A stretch of DNA of 64,000 bases from Armatimonadota bacterium (GTDB lineage: Bacteria > Armatimonadota > UBA5829 > JAUSEB01), in the NCBI GenBank assembly GCA_030649165.1, contig JAUSGG010000058.1, forward strand, positions 1-64,000. Direction: 5' to 3'. Each line of letters starts with the position of its first letter. The stretch's first letter is position 1. The translations under genes and the position numbers were made by a program. The notes below the pieces were generated by a model. It worked only from the letters and a program-made list of their open reading frames with translations, was not told where the DNA came from and searched no databases. Positions 1 to 64,000 of this stretch are shown piece after piece.

Positions 1-123
1 AGCAGGTCCTACGGCTGGGCAGGATTTCAGAACAGGGAGAGCTGCTACCGACTTCTGTACGGCCTGTTCTGGCAAAGAAACAACGACTGGAAGGAAACAC
101 CCAAACTTGATTTTACACACTAA
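1..123 (+). CDS. C-terminal end of a protein cut by the window edge
   Basis: An open frame runs from base 1 and stops at TAA 121-123, giving 40 residues that are rich in aromatic and basic amino acids. The rest lies outside the window. I do not recognise a family from this tail. The only reason to call it coding is the uninterrupted frame up to the stop, followed by a repeat element that usually sits between genes here. Confidence 0.45.
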   Translation, partial: SRSYGWAGFQNRESCYRLLYGLFWQRNNDWKETPKLDFTH

Positions 124-138
124 TATTGACACGACCCG

Positions 139-449
139 GTAACAGTTCGGGAATGGTCAGTACGTACCGGCGACGTCATTCCGAACGTAGCGAGGAATCT
201 GCTTTTCCCGGAAGCATATCTAGGAAAAGCAGATTTCTCGACTCCGCTGGCGCTCCGCTCCTAAGGAAGCGCCCCGTTTCGGGATTTCCGGGTTGGGACC
301 GGAAGTTGTCCGCTATAGCATACGTATACCGCCCAACCCTCAAATCCCGAAACAACGGGGTGGTTCCTTTCCGAAATAACCCCGACGCATCAGGGTCGGT
401 TGCTCGAAATGACGTTTGCGGAAGGTACTTCGTGTTCCTGAACTGTAAC
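139..449. repeat. R-type MITE-like repeat, copy 1
   Basis: About 310 bp bounded by GTAACAGTTC at the left and CTGAACTGTAAC at the right. Inside are nested hairpins: an AATCTGCTTTT/AAAAGCAGATT pair and a longer pair starting GTTTCGGGATTT and ending AAATCCCGAAAC. Near the ends lie GTCATTCCG and CGAAATGAC. The same interior recurs at 6301-6575 and 43155-43440, and its central hairpin alone at 19750-19827. Short spurious reading frames cross it on both strands. Bases 450-601 after it hold nothing I can name. Confidence 0.8.
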
Positions 450-601
450 CGAGGGCGCTCCGAATCATTCAACCTTCATCTTTCAACATTCAACAAGAAC
501 CGCGGGAACATGGTGCGTTTCGGAACGGTCTTACAAGCGTACATTATCCGTGTGCCCTGGCCTGCCCAACAGAGCCAACGACGAACACCGCGCTCTGAGC
601 C

Positions 602-3600
602 ATGGATACACGCTTGTTTCCAGTCTTACTGCTCCTCGCGCTGCTCGTCCCGAGTCCGGGCCGCGCCGCCCCCGAATTCGCCATCTCCGCGGAACAAGTC
701 GCGGCGCTGACCGACTCGTCGCCGCCTACCGACCCGCAGGTTACCGACGACGGCGACTACACCAACTGCTCGACCAGCATCCACGCCGAATGGACGGCGT
801 CCGACCCCGAGAGCGGCATCTCCGAATATTGGTACGCGATCGGCACGTGGCCGGGAGGCGACGACTGGGTCGGCTGGACGTTCGCCGGAACGTCCACGGA
901 AGTCACCGTTACCGATTTGGACCTTTTCGAGTGGATGACTTATTTCGTGTCTGTCTACGCCGTGAATGGCGAGGGGGAGTGGAGTATCGGCTACAGCGAT
1001 GGAATCACGGTTGACACCGTGTTCTGTTACGCCTCGGTTATTGGCGACAACAGCGGCGGCTACCCGGCGGGATGCGTGCCCATGTTCTCGAAATACGAGG
1101 CGAAGATCGAGACAATCGGCGTTGGGACTGAGTTCTCCGATTACAACCCCTATAACCCGAACGTTTTTCCTCTGGGCGGCGAGTACTATAACGGCGGCGG
1201 TATGCTTGTAGACGCCGTTCTTCGCTCTCCGACGGGTCGCCGCATAACGTGGCCGTGCTTCTGGCATGAGGAAACCGGTGGTTGGCGCGGCTGGATGCTC
1301 CGGTTTGCCCCGACAGAGGTGGGCCGGTGGCATTACCACATCAGAGCGGTCACGTTGATGGGGACGCTCGTGACCTGCGAACGCGAGTTTGAATGCGTCA
1401 GTGGGCCAAAACACGGGTTCGTACAGGTCGATCCCACGGACAGGAGGTTCTTTCGGTTTCAGGATGGTTCGCCGATCTTCTTCACCGGAGCCGACGTATC
1501 CGGCTATTCCGGCGACGGAGGCGTCGAAGGCGCGGCCCTCTGCGCCTTCCCGCAAATGGCCCAGTACGGCGCCAACTTCAGCAGGGTCTTCTTCACCAGC
1601 AGCAACATCGAGGCCTATAACGTCGGCAGCAACAAGTGCCAGTATAGCTCCCTGAACTCTTACTGGCAGAACAGGGCGCGCAGCATCGACCAGACTATCC
1701 AACTCGCGGAGCAGTACGGCATCTATCTTGAATGGGTCGTGGACGATTGGACCTATCTGAAGGACTCCAGCAACCAGTATATCCGGCCTTCCGATTGCGC
1801 CAGAGAAGCGCCCGCTTTGAATACGACTGAGTTCTTCAGCCAGCCGAATCCGGCGCAGTCGAAAGAGATCTACAAGAGGAAGCTTCGCTATTGGCTGGCG
1901 CGATGGGGGTATTCGACCAACCTGATGGCCCTGGAACTGATCAACGAGGTCAACGATGACGGTCCGGACCTCAAGACGTGGCATAATGAGATGTGCGACT
2001 ACGTTCACAGCTTCTCGGAACAGCCTCACCTGGTCTCCTCATCGAATGGAAGCGGCTGGCTCTCCGCGGAAAGGGGCATCGATTGGACAAGCCCCTCCGT
2101 CGACTTTGTCAACTTCCACGATTACGCCAAGTACAGCAATCAGTGGGGCTATTTGCACAGCGCCTACCCATTTGCCAAACTCGGGATCGACAGCGTTTGG
2201 CCTGACCCGCCGGCCCGCGGCAGTTGTGATGACTATGGCTATCCCTGGATCGACACGGCGGTCTGGTTTGACAGATTAGCCCGGGTTTACCACAAGCAGT
2301 ATCAGTGGAACAAACCGCTTATCTGGTCGGAGTTCGGGCTTATATACAGAGACTGCACGACAACCGGCTACCCGGACTGGGACCAGGGCTATATTGCGGA
2401 CACGACAGCTCTCCATTTCAGGCCGGCAGTGTGGGCGGCGTTCTTCTCGGCCTCAGCCATCTCTCACTGGAAGCTCGGTTATATGCTGGGCTTGCCGCCT
2501 TACAGCGGCGGGTCGAAGTTCTGGGTGTTCGGAGCGTTGTCGAACTTCATTGCGGGAGAAGACTTCCGCGGCTTGACTCAGGAGACGGCCTACCCGGTCT
2601 CCGACCCGCTTAACCCAAACCCTCGGATCAAGTGTTTCATTCCGGGATCGACGACCCCACAGGCCAAAGTAATGGCGATGTCTCTGCGCGATACGAACAG
2701 GGCGTACATCTACGTCAAGAACGTCACCAATACGTGGGCCCGCCTCGTCGATCCGGACATCGCGCCGGTCCCGTCGCCGCGGTCCGCTGACGTAAAGCTA
2801 TACGGGATGGCGCCCGGCAGCTATCTCCTCGAAACGTGGAGCGCCGACGACACCAATAAGGCGACACAGCAGCTTTCCGCGGTCACGCTGATGGTTGGCG
2901 ATGACGGTGTCGCGCGCGTCAACGTCAGCAATTTGGCGCAGGATATGGCGTACAAGCTGAAATGTCGCGGGTTCTGGCCGGGAGTGAAAGCCGGGCCGAA
3001 CGGCGCTTCGGTCAACTCTACGGGGGCGACCGTAAGCGCGGCGTGGCCGGACTTTTTCTACCTGGAGGCCGACCCGAGGACGTGCGGTATTCGTGTGGAA
3101 AAAGCGGGTCACGGTCTCTCGGTGGGAATGCGCGCTGACGTGACCGGCGTCATACGAACCAATTTGGACGGGGAGAGGTACATTGACGCTGCCGCGGCCT
3201 CGCAGTCGCCGCCGCCTGATAGCACGGGGAGCGTCAACCCTCTGATGATGAGCGGCAAGCTCCTGGGCGGCGGCGATTCCGGCTACGTCGCAGCCACCGG
3301 CGCGGGGCAGAGGGGAGTGGAGGGCGGCAAAGGGATCAACAATATCGGGATCCTTGTCCGCGTCTGCGGCCGGGTCGCGCAAATCGACCCTAACGGCGAT
3401 TACTTTTATGTGGATGACGGATCCGGCATCAGTGACGGGACAACCACCGAAGTTATGCCTGGGGTCACGGAAGCAAACCGGGGGGTTCGGGTCAGCCACA
3501 GCGGGTTTGGGGTTGAAAAAGGCGACTACGTGGTCATCACCGGCGTAAGCTCTTGTTTTTCGCGCAGCGGCTCTCTGAAACGGCTCATCCTGCCCAGGCA

Positions 3601-4294
3601 GGGGGAGATACAGGCGATCCAGCGCAGGCCGTATGGATTCGTGCCGAGTCTGAAGTGGGAGCGGGACGGCAGCAGCGTAACTTGCGAGGGAGCGATCGTA
3701 AGCGCGGCCTGGACCGGTTACTTCTACGTGGAATCCGATTCCCGGTGCGGCGGAATTCGCGTTGAGATGCCCTGGCACGGCCTGGCTGTCGGAATGCGCG
3801 CGGATTTCACGGGGATTATTCGAACCAATTCGTCCGGCGAGCGCTATATCGCCGCATCTTCCGCGTCCCAGTCTCCGCCGCCGTATAGCGCCGGTTCAGT
3901 CAGCCCATTGAATGTCAATTGCAGAATCCTGGGTGGCGGCGATTGGAGGTATTCGCCTTCCATCGGCGCGGGACAAAGGGGCGTGGACGGCGGGCAGGGC
4001 CTGAATAACATAGGCCTCCTGGTCCGCGTTATAGGTAAGATGACGCAGGTCGATCAGGGCGGGCAGTACTTCTACATCGACGATGGCGGCAACTTGAAAG
4101 ACGGCACGAAGACGCTGTCAGGGTCCGGGCAACCGCGGGACAACGTCGGCGTGAGGGTCTTGGGAACCGCGGCGCTGATACCAACGGGAAGCTATGTGAC
4201 GGTCACCGGTATCAGTTCTTGTTTCGATTCCGGTGGAAAGCTCAAACGCGCGATCATACCGAGGCCGGGGGAGATTCAGCTCATCCCGCGATAG
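602..4294 (+). CDS. secreted glycoside hydrolase (DUF5060 + GH5-like barrel) with two C-terminal OB-like repeats
   Basis: 1230 residues. A signal peptide occupies about 1-23 (MDTRLFPVLLLLALLVPSPG, then AAPEF). Residues about 40-140 look like a fibronectin III domain; about 150-265 resemble DUF5060, the beta-sandwich in front of apiosidase- and cellulase-type hydrolases; about 270-700 resemble a TIM-barrel hydrolase. Two acidic residues fit the GH5-like plan: E449 in ALELINEVND (acid/base) and E577 in LIWSEFGL (nucleophile). Residues about 815-1020 and 1025-1230 are two copies of one domain, each with ATVSAAW/AIVSAAW, GERYI, GAGQRGV, FYxDDG and a final PRxGEIQ. A related domain ends the protein encoded at 47909-50758. 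The substrate is probably a plant or microbial polysaccharide, but is not identifiable. Start: ATG followed directly by a good signal peptide; no clear Shine-Dalgarno. Converges with the mutase gene, 28 bp away. Confidence 0.85.
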   Translation: MDTRLFPVLLLLALLVPSPGRAAPEFAISAEQVAALTDSSPPTDPQVTDDGDYTNCSTSIHAEWTASDPESGISEYWYAIGTWPGGDDWVGWTFAGTSTEVTVTDLDLFEWMTYFVSVYAVNGEGEWSIGYSDGITVDTVFCYASVIGDNSGGYPAGCVPMFSKYEAKIETIGVGTEFSDYNPYNPNVFPLGGEYYNGGGMLVDAVLRSPTGRRITWPCFWHEETGGWRGWMLRFAPTEVGRWHYHIRAVTLMGTLVTCEREFECVSGPKHGFVQVDPTDRRFFRFQDGSPIFFTGADVSGYSGDGGVEGAALCAFPQMAQYGANFSRVFFTSSNIEAYNVGSNKCQYSSLNSYWQNRARSIDQTIQLAEQYGIYLEWVVDDWTYLKDSSNQYIRPSDCAREAPALNTTEFFSQPNPAQSKEIYKRKLRYWLARWGYSTNLMALELINEVNDDGPDLKTWHNEMCDYVHSFSEQPHLVSSSNGSGWLSAERGIDWTSPSVDFVNFHDYAKYSNQWGYLHSAYPFAKLGIDSVWPDPPARGSCDDYGYPWIDTAVWFDRLARVYHKQYQWNKPLIWSEFGLIYRDCTTTGYPDWDQGYIADTTALHFRPAVWAAFFSASAISHWKLGYMLGLPPYSGGSKFWVFGALSNFIAGEDFRGLTQETAYPVSDPLNPNPRIKCFIPGSTTPQAKVMAMSLRDTNRAYIYVKNVTNTWARLVDPDIAPVPSPRSADVKLYGMAPGSYLLETWSADDTNKATQQLSAVTLMVGDDGVARVNVSNLAQDMAYKLKCRGFWPGVKAGPNGASVNSTGATVSAAWPDFFYLEADPRTCGIRVEKAGHGLSVGMRADVTGVIRTNLDGERYIDAAAASQSPPPDSTGSVNPLMMSGKLLGGGDSGYVAATGAGQRGVEGGKGINNIGILVRVCGRVAQIDPNGDYFYVDDGSGISDGTTTEVMPGVTEANRGVRVSHSGFGVEKGDYVVITGVSSCFSRSGSLKRLILPRQGEIQAIQRRPYGFVPSLKWERDGSSVTCEGAIVSAAWTGYFYVESDSRCGGIRVEMPWHGLAVGMRADFTGIIRTNSSGERYIAASSASQSPPPYSAGSVSPLNVNCRILGGGDWRYSPSIGAGQRGVDGGQGLNNIGLLVRVIGKMTQVDQGGQYFYIDDGGNLKDGTKTLSGSGQPRDNVGVRVLGTAALIPTGSYVTVTGISSCFDSGGKLKRAIIPRPGEIQLIPR

Positions 4295-4322
4295 CTTGAC
4301 GATCTTCTCAGCGCCTGGCGGT

Positions 4323-6071
4323 CTAATCGCCCGATACGCTTTGGAACATCTCGTGCGCCACTCGCCCCAGTTCCGAGGCCCGCGTATGGTCCGGGCTGTC
4401 AACTATGATGCGCCACACTCCCGCCTCGGTCCTCGACCCGCGCGCGAACAGGAAGTCTCTCCCCTCTTCCGCCCTGAGGTCGATACGCCACCCGCCGCTT
4501 TCGTCTCCCGTGCGCCGCTCCACCTTTCGGGCGCCCTCGTAATTGGCGAATTCGTAGGAAATGTAGACCTTCGACAACTCCGGCCAGAAGGTGTCTACGA
4601 AACAACTCTCCATGCGCGCCTTCACTTCCGCGTGCGACAGGGCCGGCGCTTTCATCTTCAGCATAATCGTATGGTAGGCCGGTATGAGGGACAACATATC
4701 CGGCAGGCGCAGACTGCTCACGCGCGCCGGCGCGGGCTGCCGGTGGCGCAGCGCTCGCATCCACTCGTCAGGCATCTCGGGGCTTTCGTCGGCCAACGCG
4801 GCGCACAAGGCCGTCTGAAGCCCATCGCGGCACGTCGATCTGCCGAAGACCGCGCCGCCGTTGGCGCCCTCCACGCCTATAGGCGCGTCGTAGCCTTCCT
4901 CCCGAAGCTGCCGCATTCGCGTCACGACGTTTATCTCTCCCGTCTCAACCGTGAACACCTTCGCTCCGAACAGCTCCGCCATCTCGACAGAGGCGCCGGA
5001 AGTGGAATCCGACATAACAACCGCCAATAGTCCGTTGCGCCGCCTCCGTTTTCGGTGCGCCAGGGCGAGTCCGACGCTTAGCGCCGCAACCTTCTGCGGC
5101 GGGATCATCGCGGACTCGTCCGTCCCCGGCAGGACGAGATTGCCCCGGTCGGCGTCATAATCGAACGCTACACCGAATCGCGCTCCGGCCGCGTACGTCG
5201 CCTGCGCGACTCTCAACAGCACGTGCTTTCCGGTTCTCGGGTCGATGCCGTCCGTATCTATCGGGTGTTCCGGATAGCCGAGGCGGGCGTTCGTTTCGAT
5301 AGTCCTCACTCCGAAGTGCTCCAGGACTCTCGCGTTTATCCCACACGCCGCGCCGCCGTTTGGGTCCAGCAGCGCCGGTCCCAAAGTGAGAGGCTTCAGA
5401 CAGTGCGGCTCCACGCCCCACTCTTCACCGACGAAGTCCAGATACGCCCTCTCGGCCTTTATTCGATGACGGTGGTCTTCTCCACGTCCGAACGCGCGCC
5501 GGAACGTTTCGTCGTCGATGCGCCCCAGATCGCCGGCGAACGTCTCTCCTTCCGATTCCGCAATCCGCCGAACTGTCGCTACCAGCAGCGCCATCCTGGC
5601 CGACGACAGCAGCGCCCCGGCCGGAGCGTCTTCGGGATCCGTCGGATGATTGCCCGTCAGGAACTTGAACCCGTTGTCGGTTAGAGGATTGTGGCTGGCC
5701 GTGACCATAACGCCCCCGATGACCTTTAGCTCCCTGACGGCCGTCTGCAGCAGCGGGGTCGTTATCACGCCGAGGTCGATGATCTTGATCTTCACGCCGA
5801 TTCTCCCCGCTCCGGCCAGGAAGCCGCGGGCGAGAGCATCCGCTATCGCGTCTCCGGTGGGCCGGGGATCGTGGCCGATTAGCAGGGTCGCTTTCTCGAC
5901 GCCGGACAGGAACTGCGGACAGTATCCGTACCCGTAAGCGGCCGCGAGGCTGAAATCGGCGTCCGATATTCCCGGACCCGGGCCGAAGTAAGTCCTTATG
6001 CCCGAGAAAGATTGCGCCAGCGCCGGGTTCTCCAGCGCCGTTTTCAATGACTCCGCGGTGGATTTTCGCAT
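4323..6071 (-). CDS. phosphohexomutase (phosphomannomutase/phosphoglucomutase type)
   Basis: 582 residues, alpha-D-phosphohexomutase superfamily: moves phosphate between C1 and C6 of hexose phosphates in the cytoplasm, feeding nucleotide-sugar synthesis. Visible family motifs are the catalytic loop TASHNP with the phosphoserine at S126, the metal-binding loop DYDADR (DGDGDR in most members), and the sugar-binding loop GVEGANGG. The N-terminal SGIRTYFGPG replaces the usual GTSGIRG stretch. It is about 100 residues longer than ManB-type enzymes, mostly through inserts, so which sugar is used cannot be told. Encoded convergently to the glycoside hydrolase. Family sure, substrate open. Confidence 0.85.
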   Translation of the reverse strand: MRKSTAESLKTALENPALAQSFSGIRTYFGPGPGISDADFSLAAAYGYGYCPQFLSGVEKATLLIGHDPRPTGDAIADALARGFLAGAGRIGVKIKIIDLGVITTPLLQTAVRELKVIGGVMVTASHNPLTDNGFKFLTGNHPTDPEDAPAGALLSSARMALLVATVRRIAESEGETFAGDLGRIDDETFRRAFGRGEDHRHRIKAERAYLDFVGEEWGVEPHCLKPLTLGPALLDPNGGAACGINARVLEHFGVRTIETNARLGYPEHPIDTDGIDPRTGKHVLLRVAQATYAAGARFGVAFDYDADRGNLVLPGTDESAMIPPQKVAALSVGLALAHRKRRRRNGLLAVVMSDSTSGASVEMAELFGAKVFTVETGEINVVTRMRQLREEGYDAPIGVEGANGGAVFGRSTCRDGLQTALCAALADESPEMPDEWMRALRHRQPAPARVSSLRLPDMLSLIPAYHTIMLKMKAPALSHAEVKARMESCFVDTFWPELSKVYISYEFANYEGARKVERRTGDESGGWRIDLRAEEGRDFLFARGSRTEAGVWRIIVDSPDHTRASELGRVAHEMFQSVSGD

Positions 6072-6139
6072 AGTAGGTTGGCGGGCTGACGCCCAGTCTA
6101 GTTTAACCGAGCCGGCAAGCGGTGTCTACTGACAATAAC

Positions 6140-6296
6140 GTAAGAGTTCAGGCTTGGTGAGTACGACTCTCTTCGCTGCTCACTATCGGGAGACGACGAG
6201 CGTAATCCCCTCTCCCTTGAGGGAGAGGGTTAGAGCCTGCCCTGAGCGTAGCGAATGGGGTGAGGGTGAAAGTTCTCTCCATTTCTGAACTCTTAC
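6140..6296. repeat. E-type MITE-like repeat, copy 1
   Basis: 157 bp with a perfect 12-bp terminal inverted repeat, GTAAGAGTTCAG at 6140-6151 and CTGAACTCTTAC at 6285-6296. The interior has the CCCTCTCCCTTGAGGGAGAGGG hairpin, then a GGGTGAGGGTGA stretch. It is immediately followed by an R-type copy. Related E copies: 9203-9355, 11774-11905, 43000-43135. Confidence 0.8.
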
Positions 6297-6300
6297 ACAA

Positions 6301-6575
6301 TAACAGTTCAGTCTTCCGGGCATCGTCATTTCGAGCAACCGCCCCCGATGGATCGGGGTTATTTCGGAAGGAAAACGTCCCAAAGACCGATGCTTCGGCT
6401 TGTTCTTTGAAGCCGAAGCCCACCCCGGTGTTTCGGGAATCTTGTTCCCGAAACGGGCGCTTCCTTAGGAGCGGAGCGCCAGCGCAGTCGAGAAATCTGC
6501 TTTTGAGCGGACGCAACCGGAAAAAGCAGATTCCTCCACTTCCGTCGGAATGACATTCCCGCGAAACTGAACTCA
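6301..6575. repeat. R-type MITE-like repeat, copy 2 (inverted relative to copy 1)
   Basis: Begins TAACAGTTCAGTCTTCCGGG and ends CGCGAAACTGAACTCAC. It contains the same landmarks as 139-449 in opposite order: CGTCATTTCGAGCAACC, a GTTTCGGGA hairpin arm, GGAGCGGAGCGCCAGCG, then AAATCTGCTTTT and AAAAGCAGATT. Bases 6576-6745 hold no further gene. Confidence 0.8.
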
Positions 6576-6745
6576 CTCTACTGACGTTGTTCGTCGATGG
6601 TTGATTGTTGAGGGTTGAGGGTAGCAAGATAAGACGCGGAAAAACTTGAAATTCGTGTTCTCAGGTATTGACTGGTCGTCATGACAGGTGTAATATGCGC
6701 CTGATAGCCTGTTACGACCAATCCTGATTTGTGCGGTGCGTCGCT

Positions 6746-9148
6746 ATGGCACGTTCGTATGCTGGGCAGATCAGAAGGTGGCGGAAACTGGTCGAGATAA
6801 ATAAACTCCTCCTGAGCGCTCCTGAACGCCAGGAAGCTCTGCGGCAAATAGTGGAGGCCGCCCCGGAATTCGTCGGCGGGAAAGCCGCCGTGTTATGCCT
6901 CGTGGACGAAACCGACCGCCGCTGCCTGCGAGTGCAGGCGATCTGCGGCCTGGCCCCTTCCTCGCTGACCGCGGATGCCGTCGTCGTCGAAAAGGATATT
7001 TCAAGAACGCTGGAAGCCGCCGCCCGATTGTACCCCGCCCAATCCCACATATCGTGTCCGCTAGTCTTCGATAAAGAACTCCTCGGCGCTCTAATCGTTT
7101 ATGATGGCAGCCCGGACGCTCTGAAACGCGGCGAGGAGTTTCTGGGCCTTCTTGCGGACCAGGCGGCGATCGCGGTCCACAACGGCGAATTGCGCGAGAG
7201 AGTGATGCGCAAGCGCGGCACGCTTCGCGCCCTGATGGAATGGATACCGGACGGAGTAGTAGTCATCGACACCCCCGGCCTGGGCGTGCGGCTGGCCAGC
7301 CGGGCCGCTCGGGAGATGGCAGGCGGGTCCTTTGAAGGTATGTGCAACCTGTCGCCCGATGGCAGCGGTGATTGGGCAGTTTTCGGACCTGACAGCGAAC
7401 TCACGCCCCTGGAGGAGATGCCGCCTGTGCGCGCCGGGCTCAGGGGCGCGGTGACGCAGGACGCGGAGTACATCGTCAGGCGCAGAGATGGAACGGAAGC
7501 CGTTACGCTCTGCAACGCCGGGCCGGTGAAGGACGAAGACGGAAATATAGTCGGCGGCGTCCTTTCGTTCCGGGATATCACGCAGCGGAAAACTCTCGAA
7601 CGGGAGTTGGCGGACCAGAACGCTTTGCTGGAAACCACGTTCGGGCACATGCCGGTCGGCCTGGTCCTCTGTGAGGCAGACAGCCTGCGTATTATCAGCG
7701 CGAATCCGGCGGCGGAGAACATGTTTGGCGTGAAGTCCGGCGAGATGCTGGGCAGAACGCCAGCCGAATACTCGCCCAAAATCGACGGAAAGTACTTCGA
7801 ACGGATTTGCCGCAAAGCGGTAGAGAAGGACAGGGCCGTGCGGTTCCAGAGGTTCGAGTTCGCGCTGCCCGGATCAGGGCAGCGGTACATCGACGGTTTC
7901 ATAGCGCCCATTTCCTCACAGCCAGGCGCGGGAAAGCGCCTGCTGGCCATTTTGACCGACGTGACAACTCGCGTTAGCGCCCAGGAGGCGGCTTTGACCG
8001 CGCGGGCGGAAGCGGAACGCCGAGCGGCGGAGTTCGAAGCGGTCATATCGAACATCGGCGATGGCGTCGTGGTGATAGACGACACGGGTGTCGCCGTGCT
8101 TGCAAACGAGGCCGCGCGAAAGATGATGCCCGCCTGGAACTCTTGTCGGGACCTCAGGGACTGGCTGAAGAAGGCAAACGCGCGCAATCCCGACGGCAGT
8201 GTTTTCGCGCCGGATCAGATTCCTTCTCTGAGGACTCTCAAAGGGGAGGGGGTTCTCGGTCTGGAGATACTCGTCGATGGCGCGAGTGGCCAGGATACGG
8301 TCGTCAGCGCGACGGTCACGCCGATCAGGAACAAGCAGGGCGACGTCGTGGCCTCCGTATCCGTTTTCCGCGACATTACGAAGGAGAAGGAGTCCAGGGA
8401 GACGGCTCGCGCCGCGTATGAGTTCGAACATAAGGTCTCCGAGAAGCTGCAGAGGGTTTTCCGCCCGAGCGAGTTGCCGAAAGTGGATGGGTGGGAGATC
8501 GCCGCGGCCTACCGCACAGCCGGAGAGCGCGCTTTGTTGGGCGGCGACGCCTACGATGTATTCCAAATGCCCGATGGGAAGATTGGTATCCTTATAGCGG
8601 ACGTTTCCGGGAAAGGTCCGGAGGCCGCGGGGCAAGGGGCGACCATTCGGCTTATGGTGCGCAATTACGCGCGGGAGGCGGGGGATCCGGCCGACATATT
8701 GCGGAAAGTCGGTCTGGCGGCGCCGTCGGAACTGGGCGAAGAGGACTTCGTCACGATCTTCTTCAGCGTCCTCGATCCCTCGCGGGGAACGCTGGATTAT
8801 GCCAACGCCGGCCACGAACAACCGCTGCACGTCTCGGAGAGACTTGGCGCGCCCGTACGACTTGATGTGACCGGCAGGGCGGTTGGCTTGTTTGAACCGC
8901 CGACGTTCGTGTCACGCCGGATCAAGCTCGAGTCGCGCGATTGCCTGGTGTTGTACACGGATGGCGTGACGGACGCGCGAGGCGCCGGACCGCGAATGGG
9001 CGTCGAAGGACTGGAGGACCTGGTCTGGAGGCAGCGCGAGCTACCGGCTACCGAACTCGTAACCTGCATTCTCGGGGAGGCGCTAAGCCGGGCGGGCAAA
9101 ACGCTGCCGGATGACGTGGCGATCATTGTCCTGCGAGCGCTTTCTTGA
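6746..9148 (+). CDS. GAF/multi-PAS sensor with SpoIIE-type PP2C phosphatase output
   Basis: 800 residues from ATG 6746; an in-frame GTG at 6731 is an alternative, and neither has a clear Shine-Dalgarno. A GAF-like domain covers about 20-155, followed by three PAS-like domains (about 160-290, 295-420, 430-555), each ending in a PAC-like FRDIT or LTDVT stretch. The C-terminal PP2C/SpoIIE domain, about 565-800, shows metal-binding motifs GGDAYDVF (near 599), ADVSGKG, YANAGHE, YTDGVTDAR (near 737) and DDVAIIV. There is no transmembrane segment, so it is cytoplasmic. Proteins of this design dephosphorylate anti-sigma-factor antagonists (STAS proteins) in response to a bound ligand. A STAS-domain gene lies at 18028-18441, but nothing shows that the two are partners. 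Confidence 0.9.
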   Translation: MARSYAGQIRRWRKLVEINKLLLSAPERQEALRQIVEAAPEFVGGKAAVLCLVDETDRRCLRVQAICGLAPSSLTADAVVVEKDISRTLEAAARLYPAQSHISCPLVFDKELLGALIVYDGSPDALKRGEEFLGLLADQAAIAVHNGELRERVMRKRGTLRALMEWIPDGVVVIDTPGLGVRLASRAAREMAGGSFEGMCNLSPDGSGDWAVFGPDSELTPLEEMPPVRAGLRGAVTQDAEYIVRRRDGTEAVTLCNAGPVKDEDGNIVGGVLSFRDITQRKTLERELADQNALLETTFGHMPVGLVLCEADSLRIISANPAAENMFGVKSGEMLGRTPAEYSPKIDGKYFERICRKAVEKDRAVRFQRFEFALPGSGQRYIDGFIAPISSQPGAGKRLLAILTDVTTRVSAQEAALTARAEAERRAAEFEAVISNIGDGVVVIDDTGVAVLANEAARKMMPAWNSCRDLRDWLKKANARNPDGSVFAPDQIPSLRTLKGEGVLGLEILVDGASGQDTVVSATVTPIRNKQGDVVASVSVFRDITKEKESRETARAAYEFEHKVSEKLQRVFRPSELPKVDGWEIAAAYRTAGERALLGGDAYDVFQMPDGKIGILIADVSGKGPEAAGQGATIRLMVRNYAREAGDPADILRKVGLAAPSELGEEDFVTIFFSVLDPSRGTLDYANAGHEQPLHVSERLGAPVRLDVTGRAVGLFEPPTFVSRRIKLESRDCLVLYTDGVTDARGAGPRMGVEGLEDLVWRQRELPATELVTCILGEALSRAGKTLPDDVAIIVLRALS

Positions 9149-9202
9149 CGCGGTGACTGGATACTACGAACCTATGTTCGTATAAATCGGGAAGCGTAAA
9201 CG

Positions 9203-9355
9203 AAACAGTTCAGTCTTGCGGGAACGCTATCCAGGTAATAGAAGTATGCGCGACCTGCCCCCTCTCCCCTTGGGCGGGAGAGAGTTGGGGTGAGGGGGGA
9301 TCAAATCTATTATCGTGGTGGATTGCATGAGCTTCCCGTAGAAGTGAACTGTTAC
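9203..9355. repeat. E-type MITE-like repeat, copy 2
   Basis: Ends AAACAGTTCAGTCT (left) and AGTGAACTGTTAC (right), with a hairpin-prone CCCTCTCCCCTTGGGCGGGAGAG core and GGGGTGAGGGGG. It is the most divergent of the four E copies. It lies between the phosphatase gene and the riboswitch. Confidence 0.7.
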
Positions 9356-9489
9356 CGCTTGACAGAGTTCCTCCCGCGCGGTATATTGCTACTGCTCGCT
9401 TGAACGAACAGGCGCGGGAAAAATTCTTTTTGCATAAGCCCTAAAGAATCTCCACCGCCGCGCCAATAATACTTATAGAGAATAATAGG

Positions 9490-9590
9490 GTGATAAAGGC
9501 AAACTCTTCGAAAGAGGGGGACGCAAAGCCAACGGGACTGATGGATTCCGACTTGTTCGGAACACCAAGTTTGCCAGGCTGCTGCTCTTC
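9490..9590 (+). promoter_or_regulatory. cyclic di-GMP-I (GEMM-I) riboswitch
   Basis: The sequence carries the class I signature: AAGGCAAACTCTTC, a GAAA tetraloop closed by pairing of CTCTTC with GAGGGG, then GGGGACGCAAAGCC, a second hairpin (TTCCGA...TCGGAA), and the far strand GTTTGCCAGGCTGC. In this Rfam family (RF01051) the GNRA loop docks into a receptor in the second helix and c-di-GMP sits in the junction. It lies about 80 bp upstream of the flgM-like start, in the same orientation. A TCTTTTTTTC run at about 9606-9615 follows and could serve in termination, though I see no strong stem in front of it. Confidence 0.85.
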
Positions 9591-9671
9591 CGATTCGACG
9601 GTTTGTCTTTTTTTCATGTACGGGCTGCGCTCGTGCGGGAAAGAGACAGCGGTCGAAAGGAGGCGGGTTCG

Positions 9672-9980
9672 ATGAAAATATCGAGTTTTGAATCGGGAAA
9701 AGCCGGGCACGTTTCCCCAGCGTCACAGCCAGCGCCGCGGATACTGCCGAAGGACCGTCCGAGACGGAGGGAACTGCGGTCACATCTGGCGGAGGCCCAG
9801 CTAACGCCGCTCGAACAGGGCATACTGAAGGCTGAGCGCGCGCTGGAAAAGATACCGGATATCCGCCACGAGCTTGTCGAGCCGCTGAAGAAAGCCATTC
9901 AGGAGGGGACCTATAAGGTAAGCGGGCAGGATATAGCCGACATGATGATCCGGCGCAGGCTGGCGGACAAGATCCGTTAA
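9672..9980 (+). CDS. flgM: FlgM-like anti-sigma-28 factor
   Basis: 102 residues. The C-terminal third (IRHELVEPLKKAIQEGTYKV, then SGQDIADMMIRR) is the FlgM signature, where VxxLKxAIxxGTYxV and IAxxMI helices bind and hold sigma-28 (FliA). The N-terminal half is basic and low in structure, as usual for this family. Start: ATG 9672, with AAAGGAGG 7-8 bases upstream. An in-frame start about 70 bp earlier would lack a ribosome site. The c-di-GMP-I riboswitch upstream suggests direct control by c-di-GMP. No other flagellar gene lies in the window, so the sigma factor it binds is unknown. Confidence 0.8.
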   Translation: MKISSFESGKAGHVSPASQPAPRILPKDRPRRRELRSHLAEAQLTPLEQGILKAERALEKIPDIRHELVEPLKKAIQEGTYKVSGQDIADMMIRRRLADKIR

Positions 9981-10043
9981 CCTGCTTTAACCGCGAACGC
10001 ATCACAGGGCGACTGCTTGCTCGAACACGAATAGCCGACGCTG

Positions 10044-10065
10044 GAGAGGCCATTTGCGGCCTCTC
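10044..10065. terminator. hairpin between flgM and parA
   Basis: GAGAGGCC, six-base loop, GGCCTCTC: a perfect 8-bp stem. No T run follows (TAAGTCGCG), so it may be a weak or Rho-assisted terminator for flgM or an RNA stabiliser. Confidence 0.35.
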
Positions 10066-10144
10066 TAAGTCGCGTACGGGCGGATAACTTGAAGGAGTAA
10101 ACCTACCGAGCGCCGAAGTCCTATCTGTTTGCGGTGGTGATGCT

Positions 10145-10921
10145 ATGCACAACAAATTTGCGGTAGTGAACCAAAAGGGCGGAGTGGGCAAGACCACGAC
10201 CGCCGTCAACCTCGCGGCGTACATGGCGGACTCGGGGCAGCGTGTGCTCCTGGTGGACACCGATCCGCAGGGGAACGCGACCAGCGGACTCGGGATAGTC
10301 AAGTCCGATATTCGCGGGTGCGTCTACGACGTGCTCGTGAACGACACGCCGATCGATGAAGTCGTGGTATCTTGCGGGATAGAAGGGCTCGACGTCGTTC
10401 CAGCCACTCTGGATCTCGCCGGCGCCGACATAGACTTGATGACTATGATGTCCCGCGAGACCAAGCTGAAACACGCGCTGGAGAAGGTGGAGAACCGCTA
10501 CGACTACATCGTCATAGACTGCCCGCCATCGCTGGGCCTGCTTACCATAAACGTGCTCGCGGCGGTGCGCTACGCCATATTGCCGATCCAGTGCGAGTAC
10601 TACGCTCTCGAGGGCATCAGCCATTTGCTTAAGACCATCGAGCTTGTGAAGCAGCACTTGAACCCGGAATTGGAGGTGGCGAAAGTCCTCCTGACAATGT
10701 TCGACTACCGCACTAACCTGTCCCAGCAGGTCGTCAGAGAGGTGCAGATGTTCTTCCAGGACAAAGTCTCGCCCGTGCTGGTGCCAAGAAACGTGCGCCT
10801 GAGCGAGGCGCCGAGCCACGGTCTTTCGATAATGGACTACGATCCCAAATCAAGGGGAGCCGAGGCGTACAAGAAGTTCTCCGCGGAGGTAATGGAGTAT
10901 GGAAAAGAAAGGGTTGGGTAG
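10145..10921 (+). CDS. parA: chromosome-partitioning ATPase ParA (Soj)
   Basis: 258 residues, the usual length of chromosomal ParA/Soj. The deviant Walker A motif KGGVGKTTT is at about 11-19, followed by LLVDTDPQGNAT (Walker A') and DYIVIDCPPSLG (Walker B). It dimerises on ATP, coats the nucleoid and is released by ParB, moving parS-bound origins. The 3' end overlaps parB by 23 bp, so the two genes are surely co-transcribed and probably translationally coupled. The expected partner site parS is present inside parB. Chromosomal rather than plasmid type judging from length, lack of an N-terminal HTH and the parS type. Confidence 0.95.
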   Translation: MHNKFAVVNQKGGVGKTTTAVNLAAYMADSGQRVLLVDTDPQGNATSGLGIVKSDIRGCVYDVLVNDTPIDEVVVSCGIEGLDVVPATLDLAGADIDLMTMMSRETKLKHALEKVENRYDYIVIDCPPSLGLLTINVLAAVRYAILPIQCEYYALEGISHLLKTIELVKQHLNPELEVAKVLLTMFDYRTNLSQQVVREVQMFFQDKVSPVLVPRNVRLSEAPSHGLSIMDYDPKSRGAEAYKKFSAEVMEYGKERVG

Positions 10922-11756
10922 AGGCCTCGGTTCGCTGATCCCCGGCGCAGGTTGGAAGGAAGACCGCTCGACTTCGATAGAGATTCCGCTCGACTCGATC
11001 AGCTTTAACCCGTTCCAGCCGCGGAAGGGTTACGACGACGAGAAATTCCAGGACCTCGTGCGCTCGGTGCGCGTCCACGGTATACTGCAGCCCGTCGTGG
11101 TGCGTTCCAAGGGAGAAAGCTCGTTTGAGCTAGTGGCCGGCGAGAGAAGGCTGCGGGCGGCGTCAGAAGCGGGATTGGCGAAAATCCCGGCTGTGGTCAA
11201 GGAGTTGACCAACCAGCAGAGCCTGGAGGTCGCGCTGATTGAGAACATCCAGCGCGAGGACATTTCCCCTCTTGAGGCCGCAAGGGCTTACAGGCGGCTG
11301 ACCGAGGAGTTTGGGCTCTCTCAGGAAGAGATAGCGTTTCGACTCGGCAAGAGCCGGTCCGGCGTGGCCAACACGCTTCGTCTCCTGCACTTGCCGACGG
11401 ATATTCAGGTCAGCCTGGAAAGAGGCGAGCTTACGGAAGGACACGCGCGGGCCCTGCTGAGCATCAGCGATCCCGATCTGCAGCGCAGGGCCTGGGAGAA
11501 GATAGTCGGCGAGCGGTTATCCGTGCGAGAGGCCGAACGCATTTCCAAGGACGGATCGGACGGCGATGTTTCACGTGAAACAATTGCGCCGGCAGCCAAG
11601 GATCCGAACCTTCAAGCAGTGGAAGACCAGTTGCGACAACTCTTTGGGACTAAGGTATTGATAAGCAACCGGCGCGGCCGGGGCAGGCTGGAGATAGAGT
11701 TCTACTCCGATGATGACCTTCAGCGTATACTCGCACTTCTCTTCCAGGATGCCTGA
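10899..11756 (+). CDS. parB: chromosome-partitioning protein ParB (Spo0J)
   Basis: 285 residues. It starts MEKKGLGRGLGSLIPG, the typical ParA-activating N-terminal tail. The ParB/Srx CTPase domain (about 25-115) contains NPFQPRK and AGERRLRAA, where the arginines bind CTP. The HTH region (about 120-200) has SQEEIAFRLGKSRSGVANT, and a C-terminal dimerisation domain follows. It loads at parS as a sliding clamp. The start overlaps parA. The codons for DVSRETI near residue 225 contain a full parS site. Confidence 0.95.
   Translation: MEKKGLGRGLGSLIPGAGWKEDRSTSIEIPLDSISFNPFQPRKGYDDEKFQDLVRSVRVHGILQPVVVRSKGESSFELVAGERRLRAASEAGLAKIPAVVKELTNQQSLEVALIENIQREDISPLEAARAYRRLTEEFGLSQEEIAFRLGKSRSGVANTLRLLHLPTDIQVSLERGELTEGHARALLSISDPDLQRRAWEKIVGERLSVREAERISKDGSDGDVSRETIAPAAKDPNLQAVEDQLRQLFGTKVLISNRRGRGRLEIEFYSDDDLQRILALLFQDA
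11567..11582. promoter_or_regulatory. parS centromere site
   Basis: TGTTTCACGTGAAACA, an exact match to the 16-bp consensus parS palindrome bound by chromosomal ParB. It lies within parB and is read as part of the peptide VSRET. A parS here usually means that the replication origin is not far away, although no dnaA or origin is in the window. Confidence 0.95.
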
Positions 11757-11773
11757 ACTGCCGCCCTTTGTGA

Positions 11774-11905
11774 GTAAGAGTTCAGCGTTCAGAAGTACGC
11801 CCGCCCCGGCATCCAGCCAGGGAGTAAAGACGAGTGTAATCCCCTCTCCCTTGAGGGAGAGGGTTAGGGTGAGGGTGAGAGTTCTCTCCATTTTTGAACT
11901 CTTAC
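11774..11905. repeat. E-type MITE-like repeat, copy 3
   Basis: Terminal repeats GTAAGAGTTCAG (left) and TTGAACTCTTAC (right) enclose the CCCTCTCCCTTGAGGGAGAGGG hairpin and GTTAGGGTGAGGGTGAGAG. It starts 17 bp after the parB stop and ends 55 bp before the next gene. Confidence 0.8.
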
Positions 11906-11960
11906 CTTTCTGAGTTGACAGGCGAGCCGGCAGTGGCTACATTTGATGTGGTGAATCCAG

Positions 11961-12611
11961 ATGAGCAATAATGACAGCATTAGACAAGACGAACCCCTCT
12001 CCACACAAGACGGCGCGATGAAGACCGTTCGGAGCGTATTGATCTTCGTGCTGGGGCTAGCCGCGTTTTTCTCACTCGGCTTCTTTGTGATCGGCCCCAG
12101 GATGCAGCGGGGAAGCGCCCCGGCTCCCACCACACAAACCGCGGCGTCGGATAAAGATACTTGGGGGCAGGCGCCTCCTCCTCCGAAACCCGCGCCAAAG
12201 CCGACGGGCAGCGTCGCCGAGGTCGAGGTCAACGAGATATCTCCCCGGTCCGACTCTTCCACCAATGCCAACTCCGGCGCGCGCGAGGCCGACACGCTCG
12301 AACAACTCTCGCACTCCGATGAAACGCCGGCCCCATCTACGCCGGAGGCGGCAGAAACCGAGGCGTCTTCGCGCAGCCCGCGTCACTTCTACGTCCAGGT
12401 CGGCGTTTACGAGGACAAGGGTAACGCAAGAATTCTGGCGTCGCGATTAGCGGACGAAGGGTACGGGACGAGCATCAGACAGATCAACCGAAACGGAACC
12501 GCGGCCTATCAAGTCGTCATCGGCGCGGCAAGGGAGAAAGCCGACGCCCAGAAGCTTGTGGACGAGCTGAAGACCGCGGGCAAGGACGTTATGATAGCCC
12601 CCGCCGACTGA
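11961..12611 (+). CDS. SPOR-domain membrane protein
   Basis: 216 residues with one membrane segment at about 22-45 (VLIFVLGLAAFFSLGFFVIG), N-terminus inside. A Pro/Ala/Ser-rich spacer (about 50-135) leads to a SPOR domain at about 141-216, beginning HFYVQVGVYEDKGNARILAS and ending KDVMIAPAD. SPOR domains bind peptidoglycan stripped of peptide stems, at division septa. The layout (short cytoplasmic tail, TM, linker, SPOR) is that of FtsN- or DedD-like division proteins or lipoprotein partners, but it could equally be a general wall-binding protein. It follows parAB with an E-type repeat between, so probably has its own transcription. Confidence 0.85.
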   Translation: MSNNDSIRQDEPLSTQDGAMKTVRSVLIFVLGLAAFFSLGFFVIGPRMQRGSAPAPTTQTAASDKDTWGQAPPPPKPAPKPTGSVAEVEVNEISPRSDSSTNANSGAREADTLEQLSHSDETPAPSTPEAAETEASSRSPRHFYVQVGVYEDKGNARILASRLADEGYGTSIRQINRNGTAAYQVVIGAAREKADAQKLVDELKTAGKDVMIAPAD

Positions 12612-12669
12612 GCGCTCCCCGCCTTGGGCCTTTCCGTTACTTTCAACCCACTCCAAGCGTACAATAAAA

Positions 12670-12699
12670 CAGGCCCAGGTTCTGCCCAACCTCGGCCTG
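12670..12699 (-). terminator. probable bidirectional terminator after the sdh operon and SPOR gene
   Basis: Stem CAGGCC-AGGTT / AACCT-GGCCTG with one bulged base on each side and a six-base loop. Read on the minus strand it is followed by TTTTATT, a good U run at the end of sdhB transcription. Read on the plus strand it is followed by AGCTTTT, so it may also end the SPOR gene transcript. Confidence 0.65.
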
Positions 12700-12816
12700 A
12701 GCTTTTCCCGAAATGCATCGGAGTCAGCTACTGTAATTGTCGGAAAGAGCCGTTCATTTGCTTAGGGTATTCCTTCCCCGAATCCGGCAATCAACTACCT
12801 CGAGAAAGAACACCTA

Positions 12817-12879
12817 TCCCGCGGGAACGATCTTGTACGACCAAGTCATCGAGCATCGCCGAAGTCAGTTCCCGCGGGA
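12817..12879. repeat. inverted repeat in a 330-bp non-coding gap; half is repeated near 22.8 kb
   Basis: TCCCGCGGGAAC (12817-12828) is repeated inverted as GTTCCCGCGGGA (12868-12879). The stretch 12834-12884 resembles 22831-22880 (TTGTAC.ACCA...CAGTTCCCGCGG). Otherwise the gap 12612-12937 shows only the terminator. Confidence 0.5.
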
Positions 12880-12937
12880 GGCCACAACCAGCTTTCCAAT
12901 CCCTTGGTCGGCGCGCAGAGCTATGACTGACCCATAC

Positions 12938-13636
12938 CTACAGTTTCTGCGACATTATGGCGCGCTTGACATCCTGGATGGCCTTGGTGACTTTGATGTC
13001 GCGAGGACACGCGTCGGTGCAGTTGAATATCGTCCGGCAGCGCCACGCGCCTTCGCGCGAGTTGAGGATGTCCAGTCGCTCTCCTCCGGCCTGATCGCGG
13101 CTGTCGAAGATAAACCTGTGGGCGCTGACGATTGCCGCGGGACCTATATAGTCCGTGTTCGCCCAGAAGATGGGGCAGGAGGTCGTGCAGGAGGCGCAGA
13201 GGATGCACTTGGTCGTGTCATCGTACTTCGCCCTGTCCTCAGGACTCTGGAACCGCTCGACAGTCGGCATTGGGTCTTCGTTCACGAGATAAGGCATCAC
13301 GTTACGGTATTGCTCGAAAAACCCGGTCAGGTCTACGATCAGGTCTCTCTTGACCGGGAAACCGCGTATCGGCTCCAGGGTGATATTCGGAGCCACCTGC
13401 CTGATCAGCGTCTTACAGGCAAGGCGATTGGTCCTGTTGATCCTCATTGCGTCTGAACCGCATATTCCGTGCGCGCAGGAGCTCCTGTAGGCGAGCGAGC
13501 CGTCCTGATACCATCTCACGGCGTTGAGCGCGTCCAGCACGCGATCCGTCGGCTCAACGTCCGCCTCGTAGTTTTGAAAGTGCGGGGCCTTGTCATTGTC
13601 AGGATCGAACCGCAGTATCTTCAGCTTTACCAACAT
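12938..13636 (-). CDS. sdhB: succinate dehydrogenase iron-sulfur subunit
   Basis: 232 residues, normal SdhB length. The N-terminal ferredoxin domain has the [2Fe-2S] ligands SCAHGICGSD...RLAC, with Asp in the third position as in E. coli SdhB. The C-terminal domain has CILCASCTTSCP for [4Fe-4S] and CRTIFNCTDACP for [3Fe-4S]. It passes electrons from FAD in SdhA to quinone at the SdhCD membrane anchor. It is last in the fumAB-sdhCDAB operon, 12 bp after sdhA. Confidence 0.95.
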   Translation of the reverse strand: MLVKLKILRFDPDNDKAPHFQNYEADVEPTDRVLDALNAVRWYQDGSLAYRSSCAHGICGSDAMRINRTNRLACKTLIRQVAPNITLEPIRGFPVKRDLIVDLTGFFEQYRNVMPYLVNEDPMPTVERFQSPEDRAKYDDTTKCILCASCTTSCPIFWANTDYIGPAAIVSAHRFIFDSRDQAGGERLDILNSREGAWRCRTIFNCTDACPRDIKVTKAIQDVKRAIMSQKL

Positions 13637-13648
13637 AGCTCCAGACTC

Positions 13649-15373
13649 CTAATATTTCCGCTCTTTGGGCTCAAAGCGAGTTATCTTCACCGGCTTATAG
13701 CGCAGCTCTATCCCGTTGTCTTTCCGAAACGCCATTGTATGTTTGAGCCAGTTTGCGTCATCTCGTTTGGGATAATCCACCCTGGAGTGGGCTCCCCGGC
13801 TCTCAGTGCGCGCAAGGGCTGAGACGACGAGCGCCTCCGCCAGGTCCAGCAAATAGCCCAGTTCCACGGTTTCCATCAGGTCGGCGTTATACTTGGACCC
13901 CTTATAGCGGAGCGAAATCCGCTGGTACCGGTCCTTCAGTTTCGCAAGCTCCTCCTGCATCGTTTTCAGGCTGGCTTCGTCCCTGAAGATGGACGCCTTA
14001 TCCATCATCTTCTGCTGCAGGTCGGCGCGTATAGCTCCTGCGAGCTCGCCGCCGTTGGCCGACCATATCTTATCTAGCAATGCCCTGGCAGGCGCGTCGG
14101 GCTGAGACGGCAGCTCCAGCAGGGGAGACTCGCGGACGAACCGCGCCATGTGATCGCCCGCGCGCTTGCCGAAGACTTGAATGTCCACTAGCGAGTTCGT
14201 GCCCAGCCTGTTAGCGCCGTGAACGGACACGCAGGCGCACTCGCCGGCCGCGTAGAGCCCGGGTATCACCGCGCCGGTCTCGTCCGCCAGAACACGGGCA
14301 TCGACGTCGGTCGGAATTCCTCCCATAGCGTAATGGGCGGTCGGCTGAACCGGAATAGGCTCTTTGACGGGGTCAACGCCCAGATAGGTTCGCACAAAGT
14401 CAGTGACGTCCGGCAGCTTCTCCTCGATGACCTCAGCGCCGAGGTGCGTGAGATCCAGGAGCAGATAATCCTTGCCGTCCACACCGCGCCCCTCTGCGAT
14501 CTCCCGGTGCATCGCCTGGGAAACCATGTCCCTGGGGGCCAAGTCCTTTATGGTTGGCGCGTAACGCTCCATAAAACGCTCGCCCGTGCCGTTCAGAAGA
14601 ATGCCTCCCTCACCTCTTGCGCCCTCGGTGATCAGGATTCCCAGCTTGTATATGCCGGTCGGGTGGAATTGGAAGAACTCCATGTCTTCCAGTGGGATTC
14701 CATTTCTGTAGAGAACGGCAGGACCGTCGCCCGTAAGAGCGTGGGCGTTGCTGGTGACCTTATACATCTTCCCGAAACCGCCGCTGGCGAAGAGAACGGT
14801 CTTTGCGTGGAAAATGTGCAGCTCGCCCGTCCCGATGTCCATGGCGATCACACCACCGCAGACGCCGTCGGACATTATGATGTCGAGAACGCTGTATTCG
14901 TTGAAGAAGACGACGTTGTTCTTCACGCACTGCTGGTACAGTGTTTGAAGGATCATGTGGCCCGTGCGGTCGGCGGCGTAGCAGCTCCGCATGACCGGCT
15001 CTTTGCCCTCATACTTCGTGTGACCGCCGAACCTGCGCTGATCGATCTTGCCCTCGGGAGTCCGGCTGAACGGCAATCCCATGTGCTCCAGGTCGTAAAC
15101 GGCCTCCACGGCGTCCCTGCACATGATGTCTATCGCGTCCTGGTCACCCAGGTAATCGCTTCCCTTGACCGTGTCGAAAGCGTGCCACTCCCAGTGGTCT
15201 TCTTCGCGATTGCCCAGCGCCGCGCCGATGCCGCCCTGGGCGGTGCCGGTGTGGGACCGCGTCGGATACAGCTTCGTGAGAACGGCCACGTCGGAGACCG
15301 TGGAAAGCTGCAGGGCCGCTCTCAGGCCCGCTCCCCCGGCGCCCACGATAATCGCATTGTACTTGTGATACAT
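13649..15373 (-). CDS. sdhA: succinate dehydrogenase flavoprotein subunit
   Basis: 574 residues. The FAD-binding Rossmann motif IIVGAGGAGLRAAL is at about 8-21 and the SHTGTAQGGIGAALGN flavinylation region follows. FFQFHPTGIY and the active-site stretch around GGEGGILLNGTGERFMERY, and HGANRLGTNSL near 395, are family hallmarks. It oxidises succinate to fumarate. The order with neighbours (C-D-A-B) is the usual operon order and rules out a lone fumarate reductase-like flavoprotein. The spacing to sdhD is 12 bp. Confidence 0.95.
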   Translation of the reverse strand: MYHKYNAIIVGAGGAGLRAALQLSTVSDVAVLTKLYPTRSHTGTAQGGIGAALGNREEDHWEWHAFDTVKGSDYLGDQDAIDIMCRDAVEAVYDLEHMGLPFSRTPEGKIDQRRFGGHTKYEGKEPVMRSCYAADRTGHMILQTLYQQCVKNNVVFFNEYSVLDIIMSDGVCGGVIAMDIGTGELHIFHAKTVLFASGGFGKMYKVTSNAHALTGDGPAVLYRNGIPLEDMEFFQFHPTGIYKLGILITEGARGEGGILLNGTGERFMERYAPTIKDLAPRDMVSQAMHREIAEGRGVDGKDYLLLDLTHLGAEVIEEKLPDVTDFVRTYLGVDPVKEPIPVQPTAHYAMGGIPTDVDARVLADETGAVIPGLYAAGECACVSVHGANRLGTNSLVDIQVFGKRAGDHMARFVRESPLLELPSQPDAPARALLDKIWSANGGELAGAIRADLQQKMMDKASIFRDEASLKTMQEELAKLKDRYQRISLRYKGSKYNADLMETVELGYLLDLAEALVVSALARTESRGAHSRVDYPKRDDANWLKHTMAFRKDNGIELRYKPVKITRFEPKERKY

Positions 15374-15385
15374 CTGACGCCTCCT

Positions 15386-15757
15386 CTACCTGACCCGCTG
15401 GAATGTGACAATGACGAGAGCTCCGACCACCAGGAAGAAGAAGCTCGCGGTGTAAAGCGCGGCCAGGAACAGAGCGCGCCATCCCCTGGCGTGGATATAG
15501 TCGTCGATCAATGTGCGGGCCCCATTCGCTCCGTGCACGAGAGCGAGGCTCAGCAGAAGCAGGTCGTACGTCTTCCAGAACGGCGTCCTGTATTGCCGCG
15601 CGACGAACTCATAGTCGATCTTCTCCACGCCGTTCAGAAGATGCATATAACCGAAGTGGCCGAGCGCGAGGAGTATGAGCAGTATCCCGGACACGCGCAT
15701 GAAAAACCAGGCGTATAGCTCAAAGCCACCCGATGCGGGCCTTGTGCGCAGTCTCAC
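15386..15757 (-). CDS. sdhD: succinate dehydrogenase membrane anchor subunit
   Basis: 123 residues with three predicted membrane helices (about 15-38 ending GHFGYMHLL, 55-78, 95-118). The His in helix 1 and the stretch LALVHGANGARTLIDDYI are typical of SdhD/SdhC anchor proteins, where His is a haem b ligand and the loop helps form the quinone site. Start is GTG 15757, with GGAGG six bases upstream; the gene is 9 bp after sdhC. Assignment rests mainly on helices and position. Confidence 0.8.
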   Translation of the reverse strand: MRLRTRPASGGFELYAWFFMRVSGILLILLALGHFGYMHLLNGVEKIDYEFVARQYRTPFWKTYDLLLLSLALVHGANGARTLIDDYIHARGWRALFLAALYTASFFFLVVGALVIVTFQRVR

Positions 15758-15766
15758 TTGTACCTC

Positions 15767-16135
15767 CTAACCACCTAACATCGATCGGACGATGGGACTC
15801 AACATGATGTACGCTCCCGGGATAAACACGACGAGGAACAACGCCATCACGCCGTAGAACAGCGGTTTCTGTATGTCGGTCCCGCCCTCCCAGAAGTCGA
15901 TTATCATTATACGGACGCCGTTGAGCGCGTGGAAAAGCAGCGCGGCGGCCAGAAATATCTCGAATAGACGGAAGGCCGGGCCGCTGTACAGTTTTACAAA
16001 AAGGTTGTAATACTTAGGACCCCATCCGATGAGGGCCGTGTCGGCGACGTGCACGAACACAAATAGGAGCACCGCGACGCCCGCGCAACGATGGGCCACC
16101 CAAGCCCACATTCCCTCGCTTCCCCTGTAAACCAT
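15767..16135 (-). CDS. sdhC: succinate dehydrogenase cytochrome b556 subunit
   Basis: 122 residues, three membrane helices. AWVAHRCAGVAVLLFVFVHV at the start and FHALNGVRIMIIDFW in the second helix are the SdhC family signature (SGxxL...H / HxxnGxRhlxxD), the latter holding the haem b ligand. It anchors SdhAB to the membrane together with the sdhD product. Starts 55 bp after fumB. Confidence 0.88.
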   Translation of the reverse strand: MVYRGSEGMWAWVAHRCAGVAVLLFVFVHVADTALIGWGPKYYNLFVKLYSGPAFRLFEIFLAAALLFHALNGVRIMIIDFWEGGTDIQKPLFYGVMALFLVVFIPGAYIMLSPIVRSMLGG

Positions 16136-16190
16136 TGTAGTTGCCCTCGCTAAATCGACGTGATTCGTCAGCGCGATCCTCAGCGGACCG

Positions 16191-16748
16191 CTATCTTTCG
16201 TAAGCTCTTACTCCCTCGGTGTACAAATCTCCGCCGCTGGAGTCGTTGATCACGATCACCGGCAGGTCTTCGACCACGAGACGCCGGATTGCCTCAGTGC
16301 CGAGATCCTCGTACGCCACAATCTCGCACGACTTCACTTTGCGCGCCAGCAGCGCCGCGGCGCCGCCCGTCGCCCCGAAGTACACGGCCTTATGCTCTCT
16401 TATGGCGTCTCGGACCGACTGGCTGCGGAGCCCTTTGCCGATCATACCCTTCAAGCCGTACGCGAGCAGAAGCGGCGCGTAAGCGTCCATCCTCCCGCTT
16501 GTCGTAGGACCGGCTGAGCCGATCACCCTCCCCGGCTTGGCCGGAGTTGGGCCGACGTAGTAGATGACCTGGCCGCGGAGATCGACCGGCAGCTCCTTGC
16601 CGGACTGCAGCAGAGCGAACATACGTTTGTGCGCCGCGTCCCGGCCTGTGTAGATCGTCCCGGACAAGAGGACCCTGTCGCCCGCCCTCAGGCGCGCGAT
16701 ATCTTCATCCTTCAGCGGCGTAGAAAGCTTTATCGGTTCTGGCGCTAT
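16191..16748 (-). CDS. fumB: class I fumarase beta (C-terminal) subunit, probable AUA start
   Basis: 185 residues if read from ATA 16748. Two-subunit class I fumarase hydrates fumarate to malate; this subunit carries the substrate-binding swivelling domain, with the motifs LSGTIYTGRDAAHKR, YYVGPTPA and IGSAGPTTSGRMD. The first standard start in frame is TTG 16667, but it lies inside the conserved segment RVLLSGTIYTGRD and would drop about 27 conserved residues (KLSTPLKDEDIARLRAGDR). Between the in-frame TAA 16763 and TTG there is no ATG, GTG or TTG. A strong site AAGGAGGT (16762-16755) sits six bases before ATA 16748, which overlaps the fumA stop as ATAG. Non-standard initiation or a base error is implied. 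The subunit pairs with fumA and lies ahead of sdhCDAB. Confidence 0.85.
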   Translation of the reverse strand: MAPEPIKLSTPLKDEDIARLRAGDRVLLSGTIYTGRDAAHKRMFALLQSGKELPVDLRGQVIYYVGPTPAKPGRVIGSAGPTTSGRMDAYAPLLLAYGLKGMIGKGLRSQSVRDAIREHKAVYFGATGGAAALLARKVKSCEIVAYEDLGTEAIRRLVVEDLPVIVINDSSGGDLYTEGVRAYER

Positions 16749-17587
16749 AGCGTTACCTCCTTATGCCTGGCGGCGTGACACTGGATGTTCACGGCAACTG
16801 GCAAGCTGGCGATGTGAGCGGGAAACGTCTCCACGTTCACCGCAAGCGCCGTCACCCGTCCTCCAAGTCCCGCCGGGCCGACGCCCGTATTGTTCACCAG
16901 CGTCAGCAGTTCCGCTTCCAGCGCGGCGTCGAACGGAACGGGGCTCCGCTCGCCCGTCCGGCGCAGCAGAGCTTTCTTCGCCAGGATAGCGGCCTTCTCC
17001 ATCGTCCCGCCGATGCCGACCCCTACCACGATCGGGGGGCACGGGTTGGCGCCGGCCGTCTTGACCGTCTCCACGACGAATCGCTTGACGCCTTCCACCC
17101 CATCCGACGGCTTAAGCATCCTCACGCTGCTCATGTTCTCGCTGCCGCCGCCCTTAGGCGCGACGGTGATGCGCAGGCCGTCTCCCGGCACAACTTCCAC
17201 GTGAATCACGGCCGGAGTGTTGTCACCGGTGTTGACCCGCTCCAACGGATGCGCGACTATGGATTTCCTGAGATAGCCTTCCTCATAGCCTTTTCTCACG
17301 CCGGCGCCAATTGCGCCGTAGAGATCGCCGCCCGTGATATGCGCGTCCTGGCCCAGATCGACAAACACCACGGCGAAGCCGGTGTCCTGGCAGATCGGGA
17401 CCTGCTCTTCGCGAGCGATTTCCGCGTTTTCGAGCAACTGTTCGAGCACGTCCCTGCCGGCGGGCGATTCTTCGACAGCCAAGCCCTCCCGAAGCGCGTC
17501 GCGCACGTCGTCGGGCAGAGAATAGTTCGCCTCTATGCACATACGCGCAACGGCGTCGGTGATCGTAGCTGCGCTGATCTCCCTCAT
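16745..17587 (-). CDS. fumA: class I fumarase alpha (N-terminal) subunit
   Basis: 280 residues from ATG 17587, chosen because GAGGTT lies just upstream; an earlier in-frame TTG at 17626 has no site. The protein begins MREISAATITDAV and holds PICQDTGFAVVFVDLGQ, GSENMSSVRML and GANPCPPIVVGVGIGGTM. The Cys residues in PICQDTG, GANPCPP and IQCHAARH are the expected three [4Fe-4S] ligands. Some relatives act on tartrate; the joint operon with succinate dehydrogenase favours fumarase. First gene of the fumAB-sdhCDAB operon. Confidence 0.9.
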   Translation of the reverse strand: MREISAATITDAVARMCIEANYSLPDDVRDALREGLAVEESPAGRDVLEQLLENAEIAREEQVPICQDTGFAVVFVDLGQDAHITGGDLYGAIGAGVRKGYEEGYLRKSIVAHPLERVNTGDNTPAVIHVEVVPGDGLRITVAPKGGGSENMSSVRMLKPSDGVEGVKRFVVETVKTAGANPCPPIVVGVGIGGTMEKAAILAKKALLRRTGERSPVPFDAALEAELLTLVNNTGVGPAGLGGRVTALAVNVETFPAHIASLPVAVNIQCHAARHKEVTL

Positions 17588-17654
17588 TGGAACCTCAACA
17601 TTAAGGAGTCCGTAAGCTGGATTCAAATAAAGTTAACCTCAACTTACGGTGGAC

Positions 17655-17683
17655 ATTATATAACGATGAGGCAAAACGCGCAA
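17655..17683 (-). promoter_or_regulatory. probable promoter of the fumAB-sdhCDAB operon
   Basis: On the minus strand TTGCGC, a 17-bp spacer and a perfect TATAAT stand about 60 bp before fumA. The leader between contains a CCGTAAG/CTTACGG inverted pair. Only sequence resemblance to a sigma-70-type promoter supports it. Confidence 0.5.
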
Positions 17684-17726
17684 CGTGTTGGGAGGAGTCG
17701 AACGAGTCGGAGAGAGTCGAGGGCAG

Positions 17727-17762
17727 CCCCCTCCCCATTCAGGGGAGGGCTGGGGTGGGGTT
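17727..17762. repeat. short C-rich hairpin repeat (S-type)
   Basis: CCCTCCCC-ATTCA-GGGGAGGG followed by CTGGGGTGGGGTT. The core is like that of the E-type elements, but the terminal GTAACAGTTCAG repeats are missing. Other such copies: 28402, 29124, 39125, 39221, 41860, 51709, 56878. Confidence 0.6.
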
Positions 17763-17830
17763 ACTCCGTAGATATGAGCAAATCATCCTCTATCCTTCGG
17801 GACCAGCTTTTCGTCCCGAAGGACCCGTGA

Positions 17831-18025
17831 CTAGATTTCCACTTCGGCCTGGCTGACTTCCTTGGCGGAAAGCCAGTTGTCGCAATCGAGGCGCGAGCAG
17901 TAGAACATCTTCTTCCTGCGCCCGTTGGACATCACCACATCGGCGATATAGGCGTGGTCGCACCGAACGCAGAGAATCGGGTCGAGTATTCGTATCACTT
18001 TGAGCTTGGTTTTCTGGTCAGACAT
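17831..18025 (-). CDS. small zinc-ribbon-like protein
   Basis: 64 residues starting MSDQKTKLKVIRILDP. ATG 18025 is chosen because GGAG lies seven bases upstream. Cysteines are spaced CVRC ... MFYCSRLDC, enough for a zinc ribbon or treble-clef site. Function is unknown; such proteins often bind nucleic acid or act as regulators. It starts two bases downstream of the STAS gene stop, so it is probably in one operon with it. Confidence 0.65.
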   Translation of the reverse strand: MSDQKTKLKVIRILDPILCVRCDHAYIADVVMSNGRRKKMFYCSRLDCDNWLSAKEVSQAEVEI

Positions 18026-18027
18026 CA

Positions 18028-18441
18028 CTACTCCGTTATATGGGCTGAGGAGCACGCCTCCGAGTCGTCCGGCAGCCGCAGCAGCCTCTTGATCTTCCGG
18101 ATAGCCTGGGCTTCGGATTTGTTGATCCTGAACAGCCCGGCAAGGTGTTCGATCTTCAGGAGGTCGCGAACCTGACCGGCCTCGGCCACCAGATCGACCG
18201 CGCCATAGTGACTCCGTATGTGCGCGATCGTCTTCTTGAGCGAACCGAGAATCCTCAGATTGGCAATTGCGGCCTTCTTAAGGTCTACCACCAGGTTGTA
18301 ATGCCCGGCGGCGGCCAGGGAGCGCATGGCCTTTTCGAGCCGCTTCAGAGCCGTCGCGTTCAACTCGCCCGTAAGCTCGATAACAGGCACTCCACCGCAA
18401 TTCCTCAGTTTGAACCCATTGTCTTGGTCCGGCATCGTCAA
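18028..18441 (-). CDS. STAS-domain protein (anti-sigma-factor-antagonist-like)
   Basis: 137 residues. GVPVIELTGELNATAL at about 17-32 is the first strand pair and helix of a STAS fold, with NLVVDLKKAAIANLRILGSL following at about 60-80. In SpoIIAA-type antagonists this second segment reads DxSxxxFxDSSG, with a Ser that is phosphorylated; here AAIANLRI has no Ser or Thr at that place, so phospho-switching in the classical way is doubtful. A 40-residue C-terminal extension rich in Lys and Arg follows. Forms a pair with the zinc-ribbon gene. The SpoIIE-type phosphatase at 6746 is a possible but unproven partner. Confidence 0.7.
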   Translation of the reverse strand: MTMPDQDNGFKLRNCGGVPVIELTGELNATALKRLEKAMRSLAAAGHYNLVVDLKKAAIANLRILGSLKKTIAHIRSHYGAVDLVAEAGQVRDLLKIEHLAGLFRINKSEAQAIRKIKRLLRLPDDSEACSSAHITE

Positions 18442-18613
18442 CTTCCTGTACAGTCATTATCGGCGAGCAGGCAGGGATATTTAGGGGGAAAGATCGTTGA
18501 CAACCCGCCACATCTGACCTAAGATTCAAACAGGCGGCGACTGCTCGGGTCATCTCTCAACGATCCCCACTGTTGCTTACCCTCGGTTTCTCAAGCAATC
18601 AGGAGGTATACAC

Positions 18614-19690
18614 GTGCCGGTAAAGATTGGAGTCATAGGAGCGGGCAAGTTCGGGACCAACCATTTGAACGCGTTCCGGCAGATGTCATACACCGGCGTC
18701 GCGGAGCTGGCGGCGGTCGCGGAAGCGAACCCGGCAAGGGCTGAAGAGGTGAGGAAAGAATACGGCTGCCCGGTCTATCTCGACTACCACGAGATGCTGG
18801 AGAAGGTTGATCTCGACGGCGTCTCGGTCGTGACTCCCGACCATCTGCACCGGCAGATAACCGTGGACGCCGCCAAAGCCGGAAAACACGTTTTGGTCGA
18901 GAAGCCGCTTGATACCACGGTCGAAGGCTGCGACGCGATGATTCGGGCCGCGAAGGACAGCCGCGTCCTGCTGCAGGTGGATTTCCACAAGAGATATGAT
19001 CCCGACCACCGCGCGCTCGAAGCCCGAGTGAAGGCCGGCGAAATGGGCGACATCCTCTACGGCAGCGTGTACATGGAGGACCGGATCGACGTCCCCGTGG
19101 ACTGGTTCCCGCATTGGGCGCCGAACAGCTCGCCGACCTGGTTCCTGGGAGTGCATTTCTTCGACCTCGTGCGATGGGCAATAAAGTCGGAAGCCAGGAC
19201 TGTATTCGCCACCGGAAGCCGCAAGTTCCTCAAAGAGGTCCACGGCGTGGACACCTGGGACTCGATCAGCGCGAAGGTGGATTTCGTCGACGGCGCTTCG
19301 TTCAACTTCGACGTGTCGTGGATTCTCCCCCGCGGTTTCGAGTCTATAGTCAATCAGGCGATACGTGTGGTCGGCACGAAGGGCGTCTGGGAGATCGACA
19401 GCCAGGACCGCGGTTCCCGCTCCTGTATCGAAGACGAAGGCATGCGCACTTACAACAACAACTTCCTGCGCGAGCAGACCGACAAATATGGCCGGACCGT
19501 CTACCGCGGCTACGGCGCGGAGAGCATCGAGGATTTCGCCTATAACGTCGCGCTGCTCAAGGACGGCGTCAAGACGCTGAACGACATGTCCGGCATGTAT
19601 CCGTCAGGCGAGGACGGCCGCGAAGTAACGCGAATCGCCGTGGCCGTTCACGAAAGCATCGACACCGGTCAGGTTATCAAGCTGAGATAA
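18614..19690 (+). CDS. Gfo/Idh/MocA family NAD(P)-dependent oxidoreductase
   Basis: 358 residues. N-terminal Rossmann fold with GVIGAGKFGTNHLNAF (GxGxxG) and the motif HVLVEKPLDTT at about 95-105, in which the Lys of EKP is catalytic; a C-terminal alpha/beta domain follows (about 125-335). The family oxidises sugars, inositols or their derivatives. GTG or ATG choice: the start at 18614 (GTG) is preceded by AGGAGGT nine bases upstream. No signal peptide, so cytoplasmic, unlike the Tat-exported relative at 35540. The substrate cannot be read from sequence. The downstream aminotransferase on the same strand might use its keto product. Confidence 0.88.
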   Translation: MPVKIGVIGAGKFGTNHLNAFRQMSYTGVAELAAVAEANPARAEEVRKEYGCPVYLDYHEMLEKVDLDGVSVVTPDHLHRQITVDAAKAGKHVLVEKPLDTTVEGCDAMIRAAKDSRVLLQVDFHKRYDPDHRALEARVKAGEMGDILYGSVYMEDRIDVPVDWFPHWAPNSSPTWFLGVHFFDLVRWAIKSEARTVFATGSRKFLKEVHGVDTWDSISAKVDFVDGASFNFDVSWILPRGFESIVNQAIRVVGTKGVWEIDSQDRGSRSCIEDEGMRTYNNNFLREQTDKYGRTVYRGYGAESIEDFAYNVALLKDGVKTLNDMSGMYPSGEDGREVTRIAVAVHESIDTGQVIKLR

Positions 19691-19703
19691 CCAACCGTTC
19701 TAT

Positions 19704-19728
19704 CCGTCCAGGTATCTTACCTGGACGG
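19704..19728. terminator. CCAGGT-type hairpin after the oxidoreductase gene
   Basis: CCGTCCAGGT, loop ATCTT, ACCTGGACGG: a perfect 10-bp stem 14 bp after the stop. No T run follows. Hairpins with the same CCAGGT/ACCTGG heart end the gene at 22794 and lie at 35447-35477. Confidence 0.5.
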
Positions 19729-19749
19729 GCGACCGACGAGATGGCCGTT

Positions 19750-19827
19750 GTTTCGGGATTTGAGGGTTGGCGCAGGAGGTGTTAGCCCGCTGAGATACTT
19801 CCGGTCCCAACCCGGAAATCCCGAAAC
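19750..19827. repeat. partial R-type repeat (central hairpin only)
   Basis: GTTTCGGGATTTGAGGGTTGG at the left pairs with CCCAACCCGGAAATCCCGAAAC at the right. It corresponds to the middle of the R elements, without their ends. Confidence 0.65.
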
Positions 19828-19850
19828 CGGGCACGAACTGAGGTAGTCAA

Positions 19851-21221
19851 ATGGCAGGCTATGATCTTACACCAATCGACGTCCCGCAAGTGGAGACGAA
19901 ATACCGGACGATAAAGACCAAAATCCCGGTCCCGGAGTCGCTGCCGATCTTCGAGGCCCTCAAGACCTGCGAGCCGCAGTCGATGATGGGCCAGCCACCG
20001 GTGATTTGGCACAAGGCCGACGACTTCACCGTCTACGACAAGTGGGGGAACCGCTGGATCGACTGGTCGAGCTGCGTACTGCTCTCCAATACGGGCCACG
20101 GCAGGCGTGAGATCAAGGAAGCCCTCAGGAAGATCATCGACCAGGGTCTCATCGCAAGCTACGTTTTCGTCCACGAACAGCGGGCGGAGCTTTGCGGGAT
20201 GCTGCAGTCGATCTCCCCCGACCCCGCAAGCTACAGCGTCTTCCTGCTGTCTACCGGAAGCGAGGCCACGGAGAACTGCATCAAACTCGCCAAGACTTAC
20301 GCCTTGGAGAAACACGGCCCGATGAAAAAATACCTGGTCTCGTTCCGCAATGCCTTCCACGGCCGCACGATGGGCGCGCAGCTTGCCGGGGGAATGGACA
20401 AACTCAAGACCTGGATTGTCGATCGCGACCCCACCTTCGTGCAGGTTCCATTCCCCGACGGCTACAAGAACGAAGACACGTCATTCGACCTGTTCCTCTC
20501 GACCTTGAATGAGAAGGGCATATCCCCCGACGAGATCGCTGGAGTTATGACCGAGAGCTACCAGGGGGTAGGCCCCGATTTCCTGCCCGTCGAATACGCT
20601 CAAAGACTGCGAGACTTCTGCGCGGAGCGCGACATCGTCACGATATTCGACGAAGTCCAGGCCGGGTTTGGGCGAACGGGCAAGATGTTCTGCTTCGAAC
20701 ACTACGGCATCAAGCCCGACCTCATCGCCTGCGGCAAGGGCGTATCGTCGTCACTGCCGTTGGCCGCGGTGATAGGCCGCACGGACATAATGGGCCTCTA
20801 CGCGCCCGGCTCCATGACATCGACCCACTCCGCCTCTCCTTTGCCTGTCGCCGCCTCAATCGCCAATCTGAGGGTCCTTATAGGCGAGAACCTCGCAGGC
20901 CGCGCCGCCAAGATGGGTGATATCCTGCTGCCCGAGCTGCAGCGAATCCAACAGAAATACCCCGACCGGCTCGGCTGTATGCACGGCAAGGGGCTTGTGG
21001 CTGGCATTCAAGTCGTCAAGCCCGGCGCCAAAACCCCCGACCCGGACACGGCGCTGGCCATCAACTACGCCTGCGTCCGGAAAGGCCTGCTGATGTTCTC
21101 CCCCGTCGGCATAGGCGGCGAGTGTCTCAAGATCGCCCCGCCGCTTACTATTGCGGAAGATGCTTTGCGCGAATCGATCCAGGTATTCGAGGAGGCGATA
21201 GATGGAGAGATTGGGTCGTAA
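19851..21221 (+). CDS. class III PLP-dependent aminotransferase (4-aminobutyrate/ornithine type)
   Basis: 456 residues, usual size. The cofactor-binding features are STGSEATENCIKLA (phosphate loop), the IFDEVQAGFGRTGKMF stretch with the Asp that pairs with the pyridine nitrogen, and LIACGKGVSSSLPLAAVIG with the Schiff-base Lys. MTSTHSASPL supplies the second subunit's phosphate contact. Members move an amino group from an omega-amine to a keto acid; the precise substrate is open. A GAGG site lies upstream of ATG. The 3' end overlaps the next gene by 20 bp. Confidence 0.88.
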   Translation: MAGYDLTPIDVPQVETKYRTIKTKIPVPESLPIFEALKTCEPQSMMGQPPVIWHKADDFTVYDKWGNRWIDWSSCVLLSNTGHGRREIKEALRKIIDQGLIASYVFVHEQRAELCGMLQSISPDPASYSVFLLSTGSEATENCIKLAKTYALEKHGPMKKYLVSFRNAFHGRTMGAQLAGGMDKLKTWIVDRDPTFVQVPFPDGYKNEDTSFDLFLSTLNEKGISPDEIAGVMTESYQGVGPDFLPVEYAQRLRDFCAERDIVTIFDEVQAGFGRTGKMFCFEHYGIKPDLIACGKGVSSSLPLAAVIGRTDIMGLYAPGSMTSTHSASPLPVAASIANLRVLIGENLAGRAAKMGDILLPELQRIQQKYPDRLGCMHGKGLVAGIQVVKPGAKTPDPDTALAINYACVRKGLLMFSPVGIGGECLKIAPPLTIAEDALRESIQVFEEAIDGEIGS

Positions 21222-22794
21222 GCCACGACGTCCTTGGCGATATTCAGACGAGCAGTTGCTGAGCGAGGTGCGGCGAGTGGCCGGGCTGGTTGAAGGCCCG
21301 TTCCTTACCACAACAGAGTTCGAGAAGCGCTCCTGTATCACTGTCACCACACTCCATAAGAGGTTTGGTCCTTGGCGCACCGTATTGGGACAAGCGGGTG
21401 TGTTCGAAATGTATACCGGAATGACCGGGAATGAGATTCGTTACACGCACGATGAGTTAGTCCGAGAGCTCCGGCGAGTAGCGCAACTTATTAAAAAACC
21501 TGTGCTTTCAGAGCCTGATTTCACCAAGCTTGCTACTATATCAGTTGACTGCATCAGGAGACGATTCGGGAGTTGGCGTGAGGCATTGGAAGGCGCCGGT
21601 ATCGGAGAAATGTACTCGGGGAAGAAACCGAGTCCGCGCCCCGTTAGTTACTATACGGACAAGACGCTCCTGGCGGAAGTCCGTCGAGTAGCCCGGCTTA
21701 TCGAAAAACCACCGCTGACGAGGGCGGAATTTCGTAAGCGCTGTGATATCAACCCCGACACCCTTACACGTCGGTTCGGAGACTGGCGAATCGTGCTGGA
21801 ACGGGCTGGCGTGCCTCACATGTACTCGGGGCGGGCAATCAGTGACTTGAAGCGAGCTTCAAGGAGGTTCACCTCCGATACCGAGGTTCTCGATCTAATC
21901 AGACACGCCGCCACCCAAACCGGTGGGAACCATCTTACCTACGAGGTCTGTAGGAAGCTGACGGGTCTTGGAACAAGTACCATCAACCGCCGATTTGGTA
22001 ATTGGAAAGGCGCGCTTGAGGCGGCGGGGCTGTCGGCGGAGGGAGTGCCCAAACACTATACCGATGAAGAGTGTTTCGAGAACCTCGCCGCCGTGTGGAA
22101 GCATTACAGACGGCCGCCGAACAGACGTCAGATAGAGCGCCCGCCCTCGGTCGTGGGAGGACATGTGTATATGAAGCGATGGGGATCCTGGCCAGAGGTA
22201 TTGGAGGCATTCTTGGAATGGACGGACGGGGGACAGGCAGCTCAGCCACCGGTAGACGGAGATCGCCGCTTCGAGAGCTGGAGGAGCGCCCTGGCCGCGG
22301 TGGGATTGCCGCGGGGGCGGTTTACCCGCCTGCATACAGATGAAGAGTGCTTCCAGAACCTTGCGGACCTGTGGCAGCGCTATGGACAACCGCCGAGCGC
22401 CAAGAAGCTGAACCTGCCGCCGTCCAAGATATCAGCCGGCGCATACCAGGCGCGTTGGGGGACATGGTGCAAGGCAGTGGAGGCTTTCGTCCTCTGGGCG
22501 GATGCTACTCATCTCCCGCCACCAACGGACGGAACTCAACAGTTCGGTAGCTGGAAGAGCGCTGGTTTCGATAGAGCGACCGAGCGTAAGGTTCCCCGGC
22601 GGTATACCGAAGAGGAATGTTTTCAGAACCTCGCGGACGTGTGGACACACTATGGGCGCCAGCCGAGTTCTTCGAAGCTGAACCTGCCGCCGTCCAAGGT
22701 GCGACTGGGCGTCTATCTCGGTCGATGGGGAACATGGCCCAAGGCGGTAGAGGCATTCCTGGAGTGGGCGAAGAGTACATCGTCCTCCAGGTGA
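21202..22794 (+). CDS. protein built of homing-endonuclease-associated (HNH_repeat) modules
   Basis: 530 residues made almost wholly of repeats. Four type-A modules (about 14-70, 75-130, 145-205, 220-275) follow a pattern like YSDEQLLSEVRRVAxLI ... RRFGSWREALEGAGI. Three type-B modules (about 280-340, 370-430, 465-530) follow YTDEECFxNLAxVWxHYxRxP ... RWGTWPKAVEAFLEW. These are helix-turn-helix-like units known as homing-endonuclease-associated repeats; they read DNA bases in such nucleases. No HNH, GIY-YIG or LAGLIDADG catalytic segment is seen, so this looks like a DNA-binding protein only. It overlaps the end of the aminotransferase gene by 20 bp, and the stop lies within a hairpin (22784-22806). 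Function unknown. Confidence 0.75.
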   Translation: MERLGRKPRRPWRYSDEQLLSEVRRVAGLVEGPFLTTTEFEKRSCITVTTLHKRFGPWRTVLGQAGVFEMYTGMTGNEIRYTHDELVRELRRVAQLIKKPVLSEPDFTKLATISVDCIRRRFGSWREALEGAGIGEMYSGKKPSPRPVSYYTDKTLLAEVRRVARLIEKPPLTRAEFRKRCDINPDTLTRRFGDWRIVLERAGVPHMYSGRAISDLKRASRRFTSDTEVLDLIRHAATQTGGNHLTYEVCRKLTGLGTSTINRRFGNWKGALEAAGLSAEGVPKHYTDEECFENLAAVWKHYRRPPNRRQIERPPSVVGGHVYMKRWGSWPEVLEAFLEWTDGGQAAQPPVDGDRRFESWRSALAAVGLPRGRFTRLHTDEECFQNLADLWQRYGQPPSAKKLNLPPSKISAGAYQARWGTWCKAVEAFVLWADATHLPPPTDGTQQFGSWKSAGFDRATERKVPRRYTEEECFQNLADVWTHYGRQPSSSKLNLPPSKVRLGVYLGRWGTWPKAVEAFLEWAKSTSSSR

Positions 22795-22806
22795 GACACC
22801 TGGAGG
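22784..22806 (+). terminator. CCAGGT-type hairpin over the stop codon
   Basis: CCTCCAGGT, loop GAGAC, ACCTGGAGG: a 9-bp perfect stem containing the TGA of the repeat-protein gene. No T run follows. Same family of hairpins as 19704-19728 and 35447-35477. Confidence 0.45.
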
Positions 22807-23166
22807 GATTCCTATGCCTGCGGAACGGCATTGTACAACCAACCGATCGAATCTCACCAAAGCCAGTTCCCGCGGCGCCACCGTCCGAGGTTTCGGCGCA
22901 TTCAGCGCGATTCAGCGTCTCAGCGGTTCCATCGCGCTATAGAGCCATAGCGCAAGATGGTGGAAGACGCCTGCTCCAACTGGGTTTGTCCCGTGGCTTA
23001 GCCCCCTGAACCACAGATTTCACAGATGGCGATTTGCCGAGCGGATACCCGTGGCCCGTCGGATCATCTTACCAGTAACCGCCGTCCACCATGCGTGGAA
23101 TCTCAATAATCTACCTAATCTGTAGTTCAACTACCGTGCCGCCTGCTTCCCTCTCCCCTTAATCCC

Positions 23167-23193
23167 CGACGGCGTCAAATGCCGTCGCGTTTT
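23167..23193 (+). terminator. possible intrinsic terminator in the 434-bp gap 22807-23240
   Basis: CGACGGC, seven-base loop, GCCGTCG, then CGTTTTG. It is convergently placed between the plus-strand repeat-protein gene and the minus-strand GGDEF gene. The rest of the gap has no gene; 22831-22880 resembles 12834-12884. Confidence 0.45.
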
Positions 23194-23240
23194 GTGGCGG
23201 CCGGGCGCAGACAGAATTCTTCTACGCGCCCAGGCTAGTC

Positions 23241-25439
23241 TTACGCGGCTAGCTGTTCGTTGTCGGGGGCGGGATGTTCCGCTGTGTCACCGACCAGCCG
23301 TTTAACGGCTTTCTCATTTGATACCAGGGACACGAAAACATCAACCAACTCCGGATCGAACTGGGTTCCGGAATTCTCTCTGATCAGGCCGACGGCCTTC
23401 TCGGGCGTCATGGCGCCACGATAGGGACGCTCCGAGGTCATTGCGTCATAAGAGTCTGCTACAGCGATAATCCGCGCGAGTAAGGGAATGGCTTTGCCGG
23501 TTAGATGAGAAGGGTACCCGAGGCCGTCGTATCGTTCGTGGTGGTGGAGTATAGCGGGTAGCGCGGCTTCTGAGAACACGGCGGTTCTCACCAGCGATTC
23601 GCCATGCCTGGGATGGCTTTCAATCACTTCTCTCTCTCTCGCCGTGAGTTGGGCGGGCTTATCGATTATTTGGCCGGGCACCCGAATTTTGCCCACGTCG
23701 TGCAGCAGCGCCGCCACCTCGAGATTCGTCAGTTCTTCGGGCGAAAGGCCCATACTTTTCCCTATGGCAAATGCGTACCTGCGAACCCTGTCCGCGTGGC
23801 CATCAGTGTAGCGAGGCCGCGCGTCCATCAAGGCCGCCAGTGTTTCGATAGACATCGAGTCGCCTTGGCGAAGCAGTCGATCTAGTTCCTGCGGGTCCTT
23901 GACCCCCACCCGATTTGAAAGCTCGTCATAACGACTGACGCGGTTCCTTCCCGACTGTTTGGCGTCGTACAAGGCTACGTCCGCCGCTATGACGACTTCC
24001 TGCGCGTCCCCGCACCCGATAGAGTGTTCCGCTACACCGATGCTGGCGCTCAGCGTTATCGTCAAGTCCACGCCCGCGTCAAACTTGTTGCCGGCCACAA
24101 CGGACCTGAGTTTATCCGCCAGAGCCAAAGCCTTCTCGATGCCGCGGCCGGGAACGATAACCGCAAACTCTTCCCCACCATAACGGCAGGCTATCTCCCG
24201 TTCGCCTACCATTCCGGAGATCAGTTGTGCCATGTCAGTTATGACTCGGTCTCCGGCGATATGACCGAAGCTGTCATTGATCTGCTTGAACCAATCGAGG
24301 TCGATCATTATAACGGACAGAGCAGAGTGCGATTCGTTGGCCAGCGCCACTTCTTTTCTGAGCCGTTCGTGAAAGTAGCGATGGTTATAGAGGCCGGTCA
24401 AGGAGTCACGTCCTACGGCGGCTTTCATTGAAGACACCGCCTTATTGAAGGTTCGAATGAGAAGACCGGTCTCAGGAGTGGACGCATGAACCACTTCGTC
24501 AGGCCATTCACCGGCTTCTATCGCCTGACACGCGGAGACCAGCGCCTCGATGGGCTCAGCTATTCTCGTGGAAAGTCTTCGGGCTACCGCCGCGGCCACA
24601 AAGCAGGCCGGTATAGCCAATAGTAACAGCAACTTCTGAGCGACGGCGAACAGCCCCCTGGCTTCAAGTTCGGAAAACTCTACTACGTAGGCCAGATCAC
24701 CTCGCGGCGCGCCGACACGGACCTGCCCTTGTATTCCAACGTGACGGCCGCGGACCGTATCTCTGTAAACGACCGCGCCGCGCTTCGCTTCGGAGAATTC
24801 GGAAACGTACCTGGCCAGGCGACTTCGCTCCTCTCCGACCCACGTGGAACCGCATATTGCGCCTCTATGAAAGAATGTTACCTCAGAACCGGTAGATCTC
24901 TTAAAAGTCCGAGCTACCTGGTCGTCCACGTCGTACGCCGCGATGAGAAAGCCGCGTATTCTCCCCTCCACCGTAACCGGAGCCCCGGCCATCTGCCTGA
25001 CGCGGCTGCCTCCCATACCAGGGGAAATCAACACGCCGCCGTGCCGTGGGACGTCCCGCGCTTTGAAGTTGGGCGGATCGACACCAAGAACTCGTCCGTC
25101 CTGGTCGGTCGCCATCAGTACATCGGCGCGCAGCTTCGCCCGCTGCTCACTGAGGAAGTATTCTATAGTCCCCCTGTGACGCGTGCCCAGCACAGCTCGG
25201 GCGATGGGAAGGTCGGCAAGCAGTCTCGTCTGGGAAACAAGTCCAGCCTGACGGGTGTGGAAAGATTCCTCGAGGCGTCTGCCGGAAGATTCGGCAAGCC
25301 TGGCCAAATCACCCTGGACGACGCGACTCCCCACCAAGCTTGTGATGGCAAGGGCGGAGATCAACACGACGAGCGATACGCCAACTATCGCCAGGAATAT
25401 CCTATGACGAAGCGTAATTCCCCTAATCAGAAAGCGCAT
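23241..25439 (-). CDS. membrane sensor with Cache-like, HAMP, GGDEF and HD-GYP domains
   Basis: 732 residues. TM1 about 12-33, extracytoplasmic sensor about 36-265, TM2 about 268-290, HAMP about 285-340. A GGDEF domain (about 345-505) has GGEEF at 421-425, so diguanylate cyclase activity is likely; no RxxD inhibitory site precedes it. An HD-GYP domain (about 520-710) has HD at 580-581, HHERYDGLGYP at 633-643 and DSYDAMTSERPYR, all residues expected for c-di-GMP hydrolysis. So it can in principle make and destroy c-di-GMP. It is the last gene of an operon with the porin-like gene (5 bp upstream) and the cupredoxin gene. The sensor might respond to copper or to whatever the periplasmic partners bind. 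Confidence 0.92.
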   Translation of the reverse strand: MRFLIRGITLRHRIFLAIVGVSLVVLISALAITSLVGSRVVQGDLARLAESSGRRLEESFHTRQAGLVSQTRLLADLPIARAVLGTRHRGTIEYFLSEQRAKLRADVLMATDQDGRVLGVDPPNFKARDVPRHGGVLISPGMGGSRVRQMAGAPVTVEGRIRGFLIAAYDVDDQVARTFKRSTGSEVTFFHRGAICGSTWVGEERSRLARYVSEFSEAKRGAVVYRDTVRGRHVGIQGQVRVGAPRGDLAYVVEFSELEARGLFAVAQKLLLLLAIPACFVAAAVARRLSTRIAEPIEALVSACQAIEAGEWPDEVVHASTPETGLLIRTFNKAVSSMKAAVGRDSLTGLYNHRYFHERLRKEVALANESHSALSVIMIDLDWFKQINDSFGHIAGDRVITDMAQLISGMVGEREIACRYGGEEFAVIVPGRGIEKALALADKLRSVVAGNKFDAGVDLTITLSASIGVAEHSIGCGDAQEVVIAADVALYDAKQSGRNRVSRYDELSNRVGVKDPQELDRLLRQGDSMSIETLAALMDARPRYTDGHADRVRRYAFAIGKSMGLSPEELTNLEVAALLHDVGKIRVPGQIIDKPAQLTAREREVIESHPRHGESLVRTAVFSEAALPAILHHHERYDGLGYPSHLTGKAIPLLARIIAVADSYDAMTSERPYRGAMTPEKAVGLIRENSGTQFDPELVDVFVSLVSNEKAVKRLVGDTAEHPAPDNEQLAA

Positions 25440-25444
25440 ATGAC

Positions 25445-26362
25445 CTAGAAACCGTAAAAAGTCAAGAGTTGGACAGCAACTTCCGAGCTCTCGGCGCCGG
25501 AGGAAGATATGCGCCGCCAGTTGACGTTAAGCGTGGACTTACGCGACAAGACATACTTGCACCCGCCCGTGACGGCGCGTGTGGAGTTTTCGGACAACGC
25601 TTCCATCCTCGCAAACAATGTCAGGGCGGGAATAGTGGCAAAGTGGTAGAAAACGTCCACATATCCCCCCTGCAAGCGATCGGGGCCAAGTGAGCCTTTC
25701 AGAGCTTCGCCACGAACTATGAGGTGCGGCTTGGAGTAGCGCCAGTCGACTCCCCACACATTGAATCGCTGCGCGTCGGCGTTATGCCCCTGGTATGCGT
25801 TGAAGCCTGTGATCAGGTGGCCCGCGTATCGCTGCGCCCTGAAGAGCACGTTGCGACCGACGGCGCTGTTCATCTCTTCTGTTCCGTCAAGAATAGACAA
25901 CTGAATTTCCATCTCCGGCTTCCCTGTGCTGAAACGCACCCCGTTGCTTGCTCGGGAGAGGCTCATACCTGCCGCCGGAGCGTCCTTGGCGATTGGCCTG
26001 TTGATGAATCCAAAATAGTCGATCTCAGCCGGTTGGTGTATGCCGAACGGCGTCCGAAACTTGCCCGCGCGGACGGCCAATCCTTTGCGTTTAGTGTCCA
26101 GGTACGCTTCTTTGATCTCGTTCTCGTCTTCCTCACGTTCCACATTCACAAAGAGCGTAGAGTTCTTGGACGCTTGGTAGTTCAGCCGCATCTCAACTTC
26201 GTGCACGCCCGTCTCGTTTTCGTCCCTGGAAGAAACTGTCCGGAAGTCCGTTTCGAACTCCCCCCACAGCCGTCCCAACGCCGAGGCTGAACAGGTGCAG
26301 GCAGTCTCTACCAGGGCGACCGCCGCCAGGAAGATTACGAATCGTTTCGATACGCGCTTCAT
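25445..26362 (-). CDS. outer-membrane beta-barrel porin-like protein
   Basis: 305 residues with a signal peptide (about 1-28, ending CSASA). The rest alternates polar and apolar residues in short strands (RLNYQASKNSTLFVNVERE, LAVRAGKFRTPFGIHQPAEI) and ends TFYGF, the C-terminal aromatic that BAM machinery recognises. GKFRTPFG is a common turn in phosphate-selective-type porins. Start ATG overlaps the upstream cupredoxin stop by four bases. It may pass a metal or small ligand handled by the cupredoxin, but the sequence does not tell which. Confidence 0.8.
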   Translation of the reverse strand: MKRVSKRFVIFLAAVALVETACTCSASALGRLWGEFETDFRTVSSRDENETGVHEVEMRLNYQASKNSTLFVNVEREEDENEIKEAYLDTKRKGLAVRAGKFRTPFGIHQPAEIDYFGFINRPIAKDAPAAGMSLSRASNGVRFSTGKPEMEIQLSILDGTEEMNSAVGRNVLFRAQRYAGHLITGFNAYQGHNADAQRFNVWGVDWRYSKPHLIVRGEALKGSLGPDRLQGGYVDVFYHFATIPALTLFARMEALSENSTRAVTGGCKYVLSRKSTLNVNWRRISSSGAESSEVAVQLLTFYGF

Positions 26363-26943
26363 TTGAATGTCACCACGGGTTCGGATGTCTTTCCGTCATC
26401 GGAGACGGTTATATTGTGGACTTTCTTTTTCCCTGCCCTCCAGAAGGCAACTTTGTATTCTCCAGCCGGCAGGTCGTCTATTCTAAACTTGCCGTCTTTC
26501 GAAGTCACGTCGTGGTAAGGTGTCTCCACGACGACAATGTAAGCGTGCATTTTGGCATGGATGTTGCAGAACAACTCATGAACGCCGAGCTTTGTAAAGG
26601 TGATTCTCTTTGAGTTTCCGGGAGGATACAGTCCGAGATCGAACCGTTTGCCATTGAAGTAGGAGAAGACATTATGATACATGCCGTCGTTGTTAGGGAA
26701 ATCGACCATAGTCCCCGCGGTGATAACAAGGACGTGCGGGAGAAACTTCCCACGTGTCTGGTCCATCAAGGCGGGCTTGTCTTTGACGGTCTTGCCGCCC
26801 GATAACTCCACCCACACAGCCACGTCGGAGAGAGGTTTGCCTTGAGCGTTCTTGACCAGCCCCGTCAAAGACGCGGCGGACACCGACACTGAAATAGTGA
26901 CGGCTATCATACCAGTCAATGCAGCGCGGGACAAGAGACGCAC
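26359..26943 (-). CDS. periplasmic cupredoxin-domain protein (type 1 copper site)
   Basis: 194 residues with a signal peptide (about 1-24). The plastocyanin-like domain carries the full set of type 1 copper ligands: H90 (NNDGMYHNVFSYF), then C126, H129 and M132 in ELFCNIHAKMHAY. A carboxypeptidase-regulatory-like beta-sandwich follows from about 140 (TSKDGKFRIDDLPAGEYKV). Proteins of this type are often labelled methylamine utilization proteins. It is the first gene of a three-gene operon with the porin and the c-di-GMP enzyme, so copper or redox signalling is likely. Confidence 0.85.
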   Translation of the reverse strand: MRLLSRAALTGMIAVTISVSVSAASLTGLVKNAQGKPLSDVAVWVELSGGKTVKDKPALMDQTRGKFLPHVLVITAGTMVDFPNNDGMYHNVFSYFNGKRFDLGLYPPGNSKRITFTKLGVHELFCNIHAKMHAYIVVVETPYHDVTSKDGKFRIDDLPAGEYKVAFWRAGKKKVHNITVSDDGKTSEPVVTFK

Positions 26944-27137
26944 GGCACAACACTCCTTTTCCGGGGGTTACACCACAGGAGTATTATGGCTATTGTGTCA
27001 AGTCTTCTTTAGGCAACCATAGTCATTGGGGGCCGGCCTTGATTAGTGGTTGGTAAGGGACCGGAACCGTCAACTGTCGACAGACAACCGATAACCATCA
27101 ACGGTAACGCGGGACCTGCGAGGGGCGACGCGGCAGG

Positions 27138-28193
27138 CTAGACGACGATAAACTCCCGCGGCGCGGTTGTGATGCGTTCGGGTTGGCCTTCGCGGACGAT
27201 GAAGGTGTCTTCTATTCCGACGATGCCGACTCCGGGGAGGGCGACCTTCGGCTCGATGGCCAGGACCATTCCGGCGGTCAGCTTGTCAGGCATCTTTGGC
27301 GCAAGGTAGGGCGGCTCGTCCAGTTCGAGACCGACGCCGTGACCGACGAACTTGACCTGTTCATCACCGTCGCCCATGAAGACTTCCGCGTAACCGGATT
27401 CGGCGGCCATTTCGACGGACAGGTTGTAAAGGTCCTCCCAGACCGCGCCGGGCCGCAGATTTTCAACGATCGCCCGCTCGATCCCGACCATCGCGTCGTA
27501 GGCTGCCAGGACCTCGTCCGCGGGCCTCCCCCAGGAGAACATGCGGGTCTGGTCGACGTGATAGTCATTGTAGCACAGGGCGAAGTCCACAATGACCGGA
27601 GTACGCTCGGGGATCGCGTTAAAGCCCGCGCCGTAGGGGGCCGCCGCGGAAATCCCCGCTCCGCCGCAAACGCCGTCGAACTTCGTGCCCGACAGACTGT
27701 TGGTCCCCGCGGAGCAGATGCCGCACGCGGCCATCTCGATTCCCTCGCGCCTGCTGCGCAGCAGCGCGGCGTGGCCGCGAAGACGCAAGTAGTTCTCCAT
27801 AACGGCGCTCATCTCGATTTCCATCATACCGGGGCGGAATCCGGAACTGATCAGATCGGGGATTCCGGCCATTACCTCGCCGGCCCCGCGCTGAACGGCG
27901 AGCTCGGCTTCGGACTTCGCCATTCTGAGGGTCCGTATGTCCCAGGAGATGTCGGCGATCTCCGGTTGGCCGAGCAACTGGTGGAACCGCATGACGGCGG
28001 AATAGGACGTGGCGTCGAGTGTAAAGGCCGCCTTTGCCGGGCTGGAAAGGCCCCGCCGCGCGAATATGGCCGTCAGGTCCCTGGAGCCGGAGAAGACTTC
28101 CAGATCGATTTGCGGCGCCTCGGCCCGGATGCGCTCGATGGCTTTGCGCGCCAGAACGAACGGCCCGCCGGCGGCAGGGACGATCAGATACAT
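27138..28193 (-). CDS. M24-family metallopeptidase-like (Xaa-Pro dipeptidase/creatinase fold)
   Basis: 351 residues from ATG 28193. The pita-bread domain (about 115-345) keeps all five metal ligands: Asp in VIVDFAL, Asp in HVDQTRMF, His in FVGHGVGLELDEPP, Glu in LAIEPK and Glu in VGIEDT. That suggests an active dinuclear peptidase rather than metal-free creatinase. The N-terminus is probably longer: the frame stays open upstream for about 45 codons and reads ELSQRTSNLQDCLANIRA then RGTDIYYYTGS, a normal start of this family, but no ATG, GTG or TTG is found there. The 5' part of that extension runs into ATGGTTG-type low-complexity DNA at 28310-28345. Confidence 0.85.
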   Translation of the reverse strand: MYLIVPAAGGPFVLARKAIERIRAEAPQIDLEVFSGSRDLTAIFARRGLSSPAKAAFTLDATSYSAVMRFHQLLGQPEIADISWDIRTLRMAKSEAELAVQRGAGEVMAGIPDLISSGFRPGMMEIEMSAVMENYLRLRGHAALLRSRREGIEMAACGICSAGTNSLSGTKFDGVCGGAGISAAAPYGAGFNAIPERTPVIVDFALCYNDYHVDQTRMFSWGRPADEVLAAYDAMVGIERAIVENLRPGAVWEDLYNLSVEMAAESGYAEVFMGDGDEQVKFVGHGVGLELDEPPYLAPKMPDKLTAGMVLAIEPKVALPGVGIVGIEDTFIVREGQPERITTAPREFIVV

Positions 28194-28401
28194 CGGCTGA
28201 AAAGAGCCCGTGTAGTAATAGATGTCCGTGCCTCGGTTCAGGACCGCCAGATCGGCTCTGATATTGGCCAGACAGTCCTGCAGGTTGCTTGTTCGCTGTG
28301 ACAGCTCGACGGCCTGGTTGATGGTTGATGGTTGGTAGTTGATGGTTGGACCTCCCGGATTTGGAAGTTGGAGGTTGGAAGTTAGAGGTTAGACAGGTTC
28401 A

Positions 28402-28439
28402 ACCCTCACCCCAGCCCTCTCCCTTCCAGGGAGAGGGGG
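28402..28439. repeat. short C-rich hairpin repeat (S-type)
   Basis: CCTCACCCCAGCCCTCTCCCTTCCAGGGAGAGGG; after it, 28442-28490 is a run of CGACTCCCTCGA-like direct repeats leading into the mobA stop region. Confidence 0.6.
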
Positions 28440-28485
28440 CCTACGACTCCCTCGATCCCCTCGACTCCCTCGACTCGCCCTCGAC

Positions 28486-29073
28486 TCACTCCTTCCCCTC
28501 GTTCAGCTTCAACGCCTTCTCGTAGTCTTCGGGACTGTTTACGTTGATGAAGCCGCGGAGGTCGGGATCGTGGAGCCGGATATCGTCTTGCGTAACGTAG
28601 TTCACGCTCACGCGGTCGAGCAAATCCTTGAACCGGAAGCGGCCCGCGAGCAGGACCGTTTCAATCGCCGGCAGGCACGACTTCCGGTAGACCGCAAACA
28701 GCGGCTCGAGTCCCTCGTTCAGCGATGGGACAACGGCGTCGTAATCGCCGGTCAGAGACATCAGGTACTGCGCAAGCTGAACGTCCGCGAACGGCATGTC
28801 GCAGGCCAGAACGAAGTTTGCGTCGTCAGGGGACGCCGACAGCCCCGCGTGCATTCCGCCGAGCGGGCCGACTCCGTGGTAGATGTCGCGCGCGATTTGG
28901 GCGTTCTCCACCTGCACGTCCTGATCGTAGTGTGCGGCCACTAGCACGTCGCCGAACGCTCCGGCAAACCGCGACGCGAGCAACTGTATAAGGGATGTCT
29001 CGTCTATTAACAGGCGCGCTTTGTCCCGTCCCATTCGTAGGCTCAAGCCGCCGGCAAGTATGATTGTAGCCAA
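28486..29073 (-). CDS. mobA: molybdenum cofactor guanylyltransferase
   Basis: 195 residues, normal length. LAGGLSLRMGRDKA at 6-19 is the nucleotide-binding signature of MobA (LAGGxSxRMGxDK), followed by ACDMPF at about 91, the metal-binding step. MobA joins GMP to molybdopterin to make the bis-MGD cofactor. A user of that cofactor is in the window: the molybdopterin oxidoreductase at 52789-55098. IspD- or GlmU-like transferases lack this exact signature. Confidence 0.9.
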   Translation of the reverse strand: MATIILAGGLSLRMGRDKARLLIDETSLIQLLASRFAGAFGDVLVAAHYDQDVQVENAQIARDIYHGVGPLGGMHAGLSASPDDANFVLACDMPFADVQLAQYLMSLTGDYDAVVPSLNEGLEPLFAVYRKSCLPAIETVLLAGRFRFKDLLDRVSVNYVTQDDIRLHDPDLRGFINVNSPEDYEKALKLNEGKE

Positions 29074-29123
29074 ATGACACCTCTCCAGTTGAATGTTGAA
29101 GGTTGAACGTTTAGCGACGTTCC

Positions 29124-29167
29124 ACCCTCACCCCTGCCCTCTCCCTCAAGGGAGAGGGGGATTACGC
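29124..29167. repeat. short C-rich hairpin repeat (S-type)
   Basis: CCCTCACCCCTGCCCTCTCCCTCAAGGGAGAGGGGGATTACGCTCG; same core as the E-type elements, lying between mobA and the acyltransferase gene. Confidence 0.6.
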
Positions 29168-29216
29168 TCGTGTTCTCCCGAAGGTGAGCAGCCGGGAAGG
29201 TCGTGCTCACTGATTC

Positions 29217-30344
29217 CTAAGCGCCGCGTGCAGGTGTTTCCAACTTGAACTCCTGATACTCGTTGCAGCAGGGCCGGCCGTTAGTGATCTCCGCCCTGCG
29301 CTCGCGCGGATAGTAGAGGAAGGAGAGCCTGCTGTAGCCTCCGCCGCCAGTGTCTTCCGTTCCGTGCCGGCAGAGCCGGCCGTCGCCTTCGTGCCCGCGC
29401 ATTGTATCGATCAGCCACTGCAGCGATAGGCTGCCCTGCGCTGCTCGGTGACGATCCATGATATTCCGCGCCCGCGCGGCGTGATTCGGCTCGGTCTCTC
29501 CGCCGCCGGTCCGCCAGTTTTCAAGTTCCGCGTCGAGGGAGAAGTTAGTGGTGAAGTTCATGCCGTCTTGGCGCTGGCGGACCACGGCGCTCTCCTCGAT
29601 CTTGTCCACGACGGCCATGTTCCCCGCCGAATCCAGCAGGTTGAGCTGGTATCCGCCGCCCGGAGGGATGGTCGGCGTCAGCTCCTTCAGATACTGAATC
29701 GCTTCCGGGACGTCGGCGCAATGCCGGATTACCAGGCGCGGAAGGAAGTGGAACGGAAATCCCCGCGGGACCGGTCTTGCGCCCTCGCGCCTGGGTGAGC
29801 CGAGCATCGACGACGCCACCGCCAGGCCGCGCTCGTTGACGCCGGTAGGCGACCAGCACATCCCGGCCATGCCGTCGGACAAGGTGGCGAAGCCATCGGC
29901 CGGACGCAGCTCCTCAACGAAGTAGATGTCGTCACTGCCGATGTCGAGGTTCTGCCCCAGGACCGGCCCGACTTCCGTCTCGCGGACGGCCACACTGGAG
30001 CAGAACAGACCGCCGCCGCTCCATAGCACACCGTAATGGTTCAGGACCATGACGGTATCTTCCGAAATGCCGCTTCCATCCGCCATGCCGCGGATTTGCT
30101 CCCCCATCCAGGGGATGTGGAGTTCCAGGTTGCGGCGCAGCCACTCGCAAGTCTCTTCAGGGCGGCCGCGGGTCCAGGCGTCCATATTGGGTTTGAAGAG
30201 ATCCCAGGCCGCCAGGATGTCCGCGGCCATCTCCCGGCCTTTGGCAAGCCCTATATCATAGTCCGAGCCCGCGGCCCGGAAGAGATAGAACGGCTCGCCT
30301 TTGGCAGTAGTCTGTCGTTGTTGTTGAGGCGCGCTGATATTCAT
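29217..30344 (-). CDS. C45-type autoproteolytic acyltransferase/hydrolase (Ntn fold)
   Basis: 375 residues. The pattern resembles isopenicillin N acyltransferase-like proteins: RAAGSDYDIGLAKGREM at the start, GISEDTVMVLNHY, GLFCSSVAVRET and GQNLDIG. In this family the Cys of the CS(S) motif becomes the N-terminal nucleophile after self-cleavage, here C113 or thereabouts. MCWSPTGVNERGLAV fits too. It probably hydrolyses or transfers an amide-linked acyl group; a role in beta-lactams is not implied. No signal peptide is evident. Flanking genes give little hint. Confidence 0.75.
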   Translation of the reverse strand: MNISAPQQQRQTTAKGEPFYLFRAAGSDYDIGLAKGREMAADILAAWDLFKPNMDAWTRGRPEETCEWLRRNLELHIPWMGEQIRGMADGSGISEDTVMVLNHYGVLWSGGGLFCSSVAVRETEVGPVLGQNLDIGSDDIYFVEELRPADGFATLSDGMAGMCWSPTGVNERGLAVASSMLGSPRREGARPVPRGFPFHFLPRLVIRHCADVPEAIQYLKELTPTIPPGGGYQLNLLDSAGNMAVVDKIEESAVVRQRQDGMNFTTNFSLDAELENWRTGGGETEPNHAARARNIMDRHRAAQGSLSLQWLIDTMRGHEGDGRLCRHGTEDTGGGGYSRLSFLYYPRERRAEITNGRPCCNEYQEFKLETPARGA

Positions 30345-30501
30345 CGTGTCGGCTATAGTTTAGCAGAATCTGGTTGTTAGTTGTTAGTTCGGACGGATCG
30401 GACCGATCAGACAGATCGGAGAGGCAGGACTCATCCCCTTGCGCCTGCCCGCCCCATCACGTTATACTTGCCAAAACGACCGATGAGAAAGGCAGAGACC
30501 T

Positions 30502-31302
30502 ATGAGCAAGATAGCTATGGCCGCGGCCGCCCATCCGGATGATATCGAGTTCATAATGTCCGGAACGCTGATGCTGCTCGGCGACGCCGGGTACGAGCTT
30601 CACTATATGAATATAGCAAATGGCTCCTGCGGCTCGGCCACGAAAAGCAAGGAAGAGATCATCGCCATCAGGCTGGACGAAGCGCGCGAGGCGGCGGCCT
30701 CTATCGGCGCTAAGTGGTATCCGCCCCTCGTTTACGATATCGAGATAATGTACGACCACGCTATCATCCGAAAGCTCTGCGCTATCGTTCGAGAGGTCAA
30801 CCCGGACATACTCCTGCTGCCCTCCCCACAGGACTACATGGAGGATCACATGAACGCATCCCGCGTGATGGTGACGGCGGCGTTTTGCCGGAATATGAGG
30901 AACTACGACACCGATCCGCCGACCCGCTTGGCCGAAGGCGAGCTGGCCGTGTACCACGCGCTGCCGTGGGCTCTGCAAGACCAGCTTCGCAATCCCATAC
31001 ACCCGGACTTTTTTGTTGACATCACTTCAATGGCCGAGCGGAAGAGAAGAATGCTGTCCTGCCATCGGAGCCAGAAGGAATGGCTGGACGAAAGCCAGGG
31101 TATGGACAACTACCTGAACATAATGGACGAGATGTCCGCCCGCGTAGGCGCTCTTTCGGGCAAATTCGCCCACGCCGAGGGCTGGAGAAGGCACTCGCAC
31201 ATGGGCTTCGGACCCGAGGACTTCGATCCGCTCGGCCAAGCGCTGTCTAGTTACATAACCCGTCCGAGGGACTTACCGCCAGCCAAACAAGGAGACCGCT
31301 AA
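30502..31302 (+). CDS. PIG-L/LmbE-family deacetylase
   Basis: 266 residues. AHPDDIE at about 10-16 is the zinc-binding motif (H-P-DD) of LmbE-like N-acetylglucosaminyl deacetylases, with the second His in [12 protein letters not shown]. Members deacetylate GlcNAc derivatives. The neighbouring gene, which overlaps in TAATG, codes for a NagB-like protein; together they could turn an N-acetylhexosamine into a ketose. Start is ATG 30502 with AGAGACC upstream; weak Shine-Dalgarno. Confidence 0.85.
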
Positions 31303-32237
31303 TGCCAAGGACAATCAGCAAGATCGCGCCGGAGTGGTGGGACTATACGACGCTTGATAAGGAAATCCTCGACGACGCCGCAAGGCTGACCCCCGAGGAT
31401 ATGCTCGGTCTCTCCAGGGAAGGCTTCAAGGTCGTGTTCTACGATACGCTGGAGGACTTCTATCTTGCCGAGGCGCTGGAGTATGTGCAGGCGTGGCGGC
31501 AATCGACGCCGGACAATCCGGTCGGCATCTGCGGCCCGATAGGCCCCACGGAGCAACTGCCGCTCGTGGCCCGGATCGTTAACGCGCTCGATCTCTCTTT
31601 GAAGGACAAGGACGCCCACTTCTGGGGAATGGACGAGTGGGTCCTGGACGGCAGGGAGGTTTCGGAGGACCATCCGCTCTCCTTCGCGCTGGCCGACCGT
31701 TCGCTTTGCTTCAACCGCATCAGGCCCGATCTGGCGATGCCGGAAAGCAACCTGCACTTCCCGAAAGCCGAGCCAACCGCTTACGTAAGGAGTTGGGAAG
31801 GCGTTCGCTGCGCGGTGATGCAGGGCGGCCAGGGGGAGGTCAAGCACTGGGCGTTCAACGATCCGCTCCGGCGAGAGGGCGCCTATAAGGACAACCCGCC
31901 CGCTCCCGAAGAATACCTGCAACTCAGCACGCGGGTCGTGGACCTGCACCCGCTGACGATCATCCAGAACGCGCGAACGTCCGGCGGAGGGAAGCTGGAT
32001 TTGGTCCCGACCCAGGCCGTGAGCGTCGGTCCGGTTCAGACGTGGAAGGCGGAGAAGGTCTCGATCTGGCACGCCGGCAACCACGACAACCCGTTCGGTC
32101 AACGGCTGACCACTTTGATGATCGCCAAAAAGATTCCCGACAGCGCGGTCCCCATGTCGCTGCTTGCGCTTCACCCCAACGTACAGTTCAACTTCTACAG
32201 GCCGGGGATTGGGACGTGTGAGGTGGAGATGCATTAG
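31302..32237 (+). CDS. glucosamine-6-phosphate deaminase/isomerase-like protein (NagB family)
   Basis: 311 residues, longer than NagB (about 265). [10 protein letters not shown] matches the NMDEY segment, and [17 protein letters not shown] aligns with MGGIGxDGHIAFNEP of NagB. The general-acid His is kept, but the Asp two residues before it is Val and the Glu of NEP is Asp, so the catalytic chemistry may differ. The gene overlaps the PIG-L deacetylase by one base (TAATG) and is surely translated together with it. It may act on a modified sugar phosphate, or as an isomerase/lactonase of the same fold. Confidence 0.75.
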
Positions 32238-32308
32238 GGGAAGGGTTTTAGGGTTATAGGTTTATAGGGGAGGGGCCTGGAGCATGTGCGCCGGACTTCT
32301 CGCCGCGA

Positions 32309-33292
32309 TTAAAACAACGACAGCGTCTCACGACCTTCTTCATCCTTCTGACTAACAGGAACCGACTGCTCTTCCATCCACTCAAACGGATCGCCCAGGT
32401 CGGAAAAGTCCTCCGGCATGGGGATTGCGCCCATTTTCAGGAGGCGGCGGTTTCCCTCCGGCACGTCGTCTCCGCTGCGGACGAACAACGGCGCCCATCC
32501 TTTCTTGAGGTTCTCGGTGGCGCCCGCCCAGGTTCCACCGGTGTTGTAGTCGGAGCTGACCACTAGGGCGAAGTCCGAGAGCGCGTAAATCAGCTTGTTC
32601 CGCGCCATCGCGTTGCCGATCAGGAAATGCGCCTCCGGCTCGAACGGCGAGATCAGGACCAGCGTGCCCTCGACAACGCCTTCTCTGAACTTCGACACGG
32701 CCTGACGCGCGAGGCTGTCGGACAGGATGCCGACCGAGCTTCCCCCGGTGGTGACGCAGGCGATCATTGCCTCGCTGTCGACTCCGCGGGCCCCGCCTGA
32801 GATCACCTTCACCTTTTGCCGGGCGCACGACTCCGCGACTCCACGCGCGAACGCTACGCCACGCTCGTCGATATTACGGGAGCCGACGATTCCAACACTC
32901 CTGCCCGAGAGCAACCCCGGATCCCCAATGCCGTACAGTACCGGTGGAGCGTTTCCCCTCAGCCGCTCCCTGTATCGCTCCGGATAGGGCTCGTCTGTCC
33001 AACCCAGGACCCAGATGCCCTGAGACTCCCACTTGTCCAGCGCCATCGACAGGGCAAGGCCGCGAGCAAGGAGAGCCCGGACCCGGCCGGCGTCGATGCC
33101 TCCCACCTCGTCCATCCGCTCCGCATTTGCCGCCTCGAACAAATCGCTCGGCTGCAGGCCGTTCTCCTTCAAGACCTTTACAAGGCCCACAAACTCGGTC
33201 GTGCGCAGCGGCGAAGGCCCCTGTTCTCGCTGGGCGAGTTGCGAGGTGAGCAGCAGCGCTGCCTGAGTATCGGCGCTCAAATCATGAGTCAT
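32309..33292 (-). CDS. DprA/Smf-like Rossmann protein, next to RecQ-PRTase
   Basis: 327 residues from ATG 33292, with AAGGGA upstream; TTG 33310, just after the helicase stop, is an alternative. The Rossmann-like core (about 115-290) has DprA features: VGIVGSRN, VISGGARGVDSEA, TLVLISPFEP, GNAMARNKLIYALSDFALVV and GGTWAGATENLKKG. The N-terminal region about 25-85 is helical and the C-terminal winged helix of true DprA is not evident. Chromosomal DprA loads RecA on incoming DNA; this divergent form, tied to a PRTase-bearing helicase gene, resembles the DprA-like partner of ShosTA-type modules. Only two bases separate the helicase stop from the TTG alternative, so both genes share one transcript. 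Confidence 0.8.
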   Translation of the reverse strand: MTHDLSADTQAALLLTSQLAQREQGPSPLRTTEFVGLVKVLKENGLQPSDLFEAANAERMDEVGGIDAGRVRALLARGLALSMALDKWESQGIWVLGWTDEPYPERYRERLRGNAPPVLYGIGDPGLLSGRSVGIVGSRNIDERGVAFARGVAESCARQKVKVISGGARGVDSEAMIACVTTGGSSVGILSDSLARQAVSKFREGVVEGTLVLISPFEPEAHFLIGNAMARNKLIYALSDFALVVSSDYNTGGTWAGATENLKKGWAPLFVRSGDDVPEGNRRLLKMGAIPMPEDFSDLGDPFEWMEEQSVPVSQKDEEGRETLSLF

Positions 33293-33310
33293 TCCTGCGT
33301 TTCCCTTCAA

Positions 33311-35425
33311 TCACCAGACGCTCGCCAGGGCCAACGGAAAGACTTGCCCGCAGCCTCTTGAGCGCAACAGAGCAGCCACGACCGTGAACGTCCATTTCGA
33401 ATCCGTCATATCGTCCACCAGCAGGGCCGGCCCCGGCAAAACGCGCGCATCGTCGAGGTCGAACGCGTCCTTGATGTTGTTCAACTGCTGATGGCTGTTG
33501 TGCATGAGCTTCTGCGGCGCGGTGTCGCGGACCTTCATTATACAGTTTCTGAACCGGATATTCAGCTCTATCGCCAGCCGGCGCGCGAAATCCGGAACCA
33601 GCATGGCCTTGTGCAAGGATGGCACGCACGTGATCCACTCCGGAAAAGGATCGGGTTTCCATCGGGTCCGGACAAGCTCAGCCGCGGCGATAACCAGGTC
33701 CTGACTGAACCGTCCGTCCTGCTGTTTGCCCCGCCTGACCAGGTCGCCCCAGCCCGCGTCGCCCCACATGCACAGCGCTCGGCCCGGCTCGGCCCGCAGA
33801 TTTTCCGACATCTTTCCCTTGTACTTTTCGTCCTCACTTCCCAACGGCCACATCAGCCGCGGCTCGATGATCACGTCCGAGCGCCGGAGGAAAGTGGTGG
33901 CTTCAGCGGCAAGCGCGGTATCGTAGTCCGGAGGCACGAGCGGCCGCCCGGCGCAGGAGGCGCAGATCCCGCACTTGGCGGCGTGCGGATCGTCCAGCTC
34001 ACTCGCCAGAAACCGCATCAGGCAGTCCTGCGTCCGCATGTATTCCTGCATCGTCGCCTGCTCGCGTTTCCGTATGTCGATCAGGCGCTCTACCCTCGCC
34101 GCGTCGAAGGTGAATTCGGTCGCGGTCCTGTGGTACTTGGCCCCTTGTTTGACGATTGGGGAAGGCGATTGCGCTGAGAGTATCGTCATCACCTTCTGGA
34201 CCTGCGCGCCGTTCAGGTTGATGCTCCTCATCATCTGATGAACGGACAACCCGTTCTCCGACCCCTCCAGCGCTTTGAGGACCTCGCCGACGTGCGCTTG
34301 CGGAGGGAAAGCGCTCTGGATGAAGTAGTCGGAAATCTCATCATCCTCGCGCCCACCGAGCAGAATTCCGTAGGCGGAGTCCACGGCGCGGCCGGCCCGA
34401 CCAACCTGCTGATAGTAGTGCACGACTGAGCCGGGCCGCTGAAAATGCACCACGAATCCCAGGTCGGGCTTGTCGAAACCCATGCCCAGAGCGACCGTCG
34501 CGACCAGCGCTTTCAAGTCGTTTTTCAGCAGCTTTTGTTCCAGGACGAGCCTTTCGTCCCTGGGCAATTGCGACTCCTCCGCGTGGTACGCGTGGGCTTC
34601 TATCCCTTTGTGCCTCAGCCATCTCGCTACGCGTTCGGCGTCTCGCACCGTCAGGGTATAGACGATGCCGCTTCCGGGCAGCTTCGGCAGCTTCTCCGCC
34701 AGCCAGGCCATCCTGGCCGCCGGGCTGGGCATGTCGATGTTCTGCAAGCGGAGCGTTTGCCTTGCAAGAGGCCCCCGGATGACCTTGAGGTTCGAACCGA
34801 GTTGGGTGACTATATCCGCTACTACTCGATCGTTCGCAGTCGCGGTTGTAGCCAAAGCCGGAGCGCTGGGAGGAAGACCGCGCAGAATACGTGCGATGCG
34901 CATGTAGTCGGGACGGAAATCGTGTCCCCAGTCTGAGATGCAGTGCGCCTCGTCAACGACGAACAGTCCGACGCGAGGGGCAATTGCGGACAGAACGCGG
35001 CTGACGAAGTCCTCGTTGGCGAGTCTTTCGGGGGAGATGAGAAGGATGTCGATGCCGTCGCTTAGCAGCCGGTCGGTGATCTCGCCCCACCGCTCCGAGT
35101 TCATGGAGTTTATCGTCTCGGCGACTATGCCCAGCCGGCTCGCCGCTTCGATCTGGTTTCGCATCAGCGAGAGAAGGGGTGAGACGAGCAGCGTGGGGCC
35201 CGAGCCGGCCTCGCGGAGCAGCTTCGTGGCAATAAAATAGACAATGCTCTTGCCCCAGCCGGTCCTCTGCACAACGAGGAGCTTGGACTTCTCCAGCGCC
35301 AGGGACTCGATGGCTTCCCATTGCCCGTCCCTGAACTCCGCTTCACTATTGTTCAGCGCGGCCCGCAGATGGAGCAAGCCTCTGTCTCGCAGCGCCGCGT
35401 CCGCGCTTGCCGGCGATTTGTCCAT
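33311..35425 (-). CDS. RecQ-family helicase fused to a ComF-like phosphoribosyltransferase domain
   Basis: 704 residues. SF2 helicase motifs: RTGWGKS at 54-60 (Walker A), DEAH at 158-161, TTATAND (motif III), LVATVALGMGFDKPDLGFVV (V) and QQVGRAGR (VI). A RecQ-type zinc-binding region has C468, C485, C488 and C491. From about 540 comes a PRTase-like domain: WITCVPS near 597-603, then QKLMHNSHQQLNNIKDAF and LLVDDMTDSKWT at 668-679. ComF-type PRTases have DDxxTTGxT there, so the PRPP loop is altered (TG to SK) and activity is uncertain. The partner gene downstream is DprA-like. True RecQ has an HRDC domain at this end, which is missing. Confidence 0.85.
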   Translation of the reverse strand: MDKSPASADAALRDRGLLHLRAALNNSEAEFRDGQWEAIESLALEKSKLLVVQRTGWGKSIVYFIATKLLREAGSGPTLLVSPLLSLMRNQIEAASRLGIVAETINSMNSERWGEITDRLLSDGIDILLISPERLANEDFVSRVLSAIAPRVGLFVVDEAHCISDWGHDFRPDYMRIARILRGLPPSAPALATTATANDRVVADIVTQLGSNLKVIRGPLARQTLRLQNIDMPSPAARMAWLAEKLPKLPGSGIVYTLTVRDAERVARWLRHKGIEAHAYHAEESQLPRDERLVLEQKLLKNDLKALVATVALGMGFDKPDLGFVVHFQRPGSVVHYYQQVGRAGRAVDSAYGILLGGREDDEISDYFIQSAFPPQAHVGEVLKALEGSENGLSVHQMMRSINLNGAQVQKVMTILSAQSPSPIVKQGAKYHRTATEFTFDAARVERLIDIRKREQATMQEYMRTQDCLMRFLASELDDPHAAKCGICASCAGRPLVPPDYDTALAAEATTFLRRSDVIIEPRLMWPLGSEDEKYKGKMSENLRAEPGRALCMWGDAGWGDLVRRGKQQDGRFSQDLVIAAAELVRTRWKPDPFPEWITCVPSLHKAMLVPDFARRLAIELNIRFRNCIMKVRDTAPQKLMHNSHQQLNNIKDAFDLDDARVLPGPALLVDDMTDSKWTFTVVAALLRSRGCGQVFPLALASVW

Positions 35426-35446
35426 TTACGCTCACCTTCTATGAAA

Positions 35447-35477
35447 TATCCCTCCAGGTATGATACCTGGAGGGATA
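35447..35477. repeat. perfect inverted repeat upstream of the helicase gene
   Basis: TATCCCTCCAGGTAT, one base, ATACCTGGAGGGATA: 15-bp arms. A third arm copy, ATACCTGGAGGGATAG, follows at about 35483-35498. It lies 22 bp upstream of the helicase start on the minus strand and could regulate that gene, or it may end the transcript of a neighbour. Same CCAGGT core as 19704 and 22784. Confidence 0.7.
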
Positions 35478-35539
35478 GATCATACCTGGAGGGATAGAAC
35501 TAACAACTAACAACCATCAACCAACAAACCGGCGAAGCC

Positions 35540-36850
35540 TTACAGCGTCCATCCCTTCCGGTACGGCCTGCTGATATGGCAGTCCGCCTTCGGGCAATTG
35601 ATGGCTTTCATGTTCTCGGCGTCCCAGTTGATCCGCTCACCCGTCACGATGGCAAGATTGCCGAGCAGGATTGTTTCGGTCAACCCCGACGCATAGTCGA
35701 AGTTGGACATCGGCGGGGCGCCGCCTTTGCAGGCGAGCAGCCATTCTTCGTGATGGCCCGGTGACCGCGGCAGAGTCGGTTCCGGCGCCTTGAAGTTTGC
35801 GAAATCCTCATCCGGCGTCAGTTTATAGCCGCCGCCGTAGGCGTCGCCCGAGAACAACCTGCCCTTGTCGCCGATGATGACAAATCCGTTTCCGGGCAGC
35901 TTCCGGTCCAATACCCGGTCGGCCGGAGGCTTGAGCCCGCCGTCATACCATTTCATCCGCACGGTCCGCCGGTCGCCTCGCGCGGGGAAGAGGTAGGTCA
36001 CTATCGACTGCTTCGGGTAAGTTTCCCCCGTCATCTCGAAGACCTCGGCCTCGACCGACATCGGGTTCTTGAGATCGAGGGCCATAAACGGCATATTGGC
36101 CGTGTGGCAGCCCATGTCGCCCAAGGCGCCGGTGCCGAAATCGAGCCAACCGCGCCAGCGGAACGGCGCGTAGGCTTCGTTATACGGACGCTCGGGCGCG
36201 GGGCCGAGCCAGAGGTCCCAGTGCAGATCACTGGGCGTTGGTTGGGTCTCTATTGGCCGATCGACTCCCTGCGGCCAGATGGGCCGGTCGGACCAGACGT
36301 GGACCTCGTACACCTGGCCGAGCGCTCCGGAGCGCACGACCTCGACGGCTTCCCGGAGTCCGTTGCTCGACGTGCCCTGGTTCCCCATCTGCGTCGCCAG
36401 CTTGTGCTCGCGAGCAAGATCGCGCATCAGCCTGGCCTCGTAGATCGAGTAGGTAAGCGGCTTCTCGCAGTAGACGTGCTTGCCCATCCTCATAGCCATC
36501 ACGGCCGCCGGGGCGTGGGTGTGATCGGGTGTGCTGACCGTAACGGCGTCTATCTCGCCGCCCATTTTGTCCAGCATGCGGCGGAAATCGGGGAAGAGCT
36601 TCGCCTTGGGATATTTCTTCGCCGCCTCGCGCATCGTGTTCTCGTTTACGTCGCAGAGCGCGACGATGTTCTCGCCCGCGCACGCATTCATATTGCCTCT
36701 GCCCTGGCCGCCGCAGCCGATTACGCCGACGTTGAGCTTCTCGTTCGCCTCAAAGCCAAAGGCCGTTCGGCTGTCGCGCAGAAAGACAAAGCTGAAGCCG
36801 CCGACCGCCGCGCCTTTGATGAAAGATCGGCGGGAAATCCCCTTAGACAT
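35540..36850 (-). CDS. Tat-exported Gfo/Idh/MocA oxidoreductase
   Basis: 436 residues. It begins MSKGISRRSFIKGAAVGGFS, a twin-arginine signal. The Rossmann motif GVIGCGGQGRGNM and the catalytic HVYCEKPLTYSI follow, with a long C-terminal domain (about 180-400) rich in Trp and Gly (HWDLWLGPAPERPY). Exported proteins of this family are common in planctomycetes and in related polysaccharide degraders and carry tightly bound NAD(P). The substrate is unknown. Unlike the cytoplasmic copy at 18614, this one is folded before transport. Confidence 0.88.
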   Translation of the reverse strand: MSKGISRRSFIKGAAVGGFSFVFLRDSRTAFGFEANEKLNVGVIGCGGQGRGNMNACAGENIVALCDVNENTMREAAKKYPKAKLFPDFRRMLDKMGGEIDAVTVSTPDHTHAPAAVMAMRMGKHVYCEKPLTYSIYEARLMRDLAREHKLATQMGNQGTSSNGLREAVEVVRSGALGQVYEVHVWSDRPIWPQGVDRPIETQPTPSDLHWDLWLGPAPERPYNEAYAPFRWRGWLDFGTGALGDMGCHTANMPFMALDLKNPMSVEAEVFEMTGETYPKQSIVTYLFPARGDRRTVRMKWYDGGLKPPADRVLDRKLPGNGFVIIGDKGRLFSGDAYGGGYKLTPDEDFANFKAPEPTLPRSPGHHEEWLLACKGGAPPMSNFDYASGLTETILLGNLAIVTGERINWDAENMKAINCPKADCHISRPYRKGWTL

Positions 36851-36982
36851 TGTAGGTCCTCCCTATAGGCCGTTCACTGTCAGCCACACACGGCTGATTG
36901 GTATGGTTTTGCGTACAACTTCCAGGTCGATTGCGCGGAATCCTTTGCGGCGCGGACAGCCGGGGCTTGATCCCCAAACCTC

Positions 36983-37423
36983 TCAGCCACCCTTCAACTC
37001 CCGCGGAAGACAAGCGAATCCCTCTTTTGCCGCAGCCTCCCGAAGCCTCTTGTCCAGGCATACGAAGCCGTCGCCCGCCGGATTATGCTCGGTCCACACC
37101 AGCGCGGCGGCAAGCTGAAGAGCGTCAGCGGCCCGAAGAACGTGCAATCGGAGTACGCGTATGGCGGCGGCGCGAACGTGCTCAGCCGGTTCTACCTCGT
37201 CAGCTTCGGAGACGGTCCTGTCAATGCGCGCTAGCAATTCGGTCAGGACACTGTCGTCCCCGGCGCTCTCGCGGACCAGCCGGCAGGCGCCGGACACCAG
37301 TTCCACTCGCGTTCCCCACCACACGACTACCTGCGTGTCTTGGCGAAAGACACCCTCCACGTCGCTTGCGTCACTCTGAGATGTCAGCAAGGATAACAAG
37401 GCGGACGAGTCCCAAAACTTCAT
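36983..37423 (-). CDS. PIN-domain ribonuclease toxin of module A
   Basis: 146 residues. MKFWDSSALLSLL at the start carries the first catalytic Asp of PIN domains; further acidic residues are E41 or so in WWGTRVEL, and DALQLAAAL and DGFVCLDKRL near the end. It cleaves RNA in VapC-type toxins. ATGA overlap: its ATG shares four bases with the stop of the antitoxin gene. It is closely similar in sequence and arrangement to the toxin at 63270-63692. Confidence 0.88.
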   Translation of the reverse strand: MKFWDSSALLSLLTSQSDASDVEGVFRQDTQVVVWWGTRVELVSGACRLVRESAGDDSVLTELLARIDRTVSEADEVEPAEHVRAAAIRVLRLHVLRAADALQLAAALVWTEHNPAGDGFVCLDKRLREAAAKEGFACLPRELKGG

Positions 37424-37710
37424 GTCCGGTCCTCGCGTTCTTCCTCTATGATGCGGCGAATGTCACTCTGCGTCACGTTGATGATGGGCCGGTCCTTGAT
37501 TACGTCTATGCTGACCCGTCCTTTGCCCGGCCTCAGGATGCCACGGCGAACAAGCTCTGAGCGTCTGGCGTCCGCGGGCAGGTCGCCGACCGGCACGATT
37601 CGCGCGACCGGCCTCCCGCGCTCTGTAATCAGAACTTCCTCGCCGCGCTTGACCCAGGCAATATATTCACTCAGGGTTGCTTTTAACTTTGAGACCGCCG
37701 CCGATTTCAT
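37420..37710 (-). CDS. Phd/YefM-type antitoxin of module A
   Basis: 96 residues from ATG 37710, which follows the palindrome-like ribosome site GGAGGGCCTCCC. The start MKSAAVSKLKATLSEYI, then GEEVLITERGRPVARIVPV is the Phd/YefM fold, which binds operator DNA and covers the toxin with its C-terminal tail. An upstream frame could extend it by about 100 residues but lacks any match to this family, so the short form is used. The palindrome at 37738-37754 is likely its operator. Confidence 0.88.
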   Translation of the reverse strand: MKSAAVSKLKATLSEYIAWVKRGEEVLITERGRPVARIVPVGDLPADARRSELVRRGILRPGKGRVSIDVIKDRPIINVTQSDIRRIIEEEREDRT

Positions 37711-37737
37711 AGGGAGGCCCTCCTTACAAGTTGTTAC

Positions 37738-37754
37738 ATGACTATTATAGTCAT
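37738..37754 (-). promoter_or_regulatory. probable promoter/operator of toxin-antitoxin module A
   Basis: ATGACTATTATAGTCAT, a perfect 17-bp palindrome. Read on the minus strand it contains TATAAT, so a -10 box would sit inside an operator, as expected for self-repression. The 13-bp core is identical at 62940-62952, before the paralogous antitoxin gene, at almost the same distance from the ATG. Confidence 0.75.
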
Positions 37755-37832
37755 ATTTAACGGACTTGAATAGTACGGATTTCCCTGCCTGAGAGTTCAG
37801 TTCTACGTGTCGGACCCGTCCGACACAGGCTT

Positions 37833-39086
37833 CTACCTGCTCTCCCCCACCGCCCTGATCATCGCGAGTATATTCTCCGTCGGCACGTTGCTCTGGACGT
37901 TGTGGATGGCGTTGAAGACGTAACCGCCGCCGGGGCCGAACACTTCGATCCGCTCGCGGACTTCCCGGTATACCTCTTCCGGCGTTCCAAACGGCAGAGT
38001 GCGCTGAGTGTCGACGCCGCCGCCCCAAAAAACCATATCCCGCCCGAACTCGGACTTAAGCTCCTTTGCGCCCATTCCCTCAGCGGAGCACTGCACTGGG
38101 TTCAGGATGTCGAAGCCGGCCTCGATAAAGTCGGGAATCAGACCACAGACCGAGCCGCAGCTATGGTTGAAGGTCTTCCAGTTCGTCAGCGCGTGGATTT
38201 TATCGTTCACCGCCTTGTGGAACGGCTTGTAGAGGTCGCGGTAGGCTTCGGGGGAGATGAACAGTCCGCGCTGCGTGCCGAAGTCCGTCCCAGTCACGAA
38301 CACCGCCTGCACCCTATCGCCGACCGCCTCGGCGAGCAGTTCGATATTCTTCAGCGCTATCTCGCACTGCTTCTCGAATACCGCATAGACGTAGTCGCGG
38401 CGCATCGCCGTGGAGACATACCACTCCTCAACGTCGCGTATCCCCTTCGGATGCTTGAGCCACATCGCCGGCACGAGCGCGATATCCCCGAACGCCGCCC
38501 CCGGCAGGACCATCATGATCCCGTAATCCGTCTTCTCGTAGATTCGGTCGACCGCTTCCTTGAAATGCCGCGGATCGGCTTCGCCGAGCACGCCGAACTC
38601 CTCCAGGTTGTCCGCCGGGTCCAGCTTATCCTCGTCGATCGGCTCCTGCCTGTTCAGCGAGTCGAAGAAATACCCGCCTTTGGGCATCCTGGCGCTTGGC
38701 GGGACCGACGTATCGCCCTGCGGGTGGAGCAGTAGATCGCCATTATCCGCCTTCGTGTAGTTGAACTTCTCAGGAACGAGGACCGGGGTCCCGTCGGGCA
38801 TCTCGAACGGCTTCCATCCCTCGTTCGGAAACCCGAAAAGGTTGTTGCGCCCGCCGACGCCGACCACGTCAACCCCGATCGCCCGCCGCAGCTCATCGTC
38901 GATCTCGCCGAGCATTTGGTACGGCTCGACTACTTTCGGATGAGGGTCGCCGCCGAACAATGCCTTGCGCAGCCGGCTCACCGCGCACACGCCCATTCCG
39001 GTCACGGCCGTCGAACCGAAATCCACGCACAGCCTGTCCGGCTCCCTGTGCTCAAGCGTCGCCTGAAGACGTTCTCTTGATGTCAT
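37833..39086 (-). CDS. UroD-like methyltransferase-family protein
   Basis: 417 residues from ATG 39086; an upstream in-frame extension at 39131 falls in low-complexity TTGGTTG DNA. MTSRERLQATLEHREPDRLCVDF at the start is typical of the uroporphyrinogen decarboxylase/MtaA/CmuA group, with FNHSCGSVCGLIPDFIEAG as the zinc/cobalamin-methyl-transfer-type stretch near 300. Such proteins in sugar-catabolic genomes usually are methyltransferases or unknown enzymes rather than haem-pathway UroD; haem enzymes have RQAGRYLPEY, which is absent. It sits between a toxin-antitoxin pair and a ribose-type ABC transporter. Substrate unknown. Confidence 0.78.
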   Translation of the reverse strand: MTSRERLQATLEHREPDRLCVDFGSTAVTGMGVCAVSRLRKALFGGDPHPKVVEPYQMLGEIDDELRRAIGVDVVGVGGRNNLFGFPNEGWKPFEMPDGTPVLVPEKFNYTKADNGDLLLHPQGDTSVPPSARMPKGGYFFDSLNRQEPIDEDKLDPADNLEEFGVLGEADPRHFKEAVDRIYEKTDYGIMMVLPGAAFGDIALVPAMWLKHPKGIRDVEEWYVSTAMRRDYVYAVFEKQCEIALKNIELLAEAVGDRVQAVFVTGTDFGTQRGLFISPEAYRDLYKPFHKAVNDKIHALTNWKTFNHSCGSVCGLIPDFIEAGFDILNPVQCSAEGMGAKELKSEFGRDMVFWGGGVDTQRTLPFGTPEEVYREVRERIEVFGPGGGYVFNAIHNVQSNVPTENILAMIRAVGESR

Positions 39087-39124
39087 CCGTTTTTGGTTCC
39101 TTGGTTGTTGGTTGACGGTTGTCG

Positions 39125-39158
39125 ACCCCACCCCAACCCTCCCCTGAAGGGAGAGGAA
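39125..39158. repeat. short C-rich hairpin repeat (S-type)
   Basis: ACCCCACCCCAACCCTCCCCTGAAGGGAGAGGA. One of two copies within 140 bp between the UroD-like gene and the permease gene; the second copy lies in the same orientation at 39221. Confidence 0.6.
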
Positions 39159-39220
39159 GTAGGTTGGCTCTCGCTTGAAAGCTGATAGCTGACAGCTATG
39201 GCTGCAACTCGCTTACTCTC

Positions 39221-39256
39221 ACCCTCACCCCAACCCTCTCCCTCAAGGGAGAGGGA
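39221..39256. repeat. short C-rich hairpin repeat (S-type)
   Basis: ACCCTCACCCCAACCCTCTCCCTCAAGGGAGAGGG, next to the 3' end of the permease gene. Confidence 0.6.
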
Positions 39257-39320
39257 GTTCCACTCGATTTCCCATCCGCGTTTATCTGTGTTCATCTGCG
39301 GTTTCAAATACAACCCGCGT

Positions 39321-40301
39321 TCACTCGCCGCGTTTTTGTCTCGCTCCGTAAGTGTCGGCGATGACGGCCAGGAGCAGCGTTGCGCCGAGCACGAAGTCGA
39401 TCCAGTTCAGCTCTATTCCGAGCAGGTTGATCGAGCTAATAATGATGCTCATCAACAGCGCGCCCAGAAACGCGCCCGCTATAGTCCCCACCCCGCCGCT
39501 CAGGCTCGCGCCGCCTATGATCACAGCCGAGATCACCCTCAGCTCCACTCCTTTTCCGGCGGAAGTCGAGGCCGAGCCGAGCCTTGCGGTTATTATGATC
39601 CCCGCCAGCGCCGCCAGAAGCCCGGTCAGCGCGTGGTTGAAAATCCTGAGCTTCTTCACGTCGATCCCGGAAAGCGCGGCAGCCCGCTCGTTCGCGCCGA
39701 CGTAATAGTTCTGCCGGAAGAACCGGCTCCTGCGCAAAAGGAAGTCGCCGATTACGACCAACACGATCGAGATGATAATCGGATATTGCACTTTCAGGAA
39801 GCTGCCCTGTCCGATGACGGTGAACGACGCCGGCAGCTCCGAGATGTTCCTACCGCCGGTCACTACCATCTGAAGCCCTCTTACCAGGCTCATCATCCCC
39901 AGGGTAGTGATGAAGGGGTTGATCTTGATCTCCGTGATGATCAGTCCGTTTATCAGCCCGATCAGCCCTCCGACGGCCAGGCCCAGCAGGATTGCGACCG
40001 GCACGGGAAGACCCATCGTGAGCCAGATGGCGGTAGTCGCTCCGGCAAGCGCCATAGTAGAGCCGACGGAAAGGTCGAAGCTTCCGGAGACGAGAAGCAG
40101 CGTCATCCCGACCGCTATTATGCTCTGGTCGGCCAGCGCCAGAAGTATGGCCGACAGATTCTGTGGGTGACGAAATCCCGGGATTGCGTAGGCCATCGCG
40201 ATCGAGCCGAGCACGATCACGTAGGCTATCATGAACTCGCGCTGGTCGGTTATCCAGCGGATGCGGGTCACCATTGTAGTTCTCTTACCTTTTGGGTTCA
40301 T
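39321..40301 (-). CDS. ribose-type ABC transporter permease
   Basis: 326 residues from ATG 40301, chosen because it overlaps the ATPase stop as ATGA with GGAG upstream. About eight to ten membrane helices. The motifs IALAMALAGATTA... in NLSAILLALADQSIIAVGMTLL, and GLINGLIITEIKINPFITTL, mark RbsC/AraH-family permeases. With the ATPase and binding protein it imports a monosaccharide or similar (CUT2 class). Last gene of the operon. Confidence 0.9.
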   Translation of the reverse strand: MNPKGKRTTMVTRIRWITDQREFMIAYVIVLGSIAMAYAIPGFRHPQNLSAILLALADQSIIAVGMTLLLVSGSFDLSVGSTMALAGATTAIWLTMGLPVPVAILLGLAVGGLIGLINGLIITEIKINPFITTLGMMSLVRGLQMVVTGGRNISELPASFTVIGQGSFLKVQYPIIISIVLVVIGDFLLRRSRFFRQNYYVGANERAAALSGIDVKKLRIFNHALTGLLAALAGIIITARLGSASTSAGKGVELRVISAVIIGGASLSGGVGTIAGAFLGALLMSIIISSINLLGIELNWIDFVLGATLLLAVIADTYGARQKRGE

Positions 40302-41857
40302 CCCATTTCTCCGTTCGTTGTTGCCGCGCCGCGGTCGGCGCTTAGCCCTGTCGCGCACGCTATAATACCTTCCTCCGTTGCGTCCTTCCCCGCGAACTCC
40401 GCGGCAATCCTGCCATTTCGCATTACCAGGACCCTGTCGCTCAAACCGAGTATCTCGGTCAAGTCGGAGGAGATCAAGATTACCGTCACTCCCTCAGCCG
40501 CCAGGCGCCGGAGCAGGTGGTATATCTCACTCTTTGCGCCGACATCGACTCCCCGCGTAGGCTCGTCAGCGATGAGGAGCCTGGGCTTCACGCCGGTCCA
40601 CATGGCCAGCAGCGTCTTCTGCTGATTCCCCCCGGACAACTGACGCACGTTGTGCCACACGCTGGGGGTCACGATCCCGAACCTGTCCCGGCAATCTTCG
40701 GCGAACCGGGTGATGGCGTTTTCGTTCATCAAGCCGAAGCTGCCAGCGAAGCCGCCGAGGGCGGGCGCCGCGCAGTTCTCGCGTACGGACATGTCCAGGA
40801 ACAACCCTTCCTCTTTGCGGTCCTCGCTGACATAGCCGATACCGTGGCGGATCGCGTCGCCGGGGCTTGCGATGTTCACCGGCTCGCCGTCGAGGTAAAT
40901 GCGCCCGCTGTCCGGCGGCGGGTCGCCGAATATGGAACGGCCAAGCTGTGTGCGGCCCGCGCCGGCGAGCCCCGCCAGTCCGATTATCTCACCGCTGAGC
41001 GCCACGAGATCGACGGCTTCGAACGATCCCGCCAGGCAGGCGTTCTCCACTCGCAGATGTTCGCCGCCGACCTCGGTCTCGCGCTTGCCGTACATATCGA
41101 CCAACTCGCGCCCCACCATTTTGCGGACCAGATCGTCCTCCGTAACGTCCTTGACATCGCAGGTTTCGACCTTCCGTCCGTCACGCAGGACCGTCACCCG
41201 GTCCGCCAGCTCGAATATCTCGATCAGATGGTGCGATATGTAGATGATCGACAAGCCCTCCTCCCGCAGCCTGCGCACGTTGCGGAAGAGCATCTCGACC
41301 TCCACCGAGGTAAGCGACGAAGTCGGCTCGTCAAGGACCAGGACCTTAGGCCGCTGCGAGATCGCCTTCAGTATCTCGACGACCTGCTTCTTTGCGCTCG
41401 ACAGCTCGCCGACCGGTGTCATCGGATCGATTTCCCACCCGAACAGCGCGGTCTGCTCCCTTGCCTGAGAATACAGACTGCCCCAGTCCACCAGGCCCCC
41501 GAACCTCACCGGCTGGCGATTGGCGAATATGTTCTCAGCGATGCTCAGGTTGTCGGATACGCTCAATTCCTGGAAGACGACGGCTATGCCGTGGCGCGCC
41601 GCGTCGTGCGGTTGGGCAAACCGAACGTCCTGCCCTTCAACGGTGACGGAACCGTCTTCCGGCTGATACACGCCCCCGATTATGTGCATCAGCGTGCTCT
41701 TGCCGGCGCCGTTTTCGCCGACGAGCGCGTGAACCTCGCCCCTTCTCAGATCGAAATCGACGCGATCGAGGGCGCGCACGCCGGGGAACGTTTTGACCAC
41801 GCCGCGGACGTCGAGGGCCAGACTATCCGCGGAGGAGTTCGGAATTTGCGAGACCAT
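40298..41857 (-). CDS. CUT2-class sugar ABC transporter ATP-binding protein (two NBDs)
   Basis: 519 residues, the double-NBD plan of RbsA/MglA. First NBD: LVGENGAGKSTLM (Walker A), ELSSAKKQVVEILKAI (signature region; weakly LSGGQ-like) and VLVLDEPTSSL (Walker B). Second NBD: GLAGAGRTQLGRSIFG, QLSGGNQQKTLLA and RLLIADEPTRGVD. As in relatives, the second Walker A is degenerate. ATGA overlap with the permease gene. An S-type repeat separates it from the binding-protein gene. Confidence 0.92.
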   Translation of the reverse strand: MVSQIPNSSADSLALDVRGVVKTFPGVRALDRVDFDLRRGEVHALVGENGAGKSTLMHIIGGVYQPEDGSVTVEGQDVRFAQPHDAARHGIAVVFQELSVSDNLSIAENIFANRQPVRFGGLVDWGSLYSQAREQTALFGWEIDPMTPVGELSSAKKQVVEILKAISQRPKVLVLDEPTSSLTSVEVEMLFRNVRRLREEGLSIIYISHHLIEIFELADRVTVLRDGRKVETCDVKDVTEDDLVRKMVGRELVDMYGKRETEVGGEHLRVENACLAGSFEAVDLVALSGEIIGLAGLAGAGRTQLGRSIFGDPPPDSGRIYLDGEPVNIASPGDAIRHGIGYVSEDRKEEGLFLDMSVRENCAAPALGGFAGSFGLMNENAITRFAEDCRDRFGIVTPSVWHNVRQLSGGNQQKTLLAMWTGVKPRLLIADEPTRGVDVGAKSEIYHLLRRLAAEGVTVILISSDLTEILGLSDRVLVMRNGRIAAEFAGKDATEEGIIACATGLSADRGAATTNGEMG

Positions 41858-41859
41858 TC

Positions 41860-41899
41860 ACCCTTACCCAACCCTCTCCCTCAAGGGAGAGGGGATTAC
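41860..41899. repeat. short C-rich hairpin repeat (S-type) inside the transporter operon
   Basis: CACCCTTACCCAACCCTCTCCCTCAAGGGAGAGGGGATTA, a 9-10-bp stem between the binding-protein gene and the ATPase gene. Hairpins at this place often reduce downstream expression or protect the 5' mRNA, which would suit a high demand for binding protein. Confidence 0.6.
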
Positions 41900-41902
41900 G
41901 CG

Positions 41903-42910
41903 CTATTTCCTGATGAAGTACTTATAGTTGCTTTTATCGACCAGAATCACGCCGGTATCCACATAAGACGGGACCGCCAACGCCCGGGCTTTGGCGTTGT
42001 CCGTGGTGATCGGTATCTCCTGATTGTTGAGATCGTAAAGTATCTGGACCGCATAGTAAGGCATCAACGCCGTGCGTTGGGCTACGGTCGCGCTGATCAC
42101 GCCGGAGCCGATAAGCTGGAGGACCTCGTTCCCGCGATCCATCGAAACTATCTTGACTTTGCCGACGAGTCCGGCCTCTTTTACGGCTGTCGCCGCGCCC
42201 ACGCCGCCTGCCGCCTCGACGCAGCCGATTCCGGCCAAATCCGGGTTCTTGCGAAGAGCAGCCGTCGCCACCTGCGCGGCGATCACCGCGTCAGACTGCG
42301 TGTCAACGGTCTGCGCGATCGTGATGCCTTTGTACTTGGCGAGAGCGTCCTCATAGCCCTTCACCCGCTCGTCCAGGTTGGACTGGCCGACTTTCGTCAT
42401 TATCGCGACCTTTCCTTTGCCGCCGATCAGCTCCGCCAGTTTGGTCCCGCCTTCGTAACCGGCCTTGTAGTTGCCGGTTCCGACAAACGCGACGCGCTTC
42501 GAGTCCGGCAGATCGGCGTCCACAGTCACAACCGGGATTCCCGAATCGACGGCTTTGTTGATGATTGGGTCAAGGGCGGGCTCGAAGCCGACCACCACGA
42601 TGCCTTTGATTCCCTTCTTCGCCATTGCCTGCTCGAACGCCGTTATCATCGCGGGCATATCGTATTCGGCCGGACCGACGTACTGTGTCGTCACCCCGAA
42701 CGCCTCGCCCGCCAGACGCATCCCGAGCTTATGGTCGTAGAAATAGTCCAGGTTGCTGAGGGCGGAAACCTCAACGTACAGTTGATCCTTATGACCGACG
42801 CCCGCGCGCTGAGAGCCGGCGGCCTGCTGCTTGCCGGAGATCCGCTTGGCAACGCTGGTCGCCGCCATCACAAGCGCGAGAATTACCAGCGGGAGTAGAA
42901 TCTTCCTCAT
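41903..42910 (-). CDS. periplasmic sugar-binding protein of the ABC transporter
   Basis: 335 residues. N-terminal hydrophobic stretch LLPLVILALVMAATSVA (signal or anchor). The type I periplasmic-binding-protein domain (about 50-330) has IVVVGFEPALDPIINKAVDS, VVTVDADLPDSKRVAFVGTGN and IGCVEAAGGVGAATAVKEAG, typical of RbsB-like proteins. The ligand is likely a pentose, hexose or derived sugar and cannot be settled by sequence. First gene of the transporter operon. Confidence 0.88.
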   Translation of the reverse strand: MRKILLPLVILALVMAATSVAKRISGKQQAAGSQRAGVGHKDQLYVEVSALSNLDYFYDHKLGMRLAGEAFGVTTQYVGPAEYDMPAMITAFEQAMAKKGIKGIVVVGFEPALDPIINKAVDSGIPVVTVDADLPDSKRVAFVGTGNYKAGYEGGTKLAELIGGKGKVAIMTKVGQSNLDERVKGYEDALAKYKGITIAQTVDTQSDAVIAAQVATAALRKNPDLAGIGCVEAAGGVGAATAVKEAGLVGKVKIVSMDRGNEVLQLIGSGVISATVAQRTALMPYYAVQILYDLNNQEIPITTDNAKARALAVPSYVDTGVILVDKSNYKYFIRK

Positions 42911-42999
42911 TGTATGCGCTCCCTTAAAATGCGGTTGGTAGCGGCGCTGCCGCGCCCATCACATGCTATGGCTGAGTTGGGCGCGTGTCAATGGCCCGG

Positions 43000-43135
43000 G
43001 TAACTGTTCACGATTAGGTAGACTGTCGGTCGTTATTCCTCCGTCCTCGGAAGAAGACGAGCGTAATCCCCTCTCCCTTGACGGGAGAGGGTTAGGGTGA
43101 GGGTGATACAATTCCACCCATTCCTGAACTGTTAC
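43000..43135. repeat. E-type MITE-like repeat, copy 4
   Basis: GTAACTGTTCA at the left, CTGAACTGTTAC at the right; core CCCTCTCCCTTGACGGGAGAGGG followed by GTTAGGGTGAGGGTG. An R-type copy follows after 19 bp, as at 6140-6575. Confidence 0.8.
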
Positions 43136-43154
43136 TGGCCCGGATCTCTTTTGA

Positions 43155-43440
43155 GTGAGTTCAGTTTCGCGGGAATGTCATTCCGACCGAAGTGGAGGAA
43201 TCTGCTTTTTCCGGTTGCGTCACGCTCAGAAGCAGATTTCTCGACTACGTTGGCGCTACGCTCCTAGGAAAGCGCCCTGTTTCGGGATTTCCGGGTTGGG
43301 ATGCGAGGTTGTGCTATAATCGCACGAGTGTGAAGCCCAACCCTCAAATCCCGAAACACCGGGGTGGTTTCTTTCCGGAATAACCCCGCCTGCGGGGTCG
43401 GTTGCTCGAAATGACGATGCGCGGAAGACTGAACTGTCAC
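43155..43440. repeat. R-type MITE-like repeat, copy 3
   Basis: GTGAGTTCAGTTTCGCGGGA at the left and GCGGAAGACTGAACTGTCAC at the right. Interior as in copies 1 and 2: CATTCCGACCGAAGTGGAGG, GAAGCAGATTTCTCGAC, GTTTCGGGATTTCCGGG ... AAATCCCGAAAC. Bases 42911-43000 and 43441-43586 hold no gene I can see. Confidence 0.8.
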
Positions 43441-43586
43441 GGGTGTTTTGCCGCCGTAGGAATCCTCGTCGCGCGGCAAGAACTAGTTTAACGGTAAGCG
43501 GCGACAAGGTATAGCGTTTCTGGAGGACGCATGCTCGATCTTATTCTTGAAAGATCACAGATGAGAGAATTGTAGGCGGAGAGAAA

Positions 43587-44036
43587 ATGCGACTGGTCAA
43601 AGCGTCAATCCTGACCATAGTGATCGTCTTTGCAGCGAGCGCGTATATTCTGAGCGAGCTTCTGACGTGGGACGTCGTCAGGAACAATCTGGTCGTGCCA
43701 TTGATCGTCGGCGTTGTGCCGTGTGTGATAGGCGTCCTGACGGGCGCAATCGGGTTCTACCTGACGAGGACGCTTCTCGGGCAACGGTTCCTTGTGCGCA
43801 TTCTGTCGGCGGTTATCTGCGGGTTGCTCGCGGCTGTGATCGACGCAGTTGTTTTCCTGCGCACAGTGGAATCGTCGCCGAGCAACGCCGCCATTTACGC
43901 GGCGCAGCTTATCGGCGTAGCGTACACGGTCCTGATTGCAACGATTGTGGGCGTGGTCTTTGGCGCCGGGGCCGGTCAGAGGAAACGGCGGGCGGGCGGA
44001 GAGACGCGGAGAACCGTTAACAATTCGAATCTCTGA
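43587..44036 (+). CDS. small multi-pass membrane protein, unknown function
   Basis: 149 residues with about four hydrophobic segments: about 6-26 ([19 protein letters not shown]), 36-60 ([17 protein letters not shown]), 73-95 and 105-128. C-terminal tail is basic and polar ([12 protein letters not shown]). No domain is recognised. GGAGAG precedes the ATG by six bases. It stands alone between two repeats and the DUF1080 gene. Confidence 0.6.
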
Positions 44037-44395
44037 GCGCGAAAACCTGCGCGCACTGTCCTGGTTCCACACCTCGGTATACCGTGGAAGAGTGGGTCCG
44101 GTGTGATAGCCGCCAGATGAATACCGGTGATCGGCGGCACAAAGTTGGCTTCGTGCCCTCTGCTGTACCGAGGCGCACTGACAACCACTATGTCTACCTT
44201 CATTGCCATTTCCCTCCAGTTTTTGATACTTTACATCATAAAGGGCTTTACATGCTAAACGTTCTTACAGCAGGTTTGGTTCCCGGACGTCAGATATTTC
44301 CGGCGAGAAGCCGGAATTGCGCTCGCAGGGAACAGGAGAGCAGGCGACGAAGGATACAACGTTGTGTCTGTAGGCGCAATGGTGGGAGGAAAGCT
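44037..44395. other. non-coding gap of 359 bp
   Basis: No gene supported. A frame open across it on the plus strand is just the upstream run of the DUF1080 gene's frame, whose signal peptide begins at 44396. An AT-rich stretch TTTTGATACTTTACATCATA at 44220-44240 may hold a promoter; evidence is weak. Confidence 0.4.
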
Positions 44396-47300
44396 ATGAG
44401 CTGTGGCCTGATGTGCGCGATGGCTGTATTTGGGGCGATAGGAGTGATCTGCGCCGTTCCGGCGCTGGGATCTGAACGGCAGATCGTGAAGCTCTCCGAG
44501 GTGCAGATGATGCTGCGCCCGCAAGGAGCCCTGATCATTACGAGCGACGAGGAAATGCGGACGCTGGAGGCCGGTCCGAACTTCAAGGTTAAAGCCTTCG
44601 ATGGGAGATTAGAGGATATTGCCAAAGGCTTGGAAGGGTACGATGGGGCGCTCATCAACGTCGCCTACGACTTCTTCTTCGGGCTCAACAAGAGGGAACT
44701 CTTTCCCACAAGCCCACAGTGTGTACGGACGTTCAAGGCTCTCCACGACACAGCGCGCAAGCATGGGGTAGGCTTCGGGGCGAGCGTATTGTCGCCGCTG
44801 GACTTGGGTCCGGCTTACTATCGGGAAAAAGGCCGGGGCGGGCAGACACATCAGTTTCAGGAAGGGGAGTTGAAACCAGACGGCAGCTATTCCATTCCGC
44901 TTCGCGCGCAGAGGCAGTGGTTTCACAATAAGGGGCCAGTCAAGCTCCGCATCAACTCCGTCCGCGCGTTCGCGTTCTCGGAAGAGAAGATCGGCAATAC
45001 TTCTTACTACGCCGTAGATCCCTCGGGGATACTGGACATCTCGGAAAGCGCGCGCATTGCGGTGGATGAGACGACCGAGGCGAAGGGGCCGGGCGGATAC
45101 ATAACCGTACAGGGCGTGGTTTCCGGACTCGCAACCAGCGCCGGAAAGCGAAACCGTGTCCTGGCGATCGTCGTGTATGACGTCGAGGAGATGGACTACT
45201 TCAGCCCCGACGTCTTGCCTTTCCTGACCGGGATGCTGGACGCGCACAAGGCGGCCGGGATAGCTTACGACAGTTTCTACTCCGACGAAATGCACATCCA
45301 GTTCGACTGGGACCTCGGGGGAGCGCATTTTGGTCCGACAGAGATCAACACGCGTTACATCACGCCTGGTCTGGTCACGGAATACGCCCGGCTGCACGGG
45401 GAGAAGTATCAGGATTTCGAGAAATATCTGGTCTATTTTGCCTTTGCGCAGCACGGGTTCCTGGGAGGCGAGGGCGAGCCGGAAATGGCCCAGCACGTCT
45501 TCGGCCCCAAAGCGGAAGATATTTATGCTACTTGGAAATTCCGCCGCGACTATTACCGGCTGCTGACGGATACTGTAGTCGATCTGTTCATCCGCGCGAA
45601 GAAGCATGGTGAGAAGATATTCGACCGCAAGCGGATATGGACTCGCGCTCACGCGACCTGGCAGGAATCGCCCACCTGCGACCATGTCGACGCCGCCTGG
45701 AAGCCCGCCGGCGCTCCTCTGAGCCGCTACGATTATACGCCGGCGTATGAATGGTCATCGTCGATCAGAGAGAACGTTTCCGCCTGTTACGACTACTTCC
45801 GCTGGGGCGACTTTCTGACTGGGATGGGGAACGATCACCCGGAGGGCGGCTACATAGATCGAAACTACAACGGAGCGGCCCTGGGGGCCAGTTTCGGAAT
45901 CTTCAACGACGTTCCATACGGCTATTGGGCGCACTGGGGCGCGCCTTCGCCGGTCTCGCAGCGCGTTCAGGACGTCGCCGCGGCGTATGGACTCGCCGGC
46001 CAAATGTGGAATTGCGGTTACCCCCAGGACTGGGAGCATCGCAAGACGCCGGTCCTTGCGCTTTATCCTCTGGACCTGAACTCTGTCGAGGAACGCTACG
46101 GAAGCTGGATGGTTCAGTATGGCTACTGTGACTATCTCACTGAGGAGAAGTTCGCTGAACTGGCCAAGCCGCTGCCGAACGGCCGTTTCAAGGTTAAAGA
46201 CCGCGAATATACCACTCTGGTGGCGCTATACGAGCCTATGATTCAGCGGAAAACCATGACAAAGCTATGCAAGATCGCGGAATGCGGCGGCAATATCATC
46301 TGGACCGGCCTACCCCCCGCGATCTACACAGACACAGGGAAGAGCGCACTCTCGGACTGGCGGAAACTGTTCGGCATCGCCTCCGTGCAAGACCCGTGGA
46401 ATGGGTTGAACGCGGAGAACGCGAGCGTAACCTTCGCAGGCGCGCTGAAAAGCGTTCCGTCTTTTCGCGTTCCGACCCACCTGCTCGTGGACCGGGTTTA
46501 CCCCGCGCAGCCGTCCGGGGAAGGCGAAGCGTCGGGCGCTGTTGTTGTCGACGGCCGGAGCCTGACCATAGCGACGGCGCTGCGCACCGACAAAGGTGGC
46601 AGACTGGTCTATTTCGGCGGAAGGCCCAGGGACGATCAATCGGGTTCGACGCCCGACGCTCCGCGGACGCTGTTCAACCTGCTCCGCGCGATCGGCGCAT
46701 ACTCCGCGGACGGTCCAGGCTGGGCCGAGTTGGCATCAAACACCGGTGACCTGCTCGTCTGCGAATTCCCAAATGGCGCGGTTTCCGTCGCCCGGCATTA
46801 TTACAAGGTGCAAGAGGATTGGGGCGGCGGGTTCTTCCGGCCAGAAGGCGAGAAGTTCGACGAGTCGGGCTTGCCGCCGTCGAGGCTGGATATCAGTGAG
46901 CGTGGGCTGGGTCCATACCGTGTAAACTACACCGGCGAGCGATGCGTCACGTTCAGGGTGTCGAAGGGCGCGCTGGTTGGTTTTGCCGGGGCCCTCACAC
47001 AGGGCATGGAGATCAACCAGAGGAAGTATCGCTTTGCCGACGTCCCCGTTAACATCACGTTTGCGCCTCTGCCGGAGAAGCAGTTGGGAAACGGGATTCG
47101 GCAGGCGTGGTTTCTAAACGTTTCCCACGCCGGAGGATCCGGCGAATTGGTTGTGAGGCTGCCGTTCGAGACGCCGGACGGCCTGCAGTGGGTTGCCGAC
47201 CCTAAGCAGAACGGACGAGGAACGCCGACCTCGGCCGCGGCTATTCACCGGCCCGGAGAAACGGAACTTCGCGTCCCGCCGGAGATGCAGGGCGTGACGC

Positions 47301-47893
47301 TCTATGTCTTCGCGGAGGATAACGAGCGCAGCCGGCCCTTTACAAGTCTCTTCAATGCTAAAGACCTTTCCGGCTGGCGCGTGATGGGCGGGCAGGCTTG
47401 GAGCGCCCAAGACGGCATCCTCGTCTGCTCCGGCGAGGGGCGGGGGTGGCTGCGATCGGAGGGGGAGTATCAGGATTTCGTTCTTCGGCTGGAATACAGG
47501 GTTCCGAAGGGCGGGAACAGCGGCGTGTTCGTCCGTGCGGCGGAAGAGGGTGACCCATCGTACACCGGATTTCAATTACAGATATACGACGACTACGGAC
47601 GCGCGCTCGACGACAAGAGCAGTGGCGCGGTGGTTGGAGCGATTGCCCCATCGGCGAACACGTCCAAGCCGGCGGGAGAGTGGAACCGGATGGAGATCTC
47701 CTGCATCGGCTCTATCCTCACGGTGCGCCACAATGGCCGGCGGGTTGTTCGGGTCAACATCGAGGACCCGGAGCTTAACGCGCGGCTGAAGGACATCGAC
47801 AAGCTGAACAAGCGGCGCAGATCGGGTTATGTCGGCCTGCAGAATCACGGGATGACGGTGGAGTTCCGCGGAATCGAGATCAGGCGCATTTGA
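44396..47893 (+). CDS. large secreted protein with C-terminal DUF1080 (3-keto-disaccharide hydrolase-type) domain
   Basis: 1165 residues from ATG 44396, chosen because GGGAGGA lies six bases upstream and a signal peptide (about 1-26, CAVPALGSERQ) follows at once. The C-terminal segment about 983-1165 matches DUF1080: SLFNAKDLSGWRVMGG, YQDFVLRLEYRVPKGGNSGV, PAGEWNRMEIS and GYVGLQNHG. The first 950 residues are rich in Trp, Tyr and Gly (DYFRWGDFLTGMGNDHPEGG; YDSFYSDEMHIQFDWDLGG) and may hold an alpha/beta-barrel hydrolase; a Glu/Asp pair in DEMHIQFDWD is a possible active-site region. Role: probably degradation of oxidised or exotic glycosides outside the cell. Specific function unknown. Confidence 0.75.
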   Translation: MSCGLMCAMAVFGAIGVICAVPALGSERQIVKLSEVQMMLRPQGALIITSDEEMRTLEAGPNFKVKAFDGRLEDIAKGLEGYDGALINVAYDFFFGLNKRELFPTSPQCVRTFKALHDTARKHGVGFGASVLSPLDLGPAYYREKGRGGQTHQFQEGELKPDGSYSIPLRAQRQWFHNKGPVKLRINSVRAFAFSEEKIGNTSYYAVDPSGILDISESARIAVDETTEAKGPGGYITVQGVVSGLATSAGKRNRVLAIVVYDVEEMDYFSPDVLPFLTGMLDAHKAAGIAYDSFYSDEMHIQFDWDLGGAHFGPTEINTRYITPGLVTEYARLHGEKYQDFEKYLVYFAFAQHGFLGGEGEPEMAQHVFGPKAEDIYATWKFRRDYYRLLTDTVVDLFIRAKKHGEKIFDRKRIWTRAHATWQESPTCDHVDAAWKPAGAPLSRYDYTPAYEWSSSIRENVSACYDYFRWGDFLTGMGNDHPEGGYIDRNYNGAALGASFGIFNDVPYGYWAHWGAPSPVSQRVQDVAAAYGLAGQMWNCGYPQDWEHRKTPVLALYPLDLNSVEERYGSWMVQYGYCDYLTEEKFAELAKPLPNGRFKVKDREYTTLVALYEPMIQRKTMTKLCKIAECGGNIIWTGLPPAIYTDTGKSALSDWRKLFGIASVQDPWNGLNAENASVTFAGALKSVPSFRVPTHLLVDRVYPAQPSGEGEASGAVVVDGRSLTIATALRTDKGGRLVYFGGRPRDDQSGSTPDAPRTLFNLLRAIGAYSADGPGWAELASNTGDLLVCEFPNGAVSVARHYYKVQEDWGGGFFRPEGEKFDESGLPPSRLDISERGLGPYRVNYTGERCVTFRVSKGALVGFAGALTQGMEINQRKYRFADVPVNITFAPLPEKQLGNGIRQAWFLNVSHAGGSGELVVRLPFETPDGLQWVADPKQNGRGTPTSAAAIHRPGETELRVPPEMQGVTLYVFAEDNERSRPFTSLFNAKDLSGWRVMGGQAWSAQDGILVCSGEGRGWLRSEGEYQDFVLRLEYRVPKGGNSGVFVRAAEEGDPSYTGFQLQIYDDYGRALDDKSSGAVVGAIAPSANTSKPAGEWNRMEISCIGSILTVRHNGRRVVRVNIEDPELNARLKDIDKLNKRRRSGYVGLQNHGMTVEFRGIEIRRI

Positions 47894-47908
47894 GACCGGG
47901 GGGCCGTA

Positions 47909-50758
47909 TTATCGAAGCCTCACGATGTCCGACTGCGCGCGGACTCGTATGACGCTGTGGAGGTCGCTTCCGTTCTTATAACATGAGCTTACGCCGGTCA
48001 CTTGGACGTAATACCCTACGGATGGAAGAGTTAAGCCAGTGGCCGTTACCTTCACGCCTATGATCCCGCTTGCGTCCACCACACCGGAGCCATCATCTAC
48101 GTAGAAGCAGTCTTCCGTGGGATCCGGGGTTCTTACACCGGTTACGTTTCCGGTCGTACTAATCAACAGACCGATGTTGTTCAGACCGGTTCCGTTCTTG
48201 ATGCCCTGCTGACCGGCGCCGGTCCCCGAAACGTAGTTCCAGTCCGCGCCGCCAACCGCGCTATTGGCCAATGTGAACGGGGCAACGCTTCCCGTTCCGT
48301 TTTGGAGCAGAGGCCGGCTCACTCCGGCCGTGTCTATGTACCTCTCACCGCTTATCGTATTGGTCTTGATGCTGCCGGCTGCGTCAACTCGCGCTCCTAA
48401 GCTGAAAGTATACCCCGGCGGACAGTCAACGCGTATCCCGCACGAGCGGTCTTCCGACTCGATGTACATCCAGGAGCCGTTGAAGAAGGTGACGATCCCG
48501 GAACAGCGCTGAACCGACGAGTTGTCGGCCAACTGCTTCACCGATGATATCGACGCGATGGAAGGGAACTGTATCTTGGACGCGAACGCATCGACCGTCC
48601 CGCCGTTGTAGGACGTGTCGTAGGTCCCAGTTGTGGTCGGAAAATCCGATGAGGTAGTTCCACCGGCGACGTAGGCGTTGCCAGATGAGTCTACGACTAT
48701 CCCCAGAGCGCTTTCCCCATTGAGCGCGGTTCCGCCCAGGAGTGTGGAGTAGAGCAGAGTGGAAAGGCTCGCGTTGAACTTGGCCACGTAGGCGTCATCG
48801 CCATCGCAAGTCGGGTCGTACGCGTCAATCGTCGCCGGGAAGTTCGTGGACGATGCCTTTCCGGTCAAGTAGACATAGCCGGAGGAGTCCAAAGCGACGG
48901 CGTAGCCGCAGTCGGCGTTGACGCTTCCACCAAACAATGTGGAGTCAACGACTCCGGATCCGGACGGGTTGATCTTGGTCAGGATGATGTTGCTGGAGCC
49001 TGTTCGGGCCGGCTGGTAGGAACCGGATGTGGTTGGGTAATCCAGCGCCTGGGTTCGGCCGGTGACGTAGGCGAGTCCTGATGAGTCAACCGTGACGCCG
49101 ACGGCTTCGGTCCGGCCGGTCATCCCACCCAAAAAGGTGGAGTACGCCAGGGACGAACCGCTTGCATTCAGTTTGGTGACGAAGGAGTCGTACGCCCCGT
49201 TATGGCTCGTTCTGAGAGCGCCTGTTGTCGTGGGGAAATCCGTGGAGCACGTGTCACCGACTACGTAGGCGCATCCCGAGGAGTCAACGGCTATGTCGAA
49301 AGCCGACTCCGTGTAAGGCCCGACTGTGTTGGCCCCTCCCAGGAACGTCGAGTAGCTGAGGCTGGAGAGATCAGAGGCTAGTTTGGTGACGAATACGTCG
49401 GTCAGAGGGTTGTTGAGCGGGTCATAAGCGGTGTTCCAGGTGGTGTCGTAAGCGCCGGACGTAGTCGGAAAGTCAAAAGAGTTCGTGGAGCCTGCTACGT
49501 ATGCGCCGCCGGAGGAGTCCAGCCTCAGCCCGGACGGGCTTTCCGTAGCGACCGATCCTCCCAAGAATGTCGACGCGAGGAGGCTGGAGCCGTCCGCGCT
49601 GAGTTTGGAGACAAACACATCTACGTTGCCGTTGTATGTCTTGTCGTACGCCGCGGTTGTTATCGGGTAGTCGCTGGACGACGTTCCTCCAGTAATATAC
49701 ACGCATACTGAGGAGTCCAGGGCGATGGCGTATGCGCCCTCGCTGGAACTGCCGCCGATAAAGGTGGCGTACACGAGGCTTGAGCCGCTCGCATTCAACT
49801 TGGCCACGAATGCGTCATAGCTGCCATTCTGACTTGTGTCGTACGCCCCGCCTGTAGTTGGGAAGTTCGTGGAAGTGGTCCAGCCCGCGAGATAGACGTT
49901 CCCTGACGAATCGAGCGCCACGCCGGCCACGCCACTGTCATCTCCGCTCCCTCCCAGGAACGTGCTCCAGACCAGGTCGGTGGCGGGGTCTATCACTAGC
50001 GGAAGGGACGGGTCCCGGTCCTCGACCTCGAATCCGACCGTTTCACCGTGAATCACAAAGCTGCTGTCCAGCCAGGTACGCTCACCGTTCTTCTCCTGGT
50101 ACACTTGGGGTCTTGCCTCGCGCAGCATCCCTATTGCGGTGTGGATCAGCAGAGCGCCGTCGCGGGCCAATTCGAGGCCGCTGACGCCTTTGTACCGGAA
50201 ACCTATGCGTCGCAAGTCCGCGCCGGGGGATACGTATACGTCGTATTTCAGCCGCCTGTCCTCGCCGCGGTAAACAACGTCTACTCCCGGCCAAACCCCG
50301 CGATAGATGACGCCGCCGAATGTCGGAACGTTGGTTTTCCATGTCAGAGGCTGACTACCGATCAAGTAGTTCAGTTTCCCGGGAAGCTGATTCCAACCTT
50401 CGACAACAGCGTCTTGAGAATCGACGAAGGTGACCCGCAGCGCAGCGGACTGTCGGCTGTCAAACGAGCAGAATGGATTTGCCTGTGGATGGGTCCGACG
50501 CGCCGTGGACGTTCCTGCTCGCGCCGGCAAATCCAAGAGTGGGCTTGAATCGCCCCCCGCGGTCAGATGAAGGGCGAATCCGCCGTTCGTGAAGAAAGCC
50601 CACCCGCGAGGTCCTTGAACGGCGAATGCGGCGTGTCCGTCGGGCTGCTCACCGCATTCGATGAAAACTAGTGGAAGGTCTGGGCGTTCGTCCATGCTGG
50701 CGCTTGTGTGTGTCGCGGCGCACAAGATCACCGCCAGACCGAGCGTTAGAGTTCTCAT
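47909..50758 (-). CDS. secreted SBBP-repeat beta-propeller protein with C-terminal OB-like domain
   Basis: 949 residues from ATG 50758; GGAGG lies six bases upstream and a signal peptide (LTLGLAVILCAATHTSASM) follows. N-terminal about 30-260 is unusual. From about 270 to 730 there are about eight beta-propeller repeats of the SBBP type, each with a YSTFLGG-like strand, DSSGxxYVxGxT and TSxFPTTxGAYD. The last 200 residues (GAGQQGIKNG, FYVDDGSGVVDASG, VRAQSDIV) match the C-terminal domains of the glycoside hydrolase at 602-4294. It is probably a surface or wall protein. Converges with the DUF1080 gene, 15 bp away. Confidence 0.82.
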   Translation of the reverse strand: MRTLTLGLAVILCAATHTSASMDERPDLPLVFIECGEQPDGHAAFAVQGPRGWAFFTNGGFALHLTAGGDSSPLLDLPARAGTSTARRTHPQANPFCSFDSRQSAALRVTFVDSQDAVVEGWNQLPGKLNYLIGSQPLTWKTNVPTFGGVIYRGVWPGVDVVYRGEDRRLKYDVYVSPGADLRRIGFRYKGVSGLELARDGALLIHTAIGMLREARPQVYQEKNGERTWLDSSFVIHGETVGFEVEDRDPSLPLVIDPATDLVWSTFLGGSGDDSGVAGVALDSSGNVYLAGWTTSTNFPTTGGAYDTSQNGSYDAFVAKLNASGSSLVYATFIGGSSSEGAYAIALDSSVCVYITGGTSSSDYPITTAAYDKTYNGNVDVFVSKLSADGSSLLASTFLGGSVATESPSGLRLDSSGGAYVAGSTNSFDFPTTSGAYDTTWNTAYDPLNNPLTDVFVTKLASDLSSLSYSTFLGGANTVGPYTESAFDIAVDSSGCAYVVGDTCSTDFPTTTGALRTSHNGAYDSFVTKLNASGSSLAYSTFLGGMTGRTEAVGVTVDSSGLAYVTGRTQALDYPTTSGSYQPARTGSSNIILTKINPSGSGVVDSTLFGGSVNADCGYAVALDSSGYVYLTGKASSTNFPATIDAYDPTCDGDDAYVAKFNASLSTLLYSTLLGGTALNGESALGIVVDSSGNAYVAGGTTSSDFPTTTGTYDTSYNGGTVDAFASKIQFPSIASISSVKQLADNSSVQRCSGIVTFFNGSWMYIESEDRSCGIRVDCPPGYTFSLGARVDAAGSIKTNTISGERYIDTAGVSRPLLQNGTGSVAPFTLANSAVGGADWNYVSGTGAGQQGIKNGTGLNNIGLLISTTGNVTGVRTPDPTEDCFYVDDGSGVVDASGIIGVKVTATGLTLPSVGYYVQVTGVSSCYKNGSDLHSVIRVRAQSDIVRLR

Positions 50759-51033
50759 ATCCCGCCTCCTGCCAGATGGGAAGTGGACGGCCGCAACCGC
50801 TCCGGGAATCACCTGCCCGCTCTTGAGTGGTATTATGTAATTGCGCAATGGGCGCCGGGACGCAGAGGATTCCCGCTTTCTCCCGCCTGTCTGGTTTATA
50901 TCATACGGGGTCTCTCCAGTCAATCCGTACAAATACCAGGCGGTCGTCCGGCGACCCTTAATAGATCATGGCTCCGACTTAAGAATACGATTGGGATTTG
51001 ACGCAGGGGATACAACCTCTGCTATTTAAGCGC

Positions 51034-51039
51034 TATAAT
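51034..51039 (+). promoter_or_regulatory. possible -10 box of the molybdo-oxidoreductase operon
   Basis: TATAAT 26 bp before the first start. A TTGACG stands at 50998-51003, too far (30 bp) to be its -35; with TATTTA at 51023 the spacing would be 19 bp. Only a weak guess. The gap 50759-51064 otherwise shows nothing. Confidence 0.3.
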
Positions 51040-51064
51040 AGTATCTGTAACGTCAACCGCGCAG

Positions 51065-51685
51065 GTGAGACCTCAATTGAAGAAACGAATCCGTTGGGCA
51101 ATGGTTATCGATCTCCGCAAGTGCGTCGGCTGCCACAGTTGTTCGGTGGCGTGCAAAGCGGAAAACGACGTGCCTCCGTCAGTGTTCCGGTCTTGGGTGA
51201 AGATCATTGAAAAGGGCAAGTACCCGAACGTGAGCCGGTCTTTTCTGCCAAGTCTGTGCAACAACTGCGAGTCGCCGATTTGTGTGCGCAACTGTCCCGT
51301 TGGGGCGTCGTTCAAACGCGAGGACGGCATAGTGCTCGTCAACCCTCATCGCTGCATCGGCTGCAAGTACTGTATCGCGAGTTGTCCATACGACGTGCGA
51401 TTCATCAACCCGATCCGCAAGATAGTGCAAAAATGCTACTTCTGCCATCACCTGGTCGATGCCGGAATGCAGCCGGCGTGCGTGGAAACCTGCATTGGCC
51501 GCGCCCGCGTCTTTGGGGACCTGAACGACCCCAACAGCGACGTGGCGCAGCTCGTCGCGAAGCATCCAGTGACCGTGCTTAAGCAGGAGATGGCTACACA
51601 ACCGCAAGTCTACTACATCGGCGCCGACCTGGACGCCATGGATCCCATGAAAGGGCGCCTGGAAGCAGTGAACAGTGACCGGTGA
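51065..51685 (+). CDS. 4Fe-4S ferredoxin subunit of molybdo-oxidoreductase (PsrB/NrfC/DmsB type)
   Basis: 206 residues from GTG 51065; TTG 51077 with AGGTGA upstream is an equally good start. Sixteen cysteines form four clusters: CVGCHSCSVAC, CNNCESPICVRNCP, CIGCKYCIASCP and CYFCHH...CVETC. No signal peptide, so it would be exported with the Tat-signal catalytic subunit or stay inside. It conducts electrons between the quinol subunit and the catalytic subunit. First gene of a four-gene operon. Spacing to the next gene is 90 bp and holds an S-type repeat and GAACAGTGA repeats. Confidence 0.9.
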   Translation: MRPQLKKRIRWAMVIDLRKCVGCHSCSVACKAENDVPPSVFRSWVKIIEKGKYPNVSRSFLPSLCNNCESPICVRNCPVGASFKREDGIVLVNPHRCIGCKYCIASCPYDVRFINPIRKIVQKCYFCHHLVDAGMQPACVETCIGRARVFGDLNDPNSDVAQLVAKHPVTVLKQEMATQPQVYYIGADLDAMDPMKGRLEAVNSDR

Positions 51686-51708
51686 ACAGTGAACAGTGAT
51701 CAGTGGAA

Positions 51709-51742
51709 CCCCACCCCAGCCCTCCCCTGAAGATGGATGGGG
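51709..51742. repeat. S-type repeat and GAACAGTGA direct repeats between ferredoxin and NrfD-like genes
   Basis: CCCCACCCCAGCCCTCCCCTGAAGATGGATGGGGCC. Immediately upstream (51664-51702) is GCAGTGAACAGTGACCGGTG and GAACAGTGATCAG; a similar run is at 52689-52716 between the NrfD-like and catalytic genes. Such repeats are rare in operons. Confidence 0.55.
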
Positions 51743-51775
51743 CCTGCTGGAGTGGAGAGTGACGAGGTAGTTTAG

Positions 51776-52690
51776 ATGGATTTTCAGACAATTTATAACG
51801 TTCCGCATGACATGCCGCTTGGAGTCCCAATCGCGGTCTACTTCTATCTAACGGGCTTGTCCGCGGGATCTTTTGTGGTCTCGGTCATTTCCATAATCAG
51901 TGGGAGATCGGATTACAAGCCTATCGGGCGCATCGGCGCGGTGGTCGCCCCACTGACACTGCTCATCGCGCCTGTAAATCTGCTGATAGACCTCGAACAA
52001 CCACTGCGATTCTGGCACTTATTTGTGTACTGGAACCCGCAATCGCCTATAACCTACGGCAGTTTCCTTCTGACCATATATCCGATAAACGGTATCATAT
52101 ACGCCTGGTTTCTGTTCAGAGGAGACCAGAAGTTGGCAAAAGCGCTCGGTATGGTGGGCATTCCGTTGGCGATTGCGACCCACGGCTATACGGGGTTCAT
52201 ACTCGCCCTGGGCAAGGGCCGAGCTCTCTGGAGCACGGCGCTGATGCCGACGCTGTTCATCGTTTCGGCAATGGTCTCAGGCATAGGGCTGATGATAGCG
52301 TTGGCGACTCTCAGGTGGCGGTTTTTCAGCAAAAGCTCGACACCGGTGGAGCACGAGCAGGACAGACGGCTGATCCTCAGCCTCGCCAAGATAATGGGCG
52401 CTGTCGCCCTGTTCGACCTCTTTCTCGTGGGAAACGACGTTCTGGTGCTCTTTACTTCCAAGGTGGAGGAACTGGAGGTCGCGAAGCTTATTCTGACTGG
52501 AGCGTTCGCTCCACTATTCGTGGGAGTGGAGATATGTCTTGGCGGGCTGCTGCCCGCTTTTCTGGTGTTTTTCCCTCGGACCGGAAGACGGGTACGATAC
52601 TGTTTCCTGGCTTCGATCCTCACCCTTATCGGAATTCTTGCGATGCGCATAGTGGTCGTCATTGCTGGGCAGTCTACGCCTTTGCACTGA
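51776..52690 (+). CDS. NrfD/PsrC-like quinol-oxidising membrane subunit
   Basis: 304 residues with about eight membrane helices. Family features: an Arg/Glu/His-bearing loop PVNLLIDLEQPLRFWHLF at about 62-80 and the stretch FVVSVISIISG. In PsrC the quinone pocket lies near the periplasmic side. Start ATG 51776. It carries electrons between the quinone pool and the iron-sulfur subunit. Confidence 0.88.
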   Translation: MDFQTIYNVPHDMPLGVPIAVYFYLTGLSAGSFVVSVISIISGRSDYKPIGRIGAVVAPLTLLIAPVNLLIDLEQPLRFWHLFVYWNPQSPITYGSFLLTIYPINGIIYAWFLFRGDQKLAKALGMVGIPLAIATHGYTGFILALGKGRALWSTALMPTLFIVSAMVSGIGLMIALATLRWRFFSKSSTPVEHEQDRRLILSLAKIMGAVALFDLFLVGNDVLVLFTSKVEELEVAKLILTGAFAPLFVGVEICLGGLLPAFLVFFPRTGRRVRYCFLASILTLIGILAMRIVVVIAGQSTPLH

Positions 52691-52788
52691 GAACAGTGAA
52701 CAGAGAACAGTGAGCAGTAAAGAGTCGAGGGTGGAGAGTTGAGAGCGGGAGGACATGGCCCGCTCAAGATATCGGGAGAGAAGTGTTA

Positions 52789-55098
52789 ATGGGTAAATTG
52801 AGTCGCAGGCAGCTTTTGAAGACCGGCCTTATTGGAACAGGCGCCTTGGCCTTCAACCAGGCGTTGGCTTCGGTTGGAGACCGTACGTTAGAGCTTGGAG
52901 GTCAGCAGGTTTCCAGGACGTCGGGCCGCATCCGGAGCAAGGTGGCTTCGACCTGTCTAAACTGTTACGCCCGCTGTGGCATTTTCGGCTACAGCTCGGA
53001 CGGAATGCTTGCCAAACTGTCAGGCATTCCCGGGCATCCGAACAACAGAGGACGCATGTGCGCCAAGGGACAGGCGGGTGTTAATCTGATCTACGATCCG
53101 GACCGGATCCTCCGCCCGATGAGACGTGTGGGCGCGCGCGGGGAAGGCAAATGGGAGCCGATAAGCTGGCGCCAGGCAATTGATGAAGTTGCGGTCAGGA
53201 TGAGGGATTTGGCTCAGTCCGGAAGGCAAAGTGAGTTTGTCCTGCACAGCACACGAGATGTTACTGCTCAGGGGTTCGCGCGCCGTTTCTGCCACGCTTT
53301 CGGATCGCCCAACGCGCTCGTCAATACGCCGCTCGGGGGCTGGAATAAAGCCCTCGCCCAGTTGATGACCTGGGGATCGCAGCACGAGATCAACGATGTA
53401 GCGAACACGGAATACATGCTTCTCTTCGGCGCAAATCCATTCGAGGCGCATATCCTCCGGACGAGCTTCGTTCAGCGCATAACGGAAGGACGGCTCACGA
53501 AGATAGCGCAGGAGCGAGTCCACCACGGGGCGAAAATGGTCACGTTCGATCCGCGGCTTTCCCAGACCGCGGGCAAGAGCGACGAATGGTTCCCGATCAG
53601 GCCAGGAACGGACGCGGCCGTGGCGCTGGCGATGTGCAACGTCATAATGAGGCACGGATTGCACGATCGGGAGTTCCTGGACAAGTGGACTAACTACTCA
53701 GCGGAGAAGCTGCAAGCGCACCTGGCAAGGTTCACGCCGGAATTCGCCGAGGCCGAGAGTGGTGTGCCCGCCGCCGACATAGAGCGCATTGCTCTGGAGT
53801 TCGCCAGCAGTAAGCCGAGCACAACGGTCTCCACCGGCGGTGTAACGAAGCACAGGAACGGAGTCTATAACGAGCGGGCGATAATGCTGCTGAACGCCGT
53901 CGCCGGCAACATAGACGTCCGCGGCGGATACTGCTTGCCCCGCACGATTAAGCTGGCGGAACCGTCGCCAATCCCGCCTCCGCCGTCGGCAAAGTCTCCA
54001 TTTGCGCAGTCGGCCGCGTTGGGCGTCTTCGAGGGCGAGGCTGGGATGGCCGAAGTGATCGAGTCCGGCAAAGCTCGCGTCGGGTTGTATATGTGCTACC
54101 GCGCTAATCCGTGCTATGAGTTTCCCAACACGAAGAGGGTACAGAATATATTCTCTGACGAAAAGCTCATGCCTTACATAGTCGCCATAGACTCATATCC
54201 CACCGAGACAGCCATGATGGCGGACCTGATCCTGCCGGACGCGATGTATCTGGAGACACTGGAATTGGAAACGCCTCCCGCTATGGACCTCGTGCCGTTC
54301 GTCAGTCTCCGTCAGCCTGTAGTCCAGGCAAGGGGATTGGTGAGGCCGGTGGAGGAGATTCTCATTGAGATCGCAAAGGCTATCGGCGGTGAGACGGCCA
54401 GGTACTTCAACTTCCAGAGTTACAGTGAGTACTTAGACGCGGAGATCGCGTCGGTCAAGCCGTTGATCAAGGCCGGAGGTATGTCTTATCTTGAGGACCA
54501 CGGTTTCTGGGTTGCGCCGACGAAGCCCGAATACCAGAGGTTTAAGAAGACCGGTTTTGGGACTCCTTCGGGGAAGTTCGAAGTATACTCGGAACGTCTT
54601 GCGGCGGCGGGATTCGATCCACTGCCAACCTACTCCCCGTTGATGGATGCCTCAAGTCTCAAAGACAACGAGTTCACTCTGATAACCCATCAGTGGAACG
54701 TCCACACTCACTCTCGAACGGCGGATTCCATGTGGTTGTCCGAGATCGTACACGATAACCCGCTTCTCATCAACGCCGATGTCGGTGAGAGACTGGGCCT
54801 GAAGACTGGAGATGAGGTCCGAGTGACAAGCAAAACGGGCTCGCTCAAGGTCAAGGTCAGGCTCACGGAAGGGATCAACCCCAAGGCGGTGGCCATCTCG
54901 GACAGTGTCGGCCATTGGGAATATGGTCGTGTGGCTCAGGCGAAATCGTTTGAGAGCAACATGCCGGAGACCGAACACATCTGGTGGCGGTCGGAAGGAA
55001 AAGGCGTCCATCCTCACTCGTTGATTGCCGACGACCCGGACCCGATGGGACACGGTCAATCGTGGATGGACACCACCGTCCGCATAGAAAGGGTATAG
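52789..55098 (+). CDS. molybdopterin oxidoreductase catalytic subunit (PsrA/PhsA/TtrA-like)
   Basis: 769 residues from ATG 52789, preceded by GGAGAGAAG. Twin-arginine signal MGKLSRRQLLKTGLIGTG. [4Fe-4S] ligands CLNCYARC and MCAKG (C-x2-C-x3-C-x~29-C). MGD-binding and other family stretches are VNTPLGGWNKALAQ, EYMLLFGANPFE, VTFDPRLSQTAGKSDEW and HEWNVHTHSRT-like ITHQWNVHTHSRTADS near the end. The Mo ligand position appears to lack an obvious Cys, Ser or Asp, so the class (sulfur, arsenic, DMSO-type) is open. MobA at 28486 would supply the cofactor. Third gene of the operon. Confidence 0.88.
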   Translation: MGKLSRRQLLKTGLIGTGALAFNQALASVGDRTLELGGQQVSRTSGRIRSKVASTCLNCYARCGIFGYSSDGMLAKLSGIPGHPNNRGRMCAKGQAGVNLIYDPDRILRPMRRVGARGEGKWEPISWRQAIDEVAVRMRDLAQSGRQSEFVLHSTRDVTAQGFARRFCHAFGSPNALVNTPLGGWNKALAQLMTWGSQHEINDVANTEYMLLFGANPFEAHILRTSFVQRITEGRLTKIAQERVHHGAKMVTFDPRLSQTAGKSDEWFPIRPGTDAAVALAMCNVIMRHGLHDREFLDKWTNYSAEKLQAHLARFTPEFAEAESGVPAADIERIALEFASSKPSTTVSTGGVTKHRNGVYNERAIMLLNAVAGNIDVRGGYCLPRTIKLAEPSPIPPPPSAKSPFAQSAALGVFEGEAGMAEVIESGKARVGLYMCYRANPCYEFPNTKRVQNIFSDEKLMPYIVAIDSYPTETAMMADLILPDAMYLETLELETPPAMDLVPFVSLRQPVVQARGLVRPVEEILIEIAKAIGGETARYFNFQSYSEYLDAEIASVKPLIKAGGMSYLEDHGFWVAPTKPEYQRFKKTGFGTPSGKFEVYSERLAAAGFDPLPTYSPLMDASSLKDNEFTLITHQWNVHTHSRTADSMWLSEIVHDNPLLINADVGERLGLKTGDEVRVTSKTGSLKVKVRLTEGINPKAVAISDSVGHWEYGRVAQAKSFESNMPETEHIWWRSEGKGVHPHSLIADDPDPMGHGQSWMDTTVRIERV

Positions 55099-55101
55099 CA
55101 A

Positions 55102-56580
55102 GTGGTCGCGCGTATTCTTGGAAAAGTCCTGAGCATTCATCCACGAGTGGCGATACGTTATGCGCCGCTCATTGCCATAATCGCCATTCTGCCGTTTTTC
55201 CCGCTCGCGTACTTCACTTCTCGCAACCCGATGTACTGCGCGTTCTGCCACAAGAAAACGCACGAGGCGGAACTCTGGCGCCATTCGCTGGTTCACCCTA
55301 CAAGCGTTGGCTGCATAGAATGCCACGCTGAGACTCGGGGGCTTATGCCGCGTGACTTTTCCGCGAAGCCGGAACGGGTGAACCACAACTGTGTACGATG
55401 CCACACGCTCGATCGGGTCCGGCAGATCGGCGAACCCGGTTACCGGTTCAAGAAGAACCCTAAGCGCGTGACCATTCCTCACGCGGTTCACCTGGATGCC
55501 ACCGGCAACGGCTGCAGTACGTGTCACTATAACATCGCACATGGGAAGCGCAACCCGGAGACCAACCGTCCCTCAATGGAATCGTGTTGGCGTTGTCACG
55601 AGGCGGACAGAAGGAACTGCACGAAATGCCATCCGGCGGGGACCGTTTCTCCGCCGAGGATGGCCGGCATAAGCGAGTACGAATGCCGCACCTGTCACGG
55701 GACGTTCCTGGATAAGATTCTGAGTTTCGAGGGACAGACGTACCAGCACAGAAAACACATCGAGAATGGCATTCTGTGCAGGAATTGCCACTCCACATCC
55801 GGACAGCACGGGACTCTTCTCATCAACAGCGACGACTGTATGCAATGTCACTCGAAGAAGAAGCCCGAGAGTCATACCGCCGAATGGCGGAAGCTGCACG
55901 GAAAAGCGGCGATGAAGAAGGAGCAGCCCTGCCACAGTTGTCACGAGAATAGGTTCTGCGACGCTTGCCATAACATTGAGATGCCGCATCCGGCGAACTG
56001 GTCAACCGCCCATGCCTCAAGTGGCGTGGCGTCCACGGGAATGTGCCGGAAGTGCCACGAGACGAGCTTCTGCAGGGATTGCCACAGCGGGTCGGCGTCC
56101 CCTCATGCCGCGGGATGGAAAGCTTCTCACGGCGGCGTGGCAAAGTCGTCGAAGCAAGCGTGCTCCAATTGCCATCAGCCGAGTAGCTGCTCGAAATGCC
56201 ACGGCCTGTCGATGCCTCATTCGGCAGGTTGGGTAACTGAACATGGAGCGCAGGCAACCGAGAAGCCGCGGCTGTGCGCGAAGTGCCACGCTAGCGGAAA
56301 GGTGAACGCTTGCGAGAACTGCCATAAGTCCAAGCGCCCTTCGTGGCATAACGCTTCCTTTACGAAAGAGCACCCGGCTATGGCGGGTCGAAAACCGCAG
56401 CTATGCGCACTGTGCCACGGCCGCAACGGGTGCGCGGACTGCCATGGCACGGAGATGCCGCACCCGAAAGACTGGATGGGCACGCACGGATCGAAGGGCG
56501 CGAGCTTCAAACAAGGATCGTTCTGCTTCAACTGCCACAAAATCGACAAATGCCGCACGTGTCACAGCGATAAGACCTGA
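55102..56580 (+). CDS. membrane-anchored multihaem cytochrome c with 21 CxxCH motifs
   Basis: 492 residues from GTG 55102, three bases after the catalytic gene's stop. A membrane helix at about 22-42 (IAIIAILPFFPLAYF) followed by NPMYCAFCHKKTHEAELWRH fits a NapC/NrfH-like anchor. I count 21 CxxCH haem sites (CAFCH, CIECH, CVRCH, CSTCH, CWRCH, CTKCH, CRTCH, CRNCH, CMQCH, CHSCH, CDACH, CRKCH, CRDCH, CSNCH, CSKCH, CAKCH, CENCH, CALCH, CADCH, CFNCH, CRTCH), one per 23 residues. Most repeats carry MPHPxxWxxxHG-like linkers, giving the axial His. It is likely an electron wire to or from the Mo enzyme, perhaps across the envelope. Confidence 0.92.
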   Translation: MVARILGKVLSIHPRVAIRYAPLIAIIAILPFFPLAYFTSRNPMYCAFCHKKTHEAELWRHSLVHPTSVGCIECHAETRGLMPRDFSAKPERVNHNCVRCHTLDRVRQIGEPGYRFKKNPKRVTIPHAVHLDATGNGCSTCHYNIAHGKRNPETNRPSMESCWRCHEADRRNCTKCHPAGTVSPPRMAGISEYECRTCHGTFLDKILSFEGQTYQHRKHIENGILCRNCHSTSGQHGTLLINSDDCMQCHSKKKPESHTAEWRKLHGKAAMKKEQPCHSCHENRFCDACHNIEMPHPANWSTAHASSGVASTGMCRKCHETSFCRDCHSGSASPHAAGWKASHGGVAKSSKQACSNCHQPSSCSKCHGLSMPHSAGWVTEHGAQATEKPRLCAKCHASGKVNACENCHKSKRPSWHNASFTKEHPAMAGRKPQLCALCHGRNGCADCHGTEMPHPKDWMGTHGSKGASFKQGSFCFNCHKIDKCRTCHSDKT

Positions 56581-56584
56581 AGAT

Positions 56585-56620
56585 GGAACCGGGCGGGAGC
56601 TATGACTCCCGCCCGGTTCC
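56585..56620 (+). terminator. strong hairpin after the cytochrome gene
   Basis: GGAACCGGGCGGGAG, loop CTATGA, CTCCCGCCCGGTTCC: a perfect 15-bp stem five bases after the stop. No T run follows. It is the first of four inverted repeats in 56585-56822. Confidence 0.6.
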
Positions 56621-56660
56621 ACATCCACATCACCTATATAAGGGCCATGTGGAATGTGGA
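56617..56660. repeat. second inverted repeat
   Basis: TTCCACATCCACAT pairs with ATGTGGAATGTGGAA (one extra base), loop about 15 bp. It overlaps the end of the first hairpin. Confidence 0.6.
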
Positions 56661-56707
56661 ATCGGCTGAAGAACCGGTGGTCGATACAATTCCACCTTTG
56701 GGACAAG

Positions 56708-56764
56708 GTGAGTTGTTGCCAGACTACAGCGCTATATAGGGGTTGGCAATTGGCAACAACTCAC
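56708..56764. repeat. third inverted repeat
   Basis: GTGAGTTGTTGCCA (56708-56721) pairs perfectly with TGGCAACAACTCAC (56751-56764), loop 29 bp. Confidence 0.7.
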
Positions 56765-56773
56765 GCCGGTGGA

Positions 56774-56822
56774 GTTTCTATCATCATATCATGCTATACA
56801 TGCATGAGGTGATGATAGAAAC
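56774..56822. repeat. fourth inverted repeat
   Basis: GTTTCTATCATCA (56774-56786) pairs perfectly with TGATGATAGAAAC (56810-56822), loop 23 bp containing ATGCTATACATGCATGAG. Confidence 0.7.
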
Positions 56823-56877
56823 GAAGAGCTGCTGTAGACAGGAGAATCGAATGTAATCATCAGCCACACATGGACCT

Positions 56878-56948
56878 CACCCTAACCCCCTCCGACACGG
56901 AGGGGGAACCTCTTCCCTCCCCGTTTCGGGGAGGGTTGGGGAGGGGTT
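56878..56948. repeat. two S-type C-rich hairpins in tandem
   Basis: ACCCTAACCCCCTCCGACACGGAGGGGGAA and CCTCCCCGTTTCGGGGAGGG, then TTGGGGAGGGG. Bases 56949-57330 hold no gene; the next start, 57331, has AGAAGGAG upstream. Confidence 0.6.
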
Positions 56949-57330
56949 AAGACGCGGTCATCGTCCACAAACGATGCTCCTGCTGCTGTAGATGCTTCCG
57001 GTCCGCAGTCGTGACACAGCAAGGAATACGGGTTTTTGACAACCCGGCTAAAATCCACTGAAATCGCGCTGAAACTACCCGAAACCGGCAGGGAATAGGA
57101 CCGAAACCGTTTGCCTTCGAACACAAAGCGCTCCAAAACGATGCGAAAACCCGCGTCGAAGACCATTGAGTCGAACCGCTAGCCTTCAACCGCCAACCGT
57201 CCGCCGGCTCTACCCCTAAGACCTTAACAAGCGGTAGGTGCGCCATGTCCACATGTGATATACTTATCCGGGCCGCGCCAGTCAGGCGTGCGCCGATGAT
57301 CCCTCACGTTTCAGAAGGAGCAATGCGACG

Positions 57331-58632
57331 ATGGCAATCGACAGCGCTTTGGTCAGTGGGAAGCTGGCTATTGACGGCGGGGAGCCGGTCAAGACTACGC
57401 CGAACTACCCCATGTACCCCGGTGGTATGGAGATAGGCGAGGAAGAGAAAAAGCTCGTGATGGAGGTGCTCGACCACAAGTACCTCTTCAGATACTACGG
57501 GCCGAAGGAGTATCCGTCGAAGGTCCGCGAGCTTGAGGTCCAGTGGGCGGATAAGATGGGCGTGAAGTACGCGCTTGCGGTGAACTCCTGTACCTCGGCG
57601 TTGATCTCCTCCCTGGTCGCATTGGGAGTCGGGCCGGGAGCGGAAGTTATCGTGCCCGGTTATACGTTCTTTGCGAGCTGCGCGTCGATTGTGGGGGCGA
57701 AGGCGATTCCCGTAATCGCTGAAGTAGACAGGTCCCTGACTTTGGACCCCGCGGATGTCGAAAAGAAGATCACCGATCGGACGAAGGCGATCATCGCCGT
57801 CCACATGCGCGGCGTGCCCTGCAAAATGGACGAGCTGATGGCGATCTCCAGGAAGCACAAGGTCCCGATTCTGGAAGACGTCGCGCAGGCGTGCGGCGGC
57901 TCGTACAAGGGGAAGATGTTGGGCAGCTTCGGCGAGTGCAACGCCTTCAGTCTGCAATACCACAAGATCATCACCGCGGGCGAGGGCGGAATTGTTACCA
58001 CTAATGACGCGCTGCTCAACGACCGGGCAATGGCTTATCACGACACCGCGGCGTGCTGGAGGCCTGATCGGTTCGGACTTCCGAGGTACGAGGGAGAGGT
58101 TTTCCCCGGAGTGAACTTCCGAATGAGCGAGTTGCACGGGGCGGTCGCGCTGGCGCAGCTTGGCAAATTGGACAACCTGCTCGCGGGTATGCGGCGCAAC
58201 AAGAAGCGCATCAAGGAGCAGATTGCGGGTATAGACGGCCTGGAGTTCCGCGAAGTCAACGATGAGGCGGGCGACACGGCGATTTGCCTGGTGTTCTTCC
58301 TGCCGGACGAGGAGATTACGCGCAAGTTCGGCCCCGCGCTGAAGGCGGAGGGCGTGGACGCCGGCTGTATTTTCGACAAGGGCGTTCCGGATTGGCACGT
58401 TTACGCTCATTGGAAGATGATTATAGACAAGGTGACCGCGACGCCGGAAGGCTGTCCGTATACTTGCTCCTATTACCAGGGGCCGACGCCGGAATACACG
58501 CCGGATATGAACCCGAATACGCTTGCGCTGCTGAGCAGGACCATACACATGGACATCCCGCCGCGGATGGATGAGCGCGATTGCGATATGGTCGCGACCG
58601 CGGTTCAGAAGGTGGCGAAGGCGTACCTGTAG
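57331..58632 (+). CDS. DegT/DnrJ/EryC1-family aminotransferase
   Basis: 433 residues. The PLP Lys lies in LQYHKIITAGEGGIV, with VNSCTSALISSL (phosphate loop), VPGYTFFASCASI and ILEDVAQACGGSYKGK before it. RMSELHGAVALAQL at about 270 is the common dimer-contact segment. The family makes amino sugars or aminocyclitols from keto sugars. It is longer than usual at the C-terminus (about 40 residues, TCSYYQGPTPEYTPDMN). Followed 27 bp later by an isomerase-like gene and then an MttB-like gene, all with good ribosome sites, so they are one operon. Substrate unknown. Confidence 0.88.
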   Translation: MAIDSALVSGKLAIDGGEPVKTTPNYPMYPGGMEIGEEEKKLVMEVLDHKYLFRYYGPKEYPSKVRELEVQWADKMGVKYALAVNSCTSALISSLVALGVGPGAEVIVPGYTFFASCASIVGAKAIPVIAEVDRSLTLDPADVEKKITDRTKAIIAVHMRGVPCKMDELMAISRKHKVPILEDVAQACGGSYKGKMLGSFGECNAFSLQYHKIITAGEGGIVTTNDALLNDRAMAYHDTAACWRPDRFGLPRYEGEVFPGVNFRMSELHGAVALAQLGKLDNLLAGMRRNKKRIKEQIAGIDGLEFREVNDEAGDTAICLVFFLPDEEITRKFGPALKAEGVDAGCIFDKGVPDWHVYAHWKMIIDKVTATPEGCPYTCSYYQGPTPEYTPDMNPNTLALLSRTIHMDIPPRMDERDCDMVATAVQKVAKAYL

Positions 58633-58659
58633 TTGTTGGTTGTTGGTTAAGGAGGGCAA

Positions 58660-59487
58660 ATGCCGAAGGTTGATATTTGTATCGATCCGATGTTTCCGGG
58701 GACGAGTCTGGCGGAGCGGGCAAGGCGCGTCGCGGACGCGGGGTTTCCGGCGGTGGAATTCTGGTTTTACGACCTGAAGTTCGACCGTCCCGACAAGGGC
58801 GAGCCGGTCTCCGCGCAGGAGGGTATGAAGCGCGTTGCGGAGCTTGCGGAAGTCTGTAGGGACACCGGAGTCGTGGTCAACAATATAGTGGTCAATGCGC
58901 CCGACGCGGGAATTGGCGGTTCGCTTGTCGATCCCGCCGACAGGCCGAAATACCTCAAACGGCTTGCGGAGACGATCAAGGTGGCGAAAGACCTCGGGTG
59001 CTCAAAGATGATCACCTGCACGGGTAACGCCCGGCTGGGCGTCTCGCGCGGGGAACAGCACAAGAGCGTGGTGGATACGTTGAAGGCGGCGGCGGAAATC
59101 GCCGCTCCGGCGGGGGTCACTCTGTTCCTCGAACCGTTGAACACTTTGGTGGACCACGACGGTTACTTCCTCGACAGCGCCGACGAGGGCGCGGAGATAG
59201 TGCGGGAAGTCGCAAGCCCGAATGTCAAGCTCCTTTACGACGTTTACCACATGCAGATCATGCAGGGGAACGTGCTGGCGAGGATAGAGAACTATATCGA
59301 CATCATCGGGCACTTCCACTCGGCGGGAGTTCCGGGCCGGCACGAGCTTTCAGAGGGCGAGCTGAACTATCCCGCGATACTAAAGAAGATCGATTCGCTG
59401 GGTTACAACGGGTACTTCGGCCTGGAGTATTGGCCGGCGCTGGACGACGCGGAGTCGCTGAGGCAGATGAGAGAACTGACTAGATAG
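58660..59487 (+). CDS. hydroxypyruvate-isomerase-like sugar isomerase (TIM barrel)
   Basis: 275 residues. Xylose isomerase-like TIM barrel: FPAVEFWFYDLK at about 30, MITCTGNARLGVSRGEQHK, LFLEPLNTLVDHDGYFLDS with the metal-ligand Glu and Asp, and VKLLYDVYHMQIMQGN with the Asp and His; GHFHSAGVPGRHELSEGELN and FGLEYWPALDD follow. These fit Hyi/OtnI-type isomerases, which act on hydroxypyruvate or oxo-tetronates. AAGGAGGG precedes the ATG by four bases. Confidence 0.85.
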   Translation: MPKVDICIDPMFPGTSLAERARRVADAGFPAVEFWFYDLKFDRPDKGEPVSAQEGMKRVAELAEVCRDTGVVVNNIVVNAPDAGIGGSLVDPADRPKYLKRLAETIKVAKDLGCSKMITCTGNARLGVSRGEQHKSVVDTLKAAAEIAAPAGVTLFLEPLNTLVDHDGYFLDSADEGAEIVREVASPNVKLLYDVYHMQIMQGNVLARIENYIDIIGHFHSAGVPGRHELSEGELNYPAILKKIDSLGYNGYFGLEYWPALDDAESLRQMRELTR

Positions 59488-59495
59488 GAGACAGT

Positions 59496-60974
59496 ATGGC
59501 AATCAGAAGCTTACAAGGTGGACAGTTCAAAGTTTTGACTGACGACCAGATGGAGCGCATTCATCTGGCCGTTCTGGAATTACTGGAAGACGTTGGTGTG
59601 CGAGTCGAGCACAGACAGGCGCTGGAGATCTTCGCCGACAACGGCTGCAGGGTCGATTTCGACAAGCAGATCGTGAAGGTGCCCGAGCACGTGCTGATGG
59701 CCGCGCTGAGCAACGCTCCGAGCAGGTTTACGCTGTACGGCAAGAAGCCGGAATACGACGTGCGAGTGAACGTCGACGACGTTTACACTATCGGCGGATC
59801 GTCGGCGCTGTCGGTTCTGGATTTGGATGACGGCCACCGCCGTCCCGCCACGTTGAATGACCTGGTGGATTTCACCCGCCTGCTCGACGCGATGGAGAAC
59901 CTGCACATAATGCACGCCATCGTCGTGCCGCAGGACATCCCGCAGCCCGGATTCGACCGCATACTCTGGGCGACGGTGATGAAGAACACCTACCGCAACT
60001 ATTACTCTCAGGGGCAGTGGGGAGTTAGCATTCGCGATCAGGTGGAGATGGCCAAGGTCATCCAGGGCAGCGAGGACGAGATCCGCCGGCATCCTCTTTT
60101 CACCGTGGTTCTGTGCATGATGAGCCCGTTGATCCACAGCGCTGAGCGCGTGGACGAGCTGATCGAGTGCGCGAAGTACGGTATTCCGGTTTACGTGGAG
60201 GTCGACGCGCAGTGTGGCAGCACGGCGCCGATCACGATTGCCGGCACGCTTGTCGAGGAGTGCGCGAACGTTCTCACCGGCATTGCGCTCACGCAGATGA
60301 TCAACCCCGGCAACCCGTGCATATTCTCGATAGCATCCGGGATTATGAATATGAACACCGGCGACTATTGCGGCGCCGGCCCCGAGGTCGGGTTACTGCA
60401 CGTGGCGACGGCGCAGATGGCGCACTTCTACGGTCTTCCGTTCCAGGGCGGGACCGGCATCGATTCGACGGTCCCCGACGCGCAGGCCGGTTACGAGCGA
60501 GCTATACAAGTGCTCACCAACGGCCTGGGCGGCACGAACTTCATCCACCTGTCCTTCGGTATGATGGAGCAAATGCTTCTCGCGAGCTATGAGCAGGTTG
60601 TCATCGACAACGAAATCCTCGGCGCGGCGTTCCGAGTTGTCCAGGGGGTCGAGGTAAACGAGGACACCATCGCGCTCGACGTGATCAAGGAAGTGGGCAT
60701 AGGCGGCAACTATCTTTCGCACGAGCATACGGTCAAATACCTGCGACCTCATTACTGGTTCCCGAAGGTCACAAACCGCGAGACGTGGGGACCGTGGATG
60801 GCCGCGGGCGGCAAGGATATGCGCGAGCGCGCCAAAGACCGCGCGAAAGAAATCCTGGCGACACATCATCCCAAGCCTCTGACCGACGAGCAGGAGCGCG
60901 AGATCGACCGAATCGCCAAGGCCGCGCAGGAGAAGGCGGTTGCGGGGGGCGCGTATAGTATGTCGGGGAGATAG
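59496..60974 (+). CDS. MttB-family (trimethylamine/glycine betaine methyltransferase-like) protein without pyrrolysine
   Basis: 492 residues. ERIHLAVLELLEDVGVRVEH at the start and CAKYGIPVYVEVDAQCGSTAPITIAG, FYGLPFQGGTGIDSTVPDAQ and FIHLSFGMMEQMLLASYEQVV are typical of the superfamily. True trimethylamine methyltransferases carry an in-frame TAG for pyrrolysine; this frame has none, so it belongs to the Pyl-less group, which acts on betaine, carnitine, proline betaine or other quaternary amines and gives the methyl group to a corrinoid protein. No corrinoid protein gene is in the window. Gap to the isomerase gene is 8 bp; GGAGA site. Confidence 0.85.
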   Translation: MAIRSLQGGQFKVLTDDQMERIHLAVLELLEDVGVRVEHRQALEIFADNGCRVDFDKQIVKVPEHVLMAALSNAPSRFTLYGKKPEYDVRVNVDDVYTIGGSSALSVLDLDDGHRRPATLNDLVDFTRLLDAMENLHIMHAIVVPQDIPQPGFDRILWATVMKNTYRNYYSQGQWGVSIRDQVEMAKVIQGSEDEIRRHPLFTVVLCMMSPLIHSAERVDELIECAKYGIPVYVEVDAQCGSTAPITIAGTLVEECANVLTGIALTQMINPGNPCIFSIASGIMNMNTGDYCGAGPEVGLLHVATAQMAHFYGLPFQGGTGIDSTVPDAQAGYERAIQVLTNGLGGTNFIHLSFGMMEQMLLASYEQVVIDNEILGAAFRVVQGVEVNEDTIALDVIKEVGIGGNYLSHEHTVKYLRPHYWFPKVTNRETWGPWMAAGGKDMRERAKDRAKEILATHHPKPLTDEQEREIDRIAKAAQEKAVAGGAYSMSGR

Positions 60975-61052
60975 GGGAGTCGGGAGTCAGGAGCCGGGGG
61001 CCAGGGCAGCATGTTCTGGCCCATCGCGAAGCTTTCGAGAGGAGGAATCAGC

Positions 61053-61988
61053 GTGAGAATTCGATTGTGGGTCGGTGTAGCGGTTGTGGTTCTGCTGAGC
61101 CTGGGGGCCGTAGTCGCTGGGGCAGTGGGTCAGCCGCAGAGCGATGCAGCGGGGGCAACCAAGGAAATCCCGCTGTACGATAGCAAACCAGGCACGAAGA
61201 TCGGCGACGTGCGCATTAACTCGAAGGACGGGGCGGAGATGATGTGGGTTCCGGCAGGGGAGTTCCTGATGGGATCGAGTGATCAGGAGATCGCGCTGGC
61301 GATGGTACTTTCCGCCCCTCCGCACCGGAGGGAAGCGGAGCGGTTTGCCGGCGAGAAGCCCCAGAGAAAGGTCTACCTCGACGGCTTCTGGATGTACAAG
61401 TACGAGGTGACAGTGAAGCAGTATCGGCATTATTGCGAGGATACCGGGAGGAAGATGCCGGTCGAGCCGAGATCGGGATGGAAGGATGACCATCCCATAG
61501 TGAACACCACATGGGACGATGGCTCGGCTTATGCGAAGTGGGCGGAAGCGTCTCTGCCGACGGAAGCTCAATGGGAGAAAGCCGCGAGGGGGACAGATGG
61601 GCACATCTGGCCGTGGGGGCACGGATGGCACTCCTCAAAGTGCGCGACTTCGGCGCGGAAGGAGCTGTTCAGCAGTCAGCCCGTTGGAAGCTGCCCGAGC
61701 GGGGCAAGTCGGTACGGATGCATGGACATGGTGGGCAACGTGTGGGAGTGGTGCGAGGACTGGTACGATGCAGATTACTACAAGACCGCACCTTCCCGAA
61801 ACCCACCCGGACCGGCGGAAGTCAAAGAATTCAGTTTCCTCGGAGCAGTCTTCAAACCTCGTGTGTTGCGCGGGGGCTCGTGGCTCGACGAGGAACCCGA
61901 CACCTTCCGCTGCGCCTTCCGCAGCTACGGATTCCCTCCGGCGCTCCTCAACGGCTATATCGGTGTTCGTTGCGCCAGGACTCCGTGA
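61053..61988 (+). CDS. formylglycine-generating-enzyme (sulfatase-modifying factor) domain protein, secreted
   Basis: 311 residues from GTG 61053, chosen because GAGAGGAGG lies upstream; an ATG at 61011 has no site. Signal peptide about 1-24 (VGVAVVVLLSLGAVVAG). The FGE/SUMF1-like domain (about 60-310) has MMWVPAGEFLMGSS, YKYEVTVKQYRHYCEDTG, LPTEAQWEKAARGTDG, YGCMDMVGNVWEWCEDWYD and VLRGGSWLDEEPDTF. True FGEs have an active-site Cys pair near the C-terminus; RCAFRS and VRCARTP hold only part of that, so a non-catalytic C-type-lectin-like role is possible. Confidence 0.82.
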   Translation: MRIRLWVGVAVVVLLSLGAVVAGAVGQPQSDAAGATKEIPLYDSKPGTKIGDVRINSKDGAEMMWVPAGEFLMGSSDQEIALAMVLSAPPHRREAERFAGEKPQRKVYLDGFWMYKYEVTVKQYRHYCEDTGRKMPVEPRSGWKDDHPIVNTTWDDGSAYAKWAEASLPTEAQWEKAARGTDGHIWPWGHGWHSSKCATSARKELFSSQPVGSCPSGASRYGCMDMVGNVWEWCEDWYDADYYKTAPSRNPPGPAEVKEFSFLGAVFKPRVLRGGSWLDEEPDTFRCAFRSYGFPPALLNGYIGVRCARTP

Positions 61989-62028
61989 TTACAGCTTAGA
62001 ACTCAGAACCCTGAGCTTCTGCACAACC

Positions 62029-62154
62029 ATGTCCACTAAACTCAAGATCTCCGATATCGAAGTAGGCTACGGCGAGGCGCCGGTTGTAAGGGGCGTGTCG
62101 TTTGATGTGGCGAAGGGGGACTTCGTAGCCGTTGTCGGGCCGAACGGGTCCGGC
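62029..62154 (+). pseudogene. truncated 5' end of an ABC transporter ATPase gene, copy 1
   Basis: From ATG 62029 reads MSTKLKISDIEVGYGEAPVV and GPNGSG, the start of an ABC ATPase up to the Walker A motif, then diverges at about 62154 (GGC/TTGCGAGACTG) into unrelated DNA in front of a toxin-antitoxin pair; the frame stops at 62262. The homologous full gene starts at 63730, and copy 2 is at 62832. Confidence 0.85.
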
Positions 62155-62239
62155 TTGCGAGACTGCGCTCGTCGGTCGCCACTGGAATCAATACGCAATA
62201 TGCGGTATAATATACACATCATGGCTATGGAGAATGTGT

Positions 62240-62452
62240 ATGCGCACGAACATTGTGATTGACGACGAGCTGATTAAGGCGGCGCAGAAGGCGACGGGCC
62301 TGAAAACCAAGAAGGCTGTTGTGGAAGAGGGACTTAAGAGTCTAGTCAGATTGAAGGAGCAGGTTGCCGCGGGTAAGGCTCTCTGGGGAGCAGCAGACTG
62401 GGAGGGAGACCTTCGAGAGCTTAGGAAGGACAGGGATCTCCCGCAGTGGTAA
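62240..62452 (+). CDS. vapB: VapB-type antitoxin of module B
   Basis: 70 residues. MRTNIVIDDELIKAAQKATG begins a ribbon-helix-helix DNA-binding domain; the C-terminal half (AADWEGDLRELRKDR, then DLPQW) is the part that wraps the toxin. A TATAAT at 62206-62211 lies about 30 bp upstream. Seven-base overlap with the toxin start, GTG 62446. Confidence 0.85.
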   Translation: MRTNIVIDDELIKAAQKATGLKTKKAVVEEGLKSLVRLKEQVAAGKALWGAADWEGDLRELRKDRDLPQW

Positions 62453-62835
62453 TCGTCGATAGCTCCGTGTGGATAGATATGTTTCGGAAACGCGAGACCC
62501 CACAGACGATCTCCTTCTATAGTCTTGTCGGATCTGAAAGTATGGGCCTGGGGGATCTCGTGCTGTACGAAGTACTGCGCGGCGTAACCTCACCGGAAAG
62601 GATCGAGAAGGTCAAGTCCTACCTGCTGAAGTTCACCGTGTTCACGATGGGTGGGCGCGACATGGTGTTGGAGGCGGTCCACAACGCACACTCGTTGCGA
62701 GCAAAGGGCTTCCAACCTGGCACAGTAGACTGTCTGATCGCCACTTTGTGTATCTATACCGGCAGCAGGCTCCTCACCTCTGACCATCATTTCCAGCCCT
62801 TTGTTGATATTCTCGGCTTGGAGTTGGCTGGGTGA
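62446..62835 (+). CDS. vapC: VapC-type PIN ribonuclease toxin of module B
   Basis: 129 residues from GTG 62446. VIVDSSVWIDMFR holds the first catalytic Asp; DLVLYEVLRG the Glu; GTVDCLIATLC and LLTSDHHFQPF the other acidic residues. The stop TGA overlaps the GTG start of ABC ATPase copy 2. It differs from the two Phd-linked PIN toxins, belonging to another VapC branch. Confidence 0.88.
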   Translation: MVIVDSSVWIDMFRKRETPQTISFYSLVGSESMGLGDLVLYEVLRGVTSPERIEKVKSYLLKFTVFTMGGRDMVLEAVHNAHSLRAKGFQPGTVDCLIATLCIYTGSRLLTSDHHFQPFVDILGLELAG

Positions 62836-62919
62836 CCACCAAACTCAAGATCTCCGACATAGAGGTAGGCTACGGCTAGGCGCCGATTGTGAGGGGCGTG
62901 TCGTTTGACGTGGCGAAGG
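62832..62919 (+). pseudogene. truncated 5' end of the ABC ATPase gene, copy 2
   Basis: GTG 62832 starts VTTKLKISDIEVGYG followed by a stop TAG in place of the Glu codon of copy 1, then APIVRGVSFDVAK in frame. After about 62919 the match ends. It is closer to copy 1 (mostly silent changes) than to the intact copy at 63730. Confidence 0.85.
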
Positions 62920-62939
62920 TGGCGATTCTCTGGGGAAAA

Positions 62940-62954
62940 GACTATAATAGTCAT
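62940..62954 (+). promoter_or_regulatory. probable promoter/operator of toxin-antitoxin module C
   Basis: GACTATAATAGTCAT. The 13-bp palindrome GACTATAATAGTC with the -10-like TATAAT inside is identical to that of module A (37740-37752), 27 bp before the antitoxin ATG against 29 bp there. Confidence 0.75.
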
Positions 62955-62979
62955 ATATATAGCCTTGGAGGTACACATC

Positions 62980-63273
62980 ATGCGAACTGCGGCGATAGCG
63001 AAGTTGAAAGCGGGGCTTTCCGGTTACCTTGAGAGCGTAAAGGCGGGAGAGCAGGTGGTAATAACGGATCGTGGCCGCCCGGTGGCGCTCATAGTACCCA
63101 TTGATCCGAACATCACCGGGGACGAGAGGCGTGCCGAGCTTATCGCCAAAGGGCTTGTAAGGCCGGGCCGTGGACCAATCACGGACGACATGATACGGGG
63201 AACTGCTGTTCCCGGTTTGTCCCTTGAAGACGCCGTCAGAGTGGTCTTAGAAGATCGTGAGGAAAGCGAATGA
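62980..63273 (+). CDS. Phd/YefM-type antitoxin of module C
   Basis: 97 residues from ATG 62980 with TTGGAGGT nine bases upstream. MRTAAIAKLKAGLSGYLE, GEQVVITDRGRPVALIVP: a clear paralogue of the antitoxin at 37420-37710, about half identical by eye in the first 60 residues. The C-terminus overlaps the toxin gene as ATGA. Confidence 0.88.
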   Translation: MRTAAIAKLKAGLSGYLESVKAGEQVVITDRGRPVALIVPIDPNITGDERRAELIAKGLVRPGRGPITDDMIRGTAVPGLSLEDAVRVVLEDREESE

Positions 63274-63692
63274 GGTTCTGGGACACGTCAGCGCTCTTTC
63301 CTCTTCTGAGTTTGGAGGAAGGCAGTTCACGCGCTGCTGATCTGCTTCGTTCTGATCGTGAGATTGCGATGTGGTGGGGTACCTCCGTTGAGTTGGCCTC
63401 AGCGGCGGGACGGCTGCGGCGAATGGGGCGAGTAGACGATGCCGAGTGCGCGCGATTATTGGCCAAGATAGGACCTCTCGCTCACACGGCTGAGGAGGTT
63501 CAACCGACGGAAGAGCTCAGGCAGACTGCCTTCCGTCTAGTTCGTCTTCACGATCTCACTGCGGCTGATTCGCTTCAACTGGCGGCCGCTCTTGTCTGGG
63601 CAAGGCACGTGCCGACGGGACTTGACTTTGTCTGCATGGACGCGAGACTCTGCGAGGCCGCTGAAAAAGAGGGTTTCAATGTCGTCGGATAA
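63270..63692 (+). CDS. PIN-domain ribonuclease toxin of module C
   Basis: 140 residues. MRFWDTSALFPLL, MWWGTSVELASAAGRL and ADSLQLAAALVWARH, DFVCMDARLCEAA match the toxin at 36983-37423 along the whole length. Four-base overlap with its antitoxin. Between it and the ABC ATPase gene are 37 bp. Confidence 0.88.
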   Translation: MRFWDTSALFPLLSLEEGSSRAADLLRSDREIAMWWGTSVELASAAGRLRRMGRVDDAECARLLAKIGPLAHTAEEVQPTEELRQTAFRLVRLHDLTAADSLQLAAALVWARHVPTGLDFVCMDARLCEAAEKEGFNVVG

Positions 63693-63729
63693 TCCGTAGA
63701 AGCAGAGCCATATTCGGATCAGTAGAACA

Positions 63730-64000
63730 ATGAGCGCCAAACTCAAGATCTCCGACCTCGAAGTCTCCTACGGCCTCGAACCCGTCGTCAGAGGCGTCTC
63801 CTTTGACCTCAAGAACGGCGAGTTGGTTGCTGTAGTCGGGCCGAATGGTTCCGGCAAGACCACTTTGCTGAGGGCCCTGTCGCGCACGATCAAGCCTTCG
63901 AAAGGCGCTGTTTACCTCGACGAGCGCGACATCTTTCGCTTCTCCAGCCGCGAACTGGCTCGTGAAATGGCGGTGGTGCCGCAGGACAGCGAGGTTGGGT
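63730..64000 (+). CDS. ABC transporter ATPase (FecE/BtuD-like), 3' end beyond the window
   Basis: From ATG 63730 the frame stays open to the window end (90 codons). MSAKLKISDLEVSYGLEPVV, Walker A GPNGSGKTTLLRALS, DERDIFRFSSRELAREMAVV and PQDSEVG are typical of ATPases for iron-siderophore, haem or cobalamin import. Two truncated 5' copies lie upstream. The partner permease would be expected to follow outside the window. Confidence 0.85.
   Translation, partial: MSAKLKISDLEVSYGLEPVVRGVSFDLKNGELVAVVGPNGSGKTTLLRALSRTIKPSKGAVYLDERDIFRFSSRELAREMAVVPQDSEVG

What the first reader, a model, noticed from the sequence alone, without database searches (positions are those of the whole stretch)
32309..35425. 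RecQ helicase fused to an altered ComF-like phosphoribosyltransferase, paired with a DprA-like protein: candidate defence module
Seen: two adjacent minus-strand genes in one transcript. The helicase carries full RecQ motifs and zinc Cys, no HRDC domain, and a C-terminal PRTase-like domain whose PRPP loop reads DDMTDSKWT instead of DDxxTTGxT. The partner is DprA-like without an evident winged helix. Known: ShosTA pairs a PRTase effector (ShosT) with a DprA-like antidote (ShosA) and acts against phage. Inference: fusing the PRTase to a RecQ motor would give a form in which DNA sensing by the helicase controls the enzyme. The gene order could also belong to DNA uptake or repair.
Basis: partly seen in the sequence, partly recalled or inferred. 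Interest (0 to 1): 0.75.

Follow-up and report, generated by a model that had tools for sequence, protein, structure and literature searches.

The report
PsyrTA (RqlHI) toxin–antitoxin pair
Two neighbouring genes here encode a DNA-unwinding motor fused to a nucleotide-making enzyme, and its DprA-like antidote; they are an ordinary copy of the already described PsyrTA/RqlHI toxin–antitoxin pair, so the find is real but not new.

Summary
[quoted passage not shown] Directly downstream lies a DprA-like gene (32309-33292, 327 aa from its likely ATG) without a winged helix. The pair is already known: the proteins match PADLOC PsyrT (E 3e-283, full length) and PsyrA (E 7.5e-111). They are 53% and 43% identical to E. 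coli RqlH and RqlI, which Russell & Mulvey (PMC4670107) showed to act as a toxin–antitoxin pair whose toxicity needs the PRTase. The residues mutated there are conserved here (K49/D148/D663 = window K59/D158/D672). The 'altered' PRPP loop is not peculiar to this copy: DDxxD[S/T]xW[T/S] is nearly universal in the family, and this genome's own hypoxanthine-PRTase-like protein reads EDIVDTGWT. The PRTase model resembles ShosT (TM 0.57) and ComF (0.54). The pair is patchy (3 of 19 genomes in the order have it) and shares no conserved flanking genes with relatives. Elsewhere it sits inside type I R-M, BREX and Hma operons (5 of 17 loci), but not here. The defence reading is plausible but unproven; one published native-host test saw no phage protection. 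New member of a known kind.

The parts
33311..35425 (-). psyrT/rqlH: RecQ-type SF2 helicase with C-terminal PRTase domain (704 aa); toxin by homology
   Evidence: PADLOC PsyrT PDLC03928 E 3.3e-283 over 18-702; 53% identical to E. coli RqlH; alignment A1
33314..33934 (-). PRTase domain (residues 498-704): PRPP-type loop VDDMTDSKWT at 670-679, hood motif QKxMxNSxxQxxN at 638-650
   Evidence: AlphaFold model pLDDT 95.6; Foldseek ShosT 8zvd TM 0.57, H. pylori ComF 7p0h TM 0.54; profile match to relatives' ComF at 99% probability; PRPP synthetase and PurF profile hits
32309..33292 (-). psyrA/rqlI: DprA-like antitoxin, 327 aa from ATG at 33290-33292 (333 aa if the TTG at 33310 is used); no winged helix
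   Evidence: PADLOC PsyrA E 7.5e-111; Pfam DNA_processg_A E 1.1e-34; AlphaFold pLDDT 89.4; Foldseek DprA 3uqz and ShosA 8zva TM 0.65
35451..35492 (.). palindrome CCTCCAGGTATNATACCTGGAGG plus one further half-site just upstream of psyrT; a copy of a dispersed repeat, not specific to the pair

Best explanation
The locus is a PsyrTA (= RqlHI) toxin–antitoxin module. PsyrT is a RecQ-type DNA motor carrying a ComF-like, HGPRT-loop PRTase as its toxic part. PsyrA is a DprA-like protein, made from the next gene of the same operon, that binds PsyrT and holds it in check. Most likely mechanism: the motor places the PRTase at abnormal DNA. While PsyrA is bound, the enzyme is silent. When PsyrA is drawn off or lost, for example by phage-generated ssDNA or replication damage, the PRTase turns over PRPP and a base. 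This disturbs nucleotide pools or DNA and causes DNA damage, SOS induction and filamentation, halting infected or damaged cells. Shown by homology to E. coli experiments: toxicity needs the PRTase PRPP-site aspartate, the helicase site restrains it, RqlI counters it, and the two proteins bind. Inferred: the substrate, the trigger, and phage defence as the selected function.
For: Full-length PsyrT and PsyrA family matches. Identity of 53%/43% to E. coli RqlH/RqlI, with K49, D148 and D663 conserved. Published genetics and co-immunoprecipitation for RqlHI (PMC4670107). Gene order toxin-then-antitoxin, as that paper reports for all paired genomes. Structural similarity to ShosT and ShosA; ShosTA is described as an anti-phage system in which ShosT is a PRTase/pyrophosphatase disturbing purine pools (PMC12593503). 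Patchy occurrence, 3 of 19 genomes of the order. The pair is shared with relatives without a conserved neighbour gene. Copies lie inside a type I R-M operon (L043, L049), BREX (L045, L115) and Hma (L114). This genome has a separate canonical DprA (C246, 260 bits) and a separate ComF, so the pair is not its competence machinery.
Against: No activity has been measured for this copy. It is not next to known defence genes in the 64-kb window, nor are the six copies of its phylum. PsyrTA of E. coli NILS69 gave no detectable phage protection (PMC12409345). The common E. coli chromosomal copy sits between housekeeping genes gntU and yhgN, as a fixed chromosomal gene could.
Confidence: 0.82

Rival explanations
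1. A DNA repair or replication-fork module: RqlH is a repair helicase whose PRTase is regulatory, and DprA-like RqlI loads or recruits recombination proteins; toxicity appears only when the pair is unbalanced.
For: Actinobacteria keep RqlH without any adjacent DprA, so the helicase-PRTase has a use without an antitoxin. The E. coli chromosomal copy is in a stable metabolic context. The M. smegmatis enzyme is an active helicase without its PRTase (cited in PMC4670107). The window context is metabolic.
Against: Sporadic presence in this clade. Embedding in R-M, BREX and Hma operons. Toxicity mapped to the PRTase. The solo actinobacterial proteins are a separate clade that has lost the hood motif.
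Confidence: 0.2
2. A DNA-uptake (competence) module: ComF-like and DprA-like proteins handling incoming ssDNA.
For: The PRTase domain is ComF-like by profile (99%, E 1e-18) and by structure; the partner is DprA-like.
Against: The same genome encodes a separate ComF with the classical TTG loop and a separate, much better-scoring DprA. The loop is HGPRT-like rather than ComF-like. No competence gene was found among the nearest neighbours examined.
Confidence: 0.04
3. A novel system distinct from PsyrTA, as the first reader proposed (a new RecQ-fused form of ShosTA with a changed active site).
For: Structural kinship with ShosT/ShosA.
Against: Full-length, top-scoring PsyrT/PsyrA matches; placement among paired PsyrT proteins with 100/100 support for its own subclade; loop conserved across the family.
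Confidence: 0.02

Closest known systems
PsyrTA / RqlHI (Sberro 2013 as cited; Russell & Mulvey 2015, PMC4670107; PADLOC PDLC03928/PDLC03927)
   Same: Domain layout, gene order, spacing, experimentally mutated residues, loop DDxxDSxWT, 53% / 43% identity to the E. coli chromosomal pair
   Different: PsyrA lacks the C-terminal HTH of the E. coli copy (reported dispensable for the antitoxin effect); loop position 674 is T instead of the usual V
ShosTA (PDB 8zvd, 8zva, 9vzo)
   Same: PRTase toxin with DprA-like antitoxin; PRTase fold TM 0.57, DprA fold TM 0.65
   Different: The PRTase sits behind a RecQ motor here; ShosT (about 410 residues in the PDB entry) was matched only to the PRTase part; sequence identity about 10%; PsyrA scores far above ShosA models
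DpdF (Dpd 7-deazaguanine DNA system)
   Same: RecQ-like core; two DpdF models also match the C-terminal region
   Different: NCBIfam DpdF 152 bits against a cut-off of 550; no other Dpd hits in the window at 1e-10
Actinobacterial RqlH (M. smegmatis type)
   Same: Helicase + PRTase, same loop
   Different: No DprA partner in the locus; hood residues Q638, Q647, N650 lost

Membership tests
PsyrTA/RqlHI | RecQ-like helicase core with intact Walker A and DEAH | tested here: met
PsyrTA/RqlHI | C-terminal PRTase domain with DDxxD[ST]xWT loop | tested here: met
PsyrTA/RqlHI | DprA-like partner immediately downstream on the same strand | tested here: met
PsyrTA/RqlHI | Full-length match to curated family models | tested here: met
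   PDLC03928 E 3.3e-283; PDLC03927 E 7.5e-111
PsyrTA/RqlHI | Residues K49, D148, D663 of E. coli RqlH | tested here: met
   K59, D158, D672
PsyrTA/RqlHI | Toxicity of T alone, neutralised by A; physical interaction | not testable with these tools
   shown for E. coli in PMC4670107
ShosTA | ShosT: PRTase protein without helicase | tested here: not met
   PRTase fused to RecQ; no ShosT model among the listed matches of P0001
ShosTA | ShosA: DprA-like antitoxin | tested here: inconclusive
   ShosA models match weakly (8e-22, 8e-8), PsyrA far better; fold similar
DpdF | Curated DpdF score | tested here: not met
   151.7 bits against cut-off 550
ComF/DprA competence | Being the genome's ComF and DprA | tested here: not met
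   separate ComF at C41 and canonical DprA at C246
Anti-phage defence system | Clustering with known defence genes in this genome | tested here: not met
   met in other genomes, 5 of 17 paired loci

The most novel reading that the evidence does not exclude
The PRTase in paired PsyrT carries an HGPRT-type catalytic loop (aspartate where HGPRT has its general base) together with a ComF-type hood motif (QKxMxNSxxQxxN). The actinobacterial lineage that lacks the DprA antitoxin has lost the hood motif but kept the loop. This suggests the hood residues determine toxicity or antitoxin contact, and that actinobacterial RqlH was detoxified when its antitoxin was lost. The paired enzyme would then be a 6-oxopurine PRTase guided by a DNA motor.
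Probability: 0.25. Interest if true: 0.5.

Novelty: new member of a known kind. Interest (0 to 1): 0.27.

Why it matters
It extends PsyrTA to an uncultured lineage and shows that the 'odd' PRPP loop is a family trait close to the HGPRT loop, which makes the unknown PRTase substrate a concrete, testable question. The paired/solo contrast offers a natural experiment on what makes the PRTase toxic. The locus itself is otherwise ordinary.

Tried and rejected
Degenerate PRTase: rejected, loop conserved family-wide and close to this genome's own HPRT-like loop EDIVDTGWTL. DpdF: rejected, far below cut-off. Competence operon: rejected, separate ComF and DprA exist. Palindrome upstream of psyrT as a dedicated operator: rejected, it is a dispersed repeat with 86-90 copies. 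Finding ShosT by sequence in phages via the DprA-like partner: only distant DprA hits, so ShosT was reached by structure search instead. Phages carry no full-length PsyrT. The papers of Ordonez 2012 and Sberro 2013 are not held and are cited only through others.

Full report
What is there. Two minus-strand genes abut at window 32309-35425. The first (33311-35425) encodes 704 aa: a RecQ-type helicase core with Walker A GWGKS and DEAH, four zinc-type cysteines, and a C-terminal domain. The second (32309-33310 as listed) encodes a DprA-like protein (Pfam DNA_processg_A, E 1.1e-34). Homologues begin at the position of the ATG at 33290-33292, giving 327 aa and an 18-nt gap.

What it is. PADLOC identifies the two proteins as PsyrT (E 3.3e-283, residues 18-702 of 704) and PsyrA (E 7.5e-111). 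The E. coli chromosomal pair between gntU and yhgN, whose first protein has 698 aa like RqlH, is 53% and 43% identical to the window pair. Russell & Mulvey (PMC4670107) showed for E. coli RqlHI that RqlH alone induces SOS and filamentation, that this needs the PRTase domain and D663, that helicase-site mutants K49A and D148A behave as if the helicase restrains the PRTase, that RqlI counters toxicity without its HTH, and that the proteins interact. They also report that rqlH is always upstream of rqlI and that most Gram-positives carry rqlH alone. They name PsyrT as an RqlH orthologue. The window residues equivalent to K49, D148 and D663 are K59, D158 and D672, all present.

The PRPP loop. Across 42 sequences of the family (18 paired or presumed paired, 24 solo), both aspartates are invariant, W678 is invariant, position 675 is D in 36, position 676 is S or T in all, and position 679 is T or S in all. 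The ComF proteins of the same lineage do have TTG, but a PRTase of this very genome that looks like hypoxanthine PRTase reads VEDIVDTGWTL, almost the same as the PsyrT loop VDDIVDSGWTL of relatives. In HGPRT enzymes the aspartate at the D675 position is known as the likely general base for the purine (general knowledge, not tested here). The profile of the domain finds PRPP synthetases and PurF first among solved structures. So the loop looks functional, not decayed.

Structure. The PRTase domain folds with pLDDT 95.6. Foldseek finds PurF, H. pylori ComF (7p0h, TM 0.54) and ShosT (8zvd, TM 0.57 over 201 columns, the highest query-normalised TM among the listed hits, though at a weaker E-value of 1.7e-3). 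Profile comparison with ComF of relatives gives 99% probability, E 1e-18. The DprA-like protein (modelled as 333 aa, pLDDT 89.4) matches S. pneumoniae DprA and ShosA (8zva), both TM 0.65. So the ShosTA comparison is structurally fair, but ShosT is not known to be RecQ-fused and the family models separate the two.

Distribution. Three of 19 genomes searched in the order carry a full-length PsyrT; the other strong hits match only the helicase part. Among 60 relatives, six have full-length homologues, 53-65% identical. Compared with them, the window shares the pair but no flanking gene beyond weak hits of 24-33% identity (an ABC-type ATPase and one other ORF) that are not conserved neighbours. 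The tree places the window protein with two members of its order (100/100) among paired proteins from many phyla. The proteins of loci without DprA form one mostly actinobacterial clade (97/82).

Context. In other genomes the pair lies between S and R subunits of type I restriction systems (plasmid NZ_OX030731; the same layout in Providencia L049), inside BREX (Acinetobacter plasmid; Akkermansiaceae L115), and next to HmaA/HmaC (Meiothermus L114): 5 of the 17 paired loci taken from plasmids and named genomes. In one E. coli the toxin gene of the R-M version is broken by an IS element. The six relatives of the window's phylum and the window itself show no such neighbours; the window's neighbours are metabolic, with a VapBC-like pair 1.5 kb upstream of psyrT. 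A published test in E. coli NILS69 saw no phage protection from PsyrTA (PMC12409345). Rousset et al. saw T7 and lambda protection by a DprA + PRTase pair and cite shosTA, psyrTA and rqlHI as relatives (PMC9122126).

How it probably works. Shown by homology: toxin, antitoxin, contact, PRPP-site dependence. Inferred: the RecQ motor brings or unlocks the PRTase at abnormal DNA; PsyrA, a DprA-like ssDNA-binding fold, holds it off; loss or titration of PsyrA frees the enzyme, which upsets nucleotide or PRPP pools or DNA and stops the cell. ShosT is described in a review as a PRTase/pyrophosphatase that disturbs purine metabolism and causes DNA duplications and filamentation (PMC12593503), which fits the RqlH phenotype.

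A side result. The paired family has a ComF-like motif QKxMxNSxxQxxN (638-650), present also in the deep-branching paired proteins L114 and L118 in its Q638, N643 and N650 positions. The actinobacterial solo clade has lost Q638, Q647 and N650 but kept the catalytic loop. L058, an early solo branch on a short contig, keeps the motif. Because the solo proteins form one clade, this is a single event and only suggestive, but it points to testable residues.

Verdict. A real, intact PsyrTA/RqlHI module. Interest is low to moderate.

Noticed in passing
35451-35492 and genome-wide: A 23-bp palindrome CCTCCAGGTANNNTACCTGGAGG is dispersed 86-90 times in this genome, 62 in G002, 29 in G017, 13 in G004, 4 in G001 and none in 16 other relatives searched (reversed-pattern control 0): REP-like element of unknown origin.
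   Followed up: partly
9488-9586 (+): c-di-GMP-I riboswitch, 56.7 bits against gathering 35.
   Followed up: no
36983-37725 (-): VapBC-like pair: PIN-domain protein (weak, E 2e-4) with a Phd/YefM antitoxin upstream.
   Followed up: no
L020, L021, L030 (G023, G021, G020): Proteins of 1029-1098 aa that fuse a RecQ helicase to a ComF-matching domain, in the same class as the window's genome; possibly a second, independent RecQ-ComF fusion.
   Followed up: no
L173 (E. coli NZ_CP124405): psyrT inside a type I R-M operon is split by an IS3 element while psyrA and the R-M genes stay annotated as intact, as expected for loss of a costly toxin.
   Followed up: no
L059-L113 (actinobacterial loci): RqlH without any DprA-like ORF in the fetched flanks; hood motif Q638/Q647/N650 lost, loop kept.
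   Followed up: partly
L019 (G054): This PsyrT has lost the zinc-binding cysteines that the other nine aligned members have.
   Followed up: no
G000:C223:38936-39502: A third, divergent DprA-family protein (371-aa frame, 48.6 bits) in the same genome.
   Followed up: no
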